From positions 1-64,000 of the forward strand of contig JAJFKC010000045.1 in the NCBI GenBank assembly GCA_021773435.1: a stretch of 64,000 nucleotides of DNA, written 5' to 3'. Each line of letters starts with the position of its first letter. Within the stretch, counting starts at the first letter, position 1. Below, one piece after another: positions 1 to 64,000 of the stretch. A model generated the notes under the pieces. The model was not told where the DNA came from. It searched no databases and saw nothing but the letters and a program-made list of their open reading frames with translations. The DNA is from Porticoccaceae bacterium (lineage in GTDB: Bacteria; Pseudomonadota; Gammaproteobacteria; Pseudomonadales; Porticoccaceae). The translations under genes were made by a program, and so were the position numbers.

Positions 1-79
1 CCCATACAAAGTAATACTCTAGCTTGTATTTCGTATGTGAGCCTGTTCGATAATCCATCCTCAAACATTAATTCAACTG

Positions 80-119
80 CTAGCTGAAAGCTACTCGCCT
101 GAAGGCGAGGGTTTAAACC
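80..119. other. Two adjacent small hairpins and a palindrome (possible IS200/IS605-type end)
   Basis: Three structures follow one another: TAGCT-GAA-AGCTA (81-93), CTCGCC-TGAA-GGCGAG (94-109) and the palindrome GGTTTAAACC (110-119). Compact hairpins of this kind occur at right ends of IS200/IS605-family elements and in the 3' part of TnpB-associated RNAs. No tnpA or tnpB coding sequence is visible in the 80 bases available upstream, so the assignment is only a suggestion. It could equally be a terminator-like or leader structure for the downstream gene, although no T-tract follows. Confidence 0.3.
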
Positions 120-182
120 TTTAGGACGGACGAATTAAAGTATATTCTTAAGGAGACCTCCATTTACCAAACAAGATTCCAC

Positions 183-584
183 ATGAATTTCTTGCCACAA
201 CGAGCATATATATTGAACACTCAGTTTTTGCGATTCACGTTAGTCGGAATAGCCTCAACAACTACAACTTACGCAATTTTAATTATTGGAGTTGAATGTT
301 TACGCATAAATGCAATAGCTGCATCAGGGATCGGCTACGCACTAGGCGCAACGATCAATTACTTATTAAACTATGGATATACGTTCAAAAATAATCAAAG
401 TCACCATATTGTAATACCAAAATTTCTCGTTGTAACAGCGGCAGGAATGTTCGTAAATATTGCAACCATGCATGCATGCATGAACTCGTTTGGAATGCAT
501 TACATGGCCGCCCAGTTGATGGCGATCACCGCGGTTCTTTTTTTGAGTTTCACCGCAAACCGTCTATGGACATTTGCTAACTGA
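183..584 (+). CDS. GtrA-like family membrane protein
   Basis: Small polytopic inner-membrane protein of 133 residues, the usual GtrA size. About four hydrophobic segments are visible, and the family's aromatic loop motif appears twice: NYGYTF near residue 65 and NRLWTF at the C-terminus. GtrA-like proteins are thought to flip or transfer lipid-linked sugars for O-antigen or other glycan modification. A methyltransferase gene follows after 36 bp and a large membrane protein after that, suggesting a glycan cluster. The gene is AT-rich relative to later parts of the window, hinting at transfer. It contains a CATG tetranucleotide run. The substrate is unknown. Confidence 0.85.
   Translation: MNFLPQRAYILNTQFLRFTLVGIASTTTTYAILIIGVECLRINAIAASGIGYALGATINYLLNYGYTFKNNQSHHIVIPKFLVVTAAGMFVNIATMHACMNSFGMHYMAAQLMAITAVLFLSFTANRLWTFAN
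467..482 (+). repeat. (CATG)4 tetranucleotide repeat inside the GtrA-like gene
   Basis: Four uninterrupted CATG units lie in the second half of the GtrA-like coding region, within the residues TMHACMN. A unit of four bases is not a multiple of three, so slippage by one unit would shift the frame and truncate the protein. Four copies is short for an efficient contingency locus. Confidence 0.6.
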
Positions 585-620
585 GAACTGAATGTATTAC
601 TCAAACAAAGTATTTTACTA

Positions 621-1349
621 ATGGAAAAGAATACTTATCACTTGATGCGCCAAATCGAGGACAGTCACTGGTGGTTTGTGGCCAGGAGAAAAATTATAGA
701 GACACAAGTAGACTCGCTGGACCTGCCAGCACAAGCACAGATTCTTGAAATCGGCTGCGGCACAGGAGGCAATATAGCCTTGTTGAATCGGTTCGGTGAG
801 GTAACCTGTGTGGAATCAAATGAATCTGCTGCCAAGATGGCCGAGGATAGAAAAATTGCCCCGGTTCATAGTGGAAAGCTTCCCCATAACCTCCCTGAGT
901 TCCCTCAGAAATTTGATGTAGTGACACTATTTGATGTGCTCGAACATATCAAAGATGACGAAGAGAGTTTGAAAATTTGCGGCTCCCTATTGAAGCCCGG
1001 AGGTCGGATAATCCTGACCGTGCCAGCATTCAACTATCTGTGGAGCCAACATGATGACGAAAATCACCATCAGCGCCGATATCGGCGGCAGGATCTCGTT
1101 GAATTAACCGAGCGGTGTGGGCTGTCATTAAACTACGTCAGCTATTTCAACTTCTGGCTTTTCCCAGTCGTGGCGGCTATCCGGCTATTCAGAACAATCA
1201 TTCCCTATAAATCTTCTTGGCAGGATATGCGGCCGCCAAAAAAGGGGGTCAACAAAATATTACAAACTGTCTTGAGTAGTGAACGATATATTTTGAAACG
1301 GAGCTCTCTACCCTTTGGAGTTTCGCTGATTGCAGTTATATCTATCTAA
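621..1349 (+). CDS. Class I SAM-dependent methyltransferase
   Basis: Soluble methyltransferase of 242 residues. The SAM-binding glycine motif EIGCGTGGN lies near residues 43-51, and the acidic/post-I region FDVVTLFDVLEHI near residues 98-110 is typical of Methyltransf_11/12 proteins. A C-terminal hydrophobic patch (FNFWLFPVVAAIRLF) suggests membrane association, as seen in methyltransferases from polysaccharide and glycolipid clusters. Its place between a GtrA-like protein and a GT-C-like membrane protein fits modification of a lipid-linked sugar. The specific acceptor cannot be read from the sequence. Confidence 0.85.
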   Translation: MEKNTYHLMRQIEDSHWWFVARRKIIETQVDSLDLPAQAQILEIGCGTGGNIALLNRFGEVTCVESNESAAKMAEDRKIAPVHSGKLPHNLPEFPQKFDVVTLFDVLEHIKDDEESLKICGSLLKPGGRIILTVPAFNYLWSQHDDENHHQRRYRRQDLVELTERCGLSLNYVSYFNFWLFPVVAAIRLFRTIIPYKSSWQDMRPPKKGVNKILQTVLSSERYILKRSSLPFGVSLIAVISI

Positions 1350-1523
1350 TGTAAATTTTTAGTTTTGCATTATCTCTAGTAACGGGCATCCATCTACAAG
1401 CTGTTATTTCTGTTAATTCTAACTATCCGGAGAAAATGAGATCAGGCAGCGCAATTTGCTAATCTGGCATCACAGAACAAATGAAACAACGTCCGAAACT
1501 TTATTTAGCGACGGATTAACTCA

Positions 1524-3614
1524 ATGACGGAGCAAGCAGGTATGCATAGTGCCAATCAAAAGAACGTATCAAATTGGTACCTTATGATTGAAGAGCATAG
1601 ACGATTTATCATTTTTGCATTAGTGACGGTATGCAGCGGTATACTTATTGTCATGTCATTGCGCAACCCTGTTGATTTTGATGGTTACTGGCATCTTCAA
1701 ATGGGCAAGGACTGGTTAGAGAGCGGGCTTAGTCCTTATCGGGATCATTACAGCTTTACCTATCAAAATAAAAAAATAACTGGGACGCCAATTTTTTTCC
1801 AGGCGGCGCTTTATACCTTAGTCGAATTGTTCGGCGAATGGGCTGGCTTTATTATTTTGAAGCTGATTGCATTTTTTCTGACCTTCGCCTGTATGCTGGC
1901 CTGGTTAAAACAAATTAAAGCACCCACTTTGGCTTATTGTCTGGTATTACCCATGCTAGTCATACTGCTCGAGTTGCGGGCACAAGTGCGGCCAGAATTA
2001 ATCAGTTACAGCCTTTCCCTCGTAGCTCTTATGCTATATCAACGCGCCCAATTTCGTCTCTCTGTGAGCGCCATTGCACCTATTGTTTTATTGCTATTAT
2101 TTTGGACGAATTATCATTCACCCGTACTAGGTTACGTAATTTTTTTCGGCCTATTTATTGATATAGGCTTAAGACTACTCAAAGAAAATACGAACGCGCG
2201 AATATGGGTGGTGTGGGCTGGCTGGGGGCTAGTATTAGTGCTCATCGGTTACTTGAATCCAAGTCTCTCTCATCCAATATATCGCCTTCTTGTTTTCCCT
2301 GATATCTGGAAAACAGCTATATCTGAATACAAGTCACCGCTGATTTTATATAAGAGTATCGAATCGGTATATGTACTGGGCTTGGTGGCTGTATTAACCC
2401 TTATCATGGCAGTCCGACAACGCAAATTCGGCTACTTAACATGCGGCCTAGTCATGCTATATGCCGGCTCAACCATGGCTAGAATGGTAACCCCAACAGG
2501 CATCGTTTTTCTGGGTATGTTTGCCCACATACTGAGTGATATTAAAACCAAAAACGCTCTTAAATCAAACCGCGGTTTGCTATCTCTAATAATTTTAATT
2601 GTATTCCTAGGAATATTTTTAACACCTTTGTGGGACAGTGTTTCCTATGCGCGTCATTCCATGTTTTCAAACTATCAACTCACAGCCAAATTCCCCAAAA
2701 ACCTAACCTCTTACATGTCTGAAAATGATAAATTCGGTCGCATTTTTAATGATTATATAACAGGGGGTTACCTGATACATCGACTGTCACCAAATAGTCA
2801 AGTTTACATTGATGGAAGAACGGATATCCTTTATCCGGTAGAACATTATCAAAAATACAAACTCGCACTAACAGTAAGCAAAGCAATGGCTGCTGAAATT
2901 GATAAATACCAGATTGACTTTGCTGTTTTAAATAGCAGCGCAAGCAACGCTATATTAATGTCCCAGGTAGGGGAGTTATCTTTAGATTTCGTTGATACAA
3001 ATTACGCACTGTATAGCAGGGAATCACCAGGCCTTCCTGACACCGGTCGACTATGGGCCAGGCCATACTGCTGGACCAACGATCAATGGCAGAAATTATC
3101 GGAAGAGTACCACTTCGCGAAACTGAACCTGCCGCTATCTGCACCAATTTTGCCACTACTAGAGGTAGCAGAGATCTACGCCTCAGCAACCCATCAAAAA
3201 AAATTACTCAGCAACTTGAAGTCGGAGACCTTAAGACATGTAGACAGCAAAAGGTTCGCAGGTTATCGGGCGTTAGAACATGGCCTTAACATCATAGCAA
3301 TAGACCTATTTAGCTCTATTGTGGAGGATATCGAAATCAGAGATGTAAAGGATTATTTAGCCCTTGCCCTTGCCTACGCGCGGCACGATGACGCAGAACA
3401 ATTAGAACAAACTTTAAATCAGGCTGCCAACCAGCGCTGGCCCAGGCTTGAATTTGTCGATCTATTAATCATGCAAGGCTTGCTAAAAGAATTGGATGGA
3501 CCGCCATTTAAATATGTCGACCAAGCATATGTTGATAGCATTTTCGAGCAAGTGGGCGAAAATGGGTTAAGCGGGAATGGCAAGTTGATTAGTGTCCAGT
3601 CCTTCTGCCCGTAA
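1524..3614 (+). CDS. Large polytopic membrane protein, GT-C glycosyltransferase-like
   Basis: Protein of 696 residues: about ten to twelve hydrophobic segments in the first ~380 residues, then a soluble C-terminal part. The first periplasmic loop has D-x-DGYWHLQMGKDWL (about residues 51-65), resembling the acidic/WHL loop of GT-C-fold membrane glycosyltransferases. The motif YIDGRTDILYP near residue 430 recurs in related uncharacterised membrane proteins. The C-terminal region is helical and could hold TPR-like repeats. It closes the glycan-type cluster and lies beside pilA, so a role in surface glycan or pilin glycosylation is possible but not shown. It lacks an obvious O-antigen ligase signature. 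Confidence 0.55.
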   Translation: MTEQAGMHSANQKNVSNWYLMIEEHRRFIIFALVTVCSGILIVMSLRNPVDFDGYWHLQMGKDWLESGLSPYRDHYSFTYQNKKITGTPIFFQAALYTLVELFGEWAGFIILKLIAFFLTFACMLAWLKQIKAPTLAYCLVLPMLVILLELRAQVRPELISYSLSLVALMLYQRAQFRLSVSAIAPIVLLLLFWTNYHSPVLGYVIFFGLFIDIGLRLLKENTNARIWVVWAGWGLVLVLIGYLNPSLSHPIYRLLVFPDIWKTAISEYKSPLILYKSIESVYVLGLVAVLTLIMAVRQRKFGYLTCGLVMLYAGSTMARMVTPTGIVFLGMFAHILSDIKTKNALKSNRGLLSLIILIVFLGIFLTPLWDSVSYARHSMFSNYQLTAKFPKNLTSYMSENDKFGRIFNDYITGGYLIHRLSPNSQVYIDGRTDILYPVEHYQKYKLALTVSKAMAAEIDKYQIDFAVLNSSASNAILMSQVGELSLDFVDTNYALYSRESPGLPDTGRLWARPYCWTNDQWQKLSEEYHFAKLNLPLSAPILPLLEVAEIYASATHQKKLLSNLKSETLRHVDSKRFAGYRALEHGLNIIAIDLFSSIVEDIEIRDVKDYLALALAYARHDDAEQLEQTLNQAANQRWPRLEFVDLLIMQGLLKELDGPPFKYVDQAYVDSIFEQVGENGLSGNGKLISVQSFCP

Positions 3615-3820
3615 GTGCTAGTTCTACTTGATACGTGCTAAGGGTAGGGTCTTAAAAAGCTGGGAGTATACGTCTCGTTAATATTGTATCGATAATTATT
3701 TCACCAGTAACCTTGCTATTTCAATGCAAACCACCAAACACCCTCCGGATGGTCACTTCCGTTACTGATAGCTCGTGCAGTAGCCATATATTAGTAACGA
3801 GGGCTCAATGGCGTGATCTC

Positions 3821-3864
3821 TAAACTAAAAAACCCCTGATTTAGCTCAGGGGTTTTTTAGTTTA
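3821..3864. terminator. Bidirectional rho-independent terminator
   Basis: Perfect 19-bp inverted repeat (arms 3821-3839 and 3846-3864) with a 6-nt loop. The core is AACCCCTGA/TCAGGGGTT, flanked by an A-run on one side and a T-run on the other, so it can terminate transcription from either side. It separates the rightward glycan gene from the leftward pilA gene, which converge here. Confidence 0.9.
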
Positions 3865-3908
3865 GCTAAATCATCGCAAGATTAAACTCTTGTCGATAAA
3901 CAGCAATT

Positions 3909-4334
3909 CTATCTACATGAACCAGGAGCCCATTCCGTATTCCCGGTTGCTGTACACACCCATTCATTGATTACATTAGCTGTATTGGCAAGAGGGCTTG
4001 GTGTAAGCGTAATAGTTAATCCATTCACATCGTCAGCGCCATTAACTGTAATTACACCTGTTGATGAAACGGTTAAAGCACCGGCATAGGTCGTCGCGTC
4101 AAACCCATCATCGCAGCTTGGAAAATCGGCGTTTACAACATCAGCAGCTGTTTGGTTCAGCTCAGATACACAGGTACGAGCACTACTTGCCGCAAGCACA
4201 ACCTCACTTGCCTTACTTCGTAGTACGTAATCCTGGTATGCAGGCAATGCTACTGCCGCTAAAATACCGATAATCGCGACAACGATCATCAGTTCGATCA
4301 ATGTAAAACCTTGTTGTTTAGTTTGCTTATGCAT
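3909..4334 (-). CDS. pilA: Type IV major pilin PilA
   Basis: Prepilin of 141 residues. A short basic leader ends in QQG, followed by mature [20 protein letters not shown], the class III signal cut by PilD between Gly and Phe, with the invariant Glu5. Two Cys residues near the C-terminus ([17 protein letters not shown]) can form the D-region disulfide loop; a second pair (residues about 59 and 74) lies in the middle. The size matches type IVa pilins. A sigma-54 promoter lies upstream, and GGAGAGA precedes the start codon. It is encoded opposite pilBCD, as in many gammaproteobacteria. The protein ends in Cys-Arg, so there is no C-terminal Ser of the kind glycosylated by TfpO. Confidence 0.95.
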
Positions 4335-4827
4335 AGTTTCTCTCCAATTAAATTATAAGTCCAGGTGTTTCAAAGCAAGTACTAGCAGAATTTGTGCCAA
4401 TTATTAATAAGCCCTAAAACACTCGCTATTCGCTATAAACTCCCTAAATAGTTGCGTGGAACTACTGCTCGAAACCTTACTTAATGTGACCATTTTTGTC
4501 AGCCCCCAACAAAGGCTGTCAGTTTGAGCGACTACTCAAGACTTCTTAATACCGTCGGCCAACGCACCAAACCAGTAAACTCGCTCGGCGAGGCAACGGC
4601 TAGCCGCATCCCGCTTACCCAAGAAAGAAGCAATACACTAGAGACAGGCTTACTCTTTGCAATCGGGAAATTATCTTAAGATATTACTTTGAATAACCTA
4701 TGTACTACCGTAGAATTAAAATGAATTCATAGAATTCCTCCTGCAACAAAATTGAAAGATATTGGCCCAATAAATTGACCGATCACAATTTACACATAAT
4801 TGAACAGGCGCGTACCTAGTCAAAAAT
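4335..4827. other. Intergenic region between divergent pilA and pilB
   Basis: 493 bases without a convincing gene. The left end holds the pilA leader and sigma-54 promoter. Near pilB there is a weak sigma-70-like pair, TTGACC (4775-4780) and TAATTG (4797-4802), 16 bp apart and just upstream of the pilB start. The rest may hold sites for the pilA activator, but none could be recognised. Confidence 0.5.
4384..4399 (-). promoter_or_regulatory. Sigma-54 (RpoN) promoter for pilA
   Basis: Reading leftward the sequence is TGGCACAAATTCTGCT. The -24 GG and -12 GC are separated by exactly 10 bases and match the consensus TGGCAC-N5-yTGCW. Transcription would start near 4373, giving a leader of about 39 nt before the pilA start. 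RpoN and the two-component system PilS/PilR drive pilA in relatives; neither pilS nor pilR is in this window. Confidence 0.8.
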
Positions 4828-6561
4828 ATGGTTAATAAAGCAGCTAACACAGCTTTGCACGGTTTGCCCAGACGCCTGGTTAATGACGAGCTTCTTGACG
4901 AGCCGAGTGTTACTGAAGCAGTTAAGGCATCGGAAGAAACCGGAATCCCGTTAGTTCAGCACCTCGTAGAGAGCGATATGCTTAGTGCTTCGCAAGTTGC
5001 CAGCACTACGGCGCATGAATTTGGAGTACCTTTATTCGACCTCGGTTACCTTAACGTTAGCTCCTGTCCTTCGGGGTTAATTGATCCACGTCTGGTGGCT
5101 AAGCACATGGCACTGCCTTTATCTTTTAAGGCTAACCGATTACAAATCGGTGTTTGTGACCCCACTAACCACCACGCCATTAATGAAATTCGTTTCAACG
5201 TCGGCTCCACAGTTGATGTGATCGTTGTTGAATTCGATAAACTCAAGGACGCCATTGAGGCTTATCTAGAAAAAGGGGAGACTGATCTAAGTGACGCCTT
5301 AGGTGGGCTGGATGATGTTCAGCTCGATAATCTGGACATAGATACCGATGAAAACCCCGATGATAGCGGATCAGTATCTTCGGATGAAGACGACGCACCG
5401 ATTGTACGATTTGTAAATAAATTACTGCTTGATGCCATCCGGCGGGGAGCCTCAGATATACATTTTGAGCCTTACGAGCACAGTTACCGTGTGCGCTTTA
5501 GAACCGACGGAATCCTGGAAGAGATAGCCAGTCCTCCGACGAATATGGCTAATCGCCTTGCTGCTCGCCTCAAAGTAATGTCACGTATGGATATTTCGGA
5601 ACGGCGTGTTCCGCAGGACGGCAGAGTAAAATTAAAAATATCCAAGAAAAGGGCCATCGATTTTCGAGTCAACACATTGCCCACCCAGTATGGCGAAAAA
5701 GTTGTGCTTCGAATTCTTGACCCCGCGAGTGCCCAGATGGGTATTGAAGCACTTGGCTACGAAGAAGATCAGCAAAATGCGTTCCTAAAAACCCTACAAC
5801 AACCTCAAGGAATGATCCTGGTAACAGGACCAACCGGATCGGGGAAAACTGTCTCGCTATACACAGGATTAGGGATACTCAACACAGCGGAACGAAATAT
5901 ATCCACTGCTGAAGACCCGGTTGAAATCAATATGGAAGGTATCAACCAGGTACAGGTGAGTGCCAAAGTTGGACTCACCTTTGCTGAAGCCTTAAGAGCC
6001 TTCCTTCGCCAGGATCCCGATGTAGTGATGGTTGGCGAAATCCGAGACCTGGAAACAGCTGAAATAGCCATCAAAGCTGCTCAGACTGGCCATCTGGTGC
6101 TGTCAACGCTACATACTAATAGTGCTCCGGAAACATTGACTCGATTACTGAATATGGGGGTTCCGTCATTTAATGTCGCTACATCCGTCAGCCTAATTAT
6201 TGCCCAACGGCTGGCGCGGCGTTTGTGCCCCCAATGCAAGGAACCTCGTGAAGATATTCCAAACAACGTACTCGAAGAAGCAGGTTTTCAAATCATTGAC
6301 ATCCCATTTGATGAAATCGAGATATTTCGCGCAAATGGTTGTGAGAAATGTACCCATGGTTACAAAGGCCGAGTCGGCCTCTACGAGGTTTTATCAATGA
6401 GCCCACCGATTGCAAAACTTATTATGGAAGGGGGCAATTCAATAGAAATTGCCGAGCAAGGTAAATTAGAAGGTTTCAGAAATTTGCGCCAGTCCGCACT
6501 TAAAAAAGTGGCTGAAGGTATAATTAGCTTAGAAGAGGCTAACCGGGTAACAGGGGACTGA
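4828..6561 (+). CDS. pilB: Type IV pilus assembly ATPase PilB
   Basis: Hexameric cytoplasmic ATPase that drives pilus extension; 577 residues, the usual length. An N-terminal MshEN/T2SSE_N-type domain is followed by an acidic linker (about 150-190) and the GspE catalytic core. Walker A GPTGSGKT is at about 334-341, with Asp-box RQDPDVVMVGEIRD and His-box LSTLHTN following. The zinc tetracysteine is present: CPQC near 467 and CEKC near 505. No good Shine-Dalgarno precedes the ATG, but the N-terminus aligns in style with known PilB. pilC starts 2 bases after the stop. Confidence 0.96.
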   Translation: MVNKAANTALHGLPRRLVNDELLDEPSVTEAVKASEETGIPLVQHLVESDMLSASQVASTTAHEFGVPLFDLGYLNVSSCPSGLIDPRLVAKHMALPLSFKANRLQIGVCDPTNHHAINEIRFNVGSTVDVIVVEFDKLKDAIEAYLEKGETDLSDALGGLDDVQLDNLDIDTDENPDDSGSVSSDEDDAPIVRFVNKLLLDAIRRGASDIHFEPYEHSYRVRFRTDGILEEIASPPTNMANRLAARLKVMSRMDISERRVPQDGRVKLKISKKRAIDFRVNTLPTQYGEKVVLRILDPASAQMGIEALGYEEDQQNAFLKTLQQPQGMILVTGPTGSGKTVSLYTGLGILNTAERNISTAEDPVEINMEGINQVQVSAKVGLTFAEALRAFLRQDPDVVMVGEIRDLETAEIAIKAAQTGHLVLSTLHTNSAPETLTRLLNMGVPSFNVATSVSLIIAQRLARRLCPQCKEPREDIPNNVLEEAGFQIIDIPFDEIEIFRANGCEKCTHGYKGRVGLYEVLSMSPPIAKLIMEGGNSIEIAEQGKLEGFRNLRQSALKKVAEGIISLEEANRVTGD

Positions 6562-6563
6562 GC

Positions 6564-7778
6564 ATGGCCGCAACGCAACCACAGGTATTTATTTATAAAG
6601 GTAAGCAGAAGGGTGGTAAAGCCGTAAAAGGGGAGATCACTGGAAATAACCCCGCCATAATCAAGGCACAGCTGCGTAAGCAAGGCATCATTCCGCAATC
6701 GGTGAGAAAAAAGCCAAAGCCCCTATTTCAAAGCAACAAACCTATAAAACCAGCCGATATCGCAGTGTTTACCAGGCAAATGGCTACCATGGTGAAAGCG
6801 GGCGTACCTTTGGTGCAAAGTTTTGAAATCGTTGAGGAAGGCGCTGAAGGTGAGAACATGAAGGGCCTGGTATCTGGCTTGCACGATCAGGTCGCCGCAG
6901 GCAACTCTTTCGCTTCGGCGCTAAAACGATACCCGCGACTATTTGACGAACTTTATTGTAGTCTAATAGAAGCTGGGGAGAATGCTGGTGCACTCGATAC
7001 ATTGCTTGACCGAGTCGCCACTTATAAAGAAAAAACTGAGCAATTAAAAGCCAAAATCAAAAAAGCATTAACCTACCCTGCAGCCGTTGTTGTCGTGGCT
7101 ATCATCGTAACCGGCATATTGTTGGTTAAAGTAGTGCCAGTATTTGCTGAGACATTTACTGGCTTTGGTGCGGATTTACCCGCTTTCACTCTATTTGTAT
7201 TGAACTTGTCAGAAATGGCCCAAAAATGGTGGTGGGTTATTTTGGCTCTCCTGATCGCTCTAGGCTATGCATTTAGAGAGGCCAGGCTAAAGTCACCAAA
7301 ATTCTCTGATGGTTTTGATGCTGTATTGCTAAAAGTTCCAGCTATTGGCCCCATTCTTCACAATGCTGCCGTAGCTCGCTTTGCTCGAACACTCGCGACA
7401 ACATTTTCTGCGGGGGTGCCGTTGGTAGAGGCGCTCGGGTCAGTAGCAGGTGCATCTGGCAATGCTGTTTACCGTGATGCAACGATTAAGGTGCAGGATG
7501 ACGTGACCACTGGATTGACAATTCATAGCTCAATGAAAGCCACAAACCTGTACCCTACAATGCTGCTCCAATTAGTATCAATTGGCGAGGAATCCGGCAC
7601 TCTAGATGAAATGATGGATAAAGCCGCTGACCACTATGAAGAAGCTGTAGATAATTCCGTCGACAACCTGACTGCGCTTTTAGAACCACTGATTATGTCT
7701 GTCCTTGGTGTGCTAGTTGGCGGATTATTGATCGCTATGTATTTACCCATCTTCCAGTTGGGCAATGTCGTTGGTTAA
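6564..7778 (+). CDS. pilC: Type IV pilus inner-membrane platform protein PilC
   Basis: Polytopic platform protein of 404 residues that links PilB to the growing pilus. Two T2SSF domains are visible: the first starts around FTRQMATMVKAGVPL (about 72), and the second repeats it as FARTLATTFSAGVPL (about 274). Hydrophobic segments lie near 170-195, 215-232 and at the C-terminus (LLEPLIMSVLGVLVGGLLIAM). It begins 2 bases after pilB and ends next to pilD, so the three are one operon. Confidence 0.96.
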   Translation: MAATQPQVFIYKGKQKGGKAVKGEITGNNPAIIKAQLRKQGIIPQSVRKKPKPLFQSNKPIKPADIAVFTRQMATMVKAGVPLVQSFEIVEEGAEGENMKGLVSGLHDQVAAGNSFASALKRYPRLFDELYCSLIEAGENAGALDTLLDRVATYKEKTEQLKAKIKKALTYPAAVVVVAIIVTGILLVKVVPVFAETFTGFGADLPAFTLFVLNLSEMAQKWWWVILALLIALGYAFREARLKSPKFSDGFDAVLLKVPAIGPILHNAAVARFARTLATTFSAGVPLVEALGSVAGASGNAVYRDATIKVQDDVTTGLTIHSSMKATNLYPTMLLQLVSIGEESGTLDEMMDKAADHYEEAVDNSVDNLTALLEPLIMSVLGVLVGGLLIAMYLPIFQLGNVVG

Positions 7779-7808
7779 TTGCAATACCATTGGTGGTTCA
7801 CATCAGCA

Positions 7809-8696
7809 ATGGTAAACAGCGTTGAATTATACTCTTTCGAAGTAGTTATTTTTGGTGCTGCCATGCTTGGTCTTATCATTGGCAGCTTCCTTAATGTCGT
7901 CATTTACCGACTCCCGCATCAATTACAAATAAGTTGGCGGCGTGACGCGCTCGATTTTCTGGGCCAGGCTGAGTCAATCGATTCAGAAAATGTCGATCAT
8001 GACACGAGCAATAATAAATTTAGTCTCGTATACCCGCCGTCGCGCTGCCCACATTGTGAAACACCCCTGGAACCCTGGCAAAATATTCCTCTTATAAGCT
8101 ATCTGATATTAAGAGGGCGATGCAAAGCTTGTTCTGAACCGATTTCTCTCCAGTACCCAGCGGTAGAACTAATCTGCGGCTTGATGTCTGCATTTATTAT
8201 TTTCCATTTTGGCCTGACTGAACAAGGCTTTTTCGCATTGGTATTTACCTGGATATTAATCGCCTTAACTGGCATTGACCTTGATTGTCAATTATTGCCC
8301 GACAACCTGACTTTGCCACTATTGTGGCTCGGTTTACTGATTAACATTGGTGGTGTCTACACTGATCTGGTCAGTGCAGTTATCGGCGCGGCTGCGGGTT
8401 ACCTCTCCCTGTGGACTATCTACTGGGCGTTTAAACTCATCACCGGTAAAGAAGGCATGGGCCATGGTGATTTCAAACTATTAGCGGCATTGGGCGCCTG
8501 GTTAGGCTGGCAACAACTGCCCTTGATTGTTTTATTATCATCGCTGGTCGGCGCAATCATCGGCACTGTAATATTACTGCTAAAGAAACAAGATCGACAA
8601 AATGCTATCGCCTTTGGCCCTTATCTCGCGATCGCAGGCTGGGTCGCTCTGGTCGCTGGTGACCAGATTACTTCTAGTTATTTGAATTCATTCTAA
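7809..8696 (+). CDS. pilD: Prepilin peptidase / N-methyltransferase PilD
   Basis: Aspartic membrane protease that cleaves the prepilin leader and N-methylates the new N-terminus. The ATG at 7809 gives 295 residues; an in-frame TTG directly after pilC is less likely. The cytoplasmic zinc motif CX2C-X21-CX2C is intact (Cys80/83 and 105/108). Catalytic Asp residues lie in GIDLD (about 157-159) and GHGDFK (Asp221). About seven to eight membrane helices. In many relatives coaE and yacG follow pilD; here a convergent, unrelated gene follows instead. Confidence 0.95.
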   Translation: MVNSVELYSFEVVIFGAAMLGLIIGSFLNVVIYRLPHQLQISWRRDALDFLGQAESIDSENVDHDTSNNKFSLVYPPSRCPHCETPLEPWQNIPLISYLILRGRCKACSEPISLQYPAVELICGLMSAFIIFHFGLTEQGFFALVFTWILIALTGIDLDCQLLPDNLTLPLLWLGLLINIGGVYTDLVSAVIGAAAGYLSLWTIYWAFKLITGKEGMGHGDFKLLAALGAWLGWQQLPLIVLLSSLVGAIIGTVILLLKKQDRQNAIAFGPYLAIAGWVALVAGDQITSSYLNSF

Positions 8697-8826
8697 TTAT
8701 CTAAGGGGCTGAAACTTCCAGGGTTGAATAAGCTTGAGCGCTCACCTTGCAACCGTTATGTAAATAAGGAACCCTTTCTTGCCCGTCATAGAAACTGATC
8801 CAGGAAAATTGAAATCCTAACAACCA

Positions 8827-11800
8827 TCAATATTCATGTTCGACCTCGGGCTGATGGACATTCACCACCGCCAATTGCTCGCCATCAAAATTTTTCATGA
8901 CGCTAAGTGATCGCCTTTGCACAGTATTCACGTTGGTTTCTTTGACGTGCCCATAACCACGAATAAAATGGGGTAAGCCAGCAAGCTCCACCGCGAGAGG
9001 AAGTTTTTCGATCGTTAAATGTTCGAGCAGGTGATCCACTTGCTGTTCGTAGTCAGCAATCAACTGGCGTTCCATTTTGCGCTCAGCGGTACGACCAAAG
9101 GGGTCAAGCACGGTGCCCCGCAAAAACTTAAACTTTGCCAGGATTTTAAACATAGGCAACATCCAACTACCGAATTCCCGTTTTATTAACTGACCGGAAT
9201 CCGGGTCACGCCTGGCCAGCAAGGGTGGTGCCAGATGGAAGCGCAACCGTAATTTACCTTCAAACTGCTCGGCTAAAGCCTGCTCAAATTCGCCGTTGCT
9301 ATAAAAACGGGCGACTTCATACTCGTCTTTATAGGCCAGCAACTTAAAGTAGTAATGCGCGACATTCTCCGTCAATGCCAGCTTTCCACTATTACCGTCT
9401 TTTCCCGCCAATAGCTCAGATTCAGCCAGTCGAACTTTATTGACGAGCGCGAGGTAGCGATCAGCATAACCTTTGCTCTGGTATGCGACCAGTTCACTGC
9501 GGCGATAGTCGACCACTTCATCGAGGCTCTGCGCGGCCATCACCTCAGTTAGTTTTGGCCCTATCCCGGTTAAAGTTAAGACTTTGTCGGCATGCTCAGC
9601 AAAACGTCGTCCCCACAGGAAGGCCTGCAAATTCGCGTCGATAGCTACACCGTTAAGGCGAATCGATTGTTCAATAGAATCTCTCCGCAAGGGTAATAAG
9701 CCTTTTTGCCAGGCATAACCCAGCAAAATCATATTGCTGGCGAGAGCTTCACCCAGCAGCGCCACACCCAAAGCGGTGGCATCGAGAAAATGTCCACCAT
9801 ATTGAGACACCGCAGAGCTTATCGCCTGCTCCATCGCTTGTTCAGGAAACGGAGCGTCAGGGTTTTGGGTGAAATCAGCAGTGGGCGAATCATGATTATT
9901 CACCACAGCGGAAGCGGTATTGGGATTCAGCCGCGCTAGCGAATCCTGTCCGGAGGATACCACCAGGTCAGCCCCCAGTAGTAACTGACCTTCGCCCACT
10001 GGCACCCTCGCGCCATAAAGGTCGGATTGAGCGTTTGCGAAACGGACATGGCTGGTCACGGCACCGAACTTTTGGGCCAGACCGGTCTGAGTCAGCACTG
10101 CTGTACCCTTACCTTCGATATGAGCAGCCATGCCAATAATCGAACCAACAGTTAGTACACCCATACCGCCGACACCGGTCAGTAAAATACTAAATGGTTC
10201 GTTGAGCGGATTGACAGTGGGTTCTGCAAGCTCTGGAAACTCCACCTCACCAACCGTAGACACCGATTTGCGGATGCTGCCACCCTTAACCGTCACAAAG
10301 CTGGGGCAAAAACCTTTAAGGCAGGAATAGTCTTTATTGCAGGCACTTTGGTCGATAACCCGTTTACGGCCGAATTCCGTTTCTTTGGGTAACACCGATA
10401 AGCAGTTGGATTGAACGCCGCAATCACCACAGCCTTCGCAAACCCGTTCGTTTATAAAAACACGCTTATCAGGGTCTTCAAGCAAGCCGCGTTTTCTACG
10501 GCGACGTTTTTCAGTGGCGCAGGTTTGCTCGTAGATAATAACGCTGGTGCCATTTAGATCACGCAGGTTTTTTTGCAGGGCATTAAAGTTGTCCCGATGA
10601 TCAACTGTTAAGCCTTCAAAGCGGGGGAAATCTCGGTCATATTTCTCGGGTATATCACTGACCACGGCAATACGTTTTACACCCTCACCCTTCAATTGAT
10701 AAACCATTTGTTCAACGGTCAAACTGCCATCAATATTCTGACCACCGGTCATAGCTACCGCATCGTTATACAAAATTTTATAGGTGATATTTGCGCCAGA
10801 GGCGATAGCGGCCCGAATAGCCAATATACCGGAATGAAAATAAGTGCCGTCACCAATGTTCTGGAACACATGCCGCGTTTTGGTGAACGGCGCTTGACCT
10901 ATCCAGGACGCCCCTTCGCCGCCCATCTGGGTGAAGGTTTCGGTGTTGCGATCCATCCAGGTCACCATAAAGTGACACCCGATACCTGCTAAGGCCCGGC
11001 TCCCATCCGGCACCTTCGTCGATGTGTTGTGGGGACAACCGGAACAAAACCAGGGCTGGCGTTGGGGTAGCGGAGGAGCGTCAATAACCTGCTGTATGGC
11101 AGTTGGCTGAGCGCTACTTGACTCCGAGGTACTTGATTCTGGAGAACCGGACTGTGCGTTAACGGACAGTGCGTTACCTGAGTGAGCGACATTAGGCTGA
11201 GCGCTTTCAAGATTGCCACTAAGGGCGGCAATATCACAACCCAGTTTTTGCAAACGGGCCGCAATTACCGCTTTAACACTGACGGAAGTTAATTCGCCAA
11301 CGTTGCTAAGCAGTTCGCTGCCCTGCTCATCAGTTTTACCTATAACACGGGGTCGGGAAGCGTCGGGCAAATGATAAAGCAGGTTTTTAAGTTGCTCCTC
11401 AATCAAGGGTCTTTTTTCTTCGACCACCAACACTTCATCCAGGCCCTGGGCAAATTCAGTAATCGCCTGTGGCTCTAGCGGCCAACTCATGGCGACCTTA
11501 AAAACCTTTAACCCTAGGCGCTCTGCCTGAGCCTGATCGAGACCAAGGTCAGCCAGCCCCTGCATCACATCCAACCAGGCCTTGCCAGTGGCGATAATAC
11601 CGAAACGAGGTTGCGCACAATCGATCACGGTTTTATCGAGCTTATTCGCTCGCGCAAATGCTTTTGCGGCCTCGAGCTTGACCTGGTGCAGGCGTTTTTC
11701 CTGTTCCAGAAATGGGTCGGGCCAGCGACTGTGGACACCGGTGTCGGGCAGGTCGAAATCTTCAGGTTCCCGTAGCTGAACGCGGTCAGGGCCGATATCG

Positions 11801-12453
11801 GCGGCGATTGCCGCGTCCATGTTTTCCGCAGTCACTTTCATGCCCACCCAGCAACCGCTGTATCGGGACATTTCCCAGCCGATGATGCCAAAATCCAGCA
11901 CATCCTGAACACCGGCTGGGTTTAGCACTGGCATCGACGCGCCGATAAACATCGGCTCACTCTGAAAGGCCAATGTCGAAGATTTGGCCATATGGTCATC
12001 ACCCACAACCGCTAACACGCCGCCATATTTTGAGCTGCCGGCATTATTGGCATGCTTCATCGAATCCATGGCCCGATCCAGGCCCGGGCCTTTGCCGTAC
12101 CAAAGGCCAAATACGCCGTCATATTTTGCTTCAGGGAATAAATTAACCTGTTGGCTACCCATCAAAGCAGTAGAGGCCAGCTCTTCGTTCACACCGGGCT
12201 GAAAATGAATATTGTGTTCATCAAGATAGTTAGACGCTCTGGTCAAGGCCAGGTCATAACCGCCGATGGGTGAGCCGCGATAACCAGAGATAAAGCCCGC
12301 TGTGTTGAGGCCCCGAGCCTGATCCCGTTGATGTTGCAACATCGGCAGGCGAACCAGCGCTTCGATACCGGTCAGGTATGCCTTGCCGCGTTCAAGGGTG
12401 TACTTATCGTCAAGAGATACCGCCATCACATTGCCTGCTGAATGCCCGCTCAT
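8827..12453 (-). CDS. Fused indolepyruvate:ferredoxin oxidoreductase (IorA-IorB type)
   Basis: Protein of 1208 residues that should oxidise aryl- or branched 2-oxo acids to acyl-CoA with ferredoxin reduction. The N-terminal half carries the pyrimidine/TPP domains with GCPHNTSTKVP (about 475-485) and the TPP/Mg region DGTYFHSG. It is followed by cysteine clusters CEGCGDCG (about 673-680) and CNKDYSCLKGFC for Fe-S binding, then a gamma-type domain beginning GVGGMGVLTVG. The C-terminal helical tail is as in proteobacterial fused enzymes. A Ser/Gln-rich linker (about 411-454) interrupts the conserved parts. It stands alone, in the opposite orientation to pilD, and no dedicated ferredoxin gene is adjacent. 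Confidence 0.9.
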   Translation of the reverse strand: MSGHSAGNVMAVSLDDKYTLERGKAYLTGIEALVRLPMLQHQRDQARGLNTAGFISGYRGSPIGGYDLALTRASNYLDEHNIHFQPGVNEELASTALMGSQQVNLFPEAKYDGVFGLWYGKGPGLDRAMDSMKHANNAGSSKYGGVLAVVGDDHMAKSSTLAFQSEPMFIGASMPVLNPAGVQDVLDFGIIGWEMSRYSGCWVGMKVTAENMDAAIAADIGPDRVQLREPEDFDLPDTGVHSRWPDPFLEQEKRLHQVKLEAAKAFARANKLDKTVIDCAQPRFGIIATGKAWLDVMQGLADLGLDQAQAERLGLKVFKVAMSWPLEPQAITEFAQGLDEVLVVEEKRPLIEEQLKNLLYHLPDASRPRVIGKTDEQGSELLSNVGELTSVSVKAVIAARLQKLGCDIAALSGNLESAQPNVAHSGNALSVNAQSGSPESSTSESSSAQPTAIQQVIDAPPLPQRQPWFCSGCPHNTSTKVPDGSRALAGIGCHFMVTWMDRNTETFTQMGGEGASWIGQAPFTKTRHVFQNIGDGTYFHSGILAIRAAIASGANITYKILYNDAVAMTGGQNIDGSLTVEQMVYQLKGEGVKRIAVVSDIPEKYDRDFPRFEGLTVDHRDNFNALQKNLRDLNGTSVIIYEQTCATEKRRRRKRGLLEDPDKRVFINERVCEGCGDCGVQSNCLSVLPKETEFGRKRVIDQSACNKDYSCLKGFCPSFVTVKGGSIRKSVSTVGEVEFPELAEPTVNPLNEPFSILLTGVGGMGVLTVGSIIGMAAHIEGKGTAVLTQTGLAQKFGAVTSHVRFANAQSDLYGARVPVGEGQLLLGADLVVSSGQDSLARLNPNTASAVVNNHDSPTADFTQNPDAPFPEQAMEQAISSAVSQYGGHFLDATALGVALLGEALASNMILLGYAWQKGLLPLRRDSIEQSIRLNGVAIDANLQAFLWGRRFAEHADKVLTLTGIGPKLTEVMAAQSLDEVVDYRRSELVAYQSKGYADRYLALVNKVRLAESELLAGKDGNSGKLALTENVAHYYFKLLAYKDEYEVARFYSNGEFEQALAEQFEGKLRLRFHLAPPLLARRDPDSGQLIKREFGSWMLPMFKILAKFKFLRGTVLDPFGRTAERKMERQLIADYEQQVDHLLEHLTIEKLPLAVELAGLPHFIRGYGHVKETNVNTVQRRSLSVMKNFDGEQLAVVNVHQPEVEHEY

Positions 12454-12683
12454 AGGTAGACCAACATTCTATAACGAACGCTCGATAACAGTCGTCTATA
12501 TATTGGATATATTGATTGGTGATATTAATATTGGCGATGCGGGAGCCCATAGTTTGGCAGGATTGCCGCTGGTATTAGCTTGTTATTAACGTGGCAATCA
12601 GGGCACCGATTGGTCCTGCGTCATTTAAGTTGTTGTGTTGATCAAAGACGGCCGGTTCAAAAGTACCTGCCTAAGACAAGCGC

Positions 12684-13286
12684 CTATTGAGGCGGTAAGT
12701 CCTCAACACTTAAATGAGAAATATCAACCTCGACTGGATCGATTTCAATTTTTTCATCATCTTGCAAAATGTCGCCTGACATGGGCTCAATGGCCAGCTC
12801 ACTGATATCAACCTCGACCGCATCGACTATCTCTCGCTCTTCCTCTTTGAGCATATCAGCACCAATTGGCGCGATTGAAAAACCGGATCCATCCTCCTCG
12901 GGTAAATCATCTTCTGGCACATCTGCAACTTTTTCCGGCTGTTGCTCGGCTGTTTCTCGAACGGCTAGCTGACTAACTGCTTGTTCAGGTTCGGGTTTAT
13001 GTTGTGGCGACGCCTGGTCTACAGATGACGCCGGGGCTGGAGATATAGTGGGCTGAGTTGACCGAAGCTCTACCAGAGCACCTGCCTTAAGTACGGCTTC
13101 GCGATATTGCTCCGCTGCCTGGCTATCGAGGTTACGTCGAATGGCCACAGGGCGACCAGAAAACAAACGTTGCATCTGATTATCATCAGCATTGAACAGC
13201 TTTTGCAACCGCTCTCGCACCTCAATAAGGCTTTGCCCAGGGGCAATATCGCCACGAAAAAACACGTCCATTTTTTGTGTACCCAT
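12684..13286 (-). CDS. Uncharacterised acidic protein with an N-terminal FFRGDI domain
   Basis: 200 residues. The first ~75 form a compact domain (VFFRGDIAPG...LFSGRPVAIRRNLD...AVLKAGALVEL). I have seen similar domains at the N-terminus of other gammaproteobacterial proteins, without a known function. The rest is acidic, Pro/Ser-rich and probably disordered, with two similar blocks: IGADMLKEEEREIVDAVEVD and MSGDILQDDEKIEIDPVEVD. A start at the internal Met6 (13271) is possible. No signal peptide or membrane helix. Confidence 0.6.
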   Translation of the reverse strand: MGTQKMDVFFRGDIAPGQSLIEVRERLQKLFNADDNQMQRLFSGRPVAIRRNLDSQAAEQYREAVLKAGALVELRSTQPTISPAPASSVDQASPQHKPEPEQAVSQLAVRETAEQQPEKVADVPEDDLPEEDGSGFSIAPIGADMLKEEEREIVDAVEVDISELAIEPMSGDILQDDEKIEIDPVEVDISHLSVEDLPPQ

Positions 13287-13389
13287 ACCGAATCAACCGC
13301 CGTACTATTAATTAACTTCGCTTATTATTGGTGATAAATGCGCTTTTATCGAGTACCTGGTTGGCATTTTCAGTTATATAGCTGACGCA

Positions 13390-13782
13390 CTATTGTGTAG
13401 CGTATTGCCACGCCAGCGTTATCCATACCAACAGAAAAAAGAGCATACTCAGCAATACTGCAGCCGAACCCTGATCTTTGGCCCGAGCAGCCAGTTCGTG
13501 ATATTCGGCGCTCACCAAATCGACCACGGCTTCTATTGCTGAGTTGAGCAGTTCGACGATTAATACCAGTAGCATCGAACCGAGCAATAAACACAACTGC
13601 AAGCCAGACTGCGCGATTACAAACGCTAAAGGAAATAATAGAACACCTAAAACCACCTCAAAACGAAAAGCTTCTTCATTCTTAAAGCAACTGCGCAGAC
13701 CCAGCCCTGAATATCGGCTGGCACCGATAAAACGTCTGGATAAAAACCCGACAACGCCCGGTTTAGCATTTGGATCGCCCAA
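13390..13782 (-). CDS. dgkA: Diacylglycerol kinase DgkA
   Basis: Small inner-membrane kinase that phosphorylates diacylglycerol to phosphatidate for lipid recycling; 130 residues. The conserved core is present: NEEAFRFE (catalytic Glu in the surface helix), three membrane helices, and VELLNSAIEAVVDLV with the Asn and Glu that bind Mg-ATP, then EYHELAARAKDQGSAAV. The most plausible start is a TTG 2 bases after the cysE stop; a shorter GTG start is possible. Co-transcribed with cysE. Confidence 0.92.
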   Translation of the reverse strand: MGDPNAKPGVVGFLSRRFIGASRYSGLGLRSCFKNEEAFRFEVVLGVLLFPLAFVIAQSGLQLCLLLGSMLLVLIVELLNSAIEAVVDLVSAEYHELAARAKDQGSAAVLLSMLFFLLVWITLAWQYATQ

Positions 13783-13784
13783 GC

Positions 13785-14603
13785 TTAATTGCCGCCGCCA
13801 TTAATCTGCTGATCCATTTCCAAAGCTGGTGAGGCTTCTTTCGGCACACCGACTAATCGCGCTGGCACACCAACCACCGTTGTGTGGGCCGAGACAGACT
13901 CCAGGACAAGACTACCCGCACCGATTTTTGCATCTTCGCCGATCTCGATATTACCCAGTACTTTCGAACCCGCTGAGAGTAAGACACCGCTGCGAATCGT
14001 TGGGTGTCTGTCGCCAACAAGATTACCGGAACCACCCAGTGTCACCGAATGCAACATGGAAACATTGTCTTCGACCACGGCGGTTTCGCCAATGACCACC
14101 CCAGTGGCATGGTCGATCATTATGCCGCCGCCAATGGTAGCGCCAGGGTGGATATCTACATTAAAAATCTCAGCACACAGACTTTGCAAATGCAGCGCCA
14201 TCATTTTCCGATCATGGCACCATAAATAGTGGGCGATGCGCTGGACTTGCAGGGCGTGAAAACCCTTGAAATAAAGCAGCGGCATGGAAAAATACTGGCA
14301 GGCTGGATCCCGCTCTCGGTAGGCGCGCACATCCATGCGCATTTTTTGGGTGATCTCGGAGTTGGCTGTTAAACCATCGGCAGAACCCTCGGTAAGCACT
14401 TCAGCTATCACCCGCCGAATCGACAAACTGGAAACCGTCGCACTACCCAGAATTTCTGACAGCGTGTAGGTCAGCGCTGACTCCAGGGATTCATGGCACA
14501 AAATTGACGAATGGAAAAAGCTTGCCAGCGCTGGTTCCTGCGTCGAAAACATCTCTGCTTCAGCACGAATATCAAGCCATAACTGATCGGACTGCTGATT
14601 CAT
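13785..14603 (-). CDS. cysE: Serine O-acetyltransferase CysE
   Basis: Makes O-acetylserine from serine and acetyl-CoA, the first committed step of cysteine synthesis. The chosen start (Met at 14603) gives 272 residues, the length of the enterobacterial enzyme; an upstream in-frame start would add 28 atypical residues. An N-terminal helical domain is followed by left-handed beta-helix hexapeptide repeats, with the motifs DIHPGATIGGGIMIDHATG, GETAVVEDNV and SVTLGGSG near the catalytic His. dgkA follows directly. Confidence 0.94.
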   Translation of the reverse strand: MNQQSDQLWLDIRAEAEMFSTQEPALASFFHSSILCHESLESALTYTLSEILGSATVSSLSIRRVIAEVLTEGSADGLTANSEITQKMRMDVRAYRERDPACQYFSMPLLYFKGFHALQVQRIAHYLWCHDRKMMALHLQSLCAEIFNVDIHPGATIGGGIMIDHATGVVIGETAVVEDNVSMLHSVTLGGSGNLVGDRHPTIRSGVLLSAGSKVLGNIEIGEDAKIGAGSLVLESVSAHTTVVGVPARLVGVPKEASPALEMDQQINGGGN

Positions 14604-14700
14604 GGGTATTATCTGAGACCTCGGTGGAATTGCGCTGATGCTGCTGATTACGTTCATCATATGGTTGATCGAGGCAATATGTCTCAATCAGCGCGCTGAT

Positions 14701-15453
14701 TCAATGCTCAACCTGCACGAAGCGCCGATATATTTCATCTAAATTATCCAGAATCGTCTGTTTGAATAGAATATCGGTATTTTCCAGCACGTTTTGCAGG
14801 AGGGCCTGAGTCATCGATCTCTGATAGCGCTCCGCCACCGGTCGATAACTTATATGCCAGGGTTCTGGGGCCACGCCACCACCATGCCAGTCTTTGGAGC
14901 GACTACCGTAGGGGCGATAAAAACCACTGTCTTTATTATCGACTGAGTGATCATTATCAATAAAATCATCCAGCCAACGGCTCAGACGATGAAAGACCCC
15001 ACCCGAGGCGTATTCTTCTGGGGCCAACTGGAGCTGATAATCCCCACTTACGGCTCCGGCGTCCCAGACATCCATATCCGTACCCCAATGATGGCGGGAA
15101 GCGCCCGGCAAGGCCGACCAACGCAGTATGGCGCGAACCTTGTCGATATCTGACAAATCACCCAGGGCGATGGGCTTGCCGCCATCATCAAACACCGGTC
15201 GCGCCCCGCTGGCCTTGTCATTCCAGATTACCAGTTGTCGATCAAAGGATCGAAAAGCACTGGCCAGGCGTAGTTCCAGGCCTGCTTCGGCGGCTAGCTT
15301 AAGCAATGCGCGATAGGGTTCTATCACCTGCTCGTGGAGGAAATAGCCCGGGAAAATCTCGCGGAGATGCGTTGCGGACTGATCGTCTAACTGACCGTCT
15401 AGCTGCCCGGTTAACTGGCGAATTAATGACCCGATTAATTGTTCACTATTCAT
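14701..15453 (-). CDS. M15 family D-alanyl-D-alanine carboxypeptidase-like peptidase
   Basis: 250 residues from the ATG at 15453; a GTG six bases upstream is in frame. The zinc-peptidase signature of VanY/DdcY proteins is present: SRHHWGTDMDVWD (His and Asp ligands, about 118-130) and PWHISYRP (Glu/His region, about 206-213). It presumably trims peptidoglycan stem peptides. No clear signal peptide is seen, which is unusual for a periplasmic enzyme. It lies between cysE and an alcohol dehydrogenase on the same strand. Confidence 0.85.
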   Translation of the reverse strand: MNSEQLIGSLIRQLTGQLDGQLDDQSATHLREIFPGYFLHEQVIEPYRALLKLAAEAGLELRLASAFRSFDRQLVIWNDKASGARPVFDDGGKPIALGDLSDIDKVRAILRWSALPGASRHHWGTDMDVWDAGAVSGDYQLQLAPEEYASGGVFHRLSRWLDDFIDNDHSVDNKDSGFYRPYGSRSKDWHGGGVAPEPWHISYRPVAERYQRSMTQALLQNVLENTDILFKQTILDNLDEIYRRFVQVEH

Positions 15454-15539
15454 CCGCACAGAATATTCATCATATCGATTGCTCTGTCAAACACACGGGG
15501 TCCTTAGCATACGCGCCAGCCTACTCCCATGGCTTCCAC

Positions 15540-16580
15540 TCAAGTGACCTCAGTGCCGATTTGCAAGACCTTCGCGCCCTTGACCCGCCGGAACTTAAGA
15601 TCACACAAAGCCCGGTTGGCTTCTTCCAGGCGATATAACTGCACCTCGGGCTGCAAATTCAGCCTGACTGCCAGCTGCAGAAATTCATCAACATCCCGCC
15701 GGGTCACGTTGGCGACACTTTTAATTTCCTTTTCCAGCCACAGGTGTGAAGGGTAATCCAGGTTTAGCAGATAATCTTTGTCCCCATCCTCTTTACGGAC
15801 GGCGTTAACAACCAGTCGACCCCTGGGCTGCAAGTGTTCCAGTGCATGGACAATGGTTTTCCATACCGGCGTGGTATCGATAATCGCTGCCAATTTTTGC
15901 GGCGGTGCAGCTTCTGTGGCACCAGCCCATACGGCGCCAAGTTCCAGCGCATAGGCCCGTTCCTCCGGGTTGCGTGCAAAAACATAGACCTGCGTATTCG
16001 GATATTCACACCGGACCATCTTCAGCACCAGATGCGCGGAGGCACCAAAACCCGTTAAACCCAATGCCTGACCATCATCGATACCAGCCAGCTTTATGGA
16101 GCGATAGCCGATGGCGCCCGCACAGAGCAGAGGTGCGGCCGCCTCATCAGTCAACACCTCGGGAATTGCCAGCGCAAAATTTTCGTTGATGATCATGTAT
16201 TCGGCATAACCACCATTGGCGTCGCGACCGGTGGCTTTAAACGTCGCACAGAGATTCTCGAATCCGGTGAGGCAATATTCGCAGGCACCACAGGCTGAGA
16301 AAATCCAGGCCACCCCGACACGATCACCCAGGCTGAATCGGCTCACGGCCTCGCCGGTAGCCACCACGGTTCCCACCACCTGATGTCCGGGCACCATGGG
16401 GTAGTAAGGCGGCGGCGTTCTCCCTTCTATTTCATCAAGTTCAGTGTGGCATACCGCACAGACGGTCACTTTTATCAGCAAGTCGTTTGGCCCAGGCTCG
16501 GGCACCGGTAACTCGTTGAGCTCCAGGGCTTCACTTTCGGGTGTCAGCTGACAAGGTCCGATAATTTGCATGGCTTTCAT
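15540..16580 (-). CDS. Zinc-dependent alcohol dehydrogenase
   Basis: Medium-chain dehydrogenase of 346 residues. Catalytic zinc ligands are Cys in VCAVCHTELDE (about 38-48) and His in GHQVVG; the structural zinc lobe is CGACEYCLTGFENLC (about 96-110). The nucleotide-binding turn is degenerate (GLTGFGASAHLVLKM), as in the AdhP/AdhA-like subgroup. It probably oxidises primary alcohols with NAD(P). Neighbours on the same strand give no pathway clue. Confidence 0.9.
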   Translation of the reverse strand: MKAMQIIGPCQLTPESEALELNELPVPEPGPNDLLIKVTVCAVCHTELDEIEGRTPPPYYPMVPGHQVVGTVVATGEAVSRFSLGDRVGVAWIFSACGACEYCLTGFENLCATFKATGRDANGGYAEYMIINENFALAIPEVLTDEAAAPLLCAGAIGYRSIKLAGIDDGQALGLTGFGASAHLVLKMVRCEYPNTQVYVFARNPEERAYALELGAVWAGATEAAPPQKLAAIIDTTPVWKTIVHALEHLQPRGRLVVNAVRKEDGDKDYLLNLDYPSHLWLEKEIKSVANVTRRDVDEFLQLAVRLNLQPEVQLYRLEEANRALCDLKFRRVKGAKVLQIGTEVT

Positions 16581-16644
16581 AGTGATTCCAGCTCAGCCCC
16601 TCGAAACTTGAATCCCAGAACAGGCTTATTCAAAAACATAGCGA

Positions 16645-17802
16645 TTAATCGCTGATCTGGTCGGCTACAACAAAGTAAAACAGACAGTCACTCAAGGCAA
16701 TATCTGCGCGGGTGGTGGCCATAAACAGACGCAGTGAGCGCTTCACAAATAGGCAACCGCCCCGCTGTTCAAAATAATCATCCCGAACTTCTTTGCCGTC
16801 CAGATCTTTAACCGTGATCCGTTCAAACGCACTGCGCTCAAGCCAGGCCAAAATCTGATGGGTGTGGAAGTCACCAAAATTATAGTTTTCTATATTGGCG
16901 GGGATGGTGATATCGGCATCGTCAACCGGGCCTTCCCCGTAGCCCAGTACGGTTCCGCCAAGCAGCTCAAAGCGCAGGGGCTCGTCGAAAACCTCAAATA
17001 TTGACGGGCTTGCGTCCAGGCCTGAGTCCAAGTCCGGGCCAGAATCAAGATCCGAGCCCGAGTCGAGAGTCGAGCTATCAGTAAACAGTAGGTCCTGAGT
17101 GAGGTAACGCACCATGCCCTGATAGGCCACATCGTGGGAACTGTCATCATTCGCGCCACCACATTCAACCGTAATGGCCGCAAAATCCGGAGTGGCAACT
17201 TCCATCAGGGCGCCCAGGCGTAACTCAGTGATAATCATCCGTTGGGTAAATAATTCGGTCAGTGCACGGTGCGCGCGGTTATCGAACGGAGACACCGAAA
17301 AAGCGGGGCCAGCGCCGGAGGTATTGTGAATGTCGACTAAGCATTGCGGGCGTAATTGACTCAGATAGGCCAGCATTTTTTCCGCCACGCCGCCGTCCTG
17401 ATCATCAAACGGTGGACCAAAACAACGATTGAGATCCCGGTGATCAGGCAGGAAACGGTGGGAAAACAACGGCTCTTTTCTGGCTGCAGCCACCGAACCG
17501 ATAAAAATATGTATATCCACTGCCGGTTCAATCCCTGCCCGGATACAGCGATGTGTCGCGATTAAACCGGAAGGTTCGTTGCCATGCAGTAAGGTGGCAA
17601 TGGCCCGACTTCGAGAACGATCCCGGCCTGGTAGCACCAGCCAGCAAGGGCCAGATAATTTGTGCAGGAACTCTATAGGCGTTGCGCCCACCTCATCGGG
17701 GCGAGGCGCGAGCCAAACGTAGGGATCATCACTGTCCGTTACCGCCTCAGTGCCTACCTGGGCTACGGCCTCACTCGATATCTTACTCACCACCTCTGTC
17801 AT
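16645..17802 (-). CDS. Succinylglutamate desuccinylase/aspartoacylase-family hydrolase
   Basis: 385 residues from the ATG at 17802, whose first base is the last base of the preceding gene's stop (TAATG). This coupling argues for this start over two upstream in-frame ones. The M14-type zinc hydrolase motifs are visible: HGNEPSG (His/Glu ligands), DHRDLNRCFG and VDIHNTSGAGPAF (His ligand). A repetitive Asp/Ser/Gly/Leu stretch (three DSG-D/L units near 250-262) forms a linker. It should cleave an amide of an amino-acid conjugate; coupling to the GCS2-type ligase suggests a shared peptide-like substrate. Confidence 0.8.
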   Translation of the reverse strand: MTEVVSKISSEAVAQVGTEAVTDSDDPYVWLAPRPDEVGATPIEFLHKLSGPCWLVLPGRDRSRSRAIATLLHGNEPSGLIATHRCIRAGIEPAVDIHIFIGSVAAARKEPLFSHRFLPDHRDLNRCFGPPFDDQDGGVAEKMLAYLSQLRPQCLVDIHNTSGAGPAFSVSPFDNRAHRALTELFTQRMIITELRLGALMEVATPDFAAITVECGGANDDSSHDVAYQGMVRYLTQDLLFTDSSTLDSGSDLDSGPDLDSGLDASPSIFEVFDEPLRFELLGGTVLGYGEGPVDDADITIPANIENYNFGDFHTHQILAWLERSAFERITVKDLDGKEVRDDYFEQRGGCLFVKRSLRLFMATTRADIALSDCLFYFVVADQISD

Positions 17803-19289
17803 TACCTCAACTCGCTCCATTCGCTGACCGGCACACCGCGGCGACACTCCCGTTGATAGGCAGATAAGACCGCGGATAGCGCCTCAGGCCGCGAGAGCCC
17901 TTGCTGTTCAAAACCTGCCAGCATGCTGCGTTGCCAGCGTGCCCCGGACCGCCGCGCTCTCATCCGCTCTTTAATCACACTCATTTGACGACTAATCTCG
18001 CTATCCGCCACCCCCAGCTCGTGGAGCCCCGCCTCAGCCACAGGCAGCAACTGCTGGGTGATTTCCAGTAGCGATCTTGCTTGCGGCCCACCATAGTTTT
18101 GCCCGGGCCACAAAATTGTCGCATCCATACCGTGTCGGGCTGCTCGATAAAAATTTTGTTCCGCATAGTGAAACGGCAAGGCTGGCAATAGCTCGTCGAG
18201 CGAGTCTCGCAGGCCATAGGCCAGACCGATGGCCAGAGCGGCATTAGCCAACATATCCTGACCTGTCGGCCCCGCAGGCAAAGAGCGCATTTCAATACGC
18301 AGGTGACCGCCATCAGCGGAATCATAGATAGCGCGATTCCACGGCCAGATTGCGCCCTGGTGCAGGCGTAGTTCGTCCAGTCGGGGAGTGCCGCCACTAC
18401 GCCACACGGCTTCACTATCTTCTTCCCCCAGCACAGGTAACAGCGGGGCATACAGAGCCACGGATTGCCTGAACAGTTCCATGGGACTTGTTCGTAACCA
18501 GCCGAACCCAAAAGGCACCCGTGTCGGTACCCGCCATTTCTCATCATCCTGGCGATGATCTATGGATTGCTTGAATACGGCTATGCGCGTCTCATCCCAC
18601 AGCCTGTGCCCGAGCAGTGTCGGCGAATTGGCCGCCAGGCCAAGCACCAGAGGCGTGACCAGCTGTACCGCGTTAAACACCGATACAAACTCATCAGGAT
18701 TAACCCGCCAGTGGACCTGAAACGAGGTATTCGCCCCCTCTACCGAGACATCGTTACAAGTAAAAGCCAGGGGCTCCGGCCCATCAATGTGGATATTAAA
18801 AGCGCCGCCGCGCAGCCGCAGCAAGCCTTTGGACAGGGCGTGATAACGCGGTCGGTCGGTGATCGCTTCGGCAGTTAAATCAGCCTGCTGCAAGGTCGGC
18901 AAAATGCCAATGGCAACCGGGTGAGCATTGTGTTGAGCGGCCTTGATACTTAGCTCCGACAACGCACCGGACATCTCTTCGCCAATCGCGGTGAACGGCG
19001 CTCCCTGCGCCATCACCGGACTCAGGTTGTACTCCAGATTGTACTGATTCAATTCATGGGTCAGACGGCTATCATTGTTTGTTGCCAATAACTGCTCCGC
19101 TACCCAGGCCGGGCGGCCCTGCTCATCAACCAGGTAGACCTCCAGCTCGGCACCAAAACTGCTTTGACCACGACCAAAATCAGGGCTACTGAGTATTTCA
19201 TCCAAGATTCCCAGGCAGTGCCTGATGCGGCTGGAGAATTCCTGATACTCCTCTGCGGAGAACTGATGACGATCTATAGCTAAGCCCAT
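17802..19289 (-). CDS. GCS2-type glutamate-cysteine ligase family protein
   Basis: 495 residues related to carboxylate-amine ligases of the GCS2/YbdK group. It shows FGAELEVYLVDEQGRPA near the N-terminus (ATP-grasp-like Glu residues), the middle motif QVHWRVNPDEF and the C-terminal IEMRSLPAGPT with catalytic Glu/Arg. It would join an amino acid to the gamma-carboxylate of glutamate using ATP; whether the product is gamma-glutamylcysteine cannot be read. The next gene, an aspartoacylase-like hydrolase, overlaps its stop. Confidence 0.8.
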   Translation of the reverse strand: MGLAIDRHQFSAEEYQEFSSRIRHCLGILDEILSSPDFGRGQSSFGAELEVYLVDEQGRPAWVAEQLLATNNDSRLTHELNQYNLEYNLSPVMAQGAPFTAIGEEMSGALSELSIKAAQHNAHPVAIGILPTLQQADLTAEAITDRPRYHALSKGLLRLRGGAFNIHIDGPEPLAFTCNDVSVEGANTSFQVHWRVNPDEFVSVFNAVQLVTPLVLGLAANSPTLLGHRLWDETRIAVFKQSIDHRQDDEKWRVPTRVPFGFGWLRTSPMELFRQSVALYAPLLPVLGEEDSEAVWRSGGTPRLDELRLHQGAIWPWNRAIYDSADGGHLRIEMRSLPAGPTGQDMLANAALAIGLAYGLRDSLDELLPALPFHYAEQNFYRAARHGMDATILWPGQNYGGPQARSLLEITQQLLPVAEAGLHELGVADSEISRQMSVIKERMRARRSGARWQRSMLAGFEQQGLSRPEALSAVLSAYQRECRRGVPVSEWSELR

Positions 19290-19399
19290 TAAATATCACC
19301 AATCTGCTTATTAATTGCCTGGCTTATAGGGAATTAGTCCACATAGAAATAGTCCGAACAGAAATTATGCACAACTCTGCCAGCGAAGCGTATCAGCGA

Positions 19400-19417
19400 T
19401 GATCAATTACTTGATCA
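19400..19417. promoter_or_regulatory. Inverted repeat, operator-like
   Basis: TGATCAATTACTTGATCA is a perfect 7-bp inverted repeat with a 4-bp spacer. It sits in the 209-bp gap between the divergent GCS2-type ligase and Na/Pi cotransporter genes. Its symmetry and position suit a dimeric repressor site, but no cognate regulator is adjacent. Confidence 0.35.
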
Positions 19418-19498
19418 ATCGCAGGTTCGGGGCGTCATGCGTCTAATTCACCAGGAATAGCTTGTTAGAATCCAGCACCTGTCTCTAGAATCACGGTT

Positions 19499-21154
19499 AT
19501 GCAGCACCTTTGGGAACTACTGGCAGGCCTGGGTATTTTCATCTACGCGATGCGCGTACTGGAAAGCGGTTTGCGGGGTGTCAGCACCCGTTCGCTACGG
19601 AAAATACTCCGCCAGCAAACCAAATCCCCTGGTCGAGGGGTGGTTATTGGTGCCTTGACCACGGCCTTTCTACAAAGCAGTTCGCTGGTTAGTCTGATTG
19701 TTGTGGCTTTTGTTGGGGCCAGCATATTGCCCCTGCAAAATGCGCTGGGGGTGATTTTTGGCGCTAACCTGGGCACCACCGCCACGGGCTGGCTGGTGAC
19801 CACCATCGGCTTCAAACTGGATATTGAGAATTACACGCTGGGCATTATCGCGCTGGGCTCGCTGGGCTATGTGGCCAGTAAAGCCGGGTCTCGCTATTAC
19901 CACCGTTTTGCGATTTTACTGGGCATCGGGCTGCTGTTAATGGGTCTGGTGTGGATGAAGTCGAGCATGGCCTTTGTCGGCAATCAAGTTGATCCAGGGC
20001 TGTTCAGGGATTACCCGCTGGTGGTCTATTTCATCGCCGGGGTTATTTTTACTGCCCTGGTGCAATCCAGTTCGGCGACCATGGTCATTATCCTCAGCGC
20101 TGTGTTCGCAGAGGTAATCCCTCTGACCACCGCAGCAGCACTTGTGGTGGGTTCTGACCTCGGTACCACCAGCACGGTGTTGCTGGGTTCAGTGAGGGCT
20201 TCTAACAGCGCCCGGCGTGTCGCCCTCGCTCACTTTACCTTTAACCTGAGCGTCGACTGTTTAGCGTTAATATTTCTGGTGCCGCTATTAGCACTCATCA
20301 CTGAGGTCTTTGGCATTCATGACCCCATGTATGTCCTGGTGTGCTTCCATTCGACCTTTAATTTATTCGGCGTTTTGGTATTCCTGCCTTTCACCAAAGT
20401 CTTTGCCAATTGGCTGGACAGGCGTTTTCGCAGACGCCCTACACACAGAAGTCGACTGGCAATGGCACCGCCCAATGTGCCAGAAGCTGCCCTCAGCGCC
20501 ATCCGTGCCGAGGCCATCGATTTATGCATCAAAACCATCTTGCTTAATATCAGAGCCCTGAAGGTTAATACCACGACCTTGATCAGCGGCAGCCGCACCA
20601 GCGCCATCGATAAGCAGTTATCAACACACTCACCTTCTTACGAAGAGCAATATCAGGATATCAAGGCTAACGAAGAGCAGGTGCTCCAATACAGTCATCG
20701 GCTGGCCGGGCTTACCTTGACGCCAGCAGAACAGACTCTCCTCACTACGCTTCTGGACACAGTGCGAGAAGCCAGCTATAGCGCCAAAAGCCTCAAGGAT
20801 ATCCGAGACAATTTGCTTGATTTGCGCAATCAACTTGATTCTGCCGGGCTACTCACTGAGATACGCAATCGCGAAGCCAGTATCTATCAGGCTCTGATTA
20901 CCATGCTCGAAGAGCCACACCCTGAAGTCGCTGACGAACAGATAAGCCGAATCAGGGCTGAGAGCGCCGAGTCCCATGATCAGCTCCACCAGGACATGGT
21001 CAATTACTCTCGCAGTCAACATTGTGAGTTATCCCTGCCAACTCTGTTCAATATCAACCGCGAATTATTTGTATCCAACCAAAGTCTGACCGATGCCATT
21101 GCGCTTTTAAGCGCTTGCGGCGATATTACCCCTGCTACTGAAAAGGCAGATTGA
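19499..21154 (+). CDS. Na+/phosphate cotransporter family protein
   Basis: 551 residues. Two PNaS repeats carry the hallmark QSSS motifs: TTAFLQSSSLVSLIVVAF (about 58) and ALVQSSSATMVII (about 187), each followed by a GTT turn (LGTTATGW, LGTTSTV). About eight membrane helices are followed by a PhoU-like helical cytoplasmic domain (about 330-540). It probably imports or exports phosphate with sodium. It stands alone and diverges from the GCS2-type ligase gene. Confidence 0.9.
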   Translation: MQHLWELLAGLGIFIYAMRVLESGLRGVSTRSLRKILRQQTKSPGRGVVIGALTTAFLQSSSLVSLIVVAFVGASILPLQNALGVIFGANLGTTATGWLVTTIGFKLDIENYTLGIIALGSLGYVASKAGSRYYHRFAILLGIGLLLMGLVWMKSSMAFVGNQVDPGLFRDYPLVVYFIAGVIFTALVQSSSATMVIILSAVFAEVIPLTTAAALVVGSDLGTTSTVLLGSVRASNSARRVALAHFTFNLSVDCLALIFLVPLLALITEVFGIHDPMYVLVCFHSTFNLFGVLVFLPFTKVFANWLDRRFRRRPTHRSRLAMAPPNVPEAALSAIRAEAIDLCIKTILLNIRALKVNTTTLISGSRTSAIDKQLSTHSPSYEEQYQDIKANEEQVLQYSHRLAGLTLTPAEQTLLTTLLDTVREASYSAKSLKDIRDNLLDLRNQLDSAGLLTEIRNREASIYQALITMLEEPHPEVADEQISRIRAESAESHDQLHQDMVNYSRSQHCELSLPTLFNINRELFVSNQSLTDAIALLSACGDITPATEKAD

Positions 21155-21206
21155 AAGCGCCGCCTGAGTCGGGTCGATTCGGCTTATACTCAGCTCTGGC
21201 TTGAAC

Positions 21207-21230
21207 AACACCAACACCAACACCAACACC
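21207..21230 (+). repeat. (AACACC)4 hexanucleotide repeat
   Basis: Four exact AACACC units lie 16 bases upstream of the start codon of the broken mscS-like gene. Such a run could change spacing by slippage. No function is evident. Confidence 0.75.
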
Positions 21231-21246
21231 AATAATAGTGAACCTC

Positions 21247-22078
21247 ATGCAAGAAGATATCGATAAATTCAAGGAAGTCTACGACCTTATTATCACCTTT
21301 TTTGTCACTTACAGTTTCCAGCTAATTGGTGGCTGATTATTTTAATCATCGGACTTGTGATATCCAATCGTCTGGCTCGACTGGTTCTGGCGATCTGCGA
21401 AAAGAATAAGCTCGATATAACGCTGAGTAAATTTCTGGCTAGTTGTACCAAGATTTTTATCATCATTATGGTGGGCGTTATCTGCCTCGGCAAAATTGGC
21501 ATTAGCGTCACACCGCTAGTCGCTGCTATCGGTGCTGCTTCGCTGGGCGCCGGTCTGGCAATGCAAGGCCTGTTATCGAACTACGCTGCTGGCCTGAATA
21601 TTATTTTGACCCGTCCCTTCGTCGTCGGCGATACCATTATTGTTCAGGGCGTTACGGGTATTGTCGATGAAGTACGGCTTGCCCAGACTATGCTCACAGA
21701 CGAAGATGAAGTCACTATTACCACCCCAATCGGCATATTGTCAGCGAAATTATTCATAACTCGAAAGCCCACCGAGTTGTTGAGGCTACCGTGGGCATCG
21801 CCTACAGCAGCGACCCCGGGCAGGTACGTGACCTTATCAAGGCTGTATTAGAAAGGGCTGATGTCGCCAAAAATCGCGAGCCACAAGTCGGTATAGATTC
21901 TTTTGGCGACAGCGGTATTAATTTTGCAATTCGGTTCTGGGTACCTACTGACCAATTTCATCAGCTCCGTATGCAAGTCAATAACCAGTTATTTGATGCG
22001 CTGAATATCGCTGGTATCGAAATTCCCTATCCACAACGTGAAGTACGCGTGCTTGGTGACGCTTTACCAGCAGCTTAG
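21247..22078 (+). pseudogene. mscS: MscS-like small-conductance mechanosensitive channel, two frameshifts
   Basis: The family is clear, but the gene is split over three frames. Part 1 starts at ATG 21247 and stops at 21334-21336. The sequence resumes one frame over as LIILIIGLVISNRLARL through the pore helix GAASLGAGLAMQGLLSNYAAG. It shifts again at the CCCC run near 21724-21727, after which NRHIVSEIIHNSKAHRVVE and the C-terminal domain follow to 22078. Both shifts are consistent with a missing single base. Restoring two bases gives about 277 residues, the normal MscS length. This may be a recent pseudogene or a sequencing or assembly error. Confidence 0.85.
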
Positions 22079-22131
22079 TGGCAACTAAATTACCACCAAC
22101 CGGTTAGCATCAACTATGCAGCACCCGCTAC

Positions 22132-22338
22132 CTAATAATGCGGAGGTTTTTCGTTGTCGGGGCGTTGCTGATGAGACTCCGACATCGCACTGTCGAGATA
22201 CTGTCGATACCGGTTGAGTAGGGCTTCGAGTGCGTCGATGCGGGTTTGCTGCTGGTAAATAACATCATTGAGAGTAGCAACCGCATCCTCCTGAAAAGAT
22301 ATTTTGACTTCAAGTTCGGCCAGGCGTTTTTCGGTCAC
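22132..22338 (-). CDS. slyX: SlyX family protein
   Basis: 68 residues: a heptad-rich coiled coil (LAELEVKISFQEDAVATLND) followed by a short polar tail ending PPHY, the family's signature C-terminus. The function is unknown; the gene usually lies near slyD in enterobacteria, but not here. It converges on the broken mscS gene and is followed upstream by a lipoprotein gene on the same strand. Confidence 0.9.
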   Translation of the reverse strand: MTEKRLAELEVKISFQEDAVATLNDVIYQQQTRIDALEALLNRYRQYLDSAMSESHQQRPDNEKPPHY

Positions 22339-22398
22339 GCTTTGCTAGCCATACTTTTACCCGTCATACTTTTTCTCACCAAACTTATTCTAGCTATC

Positions 22399-22908
22399 CT
22401 AAAGCCCATCACCCTTTAATTCGGCACCTGGGGATAAATAGCTGCCCAGTTCAATACTGCCCTGCTCTAAAATTTCCAGCGGCACAGGCCACCACGATGA
22501 GCGCAAGCTGGTGATAAACACGTAATCAACGGTTGAATTTGTATCACGCAGCAATTCGGTGATCAAGAGTAGGCTACTGATCAGGTTCGTGCTCGCCTGC
22601 AACCGCACTTTCGATTCACTGAAACCCGGTATCGTGGTCATTCTGCCAGACACACCTGATGCCACTTTGCGGCCGTTCAACAAAAGACTATAGGATAGAC
22701 CTGAGATATTGAGGTTGCCGCTGTCTGGGTTGAGGATATTAAGCCCAATAAGAAACCGCTGTTCCAGGCCGTCCCGTGGCAATGCCTGAATACTGGTCAG
22801 ATGAATTTCTGGCTGCTCACGTCCGGCAAAAAATGTCGCGCAACCGGACAGCATGCAAGCAGAAAACAAGAACACAACCAACCACAGTGTAATCTTCTTT
22901 GTAGTCAT
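22399..22908 (-). CDS. LEA type 2 / WHy-domain lipoprotein
   Basis: From Met at 22908 the protein has 169 residues. It opens with a lipoprotein signal peptide with lipobox LSGC (Cys23), so it should be envelope-anchored. The mature part has the LEA14-like beta-sandwich pattern: FLIGLNILNPDSGNLNISGLSYSL, GRKVASGVSG. WHy/LEA domains are linked to stress response and desiccation; no specific role can be assigned. It sits just downstream of the cation diffusion facilitator gene. Confidence 0.8.
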   Translation of the reverse strand: MTTKKITLWLVVFLFSACMLSGCATFFAGREQPEIHLTSIQALPRDGLEQRFLIGLNILNPDSGNLNISGLSYSLLLNGRKVASGVSGRMTTIPGFSESKVRLQASTNLISSLLLITELLRDTNSTVDYVFITSLRSSWWPVPLEILEQGSIELGSYLSPGAELKGDGL

Positions 22909-22941
22909 TCTATTTACCCGTCGAAACCTGTCCGTCATCGC

Positions 22942-23892
22942 TTAATCACTATTATCCGGTTCAAAAAATAACCACAGTACATTTGGAAACGTCTGCTTGA
23001 AGGCCGCTTCTACGGTGTTAATTCTCTCCACCATCAAGGCCGCACTCTTATCACTTTCAATCATAGAGGCTTTGACTGCAACCATTACATCGCTGCCCAT
23101 GCGCAGCGTCACAATATTGAATACTTTGTCTATTTCTGCGCGTTCTGCCAACCAGTCCAACATATTCGCTTTAACTCTCAGTTCAACACCCTGACCAACC
23201 AGCAGCGCCTTTACTTCTGTACCCACCAATACTGCGACAACGATGAGCAATACACCAATAGCGATACTCCCCAGCGCATCGTAGAAGGGGTTACCTGTGG
23301 CGATCGCTGCCAGCAAGGCAACCAATGCAAATAATAGACCTAATAATGCCGCGATATCTTCACCCAATACCACCATCAAAGCACTTTCCCGGGTATCGCG
23401 GAACCAGCGCCGTAAACTTTGTCCCGGTGGACGAATTTTGTTGATCTCGCGAATACAGCCCGCCAGCGAGAGTCCTTCCGCGACAACAGCAAACACCAGT
23501 ACGCCCACGGCTATCCATGGCTGTCTAAGCGGCTCGGGGTCATTCAGTTTATGCCAGCCTTCATAGACAGAAAACAAGCCGCCCATGCTAAATAGAAATA
23601 TCGCCACCAGAAACGACCAAAAATAGATCTCCTTGCCGTAACCGAGCGGATAATCTTCTGAGGGTGGTCGTTTGGCCTTTTTCAAGCCAATTAACAACAG
23701 TAATTGGTTAGCACAGTCGGCGGAAGAATGAATGGCTTCTGCCAACATAGCACCGGAACCCGTGATCCACGCAGCGACACCCTTAGCGATGGCAATCGAG
23801 CCATTGGCCGCTAACGCATAAAAGATACTTTTAAGGGAATTTGCCCCTTGTGCCATAATCGGTGCCATTGAATTATTTGAACTTGCACGCAT
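22942..23892 (-). CDS. Cation diffusion facilitator family transporter
   Basis: About 316 residues from ATG 23892; an earlier start would run into htpX, and later Met codons are also possible. Six membrane helices; the metal-site helix reads EAIHSSADCANQ (His/Asp pair), matched by a second region LGEDIAALLG. DYPLGYGKEIYFWS is the conserved loop. The C-terminal cytoplasmic domain follows. The protein exports Zn, Fe or other divalent metal by proton exchange; the metal is not determined. Confidence 0.88.
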   Translation of the reverse strand: MRASSNNSMAPIMAQGANSLKSIFYALAANGSIAIAKGVAAWITGSGAMLAEAIHSSADCANQLLLLIGLKKAKRPPSEDYPLGYGKEIYFWSFLVAIFLFSMGGLFSVYEGWHKLNDPEPLRQPWIAVGVLVFAVVAEGLSLAGCIREINKIRPPGQSLRRWFRDTRESALMVVLGEDIAALLGLLFALVALLAAIATGNPFYDALGSIAIGVLLIVVAVLVGTEVKALLVGQGVELRVKANMLDWLAERAEIDKVFNIVTLRMGSDVMVAVKASMIESDKSAALMVERINTVEAAFKQTFPNVLWLFFEPDNSD

Positions 23893-23936
23893 CTTATAGA
23901 CAGTCCTTTTCAAACGCCATCCGGCAGGAGACACAC

Positions 23937-24827
23937 GTGTTACGTATTGGCTTATTTCTGGCAACTAATGTCGCGATTTTGTTCTTGTTCACCGTTATTT
24001 TTCAGGTACTGGGCCTGGAGCAATATCTCGCCACTCAGGGCATACACAATGACATGACGTCTTTGCTCATTATGTGTGCGTTTTTTGGTTTCGCGGGCTC
24101 TTTTATCTCGTTGCTACTGTCCAAATTCATGGCTAAGCGGGGCACGGGCACACAAATCATCACCGAACCCGCTAACGATCAGGAGCGCTGGTTAGTCCAG
24201 ACTGTTGCTGAGCTGGCTAAAAAAGCCGATATCGACATGCCCGAAGTAGGAATATTCCCCGCCCAGGAGTCCAATGCCTTTGCCACCGGCTGGAATAAGA
24301 ACAAGGCGCTGGTCGCGGTCAGTGCCGGATTACTACATCGCTTTGATCGCGATGAAGCTCGTGCCGTACTTGCCCATGAAATCGGCCACGTCGCCAACGG
24401 TGATATGGTGACCCTGACCCTGATTCAGGGTGTGGTAAATACCTTTGTGATGTTTTTTGCCCGGATAATCGGCTCCGTTATCGATAAAGCCGTGTTTAAA
24501 AATGACCGGCCGGGTATCGGTTATTTTGTCATTGTCATGGTCCTGCAAGTGGTGTTAGGTATTCTCGCCTCCACCATCGTTATGGCCTTTTCCCGCTGGC
24601 GGGAATACCGGGCCGACGTTGCGGGTGCCACCCTGGCTAACCGTAGTGCCATGATCGGCGCACTGCGCCGCCTGCAGGCAGAAAGTCAGGCCCAGATACC
24701 CAGCGAACTGCCAGACACCCTGACCGCCCTCGGGATATCCAGTGGCTTTAAGAAAAATGCCCGCAAACTGTGGATGACTCATCCCCCTCTCGAAGCACGT
24801 ATCGCCGCCTTACAACGCGGTGTCTGA
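23937..24827 (+). CDS. htpX: Protease HtpX
   Basis: Inner-membrane zinc metalloprotease of membrane-protein quality control. GTG 23937 is the best start: AGGAG lies 7-10 bases upstream, and the resulting N-terminus (MLRIGLFLATNVAILFLF) matches HtpX, with 296 residues total. The zinc motif HEIGH (about 146-150) is in AVLAHEIGHVANGDMV, with the Glu ligand in YRADVAGA. Four hydrophobic segments. Its end overlaps the Rieske gene by 8 bases. Confidence 0.95.
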   Translation: MLRIGLFLATNVAILFLFTVIFQVLGLEQYLATQGIHNDMTSLLIMCAFFGFAGSFISLLLSKFMAKRGTGTQIITEPANDQERWLVQTVAELAKKADIDMPEVGIFPAQESNAFATGWNKNKALVAVSAGLLHRFDRDEARAVLAHEIGHVANGDMVTLTLIQGVVNTFVMFFARIIGSVIDKAVFKNDRPGIGYFVIVMVLQVVLGILASTIVMAFSRWREYRADVAGATLANRSAMIGALRRLQAESQAQIPSELPDTLTALGISSGFKKNARKLWMTHPPLEARIAALQRGV

Positions 24828-25152
24828 ACAACAGAGCCCTCTCTGCGCGGTAGAGGATATCCCTGAAGGGGGTTGCAAGGGTTTTACGCTCGCGCCTCGG
24901 TCTACCGTCTTCGCGGTGCGCAAGGAGGATGAAGTGCATATATATCTAAATGCCTGTCCCCACGCTGGCCTTGAGTTGAACTGGATGCCCGATCGATTTC
25001 TTGATCGGGACAAAGAATTCATCCTCTGTACGGCTCACGGTGCTATGTTTGAAATATCCAGTGGCCGCTGTATCGCTGGACCTTGTGCTGGAAAAAGCTT
25101 AACGCCCGTGGCCCACAGCGTCGAAGATGGGCAGATTTATTTGCAGATTTGA
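24820..25152 (+). CDS. Rieske [2Fe-2S] domain protein
   Basis: 110-residue, single-domain Rieske protein. Cluster ligands are C46-P-H48 and C70-T-A-H73, the CxH...CxxH pattern of ferredoxin-like Rieske proteins. It starts at a GTG overlapping the htpX stop, so translation is probably coupled. It is a soluble electron carrier or small subunit; the partner oxygenase is not in the neighbourhood. The htpX coupling may just be chromosomal packing. Confidence 0.88.
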   Translation: MSEQQSPLCAVEDIPEGGCKGFTLAPRSTVFAVRKEDEVHIYLNACPHAGLELNWMPDRFLDRDKEFILCTAHGAMFEISSGRCIAGPCAGKSLTPVAHSVEDGQIYLQI

Positions 25153-25575
25153 AGGGCCAAGCTCAGATGCAGCATTTAGGAAAGCTCTCTAGTAAGAGCC
25201 TCTTGTAAAAGTCCTATAGCAACGGCAATGTTGGCCAACATTATAAGAAACGGCCTGAACTTCAAGTTAGTCGCCATCTTGAAACTGTCCTGCCCGGCCC
25301 ATGCTAAAACTTTTTTCCCTGGCGTTTATATGGGCGACAAATTCTTCTGTAAATATCGCGCCTCCAATCGCTGAATAAGCGCTCTTATTGACACAGTCAG
25401 CCGAAATCGTTCTGTGGAATCTAAGACATCAAAATTCCCACTTGTTAGGACCTTGTCAAAAAGGCTGGATAAAAGATGCATCCCGCATCATCATTGTGAC
25501 ACCCGATAACATCCCCTACAATCGTTTGAACTCAAATTCAAAATCCAACGAAAAAAACGAAAGAGGTATCGAACC
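25153..25575. other. Intergenic region with a possible small leftward membrane peptide
   Basis: 423 bases. On the minus strand 25277-25176 encodes a 33-residue peptide (starting MATNLKFRPFLIMLANIAVA) with one hydrophobic helix, and AGGA lies about 10 bases before the ATG. It resembles the first helix of larger uncharacterised membrane proteins and may be a truncated remnant. A rightward 63-residue frame (25388-25579) looks spurious. Nothing else is recognised. Confidence 0.35.
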
Positions 25576-25962
25576 ATGAGCAATGTAGAAGATCATCTGG
25601 CTATCCGCGAACTGGCTGCGCGTTATAACCGCGCCTTCGACTACGGCGACCCTAAAGCCTGGGTTGAATGTTTTACCGAAGACGGTACTTTTAATATTGG
25701 CACTAAGGAGCTGGCAGCTGGTAGCGAAGCCTTACTGGCTTTTGCCAATAAGAGTATTCCAACCATGAAGGTCAAGCACTGCACCACAGACGCCATAGTC
25801 GAGGTTAATGGCGATGCCGGCACTCATGACGCTTACCTGATCCTGATGGATCTAGGCGATAAAATCAGCGCCAACAATTCCGGTCGTTATCTTGATGATG
25901 TCGTGAAGCAAAATGGCAAATGGAAATTTAAAAAACGCGTCGTTGAACTGGATGGCAGGTAG
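25576..25962 (+). CDS. SnoaL-like / NTF2-fold protein
   Basis: 128 residues with the NTF2-like pattern: an N-terminal helix (HLAIRELAARYNRAFDYGD), W-x-ECFTEDGTF (about 31-40), then beta-strands ending in WKFKKRVVELDGR. These cone-shaped proteins bind small hydrophobic ligands or act as isomerases or dehydratases; related proteins occur in steroid and polyketide pathways. The strong terminator after it suggests a single-gene unit. The ligand is unknown. Confidence 0.8.
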   Translation: MSNVEDHLAIRELAARYNRAFDYGDPKAWVECFTEDGTFNIGTKELAAGSEALLAFANKSIPTMKVKHCTTDAIVEVNGDAGTHDAYLILMDLGDKISANNSGRYLDDVVKQNGKWKFKKRVVELDGR

Positions 25963-26001
25963 CGTTAAACGAATACAGCCACCGGCAAATGTCAAAAACC
26001 C

Positions 26002-26031
26002 AAAAATGCCCCGAGAAAAGGGGCTTTTTTA
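26002..26031. terminator. Rho-independent terminator
   Basis: Stem GCCCC/GGGGC (26008-26012, 26020-26024) with loop GAGAAAA. It is followed by a T-run and preceded by an A-run, so it can act on both strands. It lies 40 bases after the SnoaL-like gene and before the convergent sfsA. Confidence 0.88.
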
Positions 26032-26088
26032 TTAGCATTCGATCCCTCGATTTCCCAATCAAATGAAGAGTCAAACAAAGAATCGCAA

Positions 26089-26805
26089 TCAAACGAAGCC
26101 CAGTTTTCTATCTATGGTAATTTGCTCTGGCCTCAGCTTACAGCCATAGGCGAGAACTTCTACGCCCATCTCCATAGCCTCGGCCAGGGTCTCAGCGTAA
26201 ACTGGATCGATAGCCTCGGCGACCGCGACGCGATCAATGCCGGTCAATTGCACACAATATAGCAATACGGCTCGCTGCCCATCTTCGACCACCCGTATCA
26301 GTTCGCGCAGGTGTTTAGTTCCGCGACTAGTGACCGCATCAGGGAACTGAGCCAGGCCACTGCCTGCTTCCAAAGTGACGTTTTTCACTTCGACAAAACA
26401 TTGCTCATGATGGTTTTGTGACGTAGGGTTTTCAAGCAGAAAATCGATACGGCTTTTTTCTTCACCGTAGCGGACTTCGCCGGTCATCTTTGAATAACCC
26501 TGTAATTCCTTAATCACTCTCGAGTTAATGGCCTCAGCCACCAGATGGTTGGAGCGCGACGTATTGACACCTGCGAGCAAACCAGTCTCTGTGGTAACAA
26601 TCTCAAGCGTGCCGGGTAGCTTTCGCTTCGGGTTGTTGGAACGCGAAAACCAGCAGGGCGATCCGGAGTTTAGACAGTGCTGCATCGACCCGGTGTTAGC
26701 ACAGTGGATGGTTAAGGGTGAGCCATCGGCTAATTCGATATCGGCAAAAAAGCGTTTATAGCGTTTGAGGAAAATGGCCTGCTCTAGTGGTGGGTCTATA
26801 ATCAA
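26089..26805 (-). CDS. sfsA: Sugar fermentation stimulation protein A (nuclease family)
   Basis: 238 residues, the family's usual size. The SfsA core is clear: FLKRYKRFFADIEL with an OB-like start, HCANTGSMQHCL near 35-46, SRIDFLLE, and CFVEVKNVTLE near 138-148, the PD-(D/E)xK-like active site. SfsA binds DNA and related proteins are nucleases. It follows the aminotransferase gene by 12 bases and lies near dksA, as in many gammaproteobacteria. Confidence 0.93.
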   Translation of the reverse strand: MIIDPPLEQAIFLKRYKRFFADIELADGSPLTIHCANTGSMQHCLNSGSPCWFSRSNNPKRKLPGTLEIVTTETGLLAGVNTSRSNHLVAEAINSRVIKELQGYSKMTGEVRYGEEKSRIDFLLENPTSQNHHEQCFVEVKNVTLEAGSGLAQFPDAVTSRGTKHLRELIRVVEDGQRAVLLYCVQLTGIDRVAVAEAIDPVYAETLAEAMEMGVEVLAYGCKLRPEQITIDRKLGFV

Positions 26806-26817
26806 TTGGGGTTCCGG

Positions 26818-28041
26818 TCAAGTTGATAACACTTTGCTTAGCCGCTCTACGGCCAACTCAAGACGATCCATAGGCTGGGTGTAAGAAAATCGCACATGCT
26901 GGCGAGCCAGGTAATGACCGAAATCGGTGCCCGGCGTAAATGCCACACCAGCACGTTCAAGCATATCCCAACAAAAGGCTTCACTGTCATCGGCCAGGTT
27001 TTCGATGCTGGCATAGACATAAAAAGCGCCCGCAGGCATATGCGGGATAACAAAGCCTAGCTCACGCAGCGCTGGCACAAAGAAATCTCGACGCCGCCTG
27101 AATTCTTCACGCCGCTCATCCATCAGTTCGATTGTGCTGGGTTCAAAAGCACCCAGCGCTGCATATTGAGCAATACTGGGTGGGGATATATAGAAGTTCT
27201 GGGTCATAACACTGATCGATGGCAGGGTATCTTCGGGTACCACCATCCAGCCCAGCCGCCAACCGGTCATGCCAAAGTATTTTGAAAAGCTGTTGATCAC
27301 GAAAGCATCATCGCTGATGGACAATATTGACGTCTCAGTCTGATTGCGCCCTTCAAGTCCGTAACTAAGCCCAGAACCAGGGCCATAAACAAGACCATGA
27401 TATATCTCGTCCATAATCAACACGCCATCCCGCGCCACCACAATGTCATTAATGGCCCGTTGATTATCCTGACTGATGACTTCCCCGGTCGGATTGCTGG
27501 GTGAGGCCACCATCACACCGATGGTATTGGGCTGCCAATGTTGCGCCACCAGGTCGGCGGTCAATTGATAGGCGTTGTCGGCACTGACCGGAATTAACTG
27601 AGGCTCACCACCAGCTCGACGCACGAAATTGGCATTGCAGGGGTAGCCCGGGTCGGTCAGTTGTATACCGTCACCGGGGTTGATCAATAAATCACAAATC
27701 AAACCCAGGGCGGCGCTACTGCCAGTGGTCACAACAATGCGTTCTGGCATTAACTCAATGCCGTAACGTTGGGCGTAAAAACCCGCGATTGCTTCACGCA
27801 AAGCCATAATGCCAAACGACGGGGTGTAATTAGTTTTCTCATCTGCTAATGCTTTTACTGCAGCAGAGGTGATAGCTGGAGCGGTTGGAAAAGAGGGTTC
27901 TCCGGCCTCCATCCGGACAATATCTATACCCTGCGCCTCCATAGCGACGGCGGCTTCGAGGAAGTCCACTACCTTGAAAGAGGTCATATTCTGCAAGCGC
28001 TCAGCCAGTCGTCGGCCCGTCGGTCTATTTTTATTGGCCAC
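26818..28041 (-). CDS. Class I/II PLP-dependent aminotransferase
   Basis: 407 residues of fold-type I aminotransferase. The Schiff-base Lys lies in INSFSKYFGMTGWRLGW; the PLP contacts NPTGEV and DEIYHGLVYG are intact, and RFSYTQPMD near the end carries the substrate-carboxylate Arg. It belongs to the aspartate/alanine aminotransferase-like group; the exact amino acid is not determined. It is first in a two-gene unit with sfsA and diverges from dksA. Confidence 0.9.
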   Translation of the reverse strand: MANKNRPTGRRLAERLQNMTSFKVVDFLEAAVAMEAQGIDIVRMEAGEPSFPTAPAITSAAVKALADEKTNYTPSFGIMALREAIAGFYAQRYGIELMPERIVVTTGSSAALGLICDLLINPGDGIQLTDPGYPCNANFVRRAGGEPQLIPVSADNAYQLTADLVAQHWQPNTIGVMVASPSNPTGEVISQDNQRAINDIVVARDGVLIMDEIYHGLVYGPGSGLSYGLEGRNQTETSILSISDDAFVINSFSKYFGMTGWRLGWMVVPEDTLPSISVMTQNFYISPPSIAQYAALGAFEPSTIELMDERREEFRRRRDFFVPALRELGFVIPHMPAGAFYVYASIENLADDSEAFCWDMLERAGVAFTPGTDFGHYLARQHVRFSYTQPMDRLELAVERLSKVLST

Positions 28042-28201
28042 ATTGCTCCTGAGTACATATTTATAAACAATTCGAGAACGCTATTATATCGGCATGTAGC
28101 GAAGCCACGCAGCGCTAAAACCATGTAAATTTAACTTGAATAATTCATGGCATACCACTATAAAGGCGGGTTTCAAAATATCGCGTTATGGAAATAGCTA
28201 G

Positions 28202-28651
28202 ATGCCCAAAAAGAAAGCAATAAAACCAGCCGTATCAAACCTGCATGGCTACGCGCCCTACAAAGAGAAAAAGGGTGAGGAGTACATGAACGAAAAGCAG
28301 CGAGATCATTTCAAACTGCTACTAACGGCGTGGAAACAGGAACTGATGGAAGAAGTTGACCGCACGGTGTCCCACATGAAAGATGAAGCCGCGAATTTCC
28401 CCGACCCAGCCGATCGCGCCACCCAGGAAGAAGAATTTAGCCTGGAATTGCGGGCCAGAGATCGCGAACGCAAGCTGATCAAAAAAATCGATAGCACTAT
28501 TGAGACCATCGATACCGATGATTACGGCTATTGCGGGCAGTGTGGCGTCGATATCGGTATTCGTCGCCTCGAAGCACGACCTACCGCATCCCTGTGTGTG
28601 GATTGCAAAACCCTCGATGAGATTAAGGAAAAACAAATCACCGGTGGCTAG
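28202..28651 (+). CDS. dksA: RNA polymerase-binding transcription factor DksA
   Basis: 149 residues. A coiled-coil hairpin with the tip DPADRATQEEE carries the two Asp residues that reach the polymerase active site. The C4 zinc finger is present (CGQCG...CVDC). It works with ppGpp to reprogram transcription. gluQ follows after 91 bp, the conserved gammaproteobacterial order. Confidence 0.95.
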   Translation: MPKKKAIKPAVSNLHGYAPYKEKKGEEYMNEKQRDHFKLLLTAWKQELMEEVDRTVSHMKDEAANFPDPADRATQEEEFSLELRARDRERKLIKKIDSTIETIDTDDYGYCGQCGVDIGIRRLEARPTASLCVDCKTLDEIKEKQITGG

Positions 28652-28742
28652 CAAGCTTACGGCAACGGCCGTGTTACTAGTTCAACTGTATCCGTACCAA
28701 CAACCTTCCTTCTGCTACCTTCATTGTTAGGCAAACCACCCA

Positions 28743-29630
28743 ATGGCCGCCTACATAGGTCGATTCGCCCCCTCCCCAACCGGGGCACTGCACCTGGGCT
28801 CACTCTATGCAGCCCTGGCCAGCTACCTCGATGCCCGTGCTAATAATGGTCAATGGCTGGTTCGCATGGAAGATATCGATCCACCCCGAGAAGTGCCCGG
28901 TGCGGCTGATACCATTCTCAAACAGCTCGACAACCACGGACTACATTGGCACGGCTCCGTGCTTTACCAAAGCCAACGATTAACGGCCTATCGTGATGCG
29001 ATAGACGCATTAGAAAATCTCGAACTGGTTTATTCCTGCCAATGCACGCGCAGCCGATTGCGTTCTCTCAATGGTGTCTATGACGGCCACTGCCGATCAC
29101 AACAAAATCTTTCTGCCGCGCCGGGTACAGAATCACTAGCCTCGATCAGAATTAAAATCTCGTCAGCCAAAATAAGCTGGCAAGACCTGATACACGGACG
29201 TTGTACAGACGAACTTGCCCTTACCTGCGGCGATTTCATTCTGGTTCGTCGCGATGGCCTGTTTGCCTACCAGCTGGCGGTCAGCATCGATGACGCCTAC
29301 CAGAGCATCAACCATGTTATCCGCGGCGATGACCTCCTCGACAGCACCGCCCGACAGATTTATCTGCATGAACAGCTTGGCTTTGAGGCACCCCGATACG
29401 GTCATATTCCTGTGCTTAAAGATGCTCAGGGTGACAAGCTCAGCAAACAGCGATTCGCGTCCAGCATCGAGGCTTCAAACCCCGGCGGCAATATCGAACA
29501 CTGTTTGACACTGCTCGGGCTCAGCGTGCCGGCTGAGCTGAGTAACGCTCCGGTTGCGCAATTACTGGACTGGGCGACACAGCAGTGGTCGAGGTCTACA
29601 ATTCCCAACGGGACTCTCGCCGAGCGATAA
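28743..29630 (+). CDS. gluQ: Glutamyl-Q tRNA(Asp) synthetase
   Basis: 295 residues, a truncated glutamyl-tRNA synthetase that attaches Glu to queuosine in tRNA-Asp and lacks the anticodon-binding domain. The HIGH-like motif is FAPSPTGALHLGSL at the N-terminus, a zinc-type cysteine set is CQCTRSRLRS...GHC, and the KMSKS counterpart is GDKLSKQ near 226-232. It lies downstream of dksA, a conserved arrangement. Confidence 0.94.
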   Translation: MAAYIGRFAPSPTGALHLGSLYAALASYLDARANNGQWLVRMEDIDPPREVPGAADTILKQLDNHGLHWHGSVLYQSQRLTAYRDAIDALENLELVYSCQCTRSRLRSLNGVYDGHCRSQQNLSAAPGTESLASIRIKISSAKISWQDLIHGRCTDELALTCGDFILVRRDGLFAYQLAVSIDDAYQSINHVIRGDDLLDSTARQIYLHEQLGFEAPRYGHIPVLKDAQGDKLSKQRFASSIEASNPGGNIEHCLTLLGLSVPAELSNAPVAQLLDWATQQWSRSTIPNGTLAER

Positions 29631-29939
29631 AGTTGTCTGTAGGTGCACAGGAGCATCCGTCGAAAAAACCGAACCGACTGGCATTAAAATTATTTTTATA
29701 ATATCTATACGATCTAAAAAGCTGTAAGAAAAGGCTTTCCAGCAAAGCGGTTACATAAGTAGTATTACGCCAGCTCATAAGCATGATGACTAAAACGAAT
29801 AACATTGTGTGGAATAACACTATTCGAAATAACAACAACCGGAATAACAATAAAAACCATAACAACAACAAACATAAAAATAATATACGCATTTAGTTGC
29901 TAAAAGTTTTAAGGGTGGGTTAGATCCGTAAACGATGGC

Positions 29940-29979
29940 AGACATAAAAAAGGAATCTTCGGATTCCTTTTTTATGTCT
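29940..29979. terminator. Bidirectional rho-independent terminator
   Basis: Perfect 18-bp inverted repeat with a UUCG tetraloop: AGACATAAAAAAGGAATC, then TTCG, then its complement. The A-run and T-run within the stem allow termination in both directions. It probably ends the dksA-gluQ transcript. Confidence 0.9.
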
Positions 29980-30193
29980 TAGTCTCTGTGTTTCGGCTCC
30001 GGTGTTATGGAATGCATTACCCAGGTGTTGCCGACGCGTTACAGTGATATTGGCGAACCGTTCGCCCAGGATTTCTCCCCGGCGATTGGCACGACTCAAA
30101 GCAGGCTTTTGACCTTTGATACCAGACAAGCTGAGACCTCTGCAACACGACGCCCTGTGCTAGACTCCGCTCTCTTTAACGCCACCTCAATTT

Positions 30194-30249
30194 CTTGAAC
30201 TCTGAAACTTGAACTCTGAAACTTGAATTCTGACACTTGAACTCTGAAA
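30194..30249 (+). repeat. Four 14-bp tandem repeats before pcnB
   Basis: Unit CTTGAACTCTGAAA occurs four times head to tail (30194, 30208, 30222, 30236); the third copy has two changes. A degenerate fifth copy (30250-30263) overlaps the pcnB start codon. Each full copy contains TTG. There is no normal Shine-Dalgarno, so the repeats occupy the place where the ribosome would bind. Confidence 0.85.
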
Positions 30250-30254
30250 ACCGA

Positions 30255-31601
30255 ATGCTGAAACGGCTAGGAAAAGTATTTAACAAGCGCAAGACCGCCA
30301 ATAAAGAGCCACACATCATCGCCGCTGGACAGCATCCGGTAACGCCGGACGATATTAGCCGTGGCGCCACAGAAGTCGTCAAAACCCTCGAAGACGCCGG
30401 ATTTAACGCCTATGTGGTCGGTGGCTGTGTCCGCGACCTGCTGTTGGGCATGCACCCCAAAGACTTTGATGTGGCCACCGATGCCACGCCTGAGCAGGTT
30501 AAAGAACACTTCCGCCGTGCTCGGATAGTCGGGCGACGGTTTCGCATCGTCCATGTCCGCTTTGGCAGAGAGATTGTCGAAGTGACCACCTTTCGCGCCC
30601 ACCACACTGCGAAATCCAAACAGGGCAGGGAAACATCAAAACGTACCCAGGAAGGCATGTTATTGCGTGATAATGTGTTTGGTTCAATCAATGAAGATGC
30701 TAGCCGGCGTGATTTCACCATCAATGCGCTTTACTACCACCCCACCGACAACACCATTTACGACTATGCCAACGGGCTAGTCGATATCGACAGTAAAACA
30801 TTGCGCATCATCGGCGATCCAGCCACCCGCTATCAGGAAGACCCGGTAAGGATGCTCCGCGCCGCCCGCTTTGCAGCAAGGCTCGACTTCGCTCTCGACC
30901 CCGATACGGCTGCAGCCATCCAACCATCAGCCACCTTACTTGCGGCTATACCCTCGGCTCGACTTTACGATGAAACCGTCAAGTTGTTTATGAACGGTTA
31001 CGCGCTGGACACCTGGCGACAATTACAAACCTTTAACCTCGACCAACAACTGTTTCCAGAATCCGCCGCATTACTTGATGACCATGAGTTTTATCAGACA
31101 TTTATTGCCCAGGCGCTAACCAATACCGACGAGCGAATTAAAAACGGCAAGCATGTGACGCCAGCTTTTCTATTCGCCGCGCTGCTGTGGCCCGCTGTCT
31201 GTGAAGCACGCCTGAAATTTGAAGCTGCAGGAGAACCCTCGGCTCGCGCCCTGCAAAAAGCCGCCGCCGATGTCACTGGCAGACAGGTGTCACGCCTGGC
31301 GATACCGAAGCGCTTTAGCATACCCATGCGAGAAATTTGGGAGTTCCAGCCTCGTCTGCTACGCCGTGGTGGGCAGCAGGCATTCCGCCAGGTCGAACAA
31401 CCCAGATTTCGAGCCGCCTACGACTTTTTACTCCTCAGAGAACAAAGCGGTGAAGATGCTCAGGGCCTGGGCAACTGGTGGACCCAGTTTCAGGACGCCG
31501 ACGAGGATGAACGGGAAGCCATGACCAAAACCCTGGGCAGTCAAGGTCGAGCACGGAAACGTCGCCCCCGCAAACGAAAGCCTGGGCAAGATGCCAGTTG
31601 A
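30255..31601 (+). CDS. pcnB: Poly(A) polymerase I PcnB
   Basis: Adds 3' poly(A) tails that target RNA for decay. ATG 30255 gives 448 residues; an in-frame TTG at 30237 inside the repeats would add six. The nucleotidyltransferase core is intact: VVGGCVRDLLLG, the catalytic Asp pair in PKDFDVATDATPE, and RDFTINALYY. A basic C-terminal tail (RARKRRPRKRKPG) suits RNA binding. folK overlaps its end by 11 bases. Confidence 0.95.
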   Translation: MLKRLGKVFNKRKTANKEPHIIAAGQHPVTPDDISRGATEVVKTLEDAGFNAYVVGGCVRDLLLGMHPKDFDVATDATPEQVKEHFRRARIVGRRFRIVHVRFGREIVEVTTFRAHHTAKSKQGRETSKRTQEGMLLRDNVFGSINEDASRRDFTINALYYHPTDNTIYDYANGLVDIDSKTLRIIGDPATRYQEDPVRMLRAARFAARLDFALDPDTAAAIQPSATLLAAIPSARLYDETVKLFMNGYALDTWRQLQTFNLDQQLFPESAALLDDHEFYQTFIAQALTNTDERIKNGKHVTPAFLFAALLWPAVCEARLKFEAAGEPSARALQKAAADVTGRQVSRLAIPKRFSIPMREIWEFQPRLLRRGGQQAFRQVEQPRFRAAYDFLLLREQSGEDAQGLGNWWTQFQDADEDEREAMTKTLGSQGRARKRRPRKRKPGQDAS

Positions 31602-32115
31602 GGTGTACATCGCCCTGGGCAGCAATCTTGAGTGTCCGCCGTTGCAAATAACCCGCGCCATCCGCGCGCTGGCAAAGCTACCATCAACCAGGATAGTTAA
31701 GCAGGCTCCCTGGTATCGAAGCCTGGCAATCGGCCCTGGTCCGCAAGCCAATTACATCAACACTGTTGTTGCCATCACCACTACGCTGACGCCATTACGC
31801 CTGCTTAAGGCACTACAAAGTATTGAACAACAACAAAAACGAAAACACCGAGTCCGTTGGGGGCCAAGAACCATCGATCTGGATATTCTGCTCTACGGCC
31901 GAAAAACGCTTAACCGCGAAGCTCGTAACCGGAATGCTCTGATCATTCCCCACCCGCGACTCCAGCAGCGAAACTTTGTTCTCTACCCGCTGGCTGATAT
32001 TGCACCGCATCTGGTTTTGCCCGACCAAACTCCGCTACAACAACTATTGGCAAACTGTTGCCCAGAAGGTATTGTCCGCCTCGAAGCTGGAGAGACCCGT
32101 GGATGTACTGGCTAA
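31591..32115 (+). CDS. folK: 6-hydroxymethyl-7,8-dihydropterin pyrophosphokinase FolK
   Basis: 174 residues. It transfers pyrophosphate from ATP to the pterin in folate synthesis. Signature regions: YIALGSNLECP at the N-terminus, APWYRS, and GPRTIDLDILLYG with the two Asp residues that bind Mg. Its ATG lies inside the end of pcnB, so translation is likely coupled; the next gene overlaps its 3' end. Confidence 0.95.
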   Translation: MPVEVYIALGSNLECPPLQITRAIRALAKLPSTRIVKQAPWYRSLAIGPGPQANYINTVVAITTTLTPLRLLKALQSIEQQQKRKHRVRWGPRTIDLDILLYGRKTLNREARNRNALIIPHPRLQQRNFVLYPLADIAPHLVLPDQTPLQQLLANCCPEGIVRLEAGETRGCTG

Positions 32116-32782
32116 CGATATTAAGCTCGACTTAAATATCGATATCCTGCCCCGATATATCGCTGTGGAGGGGCCTGTCGGCGTCGGCAAAACTGCATTG
32201 GCCAAACGCCTCGCTGCCACATTTAATTACGATACACTGCTGGAACAAGCGGAGAAAAACCCGTTCCTGGAGCGTTTTTACAATGATATGCCCGGTGCCG
32301 CCTTACCCACTCAGTTATATTTTCTGTTTCAGCGGGTAAAGCAGATGGAGGACTTACGCCAGGACGACCTGTTTAAGCCAATCAAGGTGGCTGACTTCCT
32401 GATCGACAAAGATCCGCTGTTTGCTCAGGTCACTCTCGATGACGACGAACTCAGGCTGTATCAAAAAGTTTACGACCAGCTTGTGATCGACCGTCCTACC
32501 CCCGATTTAGTCATCTACCTGCAAGCACCCAGCGAGGTGCTGCTCGAACGGGTCAATCACCGCAGTGTTGCCATGGAAAAAAATATCGACAAAGGCTATC
32601 TCAATGCGCTGAACGAGGCTTACCAGCAGTTTTTTCACTACTACGAAGATGCCCCGCTGTTGATTGTGAATGCCACCGAAATCGACCCCGTGAATAATGA
32701 CCTGGACTACAGAAACCTCGTGCAATATCTGCTGACTATTAAATCCGGACGGCACTATTACAATCCACAAGCCCACTCGTAA
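32099..32782 (+). CDS. Deoxynucleoside kinase family protein
   Basis: About 227 residues from GTG 32099, which overlaps the folK end and has GGAGAG just upstream; a longer frame would run deep into folK. The P-loop is EGPVGVGKT near residues 22-30. DFLIDKDPLF (DR-motif region), a lid-like RVNHRSVAMEKNI and PDLVIYLQAP are as in Gram-negative and Gram-positive deoxyadenosine/deoxyguanosine kinases. It would phosphorylate salvaged deoxynucleosides. Its position in a folK-panB operon is recurrent in gammaproteobacteria. Confidence 0.85.
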   Translation: MDVLANDIKLDLNIDILPRYIAVEGPVGVGKTALAKRLAATFNYDTLLEQAEKNPFLERFYNDMPGAALPTQLYFLFQRVKQMEDLRQDDLFKPIKVADFLIDKDPLFAQVTLDDDELRLYQKVYDQLVIDRPTPDLVIYLQAPSEVLLERVNHRSVAMEKNIDKGYLNALNEAYQQFFHYYEDAPLLIVNATEIDPVNNDLDYRNLVQYLLTIKSGRHYYNPQAHS

Positions 32783-32816
32783 CAACCCTTAAGCCTGTTC
32801 GTAAAGAGACGCTGCC

Positions 32817-33608
32817 ATGAAAGCTGTTAACGTCAACACGCTCCTTAGCCTGAAGAGCAATGGTGAAAAATTCCCGGTTATTACAGCCTATGACAGTGCC
32901 TTCGCCCGACAAATCGAGCTGGCGGGCATCGAGGTGGTCTTAGTCGGTGATTCATTGGGCAACGTGGTATTGGGCTACACCAGTACCGTGCCGGTGACCA
33001 TGGACGATATGCTCCACCACACTGCTGCAGTTGCCCGCGGTAATGACAAGTCGCTGTTAATTGGCGACATGCCTTTTATGTCCTACGCCACCGAAGAAAT
33101 GACCATGGATAACGCTGCCCTGCTGATGCAGGCTGGCGCCCAGATGGTCAAACTTGAAGGCGGTGCATGGCTGGAAGAATCGATCTTTATGCTGTCTGAA
33201 CGCGGCATTCCTGTCTGTGGCCACCTTGGCCTGACACCGCAATCGGTCAACAAACTGGGCGGTTATAAAGTTCAGGGCCGCGACGAGGAAGCGGCTCAAA
33301 CCATCTTTACCGATGCCGAAATTTTGCAAACCGCCGGGGCCGATTTGCTGGTACTTGAATGTGTGCCCACCGACCTAGCCGGGCGAATATCCAAACACCT
33401 GGACATTCCTGTGATTGGCATTGGCGCCGGGCCAGACACCGATGCGCAAGTATTGGTGCTATACGACATGCTCGGCTTTTCACCACGCATTCCCAAATTC
33501 ACCAAAAACTTTCTGAGCGATACCGGTGACGTCCAATTGGCACTAAAGGCCTACGCTGATGCGGTTCGTAGCGGCGAGTTCCCCGCTCCCGAGCATTGCT
33601 TTACATAA
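32817..33608 (+). CDS. panB: 3-methyl-2-oxobutanoate hydroxymethyltransferase PanB
   Basis: 263 residues, the usual length. Makes ketopantoate from 2-oxoisovalerate and methylene-tetrahydrofolate for CoA synthesis. Conserved parts: VITAYDSAFARQIE, VGDSLGNVVLGY (metal Asp), KLEGG, CGHLGLTPQSV and VIGIGAGP. It follows folK and the deoxynucleoside kinase; the usual partner panC is not next, since an MMPL transporter gene follows after 375 bp. Confidence 0.95.
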   Translation: MKAVNVNTLLSLKSNGEKFPVITAYDSAFARQIELAGIEVVLVGDSLGNVVLGYTSTVPVTMDDMLHHTAAVARGNDKSLLIGDMPFMSYATEEMTMDNAALLMQAGAQMVKLEGGAWLEESIFMLSERGIPVCGHLGLTPQSVNKLGGYKVQGRDEEAAQTIFTDAEILQTAGADLLVLECVPTDLAGRISKHLDIPVIGIGAGPDTDAQVLVLYDMLGFSPRIPKFTKNFLSDTGDVQLALKAYADAVRSGEFPAPEHCFT

Positions 33609-33983
33609 GCTTTGCTTTTGTAGATAAGCTCGGCCAGCCTAGTTTTCCCGGGCTGGCAATAACACCTTCCGTAAGGCTGTCCGAATAGGCATAAATCACT
33701 TGCAATGCTTGTTGTGCCACTACCACGGCACAATGAAGCCGCGTGGCTGCAGTAAACCCCTGCACCTCAATCAAATTCTTACTTAGACTTTTTACTGGCC
33801 ATTACCTACGCTAAATCAAGCACCACATAAATATCTATTTATTAACTAATAATAATTACTTAATATAATCCCGCTATAAGCTTATAAATAACAAGACAGC
33901 ACACCGATACCAAGACCTAATATCTGCACGTAGATGTAAGCGACTGGATATCAGCTTCACACTTAACAGCAAGGATTGCCGTA
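33609..33983. other. Intergenic region after panB
   Basis: 375 bases. A GCCAGCC/GGCTGGC hairpin (33633-33657) follows panB; it has no T-tract, so termination there is uncertain. The second half is very AT-rich and includes TATAAT (33864-33869), a possible -10 for the MMPL operon, without a clear -35. No gene is supported. Confidence 0.4.
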
Positions 33984-36599
33984 ATGATCAAAGACCACCT
34001 GTTTAACTTCGCATTTCAATACCCCAAACGCGTATTTCTATTGATGGCCACCGCCGTTATCGTCTTTGGCGCGATGATACCGATGATCATTATCGACACT
34101 GACCCTGAAAATATGCTGCCCTCCGATCAGGAGGATCGAGTATTCCACGAGGAGGTGAAAAAGAAATTCGGCATCAACGATCTGATCGTGGTCGGTATGG
34201 TCAATGAACAAGGCATCTACAACCCCCGCTCCCTCGGCACCTTGCACACCCTCGCTAATGAAATATTGAAGATAGAAGGCATCGTGCCACAGGATGTACT
34301 GTCTATCCCCACGGTCGACAATATTTCCCAGGACGGCCCCGGCACGATTCGCTTTCAATGGATGATGAACCAGCCCCCCGAAACCGCTGAGGCCGCTCAC
34401 GACATTCAAGCAGCTATCGAAAACCTGCCATTTCTAAACAACACCATCGCCTCACCCGATGGTCAGGCAAGCGCCATCTACATCCCCATTCTTCACAAAG
34501 ACCAATCCTACCGCATCGTCTCTGAAGTCGAAGACATCATCGAGACATTGGACACAGACGATAAGTTTTACATCACCGGCCTACCGGTCGCGGAGGACAC
34601 GTTTGGCGTCGAGATGTTCTTACAGATGGCCACCTCTGCCCCCGTTGCTGGCCTGCTGGTATTTCTGTTGATGTGGTATTTCTTCCGTAGCCTGGCGCTG
34701 ATTGCCTCGCCGATGATTCTCGCCATGGTCGCCATTATCTGCACCATGGGGCTGTTAATCGGCATGGGCTACACCGTCCACATCATGAGCTCCATGATCA
34801 TGATCTTTCTTATGCCCATAGCGGTGGTCGACTCAGTCCATCTGCTGTCCGAGTTTTCTGACCGATATCATGAGGGCACCACACCAGAAGCAGCCATGAA
34901 AGAAGTCCTGGATCATCTGTTTACGCCGATGCTCTTTACCTCTCTGACCTCAGCAGCGGGCTTTGCCGCACTGGCTCTCACGCCTATCCCGCCGGTTCAG
35001 GTATTTGGCCTGTTTATCGCCTTTGGTGTGATGTTGGCGTTTTTATTAACCGTGACATTTATTCCTGCCTACATCGTCTCGTTATCGCCAGAACGACTCA
35101 GCAAGCTGGCTGCAATTACACCTCACGATGATGACAAGGGGCCTTTAGCTAGCAGCCTAAAAGCCCTTGGCAGAGGCAGCCTGGCATGGCCGAAAATCAT
35201 GCTCCTGGTCTTTCTCGGCATTACCGCGATCAGCATTACCGGCGTCACAAAAATTGTTATAAACGATAATCCTTTCCAATGGTTTCAGGAATCTCACCGT
35301 TTACGGATTGCCGATAAAGTACTCAACGACCATTTTGCCGGCACCTACAACGCCTTTATTGTTCTCGACCAACACAACGACGCTGAGCTCGAAGCACAAT
35401 TTAACCAGCACACCGACGACATCATCAAGCGAGCGGAGAGCAGCGGCGTCAAGCTCACAAGCCTGTGGCAAGCGCTCAAACAGGACGCCTCCGATTCGGC
35501 AAAAAATACTGGCGCTACTGACGAGGAAGCAGCAAGCACCTTCCCCGATAGCTCCTTCCCCCAATTTATGCAAAGCCTGGTACTAAAAATTGATGACCGA
35601 TTATTTGATGCTGACGTCCGCCAGGTGGCTTATCTTGAAGCATTGCTAGTTGCAACCGAAGAACAACTCAACGCAAGCAAATACTTTCAGCAACCTGAGG
35701 CATTGGCCTATATCGAAGCCATGCAGGAAGCTTTGCTAAGCACCGGCATCGTCGGCAAAAGTAATTCGGTAACAGACGTGGTTAAAACTGTGTATCGAGA
35801 ACTCAATGAAGGCAGGGCAGATTATTATCGGATTCCCGACTCTCCCGCCGCCGTCGCTCAGACCCTACTCAGCTATCAGTCATCCCACCGGCCTCAGGAT
35901 CTATGGCGCATGGTCACCCCGAACCAGCGTTCTGCCTCAATATGGCTGCAGTTAAAAAGCGGCAATAACGTCGATATGACCCAGGTCGTAGATTTTGTCG
36001 ACGATTACCTGTTAAGCCATCCTCTGCCGCCAGGCGTAGAAATGCGTTGGGCAGGCCTGACCTACATCAACGTGGTGTGGCAGGAAGCCATGGTAAAAGG
36101 CATGGTCGGCAGCCTGCTGGGTGCCTTTGCCGTCGTGTTTATTATGATGGTTGTACTGTTTCGCTCTATCCTGTTCGGCGTTCTGGCGATGATCCCCCTG
36201 TCAGCGACAATTTTGTTTATCTACGGCATCGTCGGCTGGGCTGGCAAAGACTACGATATGCCGGTGGCCATATTGTCAGCGCTGTCGCTGGGCTTGTCGG
36301 TGGATTTCGCCATCCATTTTGTCCAGCGTATGCGGGAGATGGTCGACAAACACGGCAGCTTTGCACAAGCCATTCCGCTGATGTTTGAAGAACCAGCCCG
36401 TGCTATTTCAAGGAATGCCATCGTCATTGCGGTGGGCTTCTTGCCCCTGTTGCTATCACCTCTGGTGCCCTACAACACGGTGGGCATGTTCCTGGCAGCG
36501 ATCATGATTATTTCCTGCCTTACCACTCTGATCATCCTGCCAATCTTGATGACCTACATGAAACGCTTCCTGTTTAAGTCAGACGAGGTAAATCCCTAA
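33984..36599 (+). CDS. MMPL/RND-type transporter with two sterol-sensing-like halves
   Basis: 871 residues. Two repeated halves, each with one helix, a large periplasmic domain and about five more helices. Conserved MMPL elements: DTDPENMLPSD after helix 1 and MPIAVVDSVHLLSEFSD near 277-293, repeated as ALSLGLSVDFAIHFVQRM near 768-785, holding the acidic proton-relay residues. Such RND proteins move lipids or hydrophobic molecules through the envelope. It is coupled to the next gene by a TAATG overlap and heads an operon with a LolA-like protein and an outer-membrane barrel. The substrate is unknown. Confidence 0.88.
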   Translation: MIKDHLFNFAFQYPKRVFLLMATAVIVFGAMIPMIIIDTDPENMLPSDQEDRVFHEEVKKKFGINDLIVVGMVNEQGIYNPRSLGTLHTLANEILKIEGIVPQDVLSIPTVDNISQDGPGTIRFQWMMNQPPETAEAAHDIQAAIENLPFLNNTIASPDGQASAIYIPILHKDQSYRIVSEVEDIIETLDTDDKFYITGLPVAEDTFGVEMFLQMATSAPVAGLLVFLLMWYFFRSLALIASPMILAMVAIICTMGLLIGMGYTVHIMSSMIMIFLMPIAVVDSVHLLSEFSDRYHEGTTPEAAMKEVLDHLFTPMLFTSLTSAAGFAALALTPIPPVQVFGLFIAFGVMLAFLLTVTFIPAYIVSLSPERLSKLAAITPHDDDKGPLASSLKALGRGSLAWPKIMLLVFLGITAISITGVTKIVINDNPFQWFQESHRLRIADKVLNDHFAGTYNAFIVLDQHNDAELEAQFNQHTDDIIKRAESSGVKLTSLWQALKQDASDSAKNTGATDEEAASTFPDSSFPQFMQSLVLKIDDRLFDADVRQVAYLEALLVATEEQLNASKYFQQPEALAYIEAMQEALLSTGIVGKSNSVTDVVKTVYRELNEGRADYYRIPDSPAAVAQTLLSYQSSHRPQDLWRMVTPNQRSASIWLQLKSGNNVDMTQVVDFVDDYLLSHPLPPGVEMRWAGLTYINVVWQEAMVKGMVGSLLGAFAVVFIMMVVLFRSILFGVLAMIPLSATILFIYGIVGWAGKDYDMPVAILSALSLGLSVDFAIHFVQRMREMVDKHGSFAQAIPLMFEEPARAISRNAIVIAVGFLPLLLSPLVPYNTVGMFLAAIMIISCLTTLIILPILMTYMKRFLFKSDEVNP

Positions 36600-37417
36600 T
36601 GAAAAACCTGCCAAATCTAATTGGGCTGATTGCCCTGGCCTTTGTTACAAACCTTGCGCTTGCCGATGAAACCGACGTTGAACAAATCGTTAGCAAGGCG
36701 AACCATATTGCCTTTTATCAGGGTAAAGATGGCCGCGCCGAATCCCGTATGTTGATCACCGACGGCGGCGGCAATAGGCAGGTCCGGCAATTTACTATTT
36801 TGCGCAAAGACCGCCTTACCAAAGACAACAGCACACAGAATGACGCTGACCAGGATTTCCTGGTCTTATTTAGCCGACCGGCAGATGTGCGCAATACCCT
36901 GTTTCGCGTCGTCAAACATACCGACACCGATGATGACCGCTGGCTGTACCTGCCCGGCCTGGATCTAGTCAAACGAATATCCTCCGGCGATAAAAGAACC
37001 AGTTTCGTCGGCTCCCATTTCTTTTATGAAGACATCTCAGGTCGCAGCCTGACAGCGGATAAACATAAATTGATCGAAACTACCGATCAACACTACGTCG
37101 TTAACAATATTCCGCTAGACCCCAATAGCGTTGAATTCGCGTCCTACACGGTATGGATCGACAAACATAATTGGATGCCGGTAAAAACTGAATACACCGA
37201 TGCAGCTGGCAAGGTTTATCGCCGCATCGAAGCGCTAAAAATAGAAGATATCGATGGTTTTGCCACCGCTACCCGGATGCAGGCCTCCGATCTGCGCTCA
37301 GGTGGCTCGACCCTCACCGAAATGCGCTCTATCCAGTACGACCTGGGTTTACCGGACGATATTTTTTCCGAGCGCTCTCTGCGTAACCCACCTCAACAAT
37401 GGTTCAAACGGAAATAA
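36599..37417 (+). CDS. Outer-membrane lipoprotein-sorting (LolA-like) protein
   Basis: 272 residues with an N-terminal signal peptide (cleavage after ...NLALA). The core has the LolA/LppX-like fold pattern common beside MMPL transporters: MLITDGGGNRQVRQFTIL, WLYLPGLDLVKRISSGDKRTSF, GSHFFYEDI and a strand-rich C-terminus. It could ferry a hydrophobic substrate across the periplasm between the MMPL protein and the barrel. Its ATG overlaps the MMPL stop, and the barrel gene follows after 7 bases. Confidence 0.8.
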   Translation: MKNLPNLIGLIALAFVTNLALADETDVEQIVSKANHIAFYQGKDGRAESRMLITDGGGNRQVRQFTILRKDRLTKDNSTQNDADQDFLVLFSRPADVRNTLFRVVKHTDTDDDRWLYLPGLDLVKRISSGDKRTSFVGSHFFYEDISGRSLTADKHKLIETTDQHYVVNNIPLDPNSVEFASYTVWIDKHNWMPVKTEYTDAAGKVYRRIEALKIEDIDGFATATRMQASDLRSGGSTLTEMRSIQYDLGLPDDIFSERSLRNPPQQWFKRK

Positions 37418-37424
37418 CAGCACA

Positions 37425-38774
37425 ATGCTAATCACTCGCCAGCTTGCGCTAATTGCACTCTTGCTACTTTGTCCGGCACTAGCTTCTGCTCTACAGCCTT
37501 CTGAAAACATGACTCAAACGGATAGTTGGAGCGAAAGCGAAGGAAATGCGTGGGATAACGAAGACTGGGGCAGCGACGAGGAACCCGAACACATCATTCA
37601 CGGTTTCGTCGAAGCCGCTTACGGAACCCGCCTACACAGCAATCAATGGCTAGATCGACACGACACCCTCAACGAAGCGCGCTTACGTCTCGACTATTCC
37701 CACTACTTTGGCGCAGTCTATGGCAGCTACAAGGGTGATTTCCTGGTCGACGACCTGGCCTGGAACGGCCCCCTAATCGAAAACCACACCCGTGAAGCCT
37801 TGTTGCGGTTTTCCCTGGGTGCAAACAGCGACATTCAGCTCGGTCGCCAGATACTCACCTGGGGCACCGGTGATTTAGTCTTTCTTAACGACCTCTTCCC
37901 TAAAGACTGGGTAGCGTTTTTTTCAGGTCGGGAAATGGAATACCTGAAAGCGCCATCCGACGCGATCAAATTCAGCTACTTCAATAAACTCGCCAATATA
38001 GACCTCGTGTGGAGTCCAGAATTTGATCCCGATACCTATATGCGCGGAGAACGATTTAGCTATTTTTCACCGCTTGCTGACAGTATCGTCGCCGCGCCAC
38101 CCAGGCTTTCCGTTGACGAGCCAGATACTGGCCTGGACGATGGCGAACTGGCACTGCGACTTTACAAAACTATCAAAGGTTACGAGTGGGCTGTGTATGG
38201 TTATCACGGTTACTTCAAAAGTCCTGTCGGCTTTGACCCCAAAAGTGGACTCAATTATTTCCCAAAACTTTCCTCCCTGGGTGCCAGTGTACGCGGCACA
38301 GTTATGCGTGGCATCGGTAATATGGAAATTGCCTGGTACCAGTCTGAGCAAGACCGGGACGGCACCGACCCGTTTATTCCCAATAGCCAATTACGCTTTT
38401 TAAGCGGCTACGAACAAGAGCTAATCACTCGCCTCACCCTGAGTTTGCAGTACTATCTGGAATGGACTCAGGATTATGACCAGCTAAAAGATAATTCTCT
38501 GCTATCGGATAAAGAACCCGAAGAATATCGGCAAGTGCTCACTACCCGAATCAACTACCGCTCCCCCCAGGAAAAATTAACACTTTCACTGTTTTTGTTT
38601 TATTCTCCTACGGATGATGATTTTTTTGCCTTACCAAGAATTATTTATCGACTGTCCGATTCATGGTCCAGCGAAGTCGGCATGAACATTATGGGTGGCA
38701 AAGAGAATTTTACTTTCTTTGGCCAGTTTGAAGAAAACAGCAGTGTCTTTACCCGAATAAGATATAGCTTTTGA
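37425..38774 (+). CDS. Outer-membrane beta-barrel protein (DUF1302-like)
   Basis: 449 residues from ATG 37425; the longer upstream frame overlaps the preceding gene and lacks the signal peptide. Signal: LALIALLLLCPALASAL. Alternating strands, the motif LGRQILTWGTGDLVFLNDLFP and a C-terminal Phe (TRIRYSF) mark a Bam-assembled barrel. The same module (RQxxWG/TWG) occurs in the DUF1302 gene at 48.3 kb. It probably provides the outer-membrane part of the MMPL-LolA-like system. Confidence 0.8.
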   Translation: MLITRQLALIALLLLCPALASALQPSENMTQTDSWSESEGNAWDNEDWGSDEEPEHIIHGFVEAAYGTRLHSNQWLDRHDTLNEARLRLDYSHYFGAVYGSYKGDFLVDDLAWNGPLIENHTREALLRFSLGANSDIQLGRQILTWGTGDLVFLNDLFPKDWVAFFSGREMEYLKAPSDAIKFSYFNKLANIDLVWSPEFDPDTYMRGERFSYFSPLADSIVAAPPRLSVDEPDTGLDDGELALRLYKTIKGYEWAVYGYHGYFKSPVGFDPKSGLNYFPKLSSLGASVRGTVMRGIGNMEIAWYQSEQDRDGTDPFIPNSQLRFLSGYEQELITRLTLSLQYYLEWTQDYDQLKDNSLLSDKEPEEYRQVLTTRINYRSPQEKLTLSLFLFYSPTDDDFFALPRIIYRLSDSWSSEVGMNIMGGKENFTFFGQFEENSSVFTRIRYSF

Positions 38775-38829
38775 TAAACGACCCTCGACTTGAAAGTGAC
38801 AAACCCAGGCTTATTTACCGGAGAACACC

Positions 38830-39201
38830 ATGACCAACGCCCAACAATTTATTCAACAAGCCAAAGCCAAAGTGCGCTGCATTGAACTCCCACAAGCCCG
38901 TAAACTACTCAGCAGCGGCAATATCACTTTGCTCGATGTCAGAGAAAAAATAGAACATGACGCAGGTCATATCGAAGGTTCAAAACATATTTCTCGCGGC
39001 GTGCTAGAAATGCAGATTGAAAACCACCCGGATTTTCAGAACAAAGACGCGGCCGTTATTGTCTACTGCAAATCCGGTGGCCGCTCTGCCCTCGCTACAG
39101 CGACACTTCAGGAGATGGGGTTTACTCAGCTCTACAGCCTCGAAGGTGGTTTTGACGGCTGGAGCAAAGATCAGGCGGTACCAGAAGGCATTAACGATTA
39201 A
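38830..39201 (+). CDS. Rhodanese-like sulfurtransferase
   Basis: Single rhodanese domain, 123 residues. The active-site Cys sits in IVYCKSGGRSALA (about 78-90), preceded by LLDVREKIEHDAGHIEGSKHI (CH2A-like). GGAGAA lies before the start. It transfers sulfane sulfur to an acceptor. It lies upstream of a deleted blh-type gene and of two YeeE/YedE genes, the set found in persulfide/sulfur-detoxification clusters. Confidence 0.92.
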   Translation: MTNAQQFIQQAKAKVRCIELPQARKLLSSGNITLLDVREKIEHDAGHIEGSKHISRGVLEMQIENHPDFQNKDAAVIVYCKSGGRSALATATLQEMGFTQLYSLEGGFDGWSKDQAVPEGIND

Positions 39202-39380
39202 TTGATCATTTATCGAGACGGGTTATACCTGCTAAGTCTCCTCCACGCGCAACGTCAGTAAGTCCGGTTTTAAAAACCGGAACCTGGAATCAACCTGCTC
39301 TTTCTTTCGATTGAAAAAAACATAAGAACAAGCCATTTATTCCTGATTAAGACCAAAAAGGATCACAAACTGCTTCCATA

Positions 39381-39406
39381 TATATTAGATTATGATAATA
39401 TACTAA
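39381..39406. promoter_or_regulatory. AT-rich palindromic operator overlapping a -10 element
   Basis: ATTATGATAAT (39389-39399) is an 11-bp palindrome flanked by TTAG and CTAA. A TATACT (39399-39404) that could be a -10 box overlaps its right side. ArsR-type sulfide/persulfide repressors such as BigR bind AT-rich palindromes before blh-rhodanese-YeeE/YedE operons; assignment to such a regulator here is inference. The gene just downstream is a deletion remnant. Confidence 0.45.
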
Positions 39407-39433
39407 CTTAATGTGACACCAACTCACGCGGGA

Positions 39434-39665
39434 ATGAGCATGATGGAAGTAAAGACTTATTTTGATCAGGACACAGCCACCTTCACTCATCTGGTCTGGG
39501 ACGATAAGTCCATGCAGGCAGCGATTATCGATCCGTTGAGCGCACACTGGGCTTCCCGGTAACCAGCGCCTGCTCCTTTATTACGACTATCCCAAAGCCG
39601 GTGCCTTCCCACCGCCCGAAAGCAACGGCGTTTCCTATCTAAAAACACCCCTTAATAAACTCTAA
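39434..39665 (+). pseudogene. Internally deleted Blh-type metallo-beta-lactamase-fold gene
   Basis: The 5' part reads MSMMEVKTYFDQDTATFTHL...AAIIDP, the typical start of Blh/ETHE1-like sulfur dioxygenase-type MBL proteins, and stops at 39560. In another frame the following bases read PPPESNGVSYLKTPLNKL, the typical C-terminal tail (NGV-YLK-PLN), ending at 39665. About 70 of roughly 290 residues remain; the metal-binding HxHxDH core is missing. The simplest reading is an out-of-frame internal deletion. Confidence 0.8.
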
Positions 39666-39677
39666 CTGGAGCAATTA

Positions 39678-40100
39678 ATGCACCCTTTTATTTTAGCCAC
39701 CCTCGGTGGCTGGCTCATCGGCATTGCCGCTGTCATGATGATGGGACTCAAGGGCCGCATCAGCGGTGTTAGTGGCATTTTGACCGGTGCCCTAACCGAA
39801 CCCGCTGACGAACGACTTTGGCGCTTGCTGTTTGTTGTTGGCATCATTATTGGCGGGGCCATCCCGGTAGCGCTATCCGTGGATTTTAAGCCACCAGAGC
39901 CAGACGCCAGCGTCCTGATAATTATCATCGGTGGTTTGCTGGTCGGCCTTGGCACTGGCCTGGGTAGTGGCTGCACCAGCGGCCACGGCATTTGTGGTAT
40001 TTCCCGTCTGTCACCGCGCTCGATTGTCGCCACCTGTACCTTTATGGCCGCCGGTTTTATTTGCGTCTATCTACTTCGTCATGTCTTTGGAGTGTTGTGA
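39678..40100 (+). CDS. YeeE/YedE family half-transporter, N-terminal subunit
   Basis: 140 residues, about four membrane helices. Signature GSGCTSGHGICGISRLSPRS (about 95-114) holds the Cys of YeeE/YedE (SoxT/TsuA-like) sulfur-compound transporters. It probably moves thiosulfate or another sulfur species through the inner membrane together with the next gene, whose ATG begins 1 base after its stop. Confidence 0.9.
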   Translation: MHPFILATLGGWLIGIAAVMMMGLKGRISGVSGILTGALTEPADERLWRLLFVVGIIIGGAIPVALSVDFKPPEPDASVLIIIIGGLLVGLGTGLGSGCTSGHGICGISRLSPRSIVATCTFMAAGFICVYLLRHVFGVL

Positions 40101-40101
40101 T

Positions 40102-40533
40102 ATGAGTCATCAAAAAGCAGGCAAGCTGATTTCTGCCCTGGCATCCGGGATTGTCTTCGGTCTGGGTATGGCGGTCTCTGGCATGACCAATACCGACCGC
40201 ATCCAGGGTTTCCTCGATATCGCTGGGCAATGGGATCCTACCCTTGCCTTTGTTATGGGCAGTGGGCTGCTGGTCACTTTTATCGGCTATAAATTCGTAC
40301 TGAAAAACCCGACACCACTCTTTGCCGATACTTTCGCCGTCCCGACCCGAACCGATATCGATAAAGCCCTGCTAATCGGCGCGATTATGTTTGGTACCGG
40401 CTGGGGGCTAGTTGGTTACTGCCCCGGCCCCGCCATTGCCGGTTTAAGTTATGGTTATAGCTCTACGCTGCTTTTTGTGCCGGTCATGGTCCTTGGTTTG
40501 CTGCTCGCCAAACCCCTGGGTAAGCTTTTATAG
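40102..40533 (+). CDS. YeeE/YedE family half-transporter, C-terminal subunit (DUF6691-like)
   Basis: 143 residues from ATG 40102; the upstream in-frame extension overlaps the first subunit. About four helices, with FGLGMAVSGMTN near the start and GTGWGLVGYCPGPAIAGL (Cys about 110) near the end, the conserved partner motif. Together the two halves equal one full-length YeeE. It closes the sulfur cluster. Confidence 0.9.
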   Translation: MSHQKAGKLISALASGIVFGLGMAVSGMTNTDRIQGFLDIAGQWDPTLAFVMGSGLLVTFIGYKFVLKNPTPLFADTFAVPTRTDIDKALLIGAIMFGTGWGLVGYCPGPAIAGLSYGYSSTLLFVPVMVLGLLLAKPLGKLL

Positions 40534-41073
40534 CACCCGCCTATAGCACCAGCCTAACAACAGCAGTCCGGTCAAGGGATTTGCCGGACTTGAACCAGGC
40601 ACACAGTTACATACACAGCCAGGCACAGCTTTAGAACCCCCCTCCTTTTCTAAAAAGTCCTACCTTTATTCTGCTCAATTTATCGTCCACTGCCCACCAC
40701 ATTCGCCCGCCACATCTGCGGTCCCAGTGTGGCAGCTTGTCCCGATTACCACCCCCTGAAAATACCCACTCGACTAATTGAAAAATCAAAAAATCTATTC
40801 CAACGCTCATAAGCCAATAGCTTTGGTAATATTTATTCCTCTATACTCCGAAGCTTAGAATATAAACATAACTATAAAGAGTGAGGCTAACACCCAACAC
40901 TGCGGGCTATTCCCGCCCTAAACTGACTCATTACTTATCCGACGCGGCGAAGCACGCATTGTTAATTTCAGAAACGAAATGCATCCAAAACTGCAAAACC
41001 ATCGCCCTCGGTAATCCCTCACCCTCGGAAATTAAAGTTTTAAATAATCAACACCAACTAAGGATGAACAACC
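40534..41073. other. Intergenic region before the amidohydrolase gene
   Basis: 540 bases. An AGTCCGG/CCGGACT hairpin (40565-40590), with inner pairing CAA/TTG, follows the sulfur cluster but has no T-tract. The rest is AT-rich; a rightward 66-codon frame (40881-41081) is not convincing. AAGGA lies upstream of the amidohydrolase start. Confidence 0.4.
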
Positions 41074-42444
41074 ATGGCTAAAGATATTGTATTGCGCAAT
41101 GTTCGACTGATAGACGGGATCGCGGATCAAGCCCGTGACAATGTATCCATTGTTATCAGTGGCGATCGCATCAAAGCGATTACTACTGATGGCGGCCCTT
41201 CTGGGCCAAATGTGGAAGTCATCGACCTGGCGGGTAAAACCGTGATGCCGGGGCTGATCGACACTCACGTCCATAGCACCCTGGTCAGCGATATCGACCT
41301 GTCATTATTTCTGGCAACGGGCGTCACCACCGCTCGTGACGTCGGTGGCCGACTCGATAAAGTGCTTACTTTGCGGGAACGCCTGAGTAAAGGCGAAGTC
41401 CTCGGCCCACGACTTTTTGTCTGTGGGCCGCTACTGGATGGCGGCCACAAAACCTTTCCAGACGGAGCCTTCGGGGAAATTCTCGATACCGTAACCTCGG
41501 TGGAGGCTGCCCCAGGGAAGATCAATTCATTACTGGATGCTGGTGTCGATGGTATAAAACTGTATTTTGGGATGACACCCGACATCATGGAGGCCTGCTT
41601 AAACACCGTCGACAAGCAGGTTCCGGTGACCGGACATATCGGCGCAACGACAGCCATTGAAGCCATCAAGCTGGGTATCGATGGCCTGGAGCATATGTGG
41701 ATTTCACCCTACAACAACATTTGCCCGGTAGAAATGCGCTTTGGCCCTGAAATGTCGATGATGAGTTCGAGGTTCCCGAAGGTCACGTTCCAGGGCTGGG
41801 AAGAGGCTGATCTCCAGGGACCTGGCGCTCAGGAGCTGTTTAACTTAATGGCTGAGAAGCAGGTCAAAATGGGCACTACCCTCGATCTTCTGTGGGTAGA
41901 CAACATTGGTATCGAAGAAGCTTTGAAAGACACCGACCGAATCTATATTCCTGAATCAGGTTTAGCGCATCAGCGTTCTCTGGCCAAGGTCGTGAAGGCC
42001 GGTGAAGAATGGGATATTCACACCGGTTACCCGCCCGGTAATGGCAAAAAAGCGCTGGAGAAACAAAAAGAAGCGGTGCGGATTCTTCATGATAAAGGCG
42101 GTGTGATTGTTGGCGGCACCGACTGCTGTGGCATCGCCTATCCGCCCCCCGGCTTTGCCCTGTGGCGGGAAGCGGAATTACTGGCTGATGCAATCGGTGA
42201 TATGGCCGCGCTCAAAGCCATTACCGCCTCTGCGGCATCAGCCCTGCGCAAGGAAGACGAGCTGGGCACCATTAAGCCCGGTTGCTACGCTGATATTCTA
42301 GTGCTTGAAAAAGATCCGTCGGAAGATGTGAAAAACTTGCGCAGCCTTGAGCGGGTCTTCCGCAGCGGCGTTGAATATGATCCTAAGGGCTTGCTCGCGG
42401 CTTACCCGGCGCGAGATTTCGATAATCTGGGGATGGCTTCTTAG
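41074..42444 (+). CDS. Metal-dependent amidohydrolase (imidazolonepropionase-like)
   Basis: 456 residues of the amidohydrolase superfamily. MPGLIDTHVHST carries the first metal HxH (about 64-66), and VDGIKLY, VTGHIGA and GGTDCCG carry the further Lys/His/Asp ligands. The C-terminal GTIKPGCYADILVLEKDP is the usual composite beta-domain. It probably hydrolyses a cyclic amide or a peptide-like or organophosphate-like compound; the substrate is not evident. It appears to be a single-gene unit. Confidence 0.87.
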   Translation: MAKDIVLRNVRLIDGIADQARDNVSIVISGDRIKAITTDGGPSGPNVEVIDLAGKTVMPGLIDTHVHSTLVSDIDLSLFLATGVTTARDVGGRLDKVLTLRERLSKGEVLGPRLFVCGPLLDGGHKTFPDGAFGEILDTVTSVEAAPGKINSLLDAGVDGIKLYFGMTPDIMEACLNTVDKQVPVTGHIGATTAIEAIKLGIDGLEHMWISPYNNICPVEMRFGPEMSMMSSRFPKVTFQGWEEADLQGPGAQELFNLMAEKQVKMGTTLDLLWVDNIGIEEALKDTDRIYIPESGLAHQRSLAKVVKAGEEWDIHTGYPPGNGKKALEKQKEAVRILHDKGGVIVGGTDCCGIAYPPPGFALWREAELLADAIGDMAALKAITASAASALRKEDELGTIKPGCYADILVLEKDPSEDVKNLRSLERVFRSGVEYDPKGLLAAYPARDFDNLGMAS

Positions 42445-42496
42445 GGGCTTTTAACACCAACTCCAAACAGCGCTCAGCCCGTAACAATAAATTCGG

Positions 42497-42754
42497 CTAC
42501 TTGTTTTTGTACTGAGCCTGCCTGCGCTGACGTTCGAGGTCGTCTTCACGACGGCTTCGGGCGATCTGGCCGATGGCCCGCTCCAACTCCATTTCCAGTT
42601 CTTTCATGGCCAGACGCACCGGGTGCAAATTGGGATGGCCCGGCGGTTCTTTGATCCCGGCAGCGTAACTGGCCTGTAAGTTATCTGTTGCCTCTAATAC
42701 CGGTTTAAGCTGGTTGAGCAATCGTTGGGCCTTATCAAAATCCTGGGTGGGCAT
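42497..42754 (-). CDS. Small uncharacterised helical protein
   Basis: 85 residues, rich in charged helices, ending in a basic run (RSRREDDLERQRRQAQYKNK) with likely coiled-coil character. No domain recognised. It lies leftward, 87 bases downstream of the DUF35 gene and on the same strand, so it may be the last gene of that unit. Confidence 0.5.
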   Translation of the reverse strand: MPTQDFDKAQRLLNQLKPVLEATDNLQASYAAGIKEPPGHPNLHPVRLAMKELEMELERAIGQIARSRREDDLERQRRQAQYKNK

Positions 42755-42841
42755 GGGCTTACCTTTCTAGCTATCTACTCTATTTTTTCTGCCTACCTGT
42801 TGCGCAATTTTGTTTCGAACGACACAGGCTAACTCATTAAA

Positions 42842-43366
42842 TCACGCTGACTCGGGATAACGCCAGGGCGTTTCAGGTTGCTCGGCATTTTCGTCCAGCG
42901 TCCACAGGGGAATCGATACCCCTTCTCCGGCATCTTTGAAGACAATACGCAGCCGACTGCCAATACCCACCTGCGTGACCAATTCCGGTGGCGCCAGGTC
43001 ACCTTCTGCGGTGGCAAGATTACCAGTAATGCGTAAAGCCTCATGCTCGGTGGGCTGGCCAAGCTGGGTATCGAGATCGACCAGCACCAGCATATAGGGC
43101 GCGTAGTCTCGAAATACCGGCTGTATGGCTTGATAGACTTCACCATAGGAATGCAGCGTGCCCTCACCTGCAACGGGTGCCCAGGTGGCATCGGCACTGG
43201 CGCACCAGGGGCAGGCGGTGGTTGGTGGGTAACGCAGCAAAGCGCAGTGATCACATTTTTGCAGATGCAATTGATGATTGGCGCAGTGGCCAAAAAATTC
43301 CTGGTTCTCTTTATCCAGATCGCTGATCCGGATATTCATGCCAAGATATTCGCCTTTGACGGTCAT
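42842..43366 (-). CDS. DUF35 OB-fold, zinc-ribbon protein (thiolase partner)
   Basis: 174 residues. The rubredoxin-like zinc ribbon CDHC...CPWC (about 38-41, 52-55) is followed by an OB-fold with EGTLHSYGEVYQ and DYAPYMLVLVDLD. DUF35 proteins form complexes with SCP2-type thiolases; in steroid degraders such a pair cleaves a side-chain C-C bond. The thiolase gene lies just upstream on the same strand, 44 bases away. Confidence 0.88.
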   Translation of the reverse strand: MTVKGEYLGMNIRISDLDKENQEFFGHCANHQLHLQKCDHCALLRYPPTTACPWCASADATWAPVAGEGTLHSYGEVYQAIQPVFRDYAPYMLVLVDLDTQLGQPTEHEALRITGNLATAEGDLAPPELVTQVGIGSRLRIVFKDAGEGVSIPLWTLDENAEQPETPWRYPESA

Positions 43367-43410
43367 AGTGTTTTTCCTAAAAAGATATACCGAATATTAT
43401 TTAGCTTAAT

Positions 43411-44670
43411 CTAGCCTTTAGCCATAACCATGGCCGAGCCGGTTTGTGGCCCCGCCCAACCCAGGTTGGCGGTGAGTTCCGGCGCTTTAATCTGGCGACA
43501 TCCACCTTCGCTATAGTCATAGGTATGTTGACGCTGACCGCCCCGGCCGATGGGGCAAGAATCATCAATCTCACCGCGAAGCTGGCGAACATTCTCAATG
43601 ACCATATTCAGGCCATGAGTATAACCTTCGCACAAATGCCCGCCGCTGGTATTGTTGGGCCGCTTGCCACCCAGGCGCATGGTGCCATTGCTCACGTAAT
43701 CGCCGCCTTCACCCTTCTTGCAAAAACCGTAGTCTTCCAGCTGCAACATAGTGGTAAAGGTAAAGGCATCGTAGGAACCAGTTACATCGATATCCTCCGG
43801 CCCCACCCCGGCATTGGGCCAGAGGATGTCTTTGCCGTAATACCCGGCCGTGGTTGAAATAGGCCCGTGCTGATAATGCATATCGGTGCGCGGCTTGCTG
43901 CAGCGCCCTACGACAGACTGAATCAAGGCCGGACGATGACGACAATCTCGCGCACGCTCAGCGCTAGTGACAATAATGCAATTGCCGTTATCAGTCTCGA
44001 CACAGCAATCCAACAGATGCAGTGGCTTGACGATCATCCGACTATTCAGGACGTCATCCACTGTGACGCGCTTTTTATAATAGGCCTTGGGGTTATTTGA
44101 CGCGTGCTCGCTGTGAATCACTTTGACCATGGCTATCTGCTCAGGCGTCGTGCCGTAGTCATACATATGCCGCATAAAGGACTGGCTAAACATTTGTCCG
44201 GCGCTCATCAGGCCATAGGCCCGGCCAAACAAGCCGCCACTACTCAGTGGCGCTCGACCACCGGCACCCCCAGTACCGCCGATTCGAATCTGGGAATAGC
44301 CATTCATAGCGCGAAAGATCGCCACGGTTTTACACATCCCGGCTTCAATCACACCAATGGCGATGCCGATCAGGGCTTCAGTTGACGAGCCACCACCGTA
44401 AACATCCATATAAAAATTTGGCCGTATACCAAGATCCCCCGCGATAACCGTGGAGGGCGTGGAATCATTATTTGAATAGGACAACAGCCCATCGACATCT
44501 CCTGGCTCTAGCCCGGCATCCTCCATAGCCGCCCGCACAGCGCGAGTGCCCAGAGTTCGGGTGGTGCAGCCTGATCCCCTCATAAACTCGGTTTCGCCCA
44601 CCCCGGCAATGGCGTATTTACCCCGAAGATGCTTACTGGTTGTTACATCAATATCGTCTGCCATAAGCAC
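43411..44670 (-). CDS. SCP2-type thiolase / lipid-transfer protein
   Basis: 419 residues with a thiolase fold: AIAGVGETEFMRGSG at the N-terminus, the EAGMCKTVAIFRAMN helix where normal thiolases have their nucleophilic Cys region, and a C-terminal GHLCEGYTHGLN with His and Cys. The layout matches Ltp/ketoacyl-CoA thiolase-like proteins that work with DUF35 partners. Probably thiolysis or retro-aldol cleavage of a CoA ester. It overlaps no neighbour; the DUF35 gene follows. Confidence 0.87.
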   Translation of the reverse strand: MLMADDIDVTTSKHLRGKYAIAGVGETEFMRGSGCTTRTLGTRAVRAAMEDAGLEPGDVDGLLSYSNNDSTPSTVIAGDLGIRPNFYMDVYGGGSSTEALIGIAIGVIEAGMCKTVAIFRAMNGYSQIRIGGTGGAGGRAPLSSGGLFGRAYGLMSAGQMFSQSFMRHMYDYGTTPEQIAMVKVIHSEHASNNPKAYYKKRVTVDDVLNSRMIVKPLHLLDCCVETDNGNCIIVTSAERARDCRHRPALIQSVVGRCSKPRTDMHYQHGPISTTAGYYGKDILWPNAGVGPEDIDVTGSYDAFTFTTMLQLEDYGFCKKGEGGDYVSNGTMRLGGKRPNNTSGGHLCEGYTHGLNMVIENVRQLRGEIDDSCPIGRGGQRQHTYDYSEGGCRQIKAPELTANLGWAGPQTGSAMVMAKG

Positions 44671-44835
44671 TGAAACCCCGTTTATTGATCGTTTTAAATT
44701 AGCTGGTAAGAAAGAGTGTAGCGACTTGGCGCGGCGACGACCATATCGAAAAATAGCTGGTTGTTATAAATAATTGCGTCTTTTTTGGATCTCGTGCGTC
44801 TTAACGACTGATTCCACCCAATAGGAGGCAAAACG

Positions 44836-45258
44836 ATGCGCATACAACTGGCACTCAATGTAGCTAATCTTAGCGAGGCTATAGACTATTATTCAAAACT
44901 GTTTGGCACAGCGCCCAACAAAATACGTGACGGCTATGCTAATTTCAGTATCGATTCGCCAGCCTTAAAGCTGGTGCTGTTTGAAAACCCGTATACTGAC
45001 GAGCGACTGAATCATCTCGGTGTCGAAGTATTCGATTCGGAACAGGTGACGATGGCTAAAGAGCGCTTGTCCGCGAGTGGCATACTCAATGAAGTTCAGG
45101 TTAACGAGACCTGTTGTCACGCCACTCAGGACAAGGTTTGGTCCACTGAACCTCAGGGCTTGCGCTGGGAGTGGTACCGTATCACCAACGAAGCACCTGA
45201 ACTCGGCGTCAATGCTTCAGCATGCTGTACCCAGAGAAAACGCCTGGCACAACCATAA
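44836..45258 (+). CDS. ArsI/CadI-like VOC-family metalloenzyme
   Basis: 140 residues, one vicinal-oxygen-chelate unit pair. ETCCHATQDKVW holds the vicinal Cys93-Cys94 of ArsI C-As lyases, and His60 in LNHLGVEV is a likely metal ligand. A second vicinal pair, Cys130-Cys131, lies near the C-terminus. It may demethylate organoarsenicals such as MAs(III) or bind cadmium. GGAGG precedes the start. No arsR, arsM or arsB is nearby; a SigZ-like gene follows after 17 bases. Confidence 0.85.
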   Translation: MRIQLALNVANLSEAIDYYSKLFGTAPNKIRDGYANFSIDSPALKLVLFENPYTDERLNHLGVEVFDSEQVTMAKERLSASGILNEVQVNETCCHATQDKVWSTEPQGLRWEWYRITNEAPELGVNASACCTQRKRLAQP

Positions 45259-45275
45259 TCGACTATGCTCACAGG

Positions 45276-45854
45276 ATGGAGATAACAAACAGAGAATGGT
45301 CAGCCTTTGAGCGCTTGCTTCGCGGTTATGTAGCCCGCCGTGTTGAAGCGAACTGTGTGGATGATCTCGTGAGCGACATCCTGTTGCGTCTGGTCCGCCA
45401 CCAACCCGCTTTCAAATCGGCGGATAAACCGGCAGCCTGGATGTATCGTGTGGCAGGCAATGTTATTACCGATCACTACCGGCGACGCGCGATAGAGCGT
45501 TCCGCGCTGCAAGCCATTGTGGAAGACCAGGCACCATTGGAACAAGAGAGAGTCGATAACGAATCCGAATTCACCTTTCAGGGAGATTCTCCGGAGCGAG
45601 AGCTAGCCCGCTGCCTGACACCGCTAATAGAAAATTTACCACCACGATACCGAACAGCTCTTCAGATGGTGGATATTGAAGGGCTGCCACAGCAAGAAGC
45701 TGCCGAACAGCTTGGTTTGTCACTATCGGGGGTGAAATCTCGCGTGCAGCGAGGTCGGGTGAAGCTCAAAGAACGATTGCTAGATTGTTGTGCCGTTGAG
45801 TTAAGCAGGCAGGGTAAAGTTATCGATTATGCCGCTAATACTGGATGTTGTTGA
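45276..45854 (+). CDS. sigZ: SigZ-like ECF RNA polymerase sigma factor
   Basis: 192 residues from ATG 45276; an upstream frame overlaps arsI. Sigma region 2 (DDLVSDILLRLVRH...AWMYRVAGNVITDHYRRR) and region 4 (LPPRYRTALQMVDIEGLPQQEAAEQLG, with helix-turn-helix SGVKSRVQRGR) are complete. The C-terminal tail carries LLDCC (171-172) and ends in CC (191-192), the cysteine pattern of SigZ-type proteins. No anti-sigma gene is adjacent. It may sense a thiol-reactive metal or metalloid directly through the tail (inference). Confidence 0.85.
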   Translation: MEITNREWSAFERLLRGYVARRVEANCVDDLVSDILLRLVRHQPAFKSADKPAAWMYRVAGNVITDHYRRRAIERSALQAIVEDQAPLEQERVDNESEFTFQGDSPERELARCLTPLIENLPPRYRTALQMVDIEGLPQQEAAEQLGLSLSGVKSRVQRGRVKLKERLLDCCAVELSRQGKVIDYAANTGCC

Positions 45855-46002
45855 TCTGCCTCATTGCTCTATCAAATATTTTCAATACTCTGGACTTCCC
45901 GAAAAGGCTTGTCTACGCTGTCTTAAAGTATAGTGAGCCCTTGAAAATCGGTGCAAGCAAATACTTTGTTGTGATAATGTCTCAACCACAGCAATTTTTG
46001 AA

Positions 46003-46047
46003 ATCTAACTGACACTTATCTAACCGACGCTTATCTAACCGACGTTT
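46003..46047 (+). repeat. Three 15-bp tandem repeats upstream of the cytochrome gene
   Basis: Units ATCTAACTGACACTT, ATCTAACCGACGCTT and ATCTAACCGACGTTT lie head to tail from 46003, 25 bases before the cytochrome c start codon. They could form a regulator-binding array or a slippage site that tunes the leader. Confidence 0.8.
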
Positions 46048-46071
46048 AGTTGCGCCGGTCAAGGAGTCCTC

Positions 46072-46530
46072 ATGATTCAACCTGGTGTACATCCCATTGA
46101 ACGAACCCACCCGGTCAACCGCCAAGTGAGGCTTGGACTGGTGCTTATCGTTGCCCTGCTAGCTCTATCTCAAGTCACGCTAGCAGAGGCAGATGACAGC
46201 CCTACCGTAGACTGGGGCAGAGACCTCTATTACGACTTCTGTGTTTCCTGTCATGGCTGGACGGGGAAAGGTGATGGCCCGGCAGGGGGTGCTCTCAAAT
46301 CCCCTCCAGCTGACCTGACCCAGTTAAGTGCCAGAAATGGGGGCGAATTTCCTCATGCACAGGTAAAGCGATACATAGAAGGAGACCAACTCATTCAAGC
46401 GCATGGTTCTCGAAAAATGCCAATATGGGGGAAAGTTTTTCGGCGCGAGAGCACCGAAGCTGAAGCTCGAATGCAATATTTTGCATTGGCTGAATTCCTT
46501 GAGTCGATTCAAACGATTCAGAAACAATAA
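46072..46530 (+). CDS. Periplasmic c-type cytochrome
   Basis: 152 residues with a signal peptide (LGLVLIVALLALSQVTLA). One haem site, CVSCH (57-61), in DFCVSCHGWTGKGDGPAG, and a likely axial Met in SRKMPIWG. It is a class I monohaem cytochrome that would pass electrons from a periplasmic dehydrogenase. It precedes DUF1329 and DUF1302 genes by 384 bases on the same strand. Confidence 0.9.
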   Translation: MIQPGVHPIERTHPVNRQVRLGLVLIVALLALSQVTLAEADDSPTVDWGRDLYYDFCVSCHGWTGKGDGPAGGALKSPPADLTQLSARNGGEFPHAQVKRYIEGDQLIQAHGSRKMPIWGKVFRRESTEAEARMQYFALAEFLESIQTIQKQ

Positions 46531-46914
46531 CCTGTCGGTCAACTCACATGTAACGATGAACATACCTTCTCATACTCATTAACCCAGTCTTGGTATAGTC
46601 CTTAATTACTGATCTACTACTCGCTTCGCGTCCCTAAACACCCGTTACATTTTGTATATGCCTTAATTTAAAAGTTGTTATTTTTTTATTTTCGAATTAG
46701 TATCAAAAAATACTGATAGATACAAACAGCTTTCGTTTAGACGCTATGGAGCATCGATCTTTAAGCATATTGCAAATCTTTCGTTTGTACGGTCTTCAAA
46801 GCTCAAGAGCACTACGAATAAAATATGTCTCTGAAACACGGTTTATAAGCAATCGTATTGCCAACTTTTAGTACGCCCAACACATTCCTTGTTAAATACG
46901 CTGGAAGGACAATT
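46531..46914. other. Intergenic region before the DUF1329 gene
   Basis: 384 bases, AT-rich (about 46660-46730 especially). No terminator, clear promoter or gene is recognised, apart from the Shine-Dalgarno GGAAGGA just before the ATG at 46915. Confidence 0.4.
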
Positions 46915-48252
46915 ATGAAAAATCTTACCGTACATAGCTCAGAACACCCTGCCCCTTTTCACCGGTTACTGACCAGCGCTTTTGTATTGACGGCAGCTGC
47001 GCTGCTTTGGATGCCGGCGCAAGTCATTGCGGAAGACCAAAGTTATCAGGCACTGCGAGACTGGATTGATAATCCCCCCGCCGAAAATTATGCCACCCCA
47101 GGCAAGCACTACACATTGAGCGATAGAAAAGCGGTGTTGGAAGCACTAATCCCGCAAACAGCATGGAAATACTATTTCTTTGAAGGCATGGATATGGAAG
47201 TCACCGAAACCGGACATTACCCTGCTCCTGACGACTGGGGCAAAAAGATGACGCCCACAGCTGACTACAAGCTTGACGATAAAGGTGTGTTGGTTGGGTT
47301 CACGGGCGGAGGTACGCCCTACCCAGAAATTAGCGAAGATGACCCTATGGCGGGCCAGAAAGCCGTCTGGAATATGCTATGGCGCCCCGGTAGCAATGAT
47401 TACAACATGCCTATGATGGTGTGGTTACGTAGCGAGGACGGCACGCTCGATAGAGAGATGGAGTTTATATCTGTCAACTCTCAGTTCGCTCACGGTGATC
47501 ACAGCCTGGTGTCGGGCTATGAAGAGGTTAAAAGCAAACAGCTTTTCGAATTTCGCTCACCCAGAGATATGGCTGGTGCCAAGAATTTAACCATCAAATA
47601 TGTCGACCATTACAAAGAGAATTCAGGTTGGTTGTACATGCCAGCGCAGCGCAAACCCCGTAAAGTCCTGTCGTCCGAGCGCACCGGTGAGCTGATGGGT
47701 ATGGATATGATCAGGGAAGACTCAATGGGTTTTGGTGGTAAGGTCTATGAAAATAAATTTACTTACCTGGGCAAACGTAAACTACTTGCCACTGTCAATG
47801 TAAGTGATAATCCTGAAATTGGTGGCCCGAGCAATTGGGTGCCAGACAAAGCTCGCTGGGAAGTCCGTGAAAATCATGTCGTCCTGATCGAGCCAAGGGC
47901 TGATAACCACCCTTATAGCTACCGGATTGTTTTTATCGACGTGGAAACTAACTGGACGAGCTGGATGTTCGCTTTTGACAAGCGAGATGACCAATTATTT
48001 CGGTTGAATCAGCACTTCACAAAATACTCTGAAACCTTCGACACCGAACCACCCTCGCAGGCGCCCTACGTGAAGCAGGATTTTTCTAAAAGTGTAGGTC
48101 ACCAGGTATTCTTGCATCTTGGTCAAACCGATATTAATGCCAAGAAGCCCCATGCCACCATTACCCACTGTTTTGTCAATAAAAAGGCATTCAGTGCGGC
48201 CCGTGCCAAGCAGTTTTACTCGCTACGCAATATGGTTAGCGGTCGGCGCTAA
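46915..48252 (+). CDS. DUF1329 periplasmic/outer-membrane protein
   Basis: 445 residues from ATG 46915 with GGAAGGA upstream; the longer frame has no such site. The signal is hydrophobic (FVLTAAALLWMPAQVIA). The family pattern follows: SGWLYMPAQRKPRKVLSSE, RWEVRENHVVLIEP, RIVFIDVETN. DUF1329 proteins pair with DUF1302 barrels and are linked to lipid or hydrophobic substrate handling; their fold resembles LolA. DUF1302 follows after a hairpin. Confidence 0.9.
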   Translation: MKNLTVHSSEHPAPFHRLLTSAFVLTAAALLWMPAQVIAEDQSYQALRDWIDNPPAENYATPGKHYTLSDRKAVLEALIPQTAWKYYFFEGMDMEVTETGHYPAPDDWGKKMTPTADYKLDDKGVLVGFTGGGTPYPEISEDDPMAGQKAVWNMLWRPGSNDYNMPMMVWLRSEDGTLDREMEFISVNSQFAHGDHSLVSGYEEVKSKQLFEFRSPRDMAGAKNLTIKYVDHYKENSGWLYMPAQRKPRKVLSSERTGELMGMDMIREDSMGFGGKVYENKFTYLGKRKLLATVNVSDNPEIGGPSNWVPDKARWEVRENHVVLIEPRADNHPYSYRIVFIDVETNWTSWMFAFDKRDDQLFRLNQHFTKYSETFDTEPPSQAPYVKQDFSKSVGHQVFLHLGQTDINAKKPHATITHCFVNKKAFSAARAKQFYSLRNMVSGRR

Positions 48253-48280
48253 TTGCTGGTAAAAATTCCCCCTAATACCA

Positions 48281-48305
48281 GGAGGCCACTTAATAAGTGG
48301 CCTCC
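48281..48305 (+). promoter_or_regulatory. Hairpin between the DUF1329 and DUF1302 genes
   Basis: GGAGGCCACTT / AAGTGGCCTCC, 11-bp perfect arms and a 3-nt loop, 28 bases after the DUF1329 stop. It lacks a T-tract. It may protect the upstream mRNA or limit read-through into the barrel gene. Confidence 0.6.
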
Positions 48306-48333
48306 CACAATTATCACTGCCTGAGGTTAAACG

Positions 48334-49935
48334 ATGATAGCTAGGTGTCGTAAACAACTTATCGTTCTTTCGATTCTTTTGAGCCCTTTATTATTCCCGG
48401 CTTTGTCATGGAGCATTGTCAGTGTCGGGGACGACATTGAACTTGAAGGCTTCGTAAGATCAATGAATATATTAAAAACGGGGGCGCGGCCGTTCAATGA
48501 TGGAGAACTCACTCATCAACGCAATACCGCTCAGCTAGAGGGCAAATACTACTTTCTACGTGATAGCACAGCATTTAATAGCTTCTCAACAGGCCCCATT
48601 GAGGAGGCCACTTTCACCTTTCTCGCTAGAGCAGCCCACGACTCGATTTTTGACCTCCGAGATAGTTATGCCGGACTCAATGGTCGGGGCAAGGAAGAGT
48701 ACAAGGTAAGAGAGGCCTTCGTCGATTTTATCATGCCGCCCTTTTCGCTACGCCTGGGCCGCCAACAGGTTGTCTGGGGTGAAACGGATAATTTCCGCGC
48801 CCTTGACGTTATCAATCCACTGGATAGAACCTGGCATGGTACCAGGGAATCATGGGAAGACATCCGTATTCCGCTCTGGATGGCCAGGGGCATATGGGAC
48901 GTTGGTAAAATCGGACCATTCGAGGAAACCTTTCTTGAAGTTATCGTTATCCCCGATGACTTTCAAACCAATAAAGTGTTTGCCGACTACCCCCGACCCT
49001 GGGCATTTCGCGGCATAGGGTTACAGGAAGAAGCTGCAAACTCAGTATTACTTGGCGATACGCTTGCCGATCTGTATGACAGTAGTGTTACCGTGATCGA
49101 TGGTACCGAAAAAGAAACCGATATACGTAATGTTCAGAGCGGCTTCCGATTTAAAGGTGTCTGGAATGACGTTGAATTCAGCGTTAATTATTTTTATGGC
49201 TTTGCGCAATCTCCCGGCGTAAAGATCCACTCTGCTGAATTAGTCGGCAGCACCTTCGAAACTGTGATTGAAACCATCACGCCCCGTACTAATGTATTTG
49301 GATTTACCGCCAACTACTCCGAAGAAAAATATACCCAGTCAGTTTTTCGTCTCGAGACCACTGTTACCAAAGGCCTTCCGGTCGCAATCAAATTCGGCAG
49401 CCGAGACGACACCAATGGCAACGGCTTTGACACGGCGAGTCAGTCCGTAGTGATGATCGGTATCGATCGACCCACCTGGATTCCAGCGCTCAACAGCTTA
49501 CGCACCTTCTTTATTTCCACTCAATTTTTCTGGCGGCGCTGGCTTGACTACAGCAGCTTTTATCGAGGCTCCTTCTATGACGTACAACCCGCTGTAGTCG
49601 GAGGCTCGGTTGTGCCGGGGCGTTTTATTAGCGTCAATAACGATAAAATTGACCAGGACGAATTTGTTTTCACGTTTTCCGCATCGAGCAATTATGGCCG
49701 CGCCGGTCTTTGGCGGCCACTGTTTGTCTTCGCCTACGACCCTCGTTCCAGTGGTGCTTATAACAAGATACAAATGGAGTATCTGTACTCGAAACACCTG
49801 GTGTTCAAACTCGAGCAACATTTATATTGGCGAGAAAGTGGCAGTGATCAGAGTCCCTGGGGGCTTGGTTCCTATTTGGGCGAACCGGGTATTCGTCGCA
49901 ACGAAACTCAATTTACTGCGACCTTCCAATTTTAA
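48334..49935 (+). CDS. DUF1302 family outer-membrane protein
   Basis: 533 residues with a signal peptide (VLSILLSPLLFPALSWS). LRLGRQQVVWGETDNFRALDVINPLDRTW is the family signature region (about 125-155). Beta-rich throughout, ending in Phe (TFQF). It works with the preceding DUF1329 product as an outer-membrane pore or lipid-handling complex (inference). It resembles the barrel at 37.4 kb in layout. Confidence 0.92.
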   Translation: MIARCRKQLIVLSILLSPLLFPALSWSIVSVGDDIELEGFVRSMNILKTGARPFNDGELTHQRNTAQLEGKYYFLRDSTAFNSFSTGPIEEATFTFLARAAHDSIFDLRDSYAGLNGRGKEEYKVREAFVDFIMPPFSLRLGRQQVVWGETDNFRALDVINPLDRTWHGTRESWEDIRIPLWMARGIWDVGKIGPFEETFLEVIVIPDDFQTNKVFADYPRPWAFRGIGLQEEAANSVLLGDTLADLYDSSVTVIDGTEKETDIRNVQSGFRFKGVWNDVEFSVNYFYGFAQSPGVKIHSAELVGSTFETVIETITPRTNVFGFTANYSEEKYTQSVFRLETTVTKGLPVAIKFGSRDDTNGNGFDTASQSVVMIGIDRPTWIPALNSLRTFFISTQFFWRRWLDYSSFYRGSFYDVQPAVVGGSVVPGRFISVNNDKIDQDEFVFTFSASSNYGRAGLWRPLFVFAYDPRSSGAYNKIQMEYLYSKHLVFKLEQHLYWRESGSDQSPWGLGSYLGEPGIRRNETQFTATFQF

Positions 49936-49939
49936 TCGA

Positions 49940-49976
49940 CACTTGTTGGTGCTGATAAACTTAGCACCAACAAGTG
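49940..49976. terminator. Strong hairpin after the DUF1302 gene
   Basis: 14-bp perfect arms, CACTTGTTGGTGCT and its complement, with a 9-nt loop, begin 5 bases after the stop. There is no T-tract, so it may stabilise the 3' end rather than terminate by itself. Confidence 0.5.
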
Positions 49977-50057
49977 AAGTATGGCCTGCAATAATAAATT
50001 TGTGATTGAGAAATTCACCCACACCCGTGGTTTATACGGTCGCATTTATACAGCATT

Positions 50058-50600
50058 ATGATTTCGTTTCAGTCGGTCATTGATTTTTGGTTTAGCGAGT
50101 TAAATCCATCACAGTGGTGGCAGACCGACCTTGCTGTCGACCACATGATTGCCGAGCGCTTTACTGATTTGCACGCCGCTGCGGCAAGCGGTGAACTCTA
50201 TGAGTGGCGCAACGAACCGCTGGGCAGTCTTGCTGAAATAATTGTGCTGGACCAATTTTCACGAAATCTTTTTCGCGATCATGCTAAAGCCTTTGCACAG
50301 GACGATGTGGCCCTCGCACTGGCCCAGCAGGCAATCGCCTCGAATGTTCACCAGCACCTACCTGCCGATCAAAAAGCCTTTCTTTATATGCCCTATATGC
50401 ACAGTGAATCCGGACATATTCACAAGCTGGCACTCCACCTCTTTAGCGAACCTGGCCTTGAGCACAACCTTCGCTCAGAGTTACAGCATAAAGCCATCAT
50501 TGACCGCTTCGGCCGCTATCCCCATCGAAATAAAGTGCTGGGACGGCTTTCGACCCCCGAAGAAAATGTGTTTCTAAAACAACGAGGGTCGAATTTTTAA
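50058..50600 (+). CDS. DUF924 family protein
   Basis: 180 residues of helical, TPR-like DUF924. WFSELNPSQWWQTDLAVD, IIVLDQFSRNLFRDHAKAFAQD and FLYMPYMHSES are the family's conserved segments; the length is typical. A soluble protein of unknown function. It converges with the DUF4344 gene, 39 bases away. Confidence 0.9.
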   Translation: MISFQSVIDFWFSELNPSQWWQTDLAVDHMIAERFTDLHAAAASGELYEWRNEPLGSLAEIIVLDQFSRNLFRDHAKAFAQDDVALALAQQAIASNVHQHLPADQKAFLYMPYMHSESGHIHKLALHLFSEPGLEHNLRSELQHKAIIDRFGRYPHRNKVLGRLSTPEENVFLKQRGSNF

Positions 50601-50639
50601 GGGATCTTGCCCAGCCCACTCTTCATTGGATCTATGGAT

Positions 50640-51641
50640 CTATGGATCATTTTTGTTTTTCTCCTTACCGTCCGATCTTGATTGTGACGCTCGCCCTGTT
50701 TCCAGTACCGATTGTGGAATAGCGCCTGTCTTGGGACAAGGAGCACCAACATCATCCATATACTGGCGCAAGCTTGCAACATTGCACGCCCATTTCGGTT
50801 TTGCCAACCGGTGCTCAGCCATTTTTAAAAAATGCGAGAGTAATTCGTAACAAACATATATGGTGCCGGTCGGCTTATGCCAGTACGCGTCGGGGCTGGA
50901 ACCGCAGTTATCAAATTCGATAAGAGTTTCACGCGGCAAGCCAAACCTGGATGCTAGCAATAGCGCCTGTCGATCAGCCAAACCCGACTCCTTTACCCAT
51001 TCCAGCATGGTTTGGTTAGTCGAATTGTAGGGCTTCTTGTAGACGACGCTAACTTTTACATCCGCGGTTTTGTCGGCGTCACTATGCCCATAGTTAGCCA
51101 AAATCCATTCCACTGCCTGATGGGCCATCTGAAACTCATATTCACAGGACATGGCCCGTTCGAAGGGTAATAAGGGAGTCGCTATTAAATCCTCAAGCAA
51201 ATCGGGATTGCTGCCATAAATCAGACAGACAATATTGTGAAAACGCTGGATTTCGAGGCGTTGACCATCCCAATAGGCCGTCGTCCTTTTGAGACTATGG
51301 CGCAACTCCCACTCCGCGTACCAGTCGCCCGCCACGGAAAATAACCAGGGAATAATCTCCTGTTCGGATTTTCCCTGACGCCCCTTTAGCATGGCGATAA
51401 TGGCAATTCTATCTGCCGCATCCTCCTCCATACCCAGAACAGGCAACTTGAGCTCGTCAATAAGCAAGTGGCTGATTTCGTGAAACAAAGTAAATTCAAG
51501 ATTGGCGAGCACAAACAGGCGGCGCAGATTTTGTTGGTCATTATTTTCTGACACCGCCGCAGACGCGCCAAACAAAAGGGTAAATAATGATAATGTTCTG
51601 ACAAGAACAACGGTTGATCTCAATCGCTTAAGCGTGCACAT
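50640..51641 (-). CDS. DUF4344 putative zinc metallopeptidase, copy 1
   Basis: 333 residues from Met at 51641, which opens a signal peptide (VVLVRTLSLFTLLFGASAAV). The zinc motif HEISH (54-58) sits in FTLFHEISHLLIDEL, and EEDAADRIA with a probable third ligand follows. C-terminal CYELLSHFLKMAEHRLAK and paired Cys residues are shared with copy 2. It is secreted or periplasmic; the peptide target is unknown. The neighbouring copy 2 lies just upstream on the same strand. Confidence 0.85.
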   Translation of the reverse strand: MCTLKRLRSTVVLVRTLSLFTLLFGASAAVSENNDQQNLRRLFVLANLEFTLFHEISHLLIDELKLPVLGMEEDAADRIAIIAMLKGRQGKSEQEIIPWLFSVAGDWYAEWELRHSLKRTTAYWDGQRLEIQRFHNIVCLIYGSNPDLLEDLIATPLLPFERAMSCEYEFQMAHQAVEWILANYGHSDADKTADVKVSVVYKKPYNSTNQTMLEWVKESGLADRQALLLASRFGLPRETLIEFDNCGSSPDAYWHKPTGTIYVCYELLSHFLKMAEHRLAKPKWACNVASLRQYMDDVGAPCPKTGAIPQSVLETGRASQSRSDGKEKNKNDP

Positions 51642-51769
51642 GATTTGATGACCATCCATTTTCCAATTCATCTCCCTGCGCAATACCCTACCAATCAAAA
51701 CTGCGCTTAATTTGTCGAATTGCGCTCGATGGCAAGCTGCGATGCCTCGCTCGAACCATCAGGTCGGGT

Positions 51770-52744
51770 TCAACTCTTTACAGCAGGACCAGCATCTTGC
51801 TCTGGTATTGCATCTGACTCAGCGTTCGGACAACGCGAACCGTCACCAATATAGTTACGTAACGTCGGAATATCGCAGGCACGTCCCGGGTTTTGCAGAC
51901 GATGATCTGCCATTTTCAAAAAGTGCGTGAGCAATTCATAACATACTGTGATGGTTCCTGTGGGATGATGCCAGTACGCGTCGGGGCTCGATCCACAGTT
52001 CTCAAATTCTATGCGAATTGTACGGCGTAGTTTGAAATTGGCGGAAAATCGGCTCGCTAGTCGATCGGCTACCGCCGATGCCCGGATCCAATCTAGCATG
52101 AGTTGATTGCCCGGATTGCTGGGCTGCTCATAGACCACGCTGATCTCCGCGCCAGCTGGTTTTTCTCCACCGCGATTGCCGTGGGTTGCTAAAGCCCACT
52201 CCACCGCCTCACGGGCCTGCCGATATTCGTAATCACAGTTCATAGCGCGTTCAAAAGGTAAGAATTCAGTATCTATCAACTCCTCCAGGGAATTGAGGCC
52301 GCTCCCGTAAACAAGACAAACCACATTGTGAAAACGCTGAATTTCCAGGCGGTGGTTATCCCAATAACTCGGCTGGCTTCGCTGACTTTGCCCCAATTCC
52401 CATTCGGTGTACCAGTCTCCTGCAACCGCGAACAACCATGGGATAATTTCCTTTTCAGGCATACCTTGACGTTCTTTTAACATGGCGATGACCGCGATTC
52501 GATCCGCCGCATCCTCTTCCATACCAAAGACAGGTAAAGTTAATTCATCAATAAGCGCGTGGCCAAACTCGTGAAACAGCGTAAACTCAAGGTTGGCGAG
52601 GACAAAAAGTCGGCGAAGGTTAGTTTGGTCGCCATCTTCTGTTTGCTCTGCTGATGTAGCAAAGTTTGTACTACAGAAAATAGTTAAGCCCAACAACATA
52701 AAGGTACACACCAATATTTTTTGCGTAGCTATTTTTCTGTCCAT
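51770..52744 (-). CDS. DUF4344 putative zinc metallopeptidase, copy 2
   Basis: 324 residues from Met at 52744. The signal peptide contains LVCTFMLLGLTIFC. Motif HEFGH (58-62) in FTLFHEFGHALIDEL, then GMEEDAADRIAVIAMLKERQG, nearly identical to copy 1. The shared Cys residues (FENCGSSPDAYWH) suggest disulfides. The two lie head to tail with 128 bases between them, so a local duplication is likely, followed by divergence in the middle third. Confidence 0.85.
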   Translation of the reverse strand: MDRKIATQKILVCTFMLLGLTIFCSTNFATSAEQTEDGDQTNLRRLFVLANLEFTLFHEFGHALIDELTLPVFGMEEDAADRIAVIAMLKERQGMPEKEIIPWLFAVAGDWYTEWELGQSQRSQPSYWDNHRLEIQRFHNVVCLVYGSGLNSLEELIDTEFLPFERAMNCDYEYRQAREAVEWALATHGNRGGEKPAGAEISVVYEQPSNPGNQLMLDWIRASAVADRLASRFSANFKLRRTIRIEFENCGSSPDAYWHHPTGTITVCYELLTHFLKMADHRLQNPGRACDIPTLRNYIGDGSRCPNAESDAIPEQDAGPAVKS

Positions 52745-52869
52745 GATATGCAGTGGGCAAACCTCACAATAAAATCTGCAACGATAATATGACACGATTC
52801 TGTACTACACGATAGACTCGTTAGCCGAACTAAAAAGCCGAACTAAAAACTATGCGCCATGAATAACCT

Positions 52870-54054
52870 ATGAGTGAAGACGAAGCCCTGAAAACATTTC
52901 GCCGCGATATCGCTGACTGGATAGAACAGCATTATCCGTCAGAACTGCGCCAAACCCCCGGCGCGGATGGTAGCGATCCACAACAGACCAAAACCTCCGA
53001 GCAAAATTGGCTACAGATAATGGCCGAACAAGGCCTGCTGGCACCAACCTGGCCCAAAGAATATGGCGGCGCTGGATTTTCTGTAGATCAGGCGCGAGTC
53101 CTCGCTCAGGAACAACGCCGTGCGAAAGTTAGGGCAATACCGATTAGCGCCGGACTATCATTACTCGGCCCAGTATTGCTCGAACACGGCACGCCAGAAC
53201 AAAAACAGCAGCACTTGCCCGGCATCGCCAATGGCGCAGTGTTCTGGTGCCAGGGGTACAGCGAACCAGGTTCCGGATCCGACCTCGCCAGTCTGTCAAC
53301 ACGAGCTGAACTTGTCGGCGATGATTTTATCGTTAACGGCCAGAAAATCTGGACCTCCCACGCCGATGACGCCGACTGGATGTTCTGCCTGGTGCGTACC
53401 GACCCCAACGCCTCTAAGCACGAGGGCATCAGTTTTTTGCTGATTGATATGGCGACGCCAGGTATTTCCGTATCCCCGATACGCCTGATCAGCGGCCCGT
53501 CGGCGTTTTGCCAAACCTTTTTTGACGATGTCCGCGTTGGTAAAGCAAATTTGATGGGTCAGCTTGGCCAGGGCTGGACGCTCGCCAAACAGTTACTCCA
53601 GCATGAGCGTCAAGCCCTGGGATCTATTGGCCGGGGTGATGCCCGGCGAGCCTTGACCCTGCCCGAGCTCGCAGCTCTAGAAATTGGCACCAACGCTCAA
53701 GGTCATATTGCCGATGTAACCATCCGCAACGAGGTAGCTCAATGCGAGTTGGACAGCCTGGCTTTGCGCACCACCATGAGTCGCAGTGCCGACCAGGCCA
53801 GGGCAGGACAAAACAGTGCCCACATCGCGTCAATGCTGAAACTTTACGGCAGTGAGCTGACCAATCGCCGCCACGAATTGATGATGAGCATTCGCGGTAC
53901 CGACGGCGTGGGCTGGGACGGCCCCGGGTATAGCCCGGCGGCAATGCGGACCACGCGACAATGGCTGCGCGCCAAGGGCAATTCCATCGAAGGCGGTACC
54001 AACGAAATTCAACGTAACGTTATTGCCAAGCGTGTGCTTGGTCTGCCCGACTAA
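52870..54054 (+). CDS. Acyl-CoA dehydrogenase
   Basis: 394 residues with the full ACAD fold. WCQGYSEPGSGSDLASLSTRA and GQKIWTSHA (FAD/substrate contacts) sit in the middle, and the C-terminus IEGGTNEIQRNVIAKRVLG carries the usual Glu/FAD-binding segment. It introduces a 2,3-double bond in an acyl-CoA. The next gene encodes a second ACAD, and the two probably form one heteromeric enzyme. Confidence 0.9.
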   Translation: MSEDEALKTFRRDIADWIEQHYPSELRQTPGADGSDPQQTKTSEQNWLQIMAEQGLLAPTWPKEYGGAGFSVDQARVLAQEQRRAKVRAIPISAGLSLLGPVLLEHGTPEQKQQHLPGIANGAVFWCQGYSEPGSGSDLASLSTRAELVGDDFIVNGQKIWTSHADDADWMFCLVRTDPNASKHEGISFLLIDMATPGISVSPIRLISGPSAFCQTFFDDVRVGKANLMGQLGQGWTLAKQLLQHERQALGSIGRGDARRALTLPELAALEIGTNAQGHIADVTIRNEVAQCELDSLALRTTMSRSADQARAGQNSAHIASMLKLYGSELTNRRHELMMSIRGTDGVGWDGPGYSPAAMRTTRQWLRAKGNSIEGGTNEIQRNVIAKRVLGLPD

Positions 54055-54147
54055 AGCTATTATCTAAGCACAATTGTCATAAGCACTGCGAATCGCTCGG
54101 ATATAAATACCGTGCACTAAATACTGCATTAAAAAGGAAAACTCAAC

Positions 54148-55302
54148 ATGCCACTTGTTCTCAGCGAAGAGCAGACTCTACTCAAAAACTCAGCTCGAGA
54201 ATTTGTTAAAGCAACGTTTCCAGTTGATCAGGTTAGGCAATTTCGTGATAGCCAGCCCGGAGATCAGGATAAAGCGCTGCGGTACTCCCGAGATCACTGG
54301 CAGAAAATGGCGGAACTGGGTTGGGCGGGCATTATCTTTCCGGAGCAATACGGCGGTCTTGGCCTGGGTTATGCCGAGCTGGGCGTTGTACTTGAAGAGC
54401 TAGGTCACTCATTAGCCGCACAACCCTTTTTATCTGCCGTGCTGTTAGCGGGCAATACTATTTTACTGGGTGGCAACGAGGCCCAAAAACAGGCGTGGCT
54501 ACCGGCAATATGTGCGGGCGAAAAAATTTTGGCGCTGGCTTTTCAGGAAACCGGTCGATTTTCACCCTGGCAGGTCAGCACAAAGGCTGAATCAGTCAGC
54601 AACGGCTTCTCCATCAGCGGCGAAAAACGTTTTGTACTGGACGGTTTCGGGGCCGACCAGCTCATCGTTCTAGCTCGAACATCTGGGTCTATAGGGGATG
54701 ACCATGGTCTAACACTATTTCTTGTAGCGCCCGAAACACCAGGACTAACCGTCACCAGTTTGCAGGTACTCGATAGCCGCAATGCAGCTATTATTGAGTT
54801 TGACAATATGGTGGTTAGTGCCGACCAGGTCATTAGCGAGGTTGGTAAAGCGTCCGAGGTTCTTACCATGGTATTTGACCGGGCCACCGCCGGGCTTAAC
54901 GCTGAGTTGCTGGGTACGCTGTCCGAAGCCTTTGCACGCACCCTTGAATACCTTAAAACCCGAGAGCAATTTGGCGCACTGATTGGCACTTTTCAAGCCC
55001 TAAAACACCGTGCGGCAGATATGTTCTGCGAACAGGAGCATGCTATCTCCATGACCATGCAGGCCTTGCGAGCTATCGACAATAACCAGCCCGACGCCAG
55101 CCTGCTCATTAGCGCCGCCAAGGCTCGCACATCAGATGCCGCAAATTTGATCGGTCGGGAATCCATCCAGATGTTTGGCGGCATTGGCATGACCGACGAA
55201 GAGGATATTGGTCTGTATATGAAGCGGGCACGGGTCGCCGAAATGACCCTGGGCGACAGTAATTATCATCGAGAACGGTTTGCCCAGCTCAGTGGTTTTT
55301 GA
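54148..55302 (+). CDS. Acyl-CoA dehydrogenase, probable partner subunit
   Basis: 384 residues. ALAFQETGRF, GEKRFVLDGFGADQLIVLA and FGALIGTFQALKHRAADM are ACAD landmarks, but the C-terminal end reads TLGDSNYHRERFA, without the Glu seen in IEGGTNE of the upstream gene. In heterotetrameric ACADs of steroid and side-chain degradation one subunit lacks such residues. The 93-base gap and shared strand support co-expression. Confidence 0.88.
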   Translation: MPLVLSEEQTLLKNSAREFVKATFPVDQVRQFRDSQPGDQDKALRYSRDHWQKMAELGWAGIIFPEQYGGLGLGYAELGVVLEELGHSLAAQPFLSAVLLAGNTILLGGNEAQKQAWLPAICAGEKILALAFQETGRFSPWQVSTKAESVSNGFSISGEKRFVLDGFGADQLIVLARTSGSIGDDHGLTLFLVAPETPGLTVTSLQVLDSRNAAIIEFDNMVVSADQVISEVGKASEVLTMVFDRATAGLNAELLGTLSEAFARTLEYLKTREQFGALIGTFQALKHRAADMFCEQEHAISMTMQALRAIDNNQPDASLLISAAKARTSDAANLIGRESIQMFGGIGMTDEEDIGLYMKRARVAEMTLGDSNYHRERFAQLSGF

Positions 55303-55465
55303 ACCTGACCAGAATACCGCACTCAATTATAGTGGCGCAGACACTTTATTTTTGTCTGGCTTTCTTTTTAGTGGAAAATCAGTCTAAATACTGACCCTGA
55401 TTAATTTGGCATAACCCGATTTCATTACTTGTTTGCAAACCATCCGATCAAATTTAGGAGCTACC

Positions 55466-56395
55466 ATGATCACCGAAAAAGACATGTACTTTCACAAACC
55501 CACCTCCAACGATCATTATTGGGCGGAGACCAATTACTTTGGTTTTTATGTGGCTGAAGAGGCCATCCACGTCAATGTCTATGTACTGACCCGACAAAAT
55601 GCCGGCGTGGTATTGTCAAGTATTACGGTGACCGACGGTTTCTCCAATACCCCTCACCAGGTCAGATATTCCAACAATCAGGTGCATCTACCCTTCCCTG
55701 ACTCAGACTTCGACGACTACAAACTGGGTAACGGCCTGGCGATTAAGTGCACCAAACCGGTGATGGACTACGACATTAAATTTGATGACCAACGAGGCGT
55801 ATCTATCGACGTGCAATACAAGGCATTGATGGAACCCTATGATATTCATGACCCAGATCAGGATCCGCTGGCTGCCTCTGCCGACGATATGGTTTCATCT
55901 ACTGCCTATGCCGGACACTGGGACCAAACTGGCCGGGTCACCGGCAAGTTCACCATCGACGGCAAGACCTATGACATCGATTGCGTATCTAGCATGGATC
56001 ACAGCTGGGGCGAACGTAAAGAAGACCAGTTTCAAAACTTCTGCTGGCTCAATGCCAACTTCGACAACGATGTCAGTGTTCACTGCCTGTGGGCCATCAA
56101 TCCCGATGACATCAATGATTACTGCGCCATCGTCCACGGCTATGTTCGGGAAGGAAGCGAGGTATACGGCTTGACCAAAGGCTCTGGCAAACTGCGTCGC
56201 AACGGTAATCTGCACCAATATATGGAACTTCAGGTCGAAGATAAACGCGGCAAGGTACACAACTTATGTGGCACCGCCTTTACCTCAAACCCATGGCAAC
56301 CCTGGCCTTTCGTCTATGCCACGCAATCATTTTTGCGCTGGGAAATGGACGGCGTGATTGGCTGGGGTGAGGTTCAGGACGTTAGCAGTAACTAA
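55466..56395 (+). CDS. Uncharacterised protein, probable beta-rich ligand-binding fold
   Basis: 309 residues from ATG 55466 with AGGAG upstream; the longer frame lacks a site. Two strand-rich halves carry WAETNYFGFYVAEEAIHVNVY and SSMDHSWGERK, with several Trp-rich segments (YAGHWDQTGRVTGKF). The pattern recalls DUF7064/lipocalin-like proteins linked to lipid catabolism. No signal peptide. Function unknown. It lies between the ACAD pair and the phosphotransferase on one strand. Confidence 0.55.
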   Translation: MITEKDMYFHKPTSNDHYWAETNYFGFYVAEEAIHVNVYVLTRQNAGVVLSSITVTDGFSNTPHQVRYSNNQVHLPFPDSDFDDYKLGNGLAIKCTKPVMDYDIKFDDQRGVSIDVQYKALMEPYDIHDPDQDPLAASADDMVSSTAYAGHWDQTGRVTGKFTIDGKTYDIDCVSSMDHSWGERKEDQFQNFCWLNANFDNDVSVHCLWAINPDDINDYCAIVHGYVREGSEVYGLTKGSGKLRRNGNLHQYMELQVEDKRGKVHNLCGTAFTSNPWQPWPFVYATQSFLRWEMDGVIGWGEVQDVSSN

Positions 56396-56514
56396 TCGAC
56401 CAAAAACGCTCTATACAGAGGCTCGCAGCCATTGCCTGTCTCTGTGTTGGCGATCTGCATTAACAATTGCCTTTCATAAACGAAAGAACCCATAAACATA
56501 AGAACCGCGTTAAG

Positions 56515-57729
56515 ATGAGTCATACAACAACTTCCAAACTCCGCTCACAACCCACCCCTAATTGGATTGAAACCATCCGAACCACCTACCCGGTGGAAAA
56601 AACCCTGGATGACGTGCTCACTCAAAAGCTGGTCAACCGGACAAAATCTGGGGCACACAAAACCGACTTCGGCGAACTGGAAACCCGCCTTGTTGACTAT
56701 GTGAAATCTGTCAGCGGGCAGAGTGACGCCCTTATCGAAAACTTAAAAAGACTCACCGGCGGGGCCTCGAAGGAACAATTCACCTTCGATCTGACCTGGA
56801 ATAGATCCGCCGGGGAGAACCCGACAGGCGAACAAGAAACCCGTAAACTTATACTAAGAATGGATCCCGCAGAGTCAGTAGTAGAAACCCACCGACTTCG
56901 AGAGGCCCAGGTGCTACGCGCCATGTGGGGCGAAATACCGGTGCCGGAAATCTTCTGGGTCGATCACACCGCCGAAAGTTTGGGCCACCCGTTTCTAATT
57001 GCCGGTTTCCTGGAAGGCACTGTGCAACCCGACGATGGCGGCAGGGTCACCGGTCTGGGCATGTATTTTGAGCCAGGCCTGCGCGAGGCACTCAAAGACC
57101 AGTTTGTCCAACATCTGGCTACCATTCATACCGTTGATTGGCGCAGCAAAGATTTATCAACCTTCGATAAACCGGAGCCTGGCACGATACAGGCCAATGA
57201 GTGGTCATTGGGCCTGTGGGAACGAATCTGGCAGGAAGACACCCTCGAAGCCCACCCCGTGATGGAGCAGGCAGCGATCTGGCTAAAAGAAAACATGCCG
57301 GTGGTTGAAAACCCAGTCATCATCCATGGTGATTATCGCAGCGGTAATTTCATGTATGACGATGATCAGAATATCAACGCCATCCTAGACTGGGAGCTTT
57401 GCCACATCGGCGACTTCCACGAAGACCTCGCCTACAACCGCTGCAAAATGCTCGGCACACCCGATGGCGAGGGCAGCGTGCGCTGCAGCGGTTTAATGTA
57501 TTTTGAAGAGTTTGTCGAAAAATATGAGGCGCTAACTGGCTATACAGTCATTCCCGAATTACTAACCTGGTATGACCTTTTCACTCACTACAAAGTCGCC
57601 TCCATCTCCTGCACGGCATTGCGCGTTGCCCACGAACAAAAAACCCACCTCGATGCCATGATGAATATTATCGGCGGCCTCGGCTTTGTTGGCACATCAG
57701 AATTACAACGCTTATTGGATAAGCTTTAG
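56515..57729 (+). CDS. ACAD10-like aminoglycoside-phosphotransferase-fold kinase
   Basis: 404 residues from ATG 56515. Kinase-like APH domain: VIIHGDYRSGNFMYDD (catalytic loop) and ILDWELCHIGDFHEDLAYN (metal-binding DWE). This group occurs next to acyl-CoA dehydrogenases, and its human relative ACAD10 joins such a kinase to an ACAD for 4-hydroxy fatty acids. It may phosphorylate a hydroxyacyl substrate before dehydration (inference). Confidence 0.88.
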   Translation: MSHTTTSKLRSQPTPNWIETIRTTYPVEKTLDDVLTQKLVNRTKSGAHKTDFGELETRLVDYVKSVSGQSDALIENLKRLTGGASKEQFTFDLTWNRSAGENPTGEQETRKLILRMDPAESVVETHRLREAQVLRAMWGEIPVPEIFWVDHTAESLGHPFLIAGFLEGTVQPDDGGRVTGLGMYFEPGLREALKDQFVQHLATIHTVDWRSKDLSTFDKPEPGTIQANEWSLGLWERIWQEDTLEAHPVMEQAAIWLKENMPVVENPVIIHGDYRSGNFMYDDDQNINAILDWELCHIGDFHEDLAYNRCKMLGTPDGEGSVRCSGLMYFEEFVEKYEALTGYTVIPELLTWYDLFTHYKVASISCTALRVAHEQKTHLDAMMNIIGGLGFVGTSELQRLLDKL

Positions 57730-57844
57730 TCACCCGATCACGTTGACCGTGGCAATCCAGGCCGCATGAGGACAAACAACTTCATAAAACCTATAAATAA
57801 AACCTATAAATTAAGCCGAAGCCGGCCTGAAAGCGGGCAGACGC

Positions 57845-58465
57845 TTAGTAATGATAGTAATGGCCATTACGCCGATAATACCAACCACCCTGCCGCCAAT
57901 AAGAGTGGTAATTATAGGAACGGTGCCAATAGCCGTAAAATGTGGGGCGCCATCGGTTCGCCCACTTGTAATATGCGTCATCCGATTTTCGTGCTTCTCT
58001 TGCTTCGACCAGTAATTTCTTGGCTTCTTCATCACCGCGGCCCGCCGCGATGTTTAGCCACTTTTCAGCTTCCTGAGGGTCAGAACCCATTTCTTCAAGG
58101 CCTGTGAGGTAAAACCGCCCAACCGCTTTTTGTGCGTCGAGATCACCTCGTTCGGCAGCATCACGCATCCACTGCAAAGCACGGTAACTATCCTGCCTAA
58201 CACCATCTCCTCTAAAAAATCTGAGTCCTAAATCATACGCGGCACCAGCGTCGGTTTTAGCAATAACCTCAAGTGCGGCTATGCGCCCATCGGGGTCCTC
58301 ATCAGGCACCGCCGTAGACGTATCATAAGTGGCAGAATCAGAAGGACGGTCGGAACAACCGCTTGAATCGCAGATACGCACCACATCACCCACCGGTTCG
58401 GTCTGCACACAAGCTGCCAGAACCGCGCAGCTCAGTAACAACATCACAAAGCGTCTAATTTCCAT
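57845..58465 (-). CDS. SEL1-repeat lipoprotein with Tyr/Trp/His-rich tail
   Basis: 206 residues from Met at 58465. The lipobox LAAC (Cys19) anchors it in the envelope. Two to three SEL1 repeats follow (AAYDLGLRFFRGDGVRQD, AQKAVGRFYLTG, EAEKWLNIAAGRGDEEA). The last 28 residues are dominated by Tyr, Trp, His and Arg. SEL1 repeats mediate protein contacts. It lies opposite and near the CsgG-like gene. Confidence 0.75.
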   Translation of the reverse strand: MEIRRFVMLLLSCAVLAACVQTEPVGDVVRICDSSGCSDRPSDSATYDTSTAVPDEDPDGRIAALEVIAKTDAGAAYDLGLRFFRGDGVRQDSYRALQWMRDAAERGDLDAQKAVGRFYLTGLEEMGSDPQEAEKWLNIAAGRGDEEAKKLLVEAREARKSDDAYYKWANRWRPTFYGYWHRSYNYHSYWRQGGWYYRRNGHYYHY

Positions 58466-58651
58466 TTGGTTATTCCCTTTTTTTAGCCTGCATTTACGTA
58501 AGGCATTTTTAGATTTTGCGTAAACATTGTAGCGAATCCATCCTGCTGTACATAGACCACCAGGCATTACACAGTAGTTGTACCTCAATTTTTTAGGCTA
58601 TACTTTGGTTCAACTATAGGCAGGTTTAGTTTTAGACAAAGGAGTGGAATT

Positions 58652-59464
58652 ATGGTCAACATGGTGCGGATATTAGGGCTTTCTTTATGTGTATTAATGA
58701 TTTCAGGCTGGAGCTTGCCCGGGTCAAAAAAAAGTAGCGCTGTGTCAGGATCTGCTGGCGGCGGCACCAGCGTCGGTGCCGATTCAACCCTCGAGCGTTG
58801 TACCGAAACCCTGGGTACGCTCGCAGTTGATGATGGCCGTGCTGCTGACTGGTATGGCCGCTTTGGCAGCACCACCAAGGTCACTAGCATCGAGCCAATG
58901 ATCCGGCTAGCTGTGCAACAATCAAACTGTTTTGTCATCACATCTATCGGCAACCTGAGATCCGATAGCCGCTTGTCAAGAGTTACCGATATCCAGCGCA
59001 ACTCTGGAGAATATCGCGCAGGCTCTAAACAACAGAAAGGCCAACGGGTGGCAGCTGACTATTATCTGGAGCCGTCAATCATTATTGACGAATCCTCGCT
59101 GGGCAAAGTTGGCGGCGCTCTGGGCGGCCGATTACTCGGTGGTATACCGGGTGCTCAATTTATAGCGGGAACACTGGAATCAAAATCGTCCGTGGTGACG
59201 TTGACTCTGTTTGATATTCGCTCTGCAATTCAGATTTCAGCTTCTGAAGGTAGCTCCACCTCAACAAACTATGGCGCTGCCCTCGCGGCCTTTGGCGGCG
59301 GCAAAGCTGGTGGTTTGGGTGGCATGTCAAAGACGCCGGAAGGTAAGGCAACCATCGCAGCGTTCGTCGATGCATATAACGGGATGGTACGAGCCTTAAG
59401 AAACTATGAAGCTCAGGAAGTAAAAGGTGGCCTTGGCCGCGGTGGCGCGTTAAAGGTTAATTAA
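58652..59464 (+). CDS. CsgG/HfaB-like protein with an altered lipobox
   Basis: 270 residues. DYYLEPSIIIDESS, VTLTLFDIRSAIQISASEGSS and TPEGKATIAAFVDAYNGMV are CsgG-type segments, so an envelope or outer-membrane role is likely. The signal peptide ends MISGWSL: Trp20 (TGG at 58709-58711) stands where lipoproteins have Cys. Either the lipid anchor is lost or the real product uses signal peptidase I. Curli genes csgA/B/E/F are absent. Confidence 0.7.
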   Translation: MVNMVRILGLSLCVLMISGWSLPGSKKSSAVSGSAGGGTSVGADSTLERCTETLGTLAVDDGRAADWYGRFGSTTKVTSIEPMIRLAVQQSNCFVITSIGNLRSDSRLSRVTDIQRNSGEYRAGSKQQKGQRVAADYYLEPSIIIDESSLGKVGGALGGRLLGGIPGAQFIAGTLESKSSVVTLTLFDIRSAIQISASEGSSTSTNYGAALAAFGGGKAGGLGGMSKTPEGKATIAAFVDAYNGMVRALRNYEAQEVKGGLGRGGALKVN

Positions 59465-59557
59465 TTCATCGGTTCTTCTGGTTTTTTGTTTACAACATTG
59501 CCATTGCTATCTGCCACCAACTAAACAAGTGCTAAATTTGCCAAACTGGGCGCAAGA

Positions 59558-60373
59558 ATGAAAGACAAAACCTGTCTGATAACCGGTGCCAACTCGGGCA
59601 TTGGCCTCGAAACGGCTCGGGGACTAGCTGCTCAGGGTGCCAGAGTCATCATAGTCTGTCGCAACCCAGAAAAGGGCGAAGCGGCGCGCCAGGACATCAT
59701 CGCTTCTACAGGGAATGATAAGGTTGATTTACTGGTCGCTGATCTATCTTCACTAGACGCAGTGCGGGAATTAGCGGCACAGGTTAAAAGCCAATATCAG
59801 CAACTTCACGTCCTTATTCATAACGCGGGGCTGATGCCCAAAAAACGCGAAATGTCGGCAGATGGCTATGAGTTGCAATTTGCCGTCCATCACCTGGCGA
59901 CTTTTTTATTAACCGATTTACTGCTAGATTTATTAAAAACCAGCGCCCCGGCGCGCATCATTAATGTCGCGTCGATGATGCATAAAATGGGCAAAATCAA
60001 TTTTGACGACCTTCAATGCGAACAGAAATTTGGCACCTACAGCGCCTACGGCCAATCCAAGCTGGCGATGATTCACTACACCTACGATCTCGCCGAAAAA
60101 CTAAAAGGCACTGACGTGACGGTTAACGCCCTGCACCCCGGTGCTGTCGCCACAAATATTGGCTTTCCTGGCTGGATGAGCCTGTTTCTCGCCAGTCCCG
60201 AAAAAGGTGCGCGTACCAGCCTGTTTCTAGCCACATCACCAGCTGTCGAAGGCGTCAGTGGACAATATTTCAATAATTGTAAAGTGGCGAAAACATCCAA
60301 AGTGTCATACGATCGAGCCGATGGTCAACGCCTGTGGGCACTCACAGAAGAGATGTGCGGGCTCCCTGCCTAG
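59558..60373 (+). CDS. Short-chain dehydrogenase/reductase (retinol dehydrogenase-like)
   Basis: 271 residues. TGANSGIGLETARGL binds NAD(P), and catalytic Tyr-Lys lie in YGQSKLAM (about 166-173). The length and NVASMMHKMG region match the SDR family near human RDH11-14. It reduces or oxidises a hydrophobic carbonyl or alcohol; the true substrate is unknown. It stands between the CsgG-like and PAPS reductase genes. Confidence 0.88.
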   Translation: MKDKTCLITGANSGIGLETARGLAAQGARVIIVCRNPEKGEAARQDIIASTGNDKVDLLVADLSSLDAVRELAAQVKSQYQQLHVLIHNAGLMPKKREMSADGYELQFAVHHLATFLLTDLLLDLLKTSAPARIINVASMMHKMGKINFDDLQCEQKFGTYSAYGQSKLAMIHYTYDLAEKLKGTDVTVNALHPGAVATNIGFPGWMSLFLASPEKGARTSLFLATSPAVEGVSGQYFNNCKVAKTSKVSYDRADGQRLWALTEEMCGLPA

Positions 60374-60549
60374 CGATAATAATCGGCGACTACCAACTTT
60401 TACCGATTACAGTCACACATCTATCATCCCCCACGCTCGCACCTCTTAAATATTCGAAATAAGCATATTTAAAAGCGTTATTTTACTTGTCTGCCTTAGA
60501 ACGTTTTAATCCTCGTCCTCGGAGCTAAACGCGCTAAACCAGACAAATT

Positions 60550-61302
60550 ATGAGCCTTGCCGCAGAACAATACCCACCCAGCGAACGACCTTCGGATCGG
60601 CAAAACCAGGTGCCAGAACAGGCCCAGGTACAGGTGCCTGGAAAGGCCCAGGTAATAACGCCGGAGATAGCAGCGCCTGGCCCACTGTTTAACCTCGCCG
60701 ATGCCAATCGAGCGTTGGCCGACGCGTCACCAATCGTCATCCTTTCCAAAGCACTCAAAGCCGCTGATAAACCGATTATCAGCACCAGTTTTTCTGCTTA
60801 TTCAGCTGTCTTGCTGCATATGGTTCAAAGTATTCGACCCGGCACACCCGTTGTTTGGTGCGACACGGGCTTTAATACCGCAGCGACCTATCGCTTTGTT
60901 GATCAGTTAGTTAAACGGCTGGATATCAACCTTAAAGTCTATCATCCCGACGTTTCTGCCACCCATCTGAAAGTGCGCTACGACGGCATCCCCGAAGCGG
61001 GCACACCTGCGCACGATGCCTTTTCGCAAACCGTCAAACTGGAGCCCTTTGCCCGGGCATTCAGAGAGCTGGAACCCGACCTGTGGATTAACGGTATGCG
61101 CCAGGAAGAAACTGAATTTAGAAAGTCACAGGATATCTTCACCTGGGATACTGGCCGTTCAACCACCAAAGTCGCCCCCTGCTTTTATTATAAAACGATT
61201 GATTTGGTCGATTATCTTATCGAGCACAAGCTCCCTTCTGAGGTGGAATATCATGATCCCACCAAGCCCGAAGATAATCTTGAGTGTGGGCTGCATTACT
61301 GA
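60550..61302 (+). CDS. PAPS reductase-type phosphoadenylylsulfate reductase
   Basis: 250 residues. Adenosine-sulfate binding: PIISTSFSAYSAVLLHMV and WCDTGFNT. INGMRQEET follows, and the active-site Cys246 is in the terminal ECGLHY. No Fe-S CC pairs are seen, so it should be the thioredoxin-dependent PAPS type. The first 45 residues are Gln/Pro-rich with a duplicated AQV unit and are not part of the usual fold. Reduces PAPS to sulfite in assimilation. Confidence 0.85.
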   Translation: MSLAAEQYPPSERPSDRQNQVPEQAQVQVPGKAQVITPEIAAPGPLFNLADANRALADASPIVILSKALKAADKPIISTSFSAYSAVLLHMVQSIRPGTPVVWCDTGFNTAATYRFVDQLVKRLDINLKVYHPDVSATHLKVRYDGIPEAGTPAHDAFSQTVKLEPFARAFRELEPDLWINGMRQEETEFRKSQDIFTWDTGRSTTKVAPCFYYKTIDLVDYLIEHKLPSEVEYHDPTKPEDNLECGLHY

Positions 61303-61525
61303 TCCGCGCTGAGCGCTAATTTCCTGCTCTACCTCGACTAATACAAGAACAAGATCAGCATCAATTCCAATACAAGCATCTGACATTTTCTGGTGCTAAT
61401 ACCGGCTCTGCTATATTCCTTTTATTGCCCCGCTTCGACCGACATGGCCCTTATAATATCTGGCCCTGATCGCTACCCATCATTGCGTGGAATTCAATAC
61501 GCTAAATCAAAAGGAGTAAGTATAA

Positions 61526-62290
61526 ATGTCCGAGTCCCTGGAAGCTAAAGTCGCACTCGTTACCGGAGCCGCATCAGGAATAGGTGCGGCCACTGCCGAA
61601 ATATTTGCCGAGAAAGGCGCCAATGTGGTGGTCTCCGATATCGACGAAGAAGGTGGTCGAGCGACTGTTGAGCGTATTAAACGCGGGGGTGGCAGTGCCA
61701 TGTTTCGGCGCTGTGATGTCGCCGACCCTGAACAGGTGCAGCAACTGATCAATGCAGCGGTCGGCACCTACGGCCATATCGATGCCGCTTTCAACAATGC
61801 GGGCGTAGAAGGAGAAGCAGCGACCACACCCAATTGTTCTATCGAAAACTTCGACCTCAATATAGACGTTAACTTGAAGGGCGTATTTCTGTGTATGAAA
61901 TACCAGATTGCCCAGTTTTTAAAGCAGGGCACCCCCGGCGCCATAGTCAACACCGCATCCGTTGCCGGTCTGGTCGGCGCTAAAGGCGTACCGGCCTATG
62001 TCGCGGCCAAGCACGGAGTGGTTGGGCTGACCAAAACCGCCGCTATCGAATTTGCCAAGAAGAACATTCGCGTCAATGCCGTCTGCCCTGGCGGTATTCG
62101 CACCCAAATGCTGGAGCGATTGATTAACGAGAAACCCTGGGTTGAAAAGCAAATGTTGAAGTTGCAACCTATCGGCCGCCTCGGTGATCCACGAGAAGTG
62201 GGTAAAGTAGTGGTATTTTTGTGCTCGGACGATGCCTCTTTTGTGACGGGTCATGCGATGCCGGTTGACGGTGGCTGTGTGGCGGTATAG
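61526..62290 (+). CDS. Short-chain dehydrogenase/reductase
   Basis: 254 residues, classical SDR: TGAASGIGAATAEIF, NNAGVEG, catalytic Tyr-Lys in YVAAKHGVVGLTK (about 155-167), C-terminal GHAMPVDGG. AAGGAG lies before the ATG. Such enzymes oxidise alcohols, including hydroxysteroids or sugars; specificity cannot be read. It starts a short rightward row with MAPEG and DUF4399. Confidence 0.9.
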   Translation: MSESLEAKVALVTGAASGIGAATAEIFAEKGANVVVSDIDEEGGRATVERIKRGGGSAMFRRCDVADPEQVQQLINAAVGTYGHIDAAFNNAGVEGEAATTPNCSIENFDLNIDVNLKGVFLCMKYQIAQFLKQGTPGAIVNTASVAGLVGAKGVPAYVAAKHGVVGLTKTAAIEFAKKNIRVNAVCPGGIRTQMLERLINEKPWVEKQMLKLQPIGRLGDPREVGKVVVFLCSDDASFVTGHAMPVDGGCVAV

Positions 62291-62455
62291 AAGGATTACC
62301 TGGTCAAGCTTAAAGATCGGTATCTGCCCCTGAACAGGCACAGTAAAAACTCTCACACACAAAACTATTATTGGGGGTAACATAAGCTTCACAGCGCTGG
62401 CAGCTAAGCCGTCGACTGAATCAACAGTCCTCCTCAACATAATCGGAAAATAATA

Positions 62456-62839
62456 ATGGCACTCGTCGCCTTAGTTACCTTACTTTTAATCATGCAGTTC
62501 ATGTTTTTTATGGCCATGGTCGGTAAAGCGAGAGGTGCTGCCGACGTAAGCGCTCCTGCTATGACGGGCGATGAAACCTTCGAACGTAATGTACGTGTTC
62601 ACCTGAATACCCTGGAGCAGCTAATGATTGCCCTGCCCGCCATGTGGGTTTGCGCGCACTATTTCAACACCACACTGGCAGCATCAATGGGGCTGTTATT
62701 TCTGATTGGCAGGTTTGTTTATCGCGCCGCTTATCTGGCCGACCCCAGCAAGCGCGGTACCGGTGTGATGATTGGATTTTTAGCCAGCGTCGTCATGGTC
62801 CTCACTGGTCTGTGGGGCGTGATTGGTTCGCTAATCTGA
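62456..62839 (+). CDS. MAPEG family membrane protein
   Basis: 127 residues with four helices. ERNVRVHLNTLEQLMIALPAM is the MAPEG signature (about 41-61; Arg and Glu bind glutathione in relatives), with GRFVYRAAY after helix 3. Probably a glutathione-dependent membrane transferase or peroxidase. Confidence 0.9.
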   Translation: MALVALVTLLLIMQFMFFMAMVGKARGAADVSAPAMTGDETFERNVRVHLNTLEQLMIALPAMWVCAHYFNTTLAASMGLLFLIGRFVYRAAYLADPSKRGTGVMIGFLASVVMVLTGLWGVIGSLI

Positions 62840-62904
62840 TTGGCCGAGTATGCGGATAGGTTTAGCAGGCTGATAGGTAATTTCAAACAAGAGGTAATAG
62901 AACA

Positions 62905-63324
62905 ATGACACAGGCTACTTTGTTACTAGTGATTTTAGCCAGTGCTACCTACGGGTGGGCGGCAACATCTGATCCGACAGAAGCCAGCGTTTATATCATC
63001 TCCCCCAAAAATGGCGCCCTGGTGCAAAACCCTGTGACAATTCAGTTTGGCCTGAAAGGTATGGGCGTTGCACCGGCCGGAATAGATAAAGCCAATACCG
63101 GCCATCACCATATGTTGATCGATGTCGATCCGCTCCCCGCCATGGATGCCCCTATTCCAGCCGACGACCAGCATCGTCATTTCGGCGGCGGACAAACCGA
63201 AACTGAACTTGAATTGAGCCCTGGGCAACATACACTGCAACTGTTGCTGGGCGACAAAAATCATATTCCCCACGGTCAACCATTACTGTCCGAAAAAATA
63301 ACCATAACGGTTAACCAAAATTAA
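62905..63324 (+). CDS. DUF4399 periplasmic protein
   Basis: 139 residues with a signal peptide (LLLVILASATYGWA). The family core is YIISPKNGALVQNPVTIQFGLKGMGVAPAG, then TGHHHMLID and the DDQHRHFGGGQTE region with several His residues that could bind metal. Periplasmic, function unknown. It is preceded by AAGAGGT. Confidence 0.88.
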   Translation: MTQATLLLVILASATYGWAATSDPTEASVYIISPKNGALVQNPVTIQFGLKGMGVAPAGIDKANTGHHHMLIDVDPLPAMDAPIPADDQHRHFGGGQTETELELSPGQHTLQLLLGDKNHIPHGQPLLSEKITITVNQN

Positions 63325-63426
63325 ACTTTGGCGAACTTGTGCGCAAGCTTCGTTTTTGCGCAAACCAACTGGGCAGAATCGATTCGTATAGATAAAAAAC
63401 CAAACTGACTAAGAGGGGACGTACCC

Positions 63427-64000
63427 ATGGCTGATGACATAGAGATTCAAGGCACCTGCCCGCCGGAGTTTTCCAAAGTGCAGGACGCCTTTGCTGCCAA
63501 CTTTAAAGACGGCAAAGAAGTCGGTTCTTCATTTGCGTTGACACTTGCGGGCGAGGTCGTCGTCGATCTTTGGGCTGGCTTTGCCGACGGCGCTCGTAAC
63601 CGACCCTGGAATTCTGACACCCTGATCAACACTTACTCCACCACTAAAGGCATGGCAGCAACTGTTGTTGGCGTACTCGCCGATGAAGGTCTGATCGACT
63701 ACAACGCCAAAGTCGCCGACTACTGGCCCGAATTTGCTGCCGCCGGCAAGCAAGATGTCACCGTCGCCCAGCTACTGTCTCACCAGGCCGGAATTTGCGG
63801 CCCCCGTGGGCGCATTGAAATGAACGAACTCTACGACTGGGATGCTGTCTGCGCGATCCTCGCAGCGCAATGGCCGTTCTGGGAACCGGGCACAGCCAAC
63901 GGCTACCACGCGGTCGTGTTTGGTCATATCGCCGGAGAAGTGGCTCGCCGAGCCTATGCCCTGGACGGCGGCAGCACCAAAAGCCTGGGCGAACTATTCA
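63427..64000 (+). CDS. Beta-lactamase-family serine hydrolase (partial, cut by window end)
   Basis: The first 191 codons are visible. The class C/EstB-type active site S71-T-T-K74 (in NTYSTTKGMAAT) and the second motif YHAVVFGHI are intact; LTLAGEVVVDLWAGFADG opens the domain. Such proteins are esterases or peptidases rather than true lactamases. No signal peptide is apparent. The reading frame runs off the window. Confidence 0.9.
   Translation, partial: MADDIEIQGTCPPEFSKVQDAFAANFKDGKEVGSSFALTLAGEVVVDLWAGFADGARNRPWNSDTLINTYSTTKGMAATVVGVLADEGLIDYNAKVADYWPEFAAAGKQDVTVAQLLSHQAGICGPRGRIEMNELYDWDAVCAILAAQWPFWEPGTANGYHAVVFGHIAGEVARRAYALDGGSTKSLGELF

Follow-up and report, generated by a model that had tools for sequence, protein, structure and literature searches.

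The window analyzed here, a stretch of 64,000 nucleotides from a Porticoccaceae bacterium (contig JAJFKC010000045.1, assembly GCA_021773435.1), carries an intact single-domain rhodanese gene, the remnants of a persulfide dioxygenase gene and two intact genes for half-transporters (Table 1). By their family matches, the latter correspond to PmpA (the C-terminal half of TsuA/YeeE) and PmpB (DUF6691), whose half-and-half relation to TsuA/YeeE has been described (PMC11582611). The genes that flank the scar are mostly 92-95% identical to those of two genomes of the same genus, G001 and G005, and the rhodanese gene, with 95% DNA identity to G001, occupies the same place there. Values of dN and dS were 0.025 and 0.20 for pmpA (versus G001) and 0.019 and 0.16 for pmpB (versus G005), with dN/dS ratios of about 0.12-0.19 for the two genes; on this sequence measure, both are under purifying selection.

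Table 1. Features of the rhodanese-pmpAB region, in window coordinates.
Feature	Position	Strand	Basis or remark
Single-domain rhodanese gene, intact	38830..39201	+	PF00581, E 1e-22
Removal site of DUF4395-rhodanese gene	39202..39217	+	Homologous blocks meet at 39212-39217
Operator-like element TTAGATTATGATAATATACTAA	39385..39406	+	Contains promoter-like TATACT, 39399-39404
Residual ORF, 42 codons	39434..39562	+	ATG 39434, stop within island; frame translation
5' fragment of persulfide dioxygenase gene	39443..39534	+	NF040641 143-173, E 0.002 (weak alone); alignment with relatives
Junction 1, TATCGATCC	39526..39534	+	(Near-)repeat, 460 bp apart in intact genes
Central island, codons about 186-206	39535..39595	+	1 bp lost; CHDY changed to YYDY
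Junction 2, AGCCGGTGC	39596..39604	+	9-bp direct repeat, 165 bp apart in G005
3' fragment, last 21 codons and stop	39600..39665	+	NF040641 401-423, E 0.003 (weak alone)
pmpA-like YeeE/YedE half-transporter gene, intact	39678..40100	+	PF04143, E 2e-13
pmpB-like half-transporter gene (DUF6691), intact	40102..40533	+	PF20398, E 4e-42

Comparison between relatives suggests that the ancestral order was RND transporter, LolA-like protein, a protein with no Pfam match, rhodanese, DUF4395-rhodanese, dioxygenase, pmpA and pmpB. Upstream of the rhodanese gene, positions 33984-38774 of the window encode an RND transporter, a LolA-like protein and a further large ORF, an arrangement common to the window, G004, G010 and G021; the last two also have a BigR gene next to the RND gene. 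Intact copies of the DUF4395-rhodanese gene occur in G004 and G021 (one of 258 aa lies at L054 6664-7440, and the G021 copy is 76% identical); the gene is reduced to a remnant of about 200 bp between the homologous blocks in G001 (L050 3584-3782) and is gone in the window, where these blocks are joined. A perfect inverted repeat with 9-bp arms, TCCGGTTTTaAAAACCGGA (39263-39281), lies in the interval that separates the rhodanese gene from the operator-like element; in G001 it is imperfect.

In G001 and G005, the place of the scar is taken by an intact ETHE1-type gene of 282 codons. The window retains 223 of the 849 bp of this gene, from the orthologous ATG at 39443 (the residual ORF starts at its own ATG) to the stop codon at 39663-39665, in the form of two end fragments and a 61-bp central island. 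Alignment with G001 and G005, together with the repeat offsets, reveals two deletions, of 460 bp and 165 bp, which with the single base lost from the island add up to 626 bp, the entire difference to the intact gene. Each deletion falls on a short repeat. Copies resembling TATCGATCC are found at positions 84-85 and 544-545 of the dioxygenase gene in both G001 and G005, one copy being off by a base in each relative, and both copies of AGCCGGTGC, at positions 615 and 780, are intact in G005. The end fragments keep a coding-like appearance, with zero to one amino acid change each: the 5' fragment differs from G001 by four nucleotides and by no amino acid, its first 30 codons specifying an identical protein, and the 3' fragment differs by one amino acid.

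A sequence-only reading of this DNA had proposed that the 5' end and the last ~20 codons of a dioxygenase gene survive, mutually out of frame, in a deletion scar between rhodanese and YeeE/YedE genes, and had named alignment with intact genes of relatives as a check. Both pieces are indeed where it placed them, and they match the start and the end of the dioxygenase domain of profile NF040641 (residues 143-173 and 401-423, the latter match spanning about 39596-39662). These profile matches of short pieces are weak alone, and it is the DNA alignment with G001 and G005 that establishes homology and synteny. The pieces are out of frame because of the 460-bp deletion and the 1-bp loss. The scar is thus real, as proposed, but it was formed by two deletions with a third, central fragment between them, and not at one junction.

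The central island has diverged from the relatives about four times more than the end fragments. Mismatches to G001 or G005 number 13-15 of 59 positions in the island and 8-10 of 159 in both end fragments together (Fisher P 2e-4 to 4e-4, somewhat optimistic, as the alignment itself was used to set the edges of this short stretch), and the same regions compared between G001 and G005 show no such contrast (P 0.78). Neutral drift alone after a single inactivation would not predict this excess. Its possible sources are error-prone template switching, sequence patched in from a diverged allele, and chance, given stretches this short. An origin of the island by patching from a diverged allele, or by error-prone template switching in the event that made both deletions, is less likely than a drifting remnant: the concentration of changes within the island and the microhomologies at both of its edges speak for it, while the G001 and G005 orthologues remain its best match (78-79%), neither the rest of the genome nor the eight relatives compared offered a better donor, and the short stretch and chosen edges weaken the contrast itself.

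The lost gene had been taken for one of the Blh type. Homology to ETHE1-type sulfur dioxygenases holds: the G001 orthologue matches 4ysk over 280 residues (E 1.3e-95) and ETHE1 itself (4chl; E 4.6e-25), so that it is homologous to ETHE1/PDO2-type enzymes over the whole domain, and its nearest solved structures are the ETHE1-like dioxygenases 4ysk, 4ysl and 4efz; of the gene itself, the window retains fragments only. The Blh assignment, however, is only half correct. The G001 orthologue matches residues 143-421 of NF040641 only, at 333 bits against a curated cut-off of 625, and has no DUF442 sulfur-transferase domain (residues about 1-140 of the profile); the N-terminal part of NF040641 finds a match elsewhere in the genome, at G000:C46. 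The intact relatives are PDO2-type enzymes, consisting of an ETHE1 domain and missing the DUF442 half by which Blh is defined.

The iron-ligand motifs of an ETHE1/PDO2-type enzyme were not found in the window copy. HAHADH, GHTPAC and GDT fall within the deleted parts, and the island lacks a conserved metal-ligand histidine. From knowledge of the ETHE1 family, we infer that the window copy cannot yield an active enzyme, because it is missing these three motifs and reads YYDY in place of CHDY. The genome, with a completeness of 98.7%, yielded no other copy of the gene. What is left at the scar is a true pseudogene, derived from a persulfide dioxygenase gene of the PDO2 type by ordinary gene decay.

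Within the family, pmpA is present at 65% identity or more in 17 of 112 genomes. Intact dioxygenase orthologues adjoin pmpAB in G001, G005 and G003 (all of the same genus), G010, G021, G036 and G016, and the gene is missing in five of the 17 pmpA genomes, namely that of the window, G002 (whose assembly is only 76% complete), G004, G026 and G029. G029, which belongs to another genus, carries its own 5' dioxygenase remnant and a broken rhodanese gene (L059 6300-7100, minus strand), and in its cluster pmpAB is intact and BigR is still there. The dioxygenase gene was probably lost more than once. A candidate remnant in G004, ATGGAAG followed by CTATTTTGA, was suggestive by eye and was rejected, BLAST supporting only the operator element there. 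In G002, L053 3700-4700 holds an N run within panB whose flanks are duplicated on both sides, likely a scaffolding artefact.

It had further been suggested that the strain kept sulfur transport and lost the oxidation step. At the level of the genome this is wrong, because a BpPRF-type enzyme and a sox cluster remain. The former, encoded at G000:C7, is a persulfide dioxygenase-rhodanese of 349 aa that matches 5ve3 (E 2.5e-75) as well as human-type ETHE1 (4chl); similar matches, at about profile positions 259-404, are found in relatives whether or not they have the lost gene. In the sox cluster (G000:C33), soxC, soxX, soxY and soxZ exceed curated cut-offs, and further ORFs resemble soxD, soxA and soxB by sequence and order only. 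The cluster lies at L150 6168-13000, with a divergent gene for a SoxR/BigR-like ArsR protein. A second split YeeE-type, pmpAB-like pair is found near it (L189 921-2034), which makes the role of the pmpAB pair beside the scar uncertain.

The palindrome that had been described as remaining at the scar, with a TATACT before it, is also present. It lies upstream of the scar region and encloses the TATACT, and it is imperfect, with seven of nine arm positions paired. A counterpart between the SoxR/BigR-like ArsR gene and soxC of the same genome is identical at 19 of 22 bases, a number of identities reached in none of 2000 shuffles of the soxC-side region. A pattern of the two sites (18 fixed bases, at most three mismatches) matched nowhere in 3.4 Mb but at these two places, and its reversed control matched once, with the reservation that the pattern had been defined from the very sites it then found. 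The same pattern occurs with no mismatch before the intact dioxygenase gene of G001, and with two mismatches before the soxC gene of G004; G001 and G004 thus carry the same kind of element. As expected of a SoxR-type regulon, the same operator-like site stands at the sox cluster and at pmpAB. The ArsR protein of G000:C33 resembles the structures of BigR, HlyU and YgaV, and contains the two cysteines of HlyU alignments. A simple scan for the sigma-70 consensus at the operator gave no match on the + strand and two on the - strand, about what is expected by chance.

BigR itself appears to be gone. Orthologues with 66-73% identity to the BigR of G026 are found in sister genera and in G003, and no close one was found in the genome of the window, its best match (44%) being the protein encoded beside soxC; neither a BigR gene nor a BigR remnant was found in the window. 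The BigR-type box of the sister genera reads TTGCTAAT, about 10 bases, CTAATATAAT, and a matrix scan of the window reached 11.8 at best, away from the element, versus 27-40 for the boxes used. The palindrome is probably more than a relic, as it matches the sox-cluster site and now fronts pmpAB, and it probably still regulates pmpAB. Shared control of pmpAB and sox is probable because the element before pmpAB is of the sox-cluster type.

It is less likely that the element is a decaying leftover or the site of another regulator, its likeness to the sox site stemming from related ArsR boxes with no present cross-control. Related repressors may share parts of their sites, and the right half ATACTAA is indeed common to the element and to the BigR-type boxes of sister genera; against this stand the low matrix score, obtained elsewhere in the window, and the conservation of the element in G001 and G004. 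A more far-reaching scenario, which we put forward tentatively, is that pmpAB passed in this genus from control by BigR, whose gene disappeared, to control by the SoxR-like repressor of the sox cluster through a change of operator, and that the dioxygenase gene decayed afterwards; a sulfide-detoxification operon would then have been converted into a unit of the Sox regulon that serves sulfur import or sulfur signalling. As ATACTAA is common to both kinds of box, such a change may have been partial.

Two other explanations of the scar fare much worse. That the 42-codon ORF was retained as a leader or small protein tuning pmpAB expression is very improbable: it sits between the promoter and pmpA, and its first 30 codons show no amino acid change versus G001, but with just two to four nucleotide differences any test is powerless, pmpA is served by a GGAGC ribosome-binding site of its own, and no recognisable start of the dioxygenase gene stands between the promoter region and pmpA in G004, G002, G026 and G033. 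An assembly artefact, in which an intact gene of the real genome was collapsed by the assembler, is likewise very improbable: the assembly is in 49 contigs, of which the window is one, and the junctions fall on repeats, but a usual assembly graph would not collapse on repeats of a mere 9 bp, the substitutions and the lost base of the island are absent from the relatives, and G029 has a comparable remnant.

The arrangement is reminiscent of the BigR-controlled yeeE-yedE-pdo2 operon of Acinetobacter baumannii (PMC7315123), which likewise combines YeeE/YedE half-transporters with a secondary persulfide dioxygenase under a BigR-type ArsR repressor; in the window, in contrast, the dioxygenase is a pseudogene, a close BigR orthologue was not found in the genome, and the operator-like site is of the sox type. 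With the bigR operon of Xylella and Agrobacterium, which encodes a bifunctional Blh (PMC5823870), the local orthologues share the ETHE1-type sulfur dioxygenase domain, but they have no DUF442 sulfur-transferase domain; the neighbours here are pmpAB, whereas that operon has a TauE-type sulfite transporter. The repressor of that operon acts at the -10 region, and the element described here overlaps TATACT. In Hyphomicrobium denitrificans, SoxR and SoxT1B tie an ArsR protein of the BigR/SqrR group and YeeE-type transporters to sox regulation (PMC11582611, PMC12423496), as here, although with full-length SoxT in place of a short PmpA/PmpB pair. The YeeE/YedE-type SoxT1B is required for signalling to SoxR in Hyphomicrobium (PMC11582611), which makes a link between pmpAB and the SoxR-type protein plausible here; Hyphomicrobium pmpAB itself did not respond to thiosulfate (PMC11582611, PMC12423496).

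Taken together, we consider it quite probable that the locus holds a pseudogene made by short-repeat deletions, whose loss was tolerated and whose promoter was kept for pmpAB under predicted control by the sox repressor. The ancestor would have had a cluster of rhodanese, DUF4395-rhodanese, a persulfide dioxygenase of the PDO2/SdoA type (ETHE1 domain only), pmpA and pmpB. Two short-repeat deletions of 460 and 165 bp, the loss of 1 bp and substitutions would have turned the dioxygenase gene into a pseudogene, a loss presumably tolerated because the BpPRF-type rhodanese fusion and the Sox system remain and may be functionally redundant with it. The promoter was most likely kept because it now directly drives pmpAB, and the SoxR/BigR-type ArsR protein encoded beside soxC probably controls both pmpAB and sox, by predicted binding in response to sulfane sulfur.

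In this family, a conserved transporter cluster has probably lost its persulfide dioxygenase repeatedly, and the locus is a well-resolved example. It leads to the prediction that PmpAB-type transporters can serve a Sox regulon without their partner enzyme, and the operator hand-over, if true, would show a gene cluster exchanging one sensor of sulfane sulfur for a related one.
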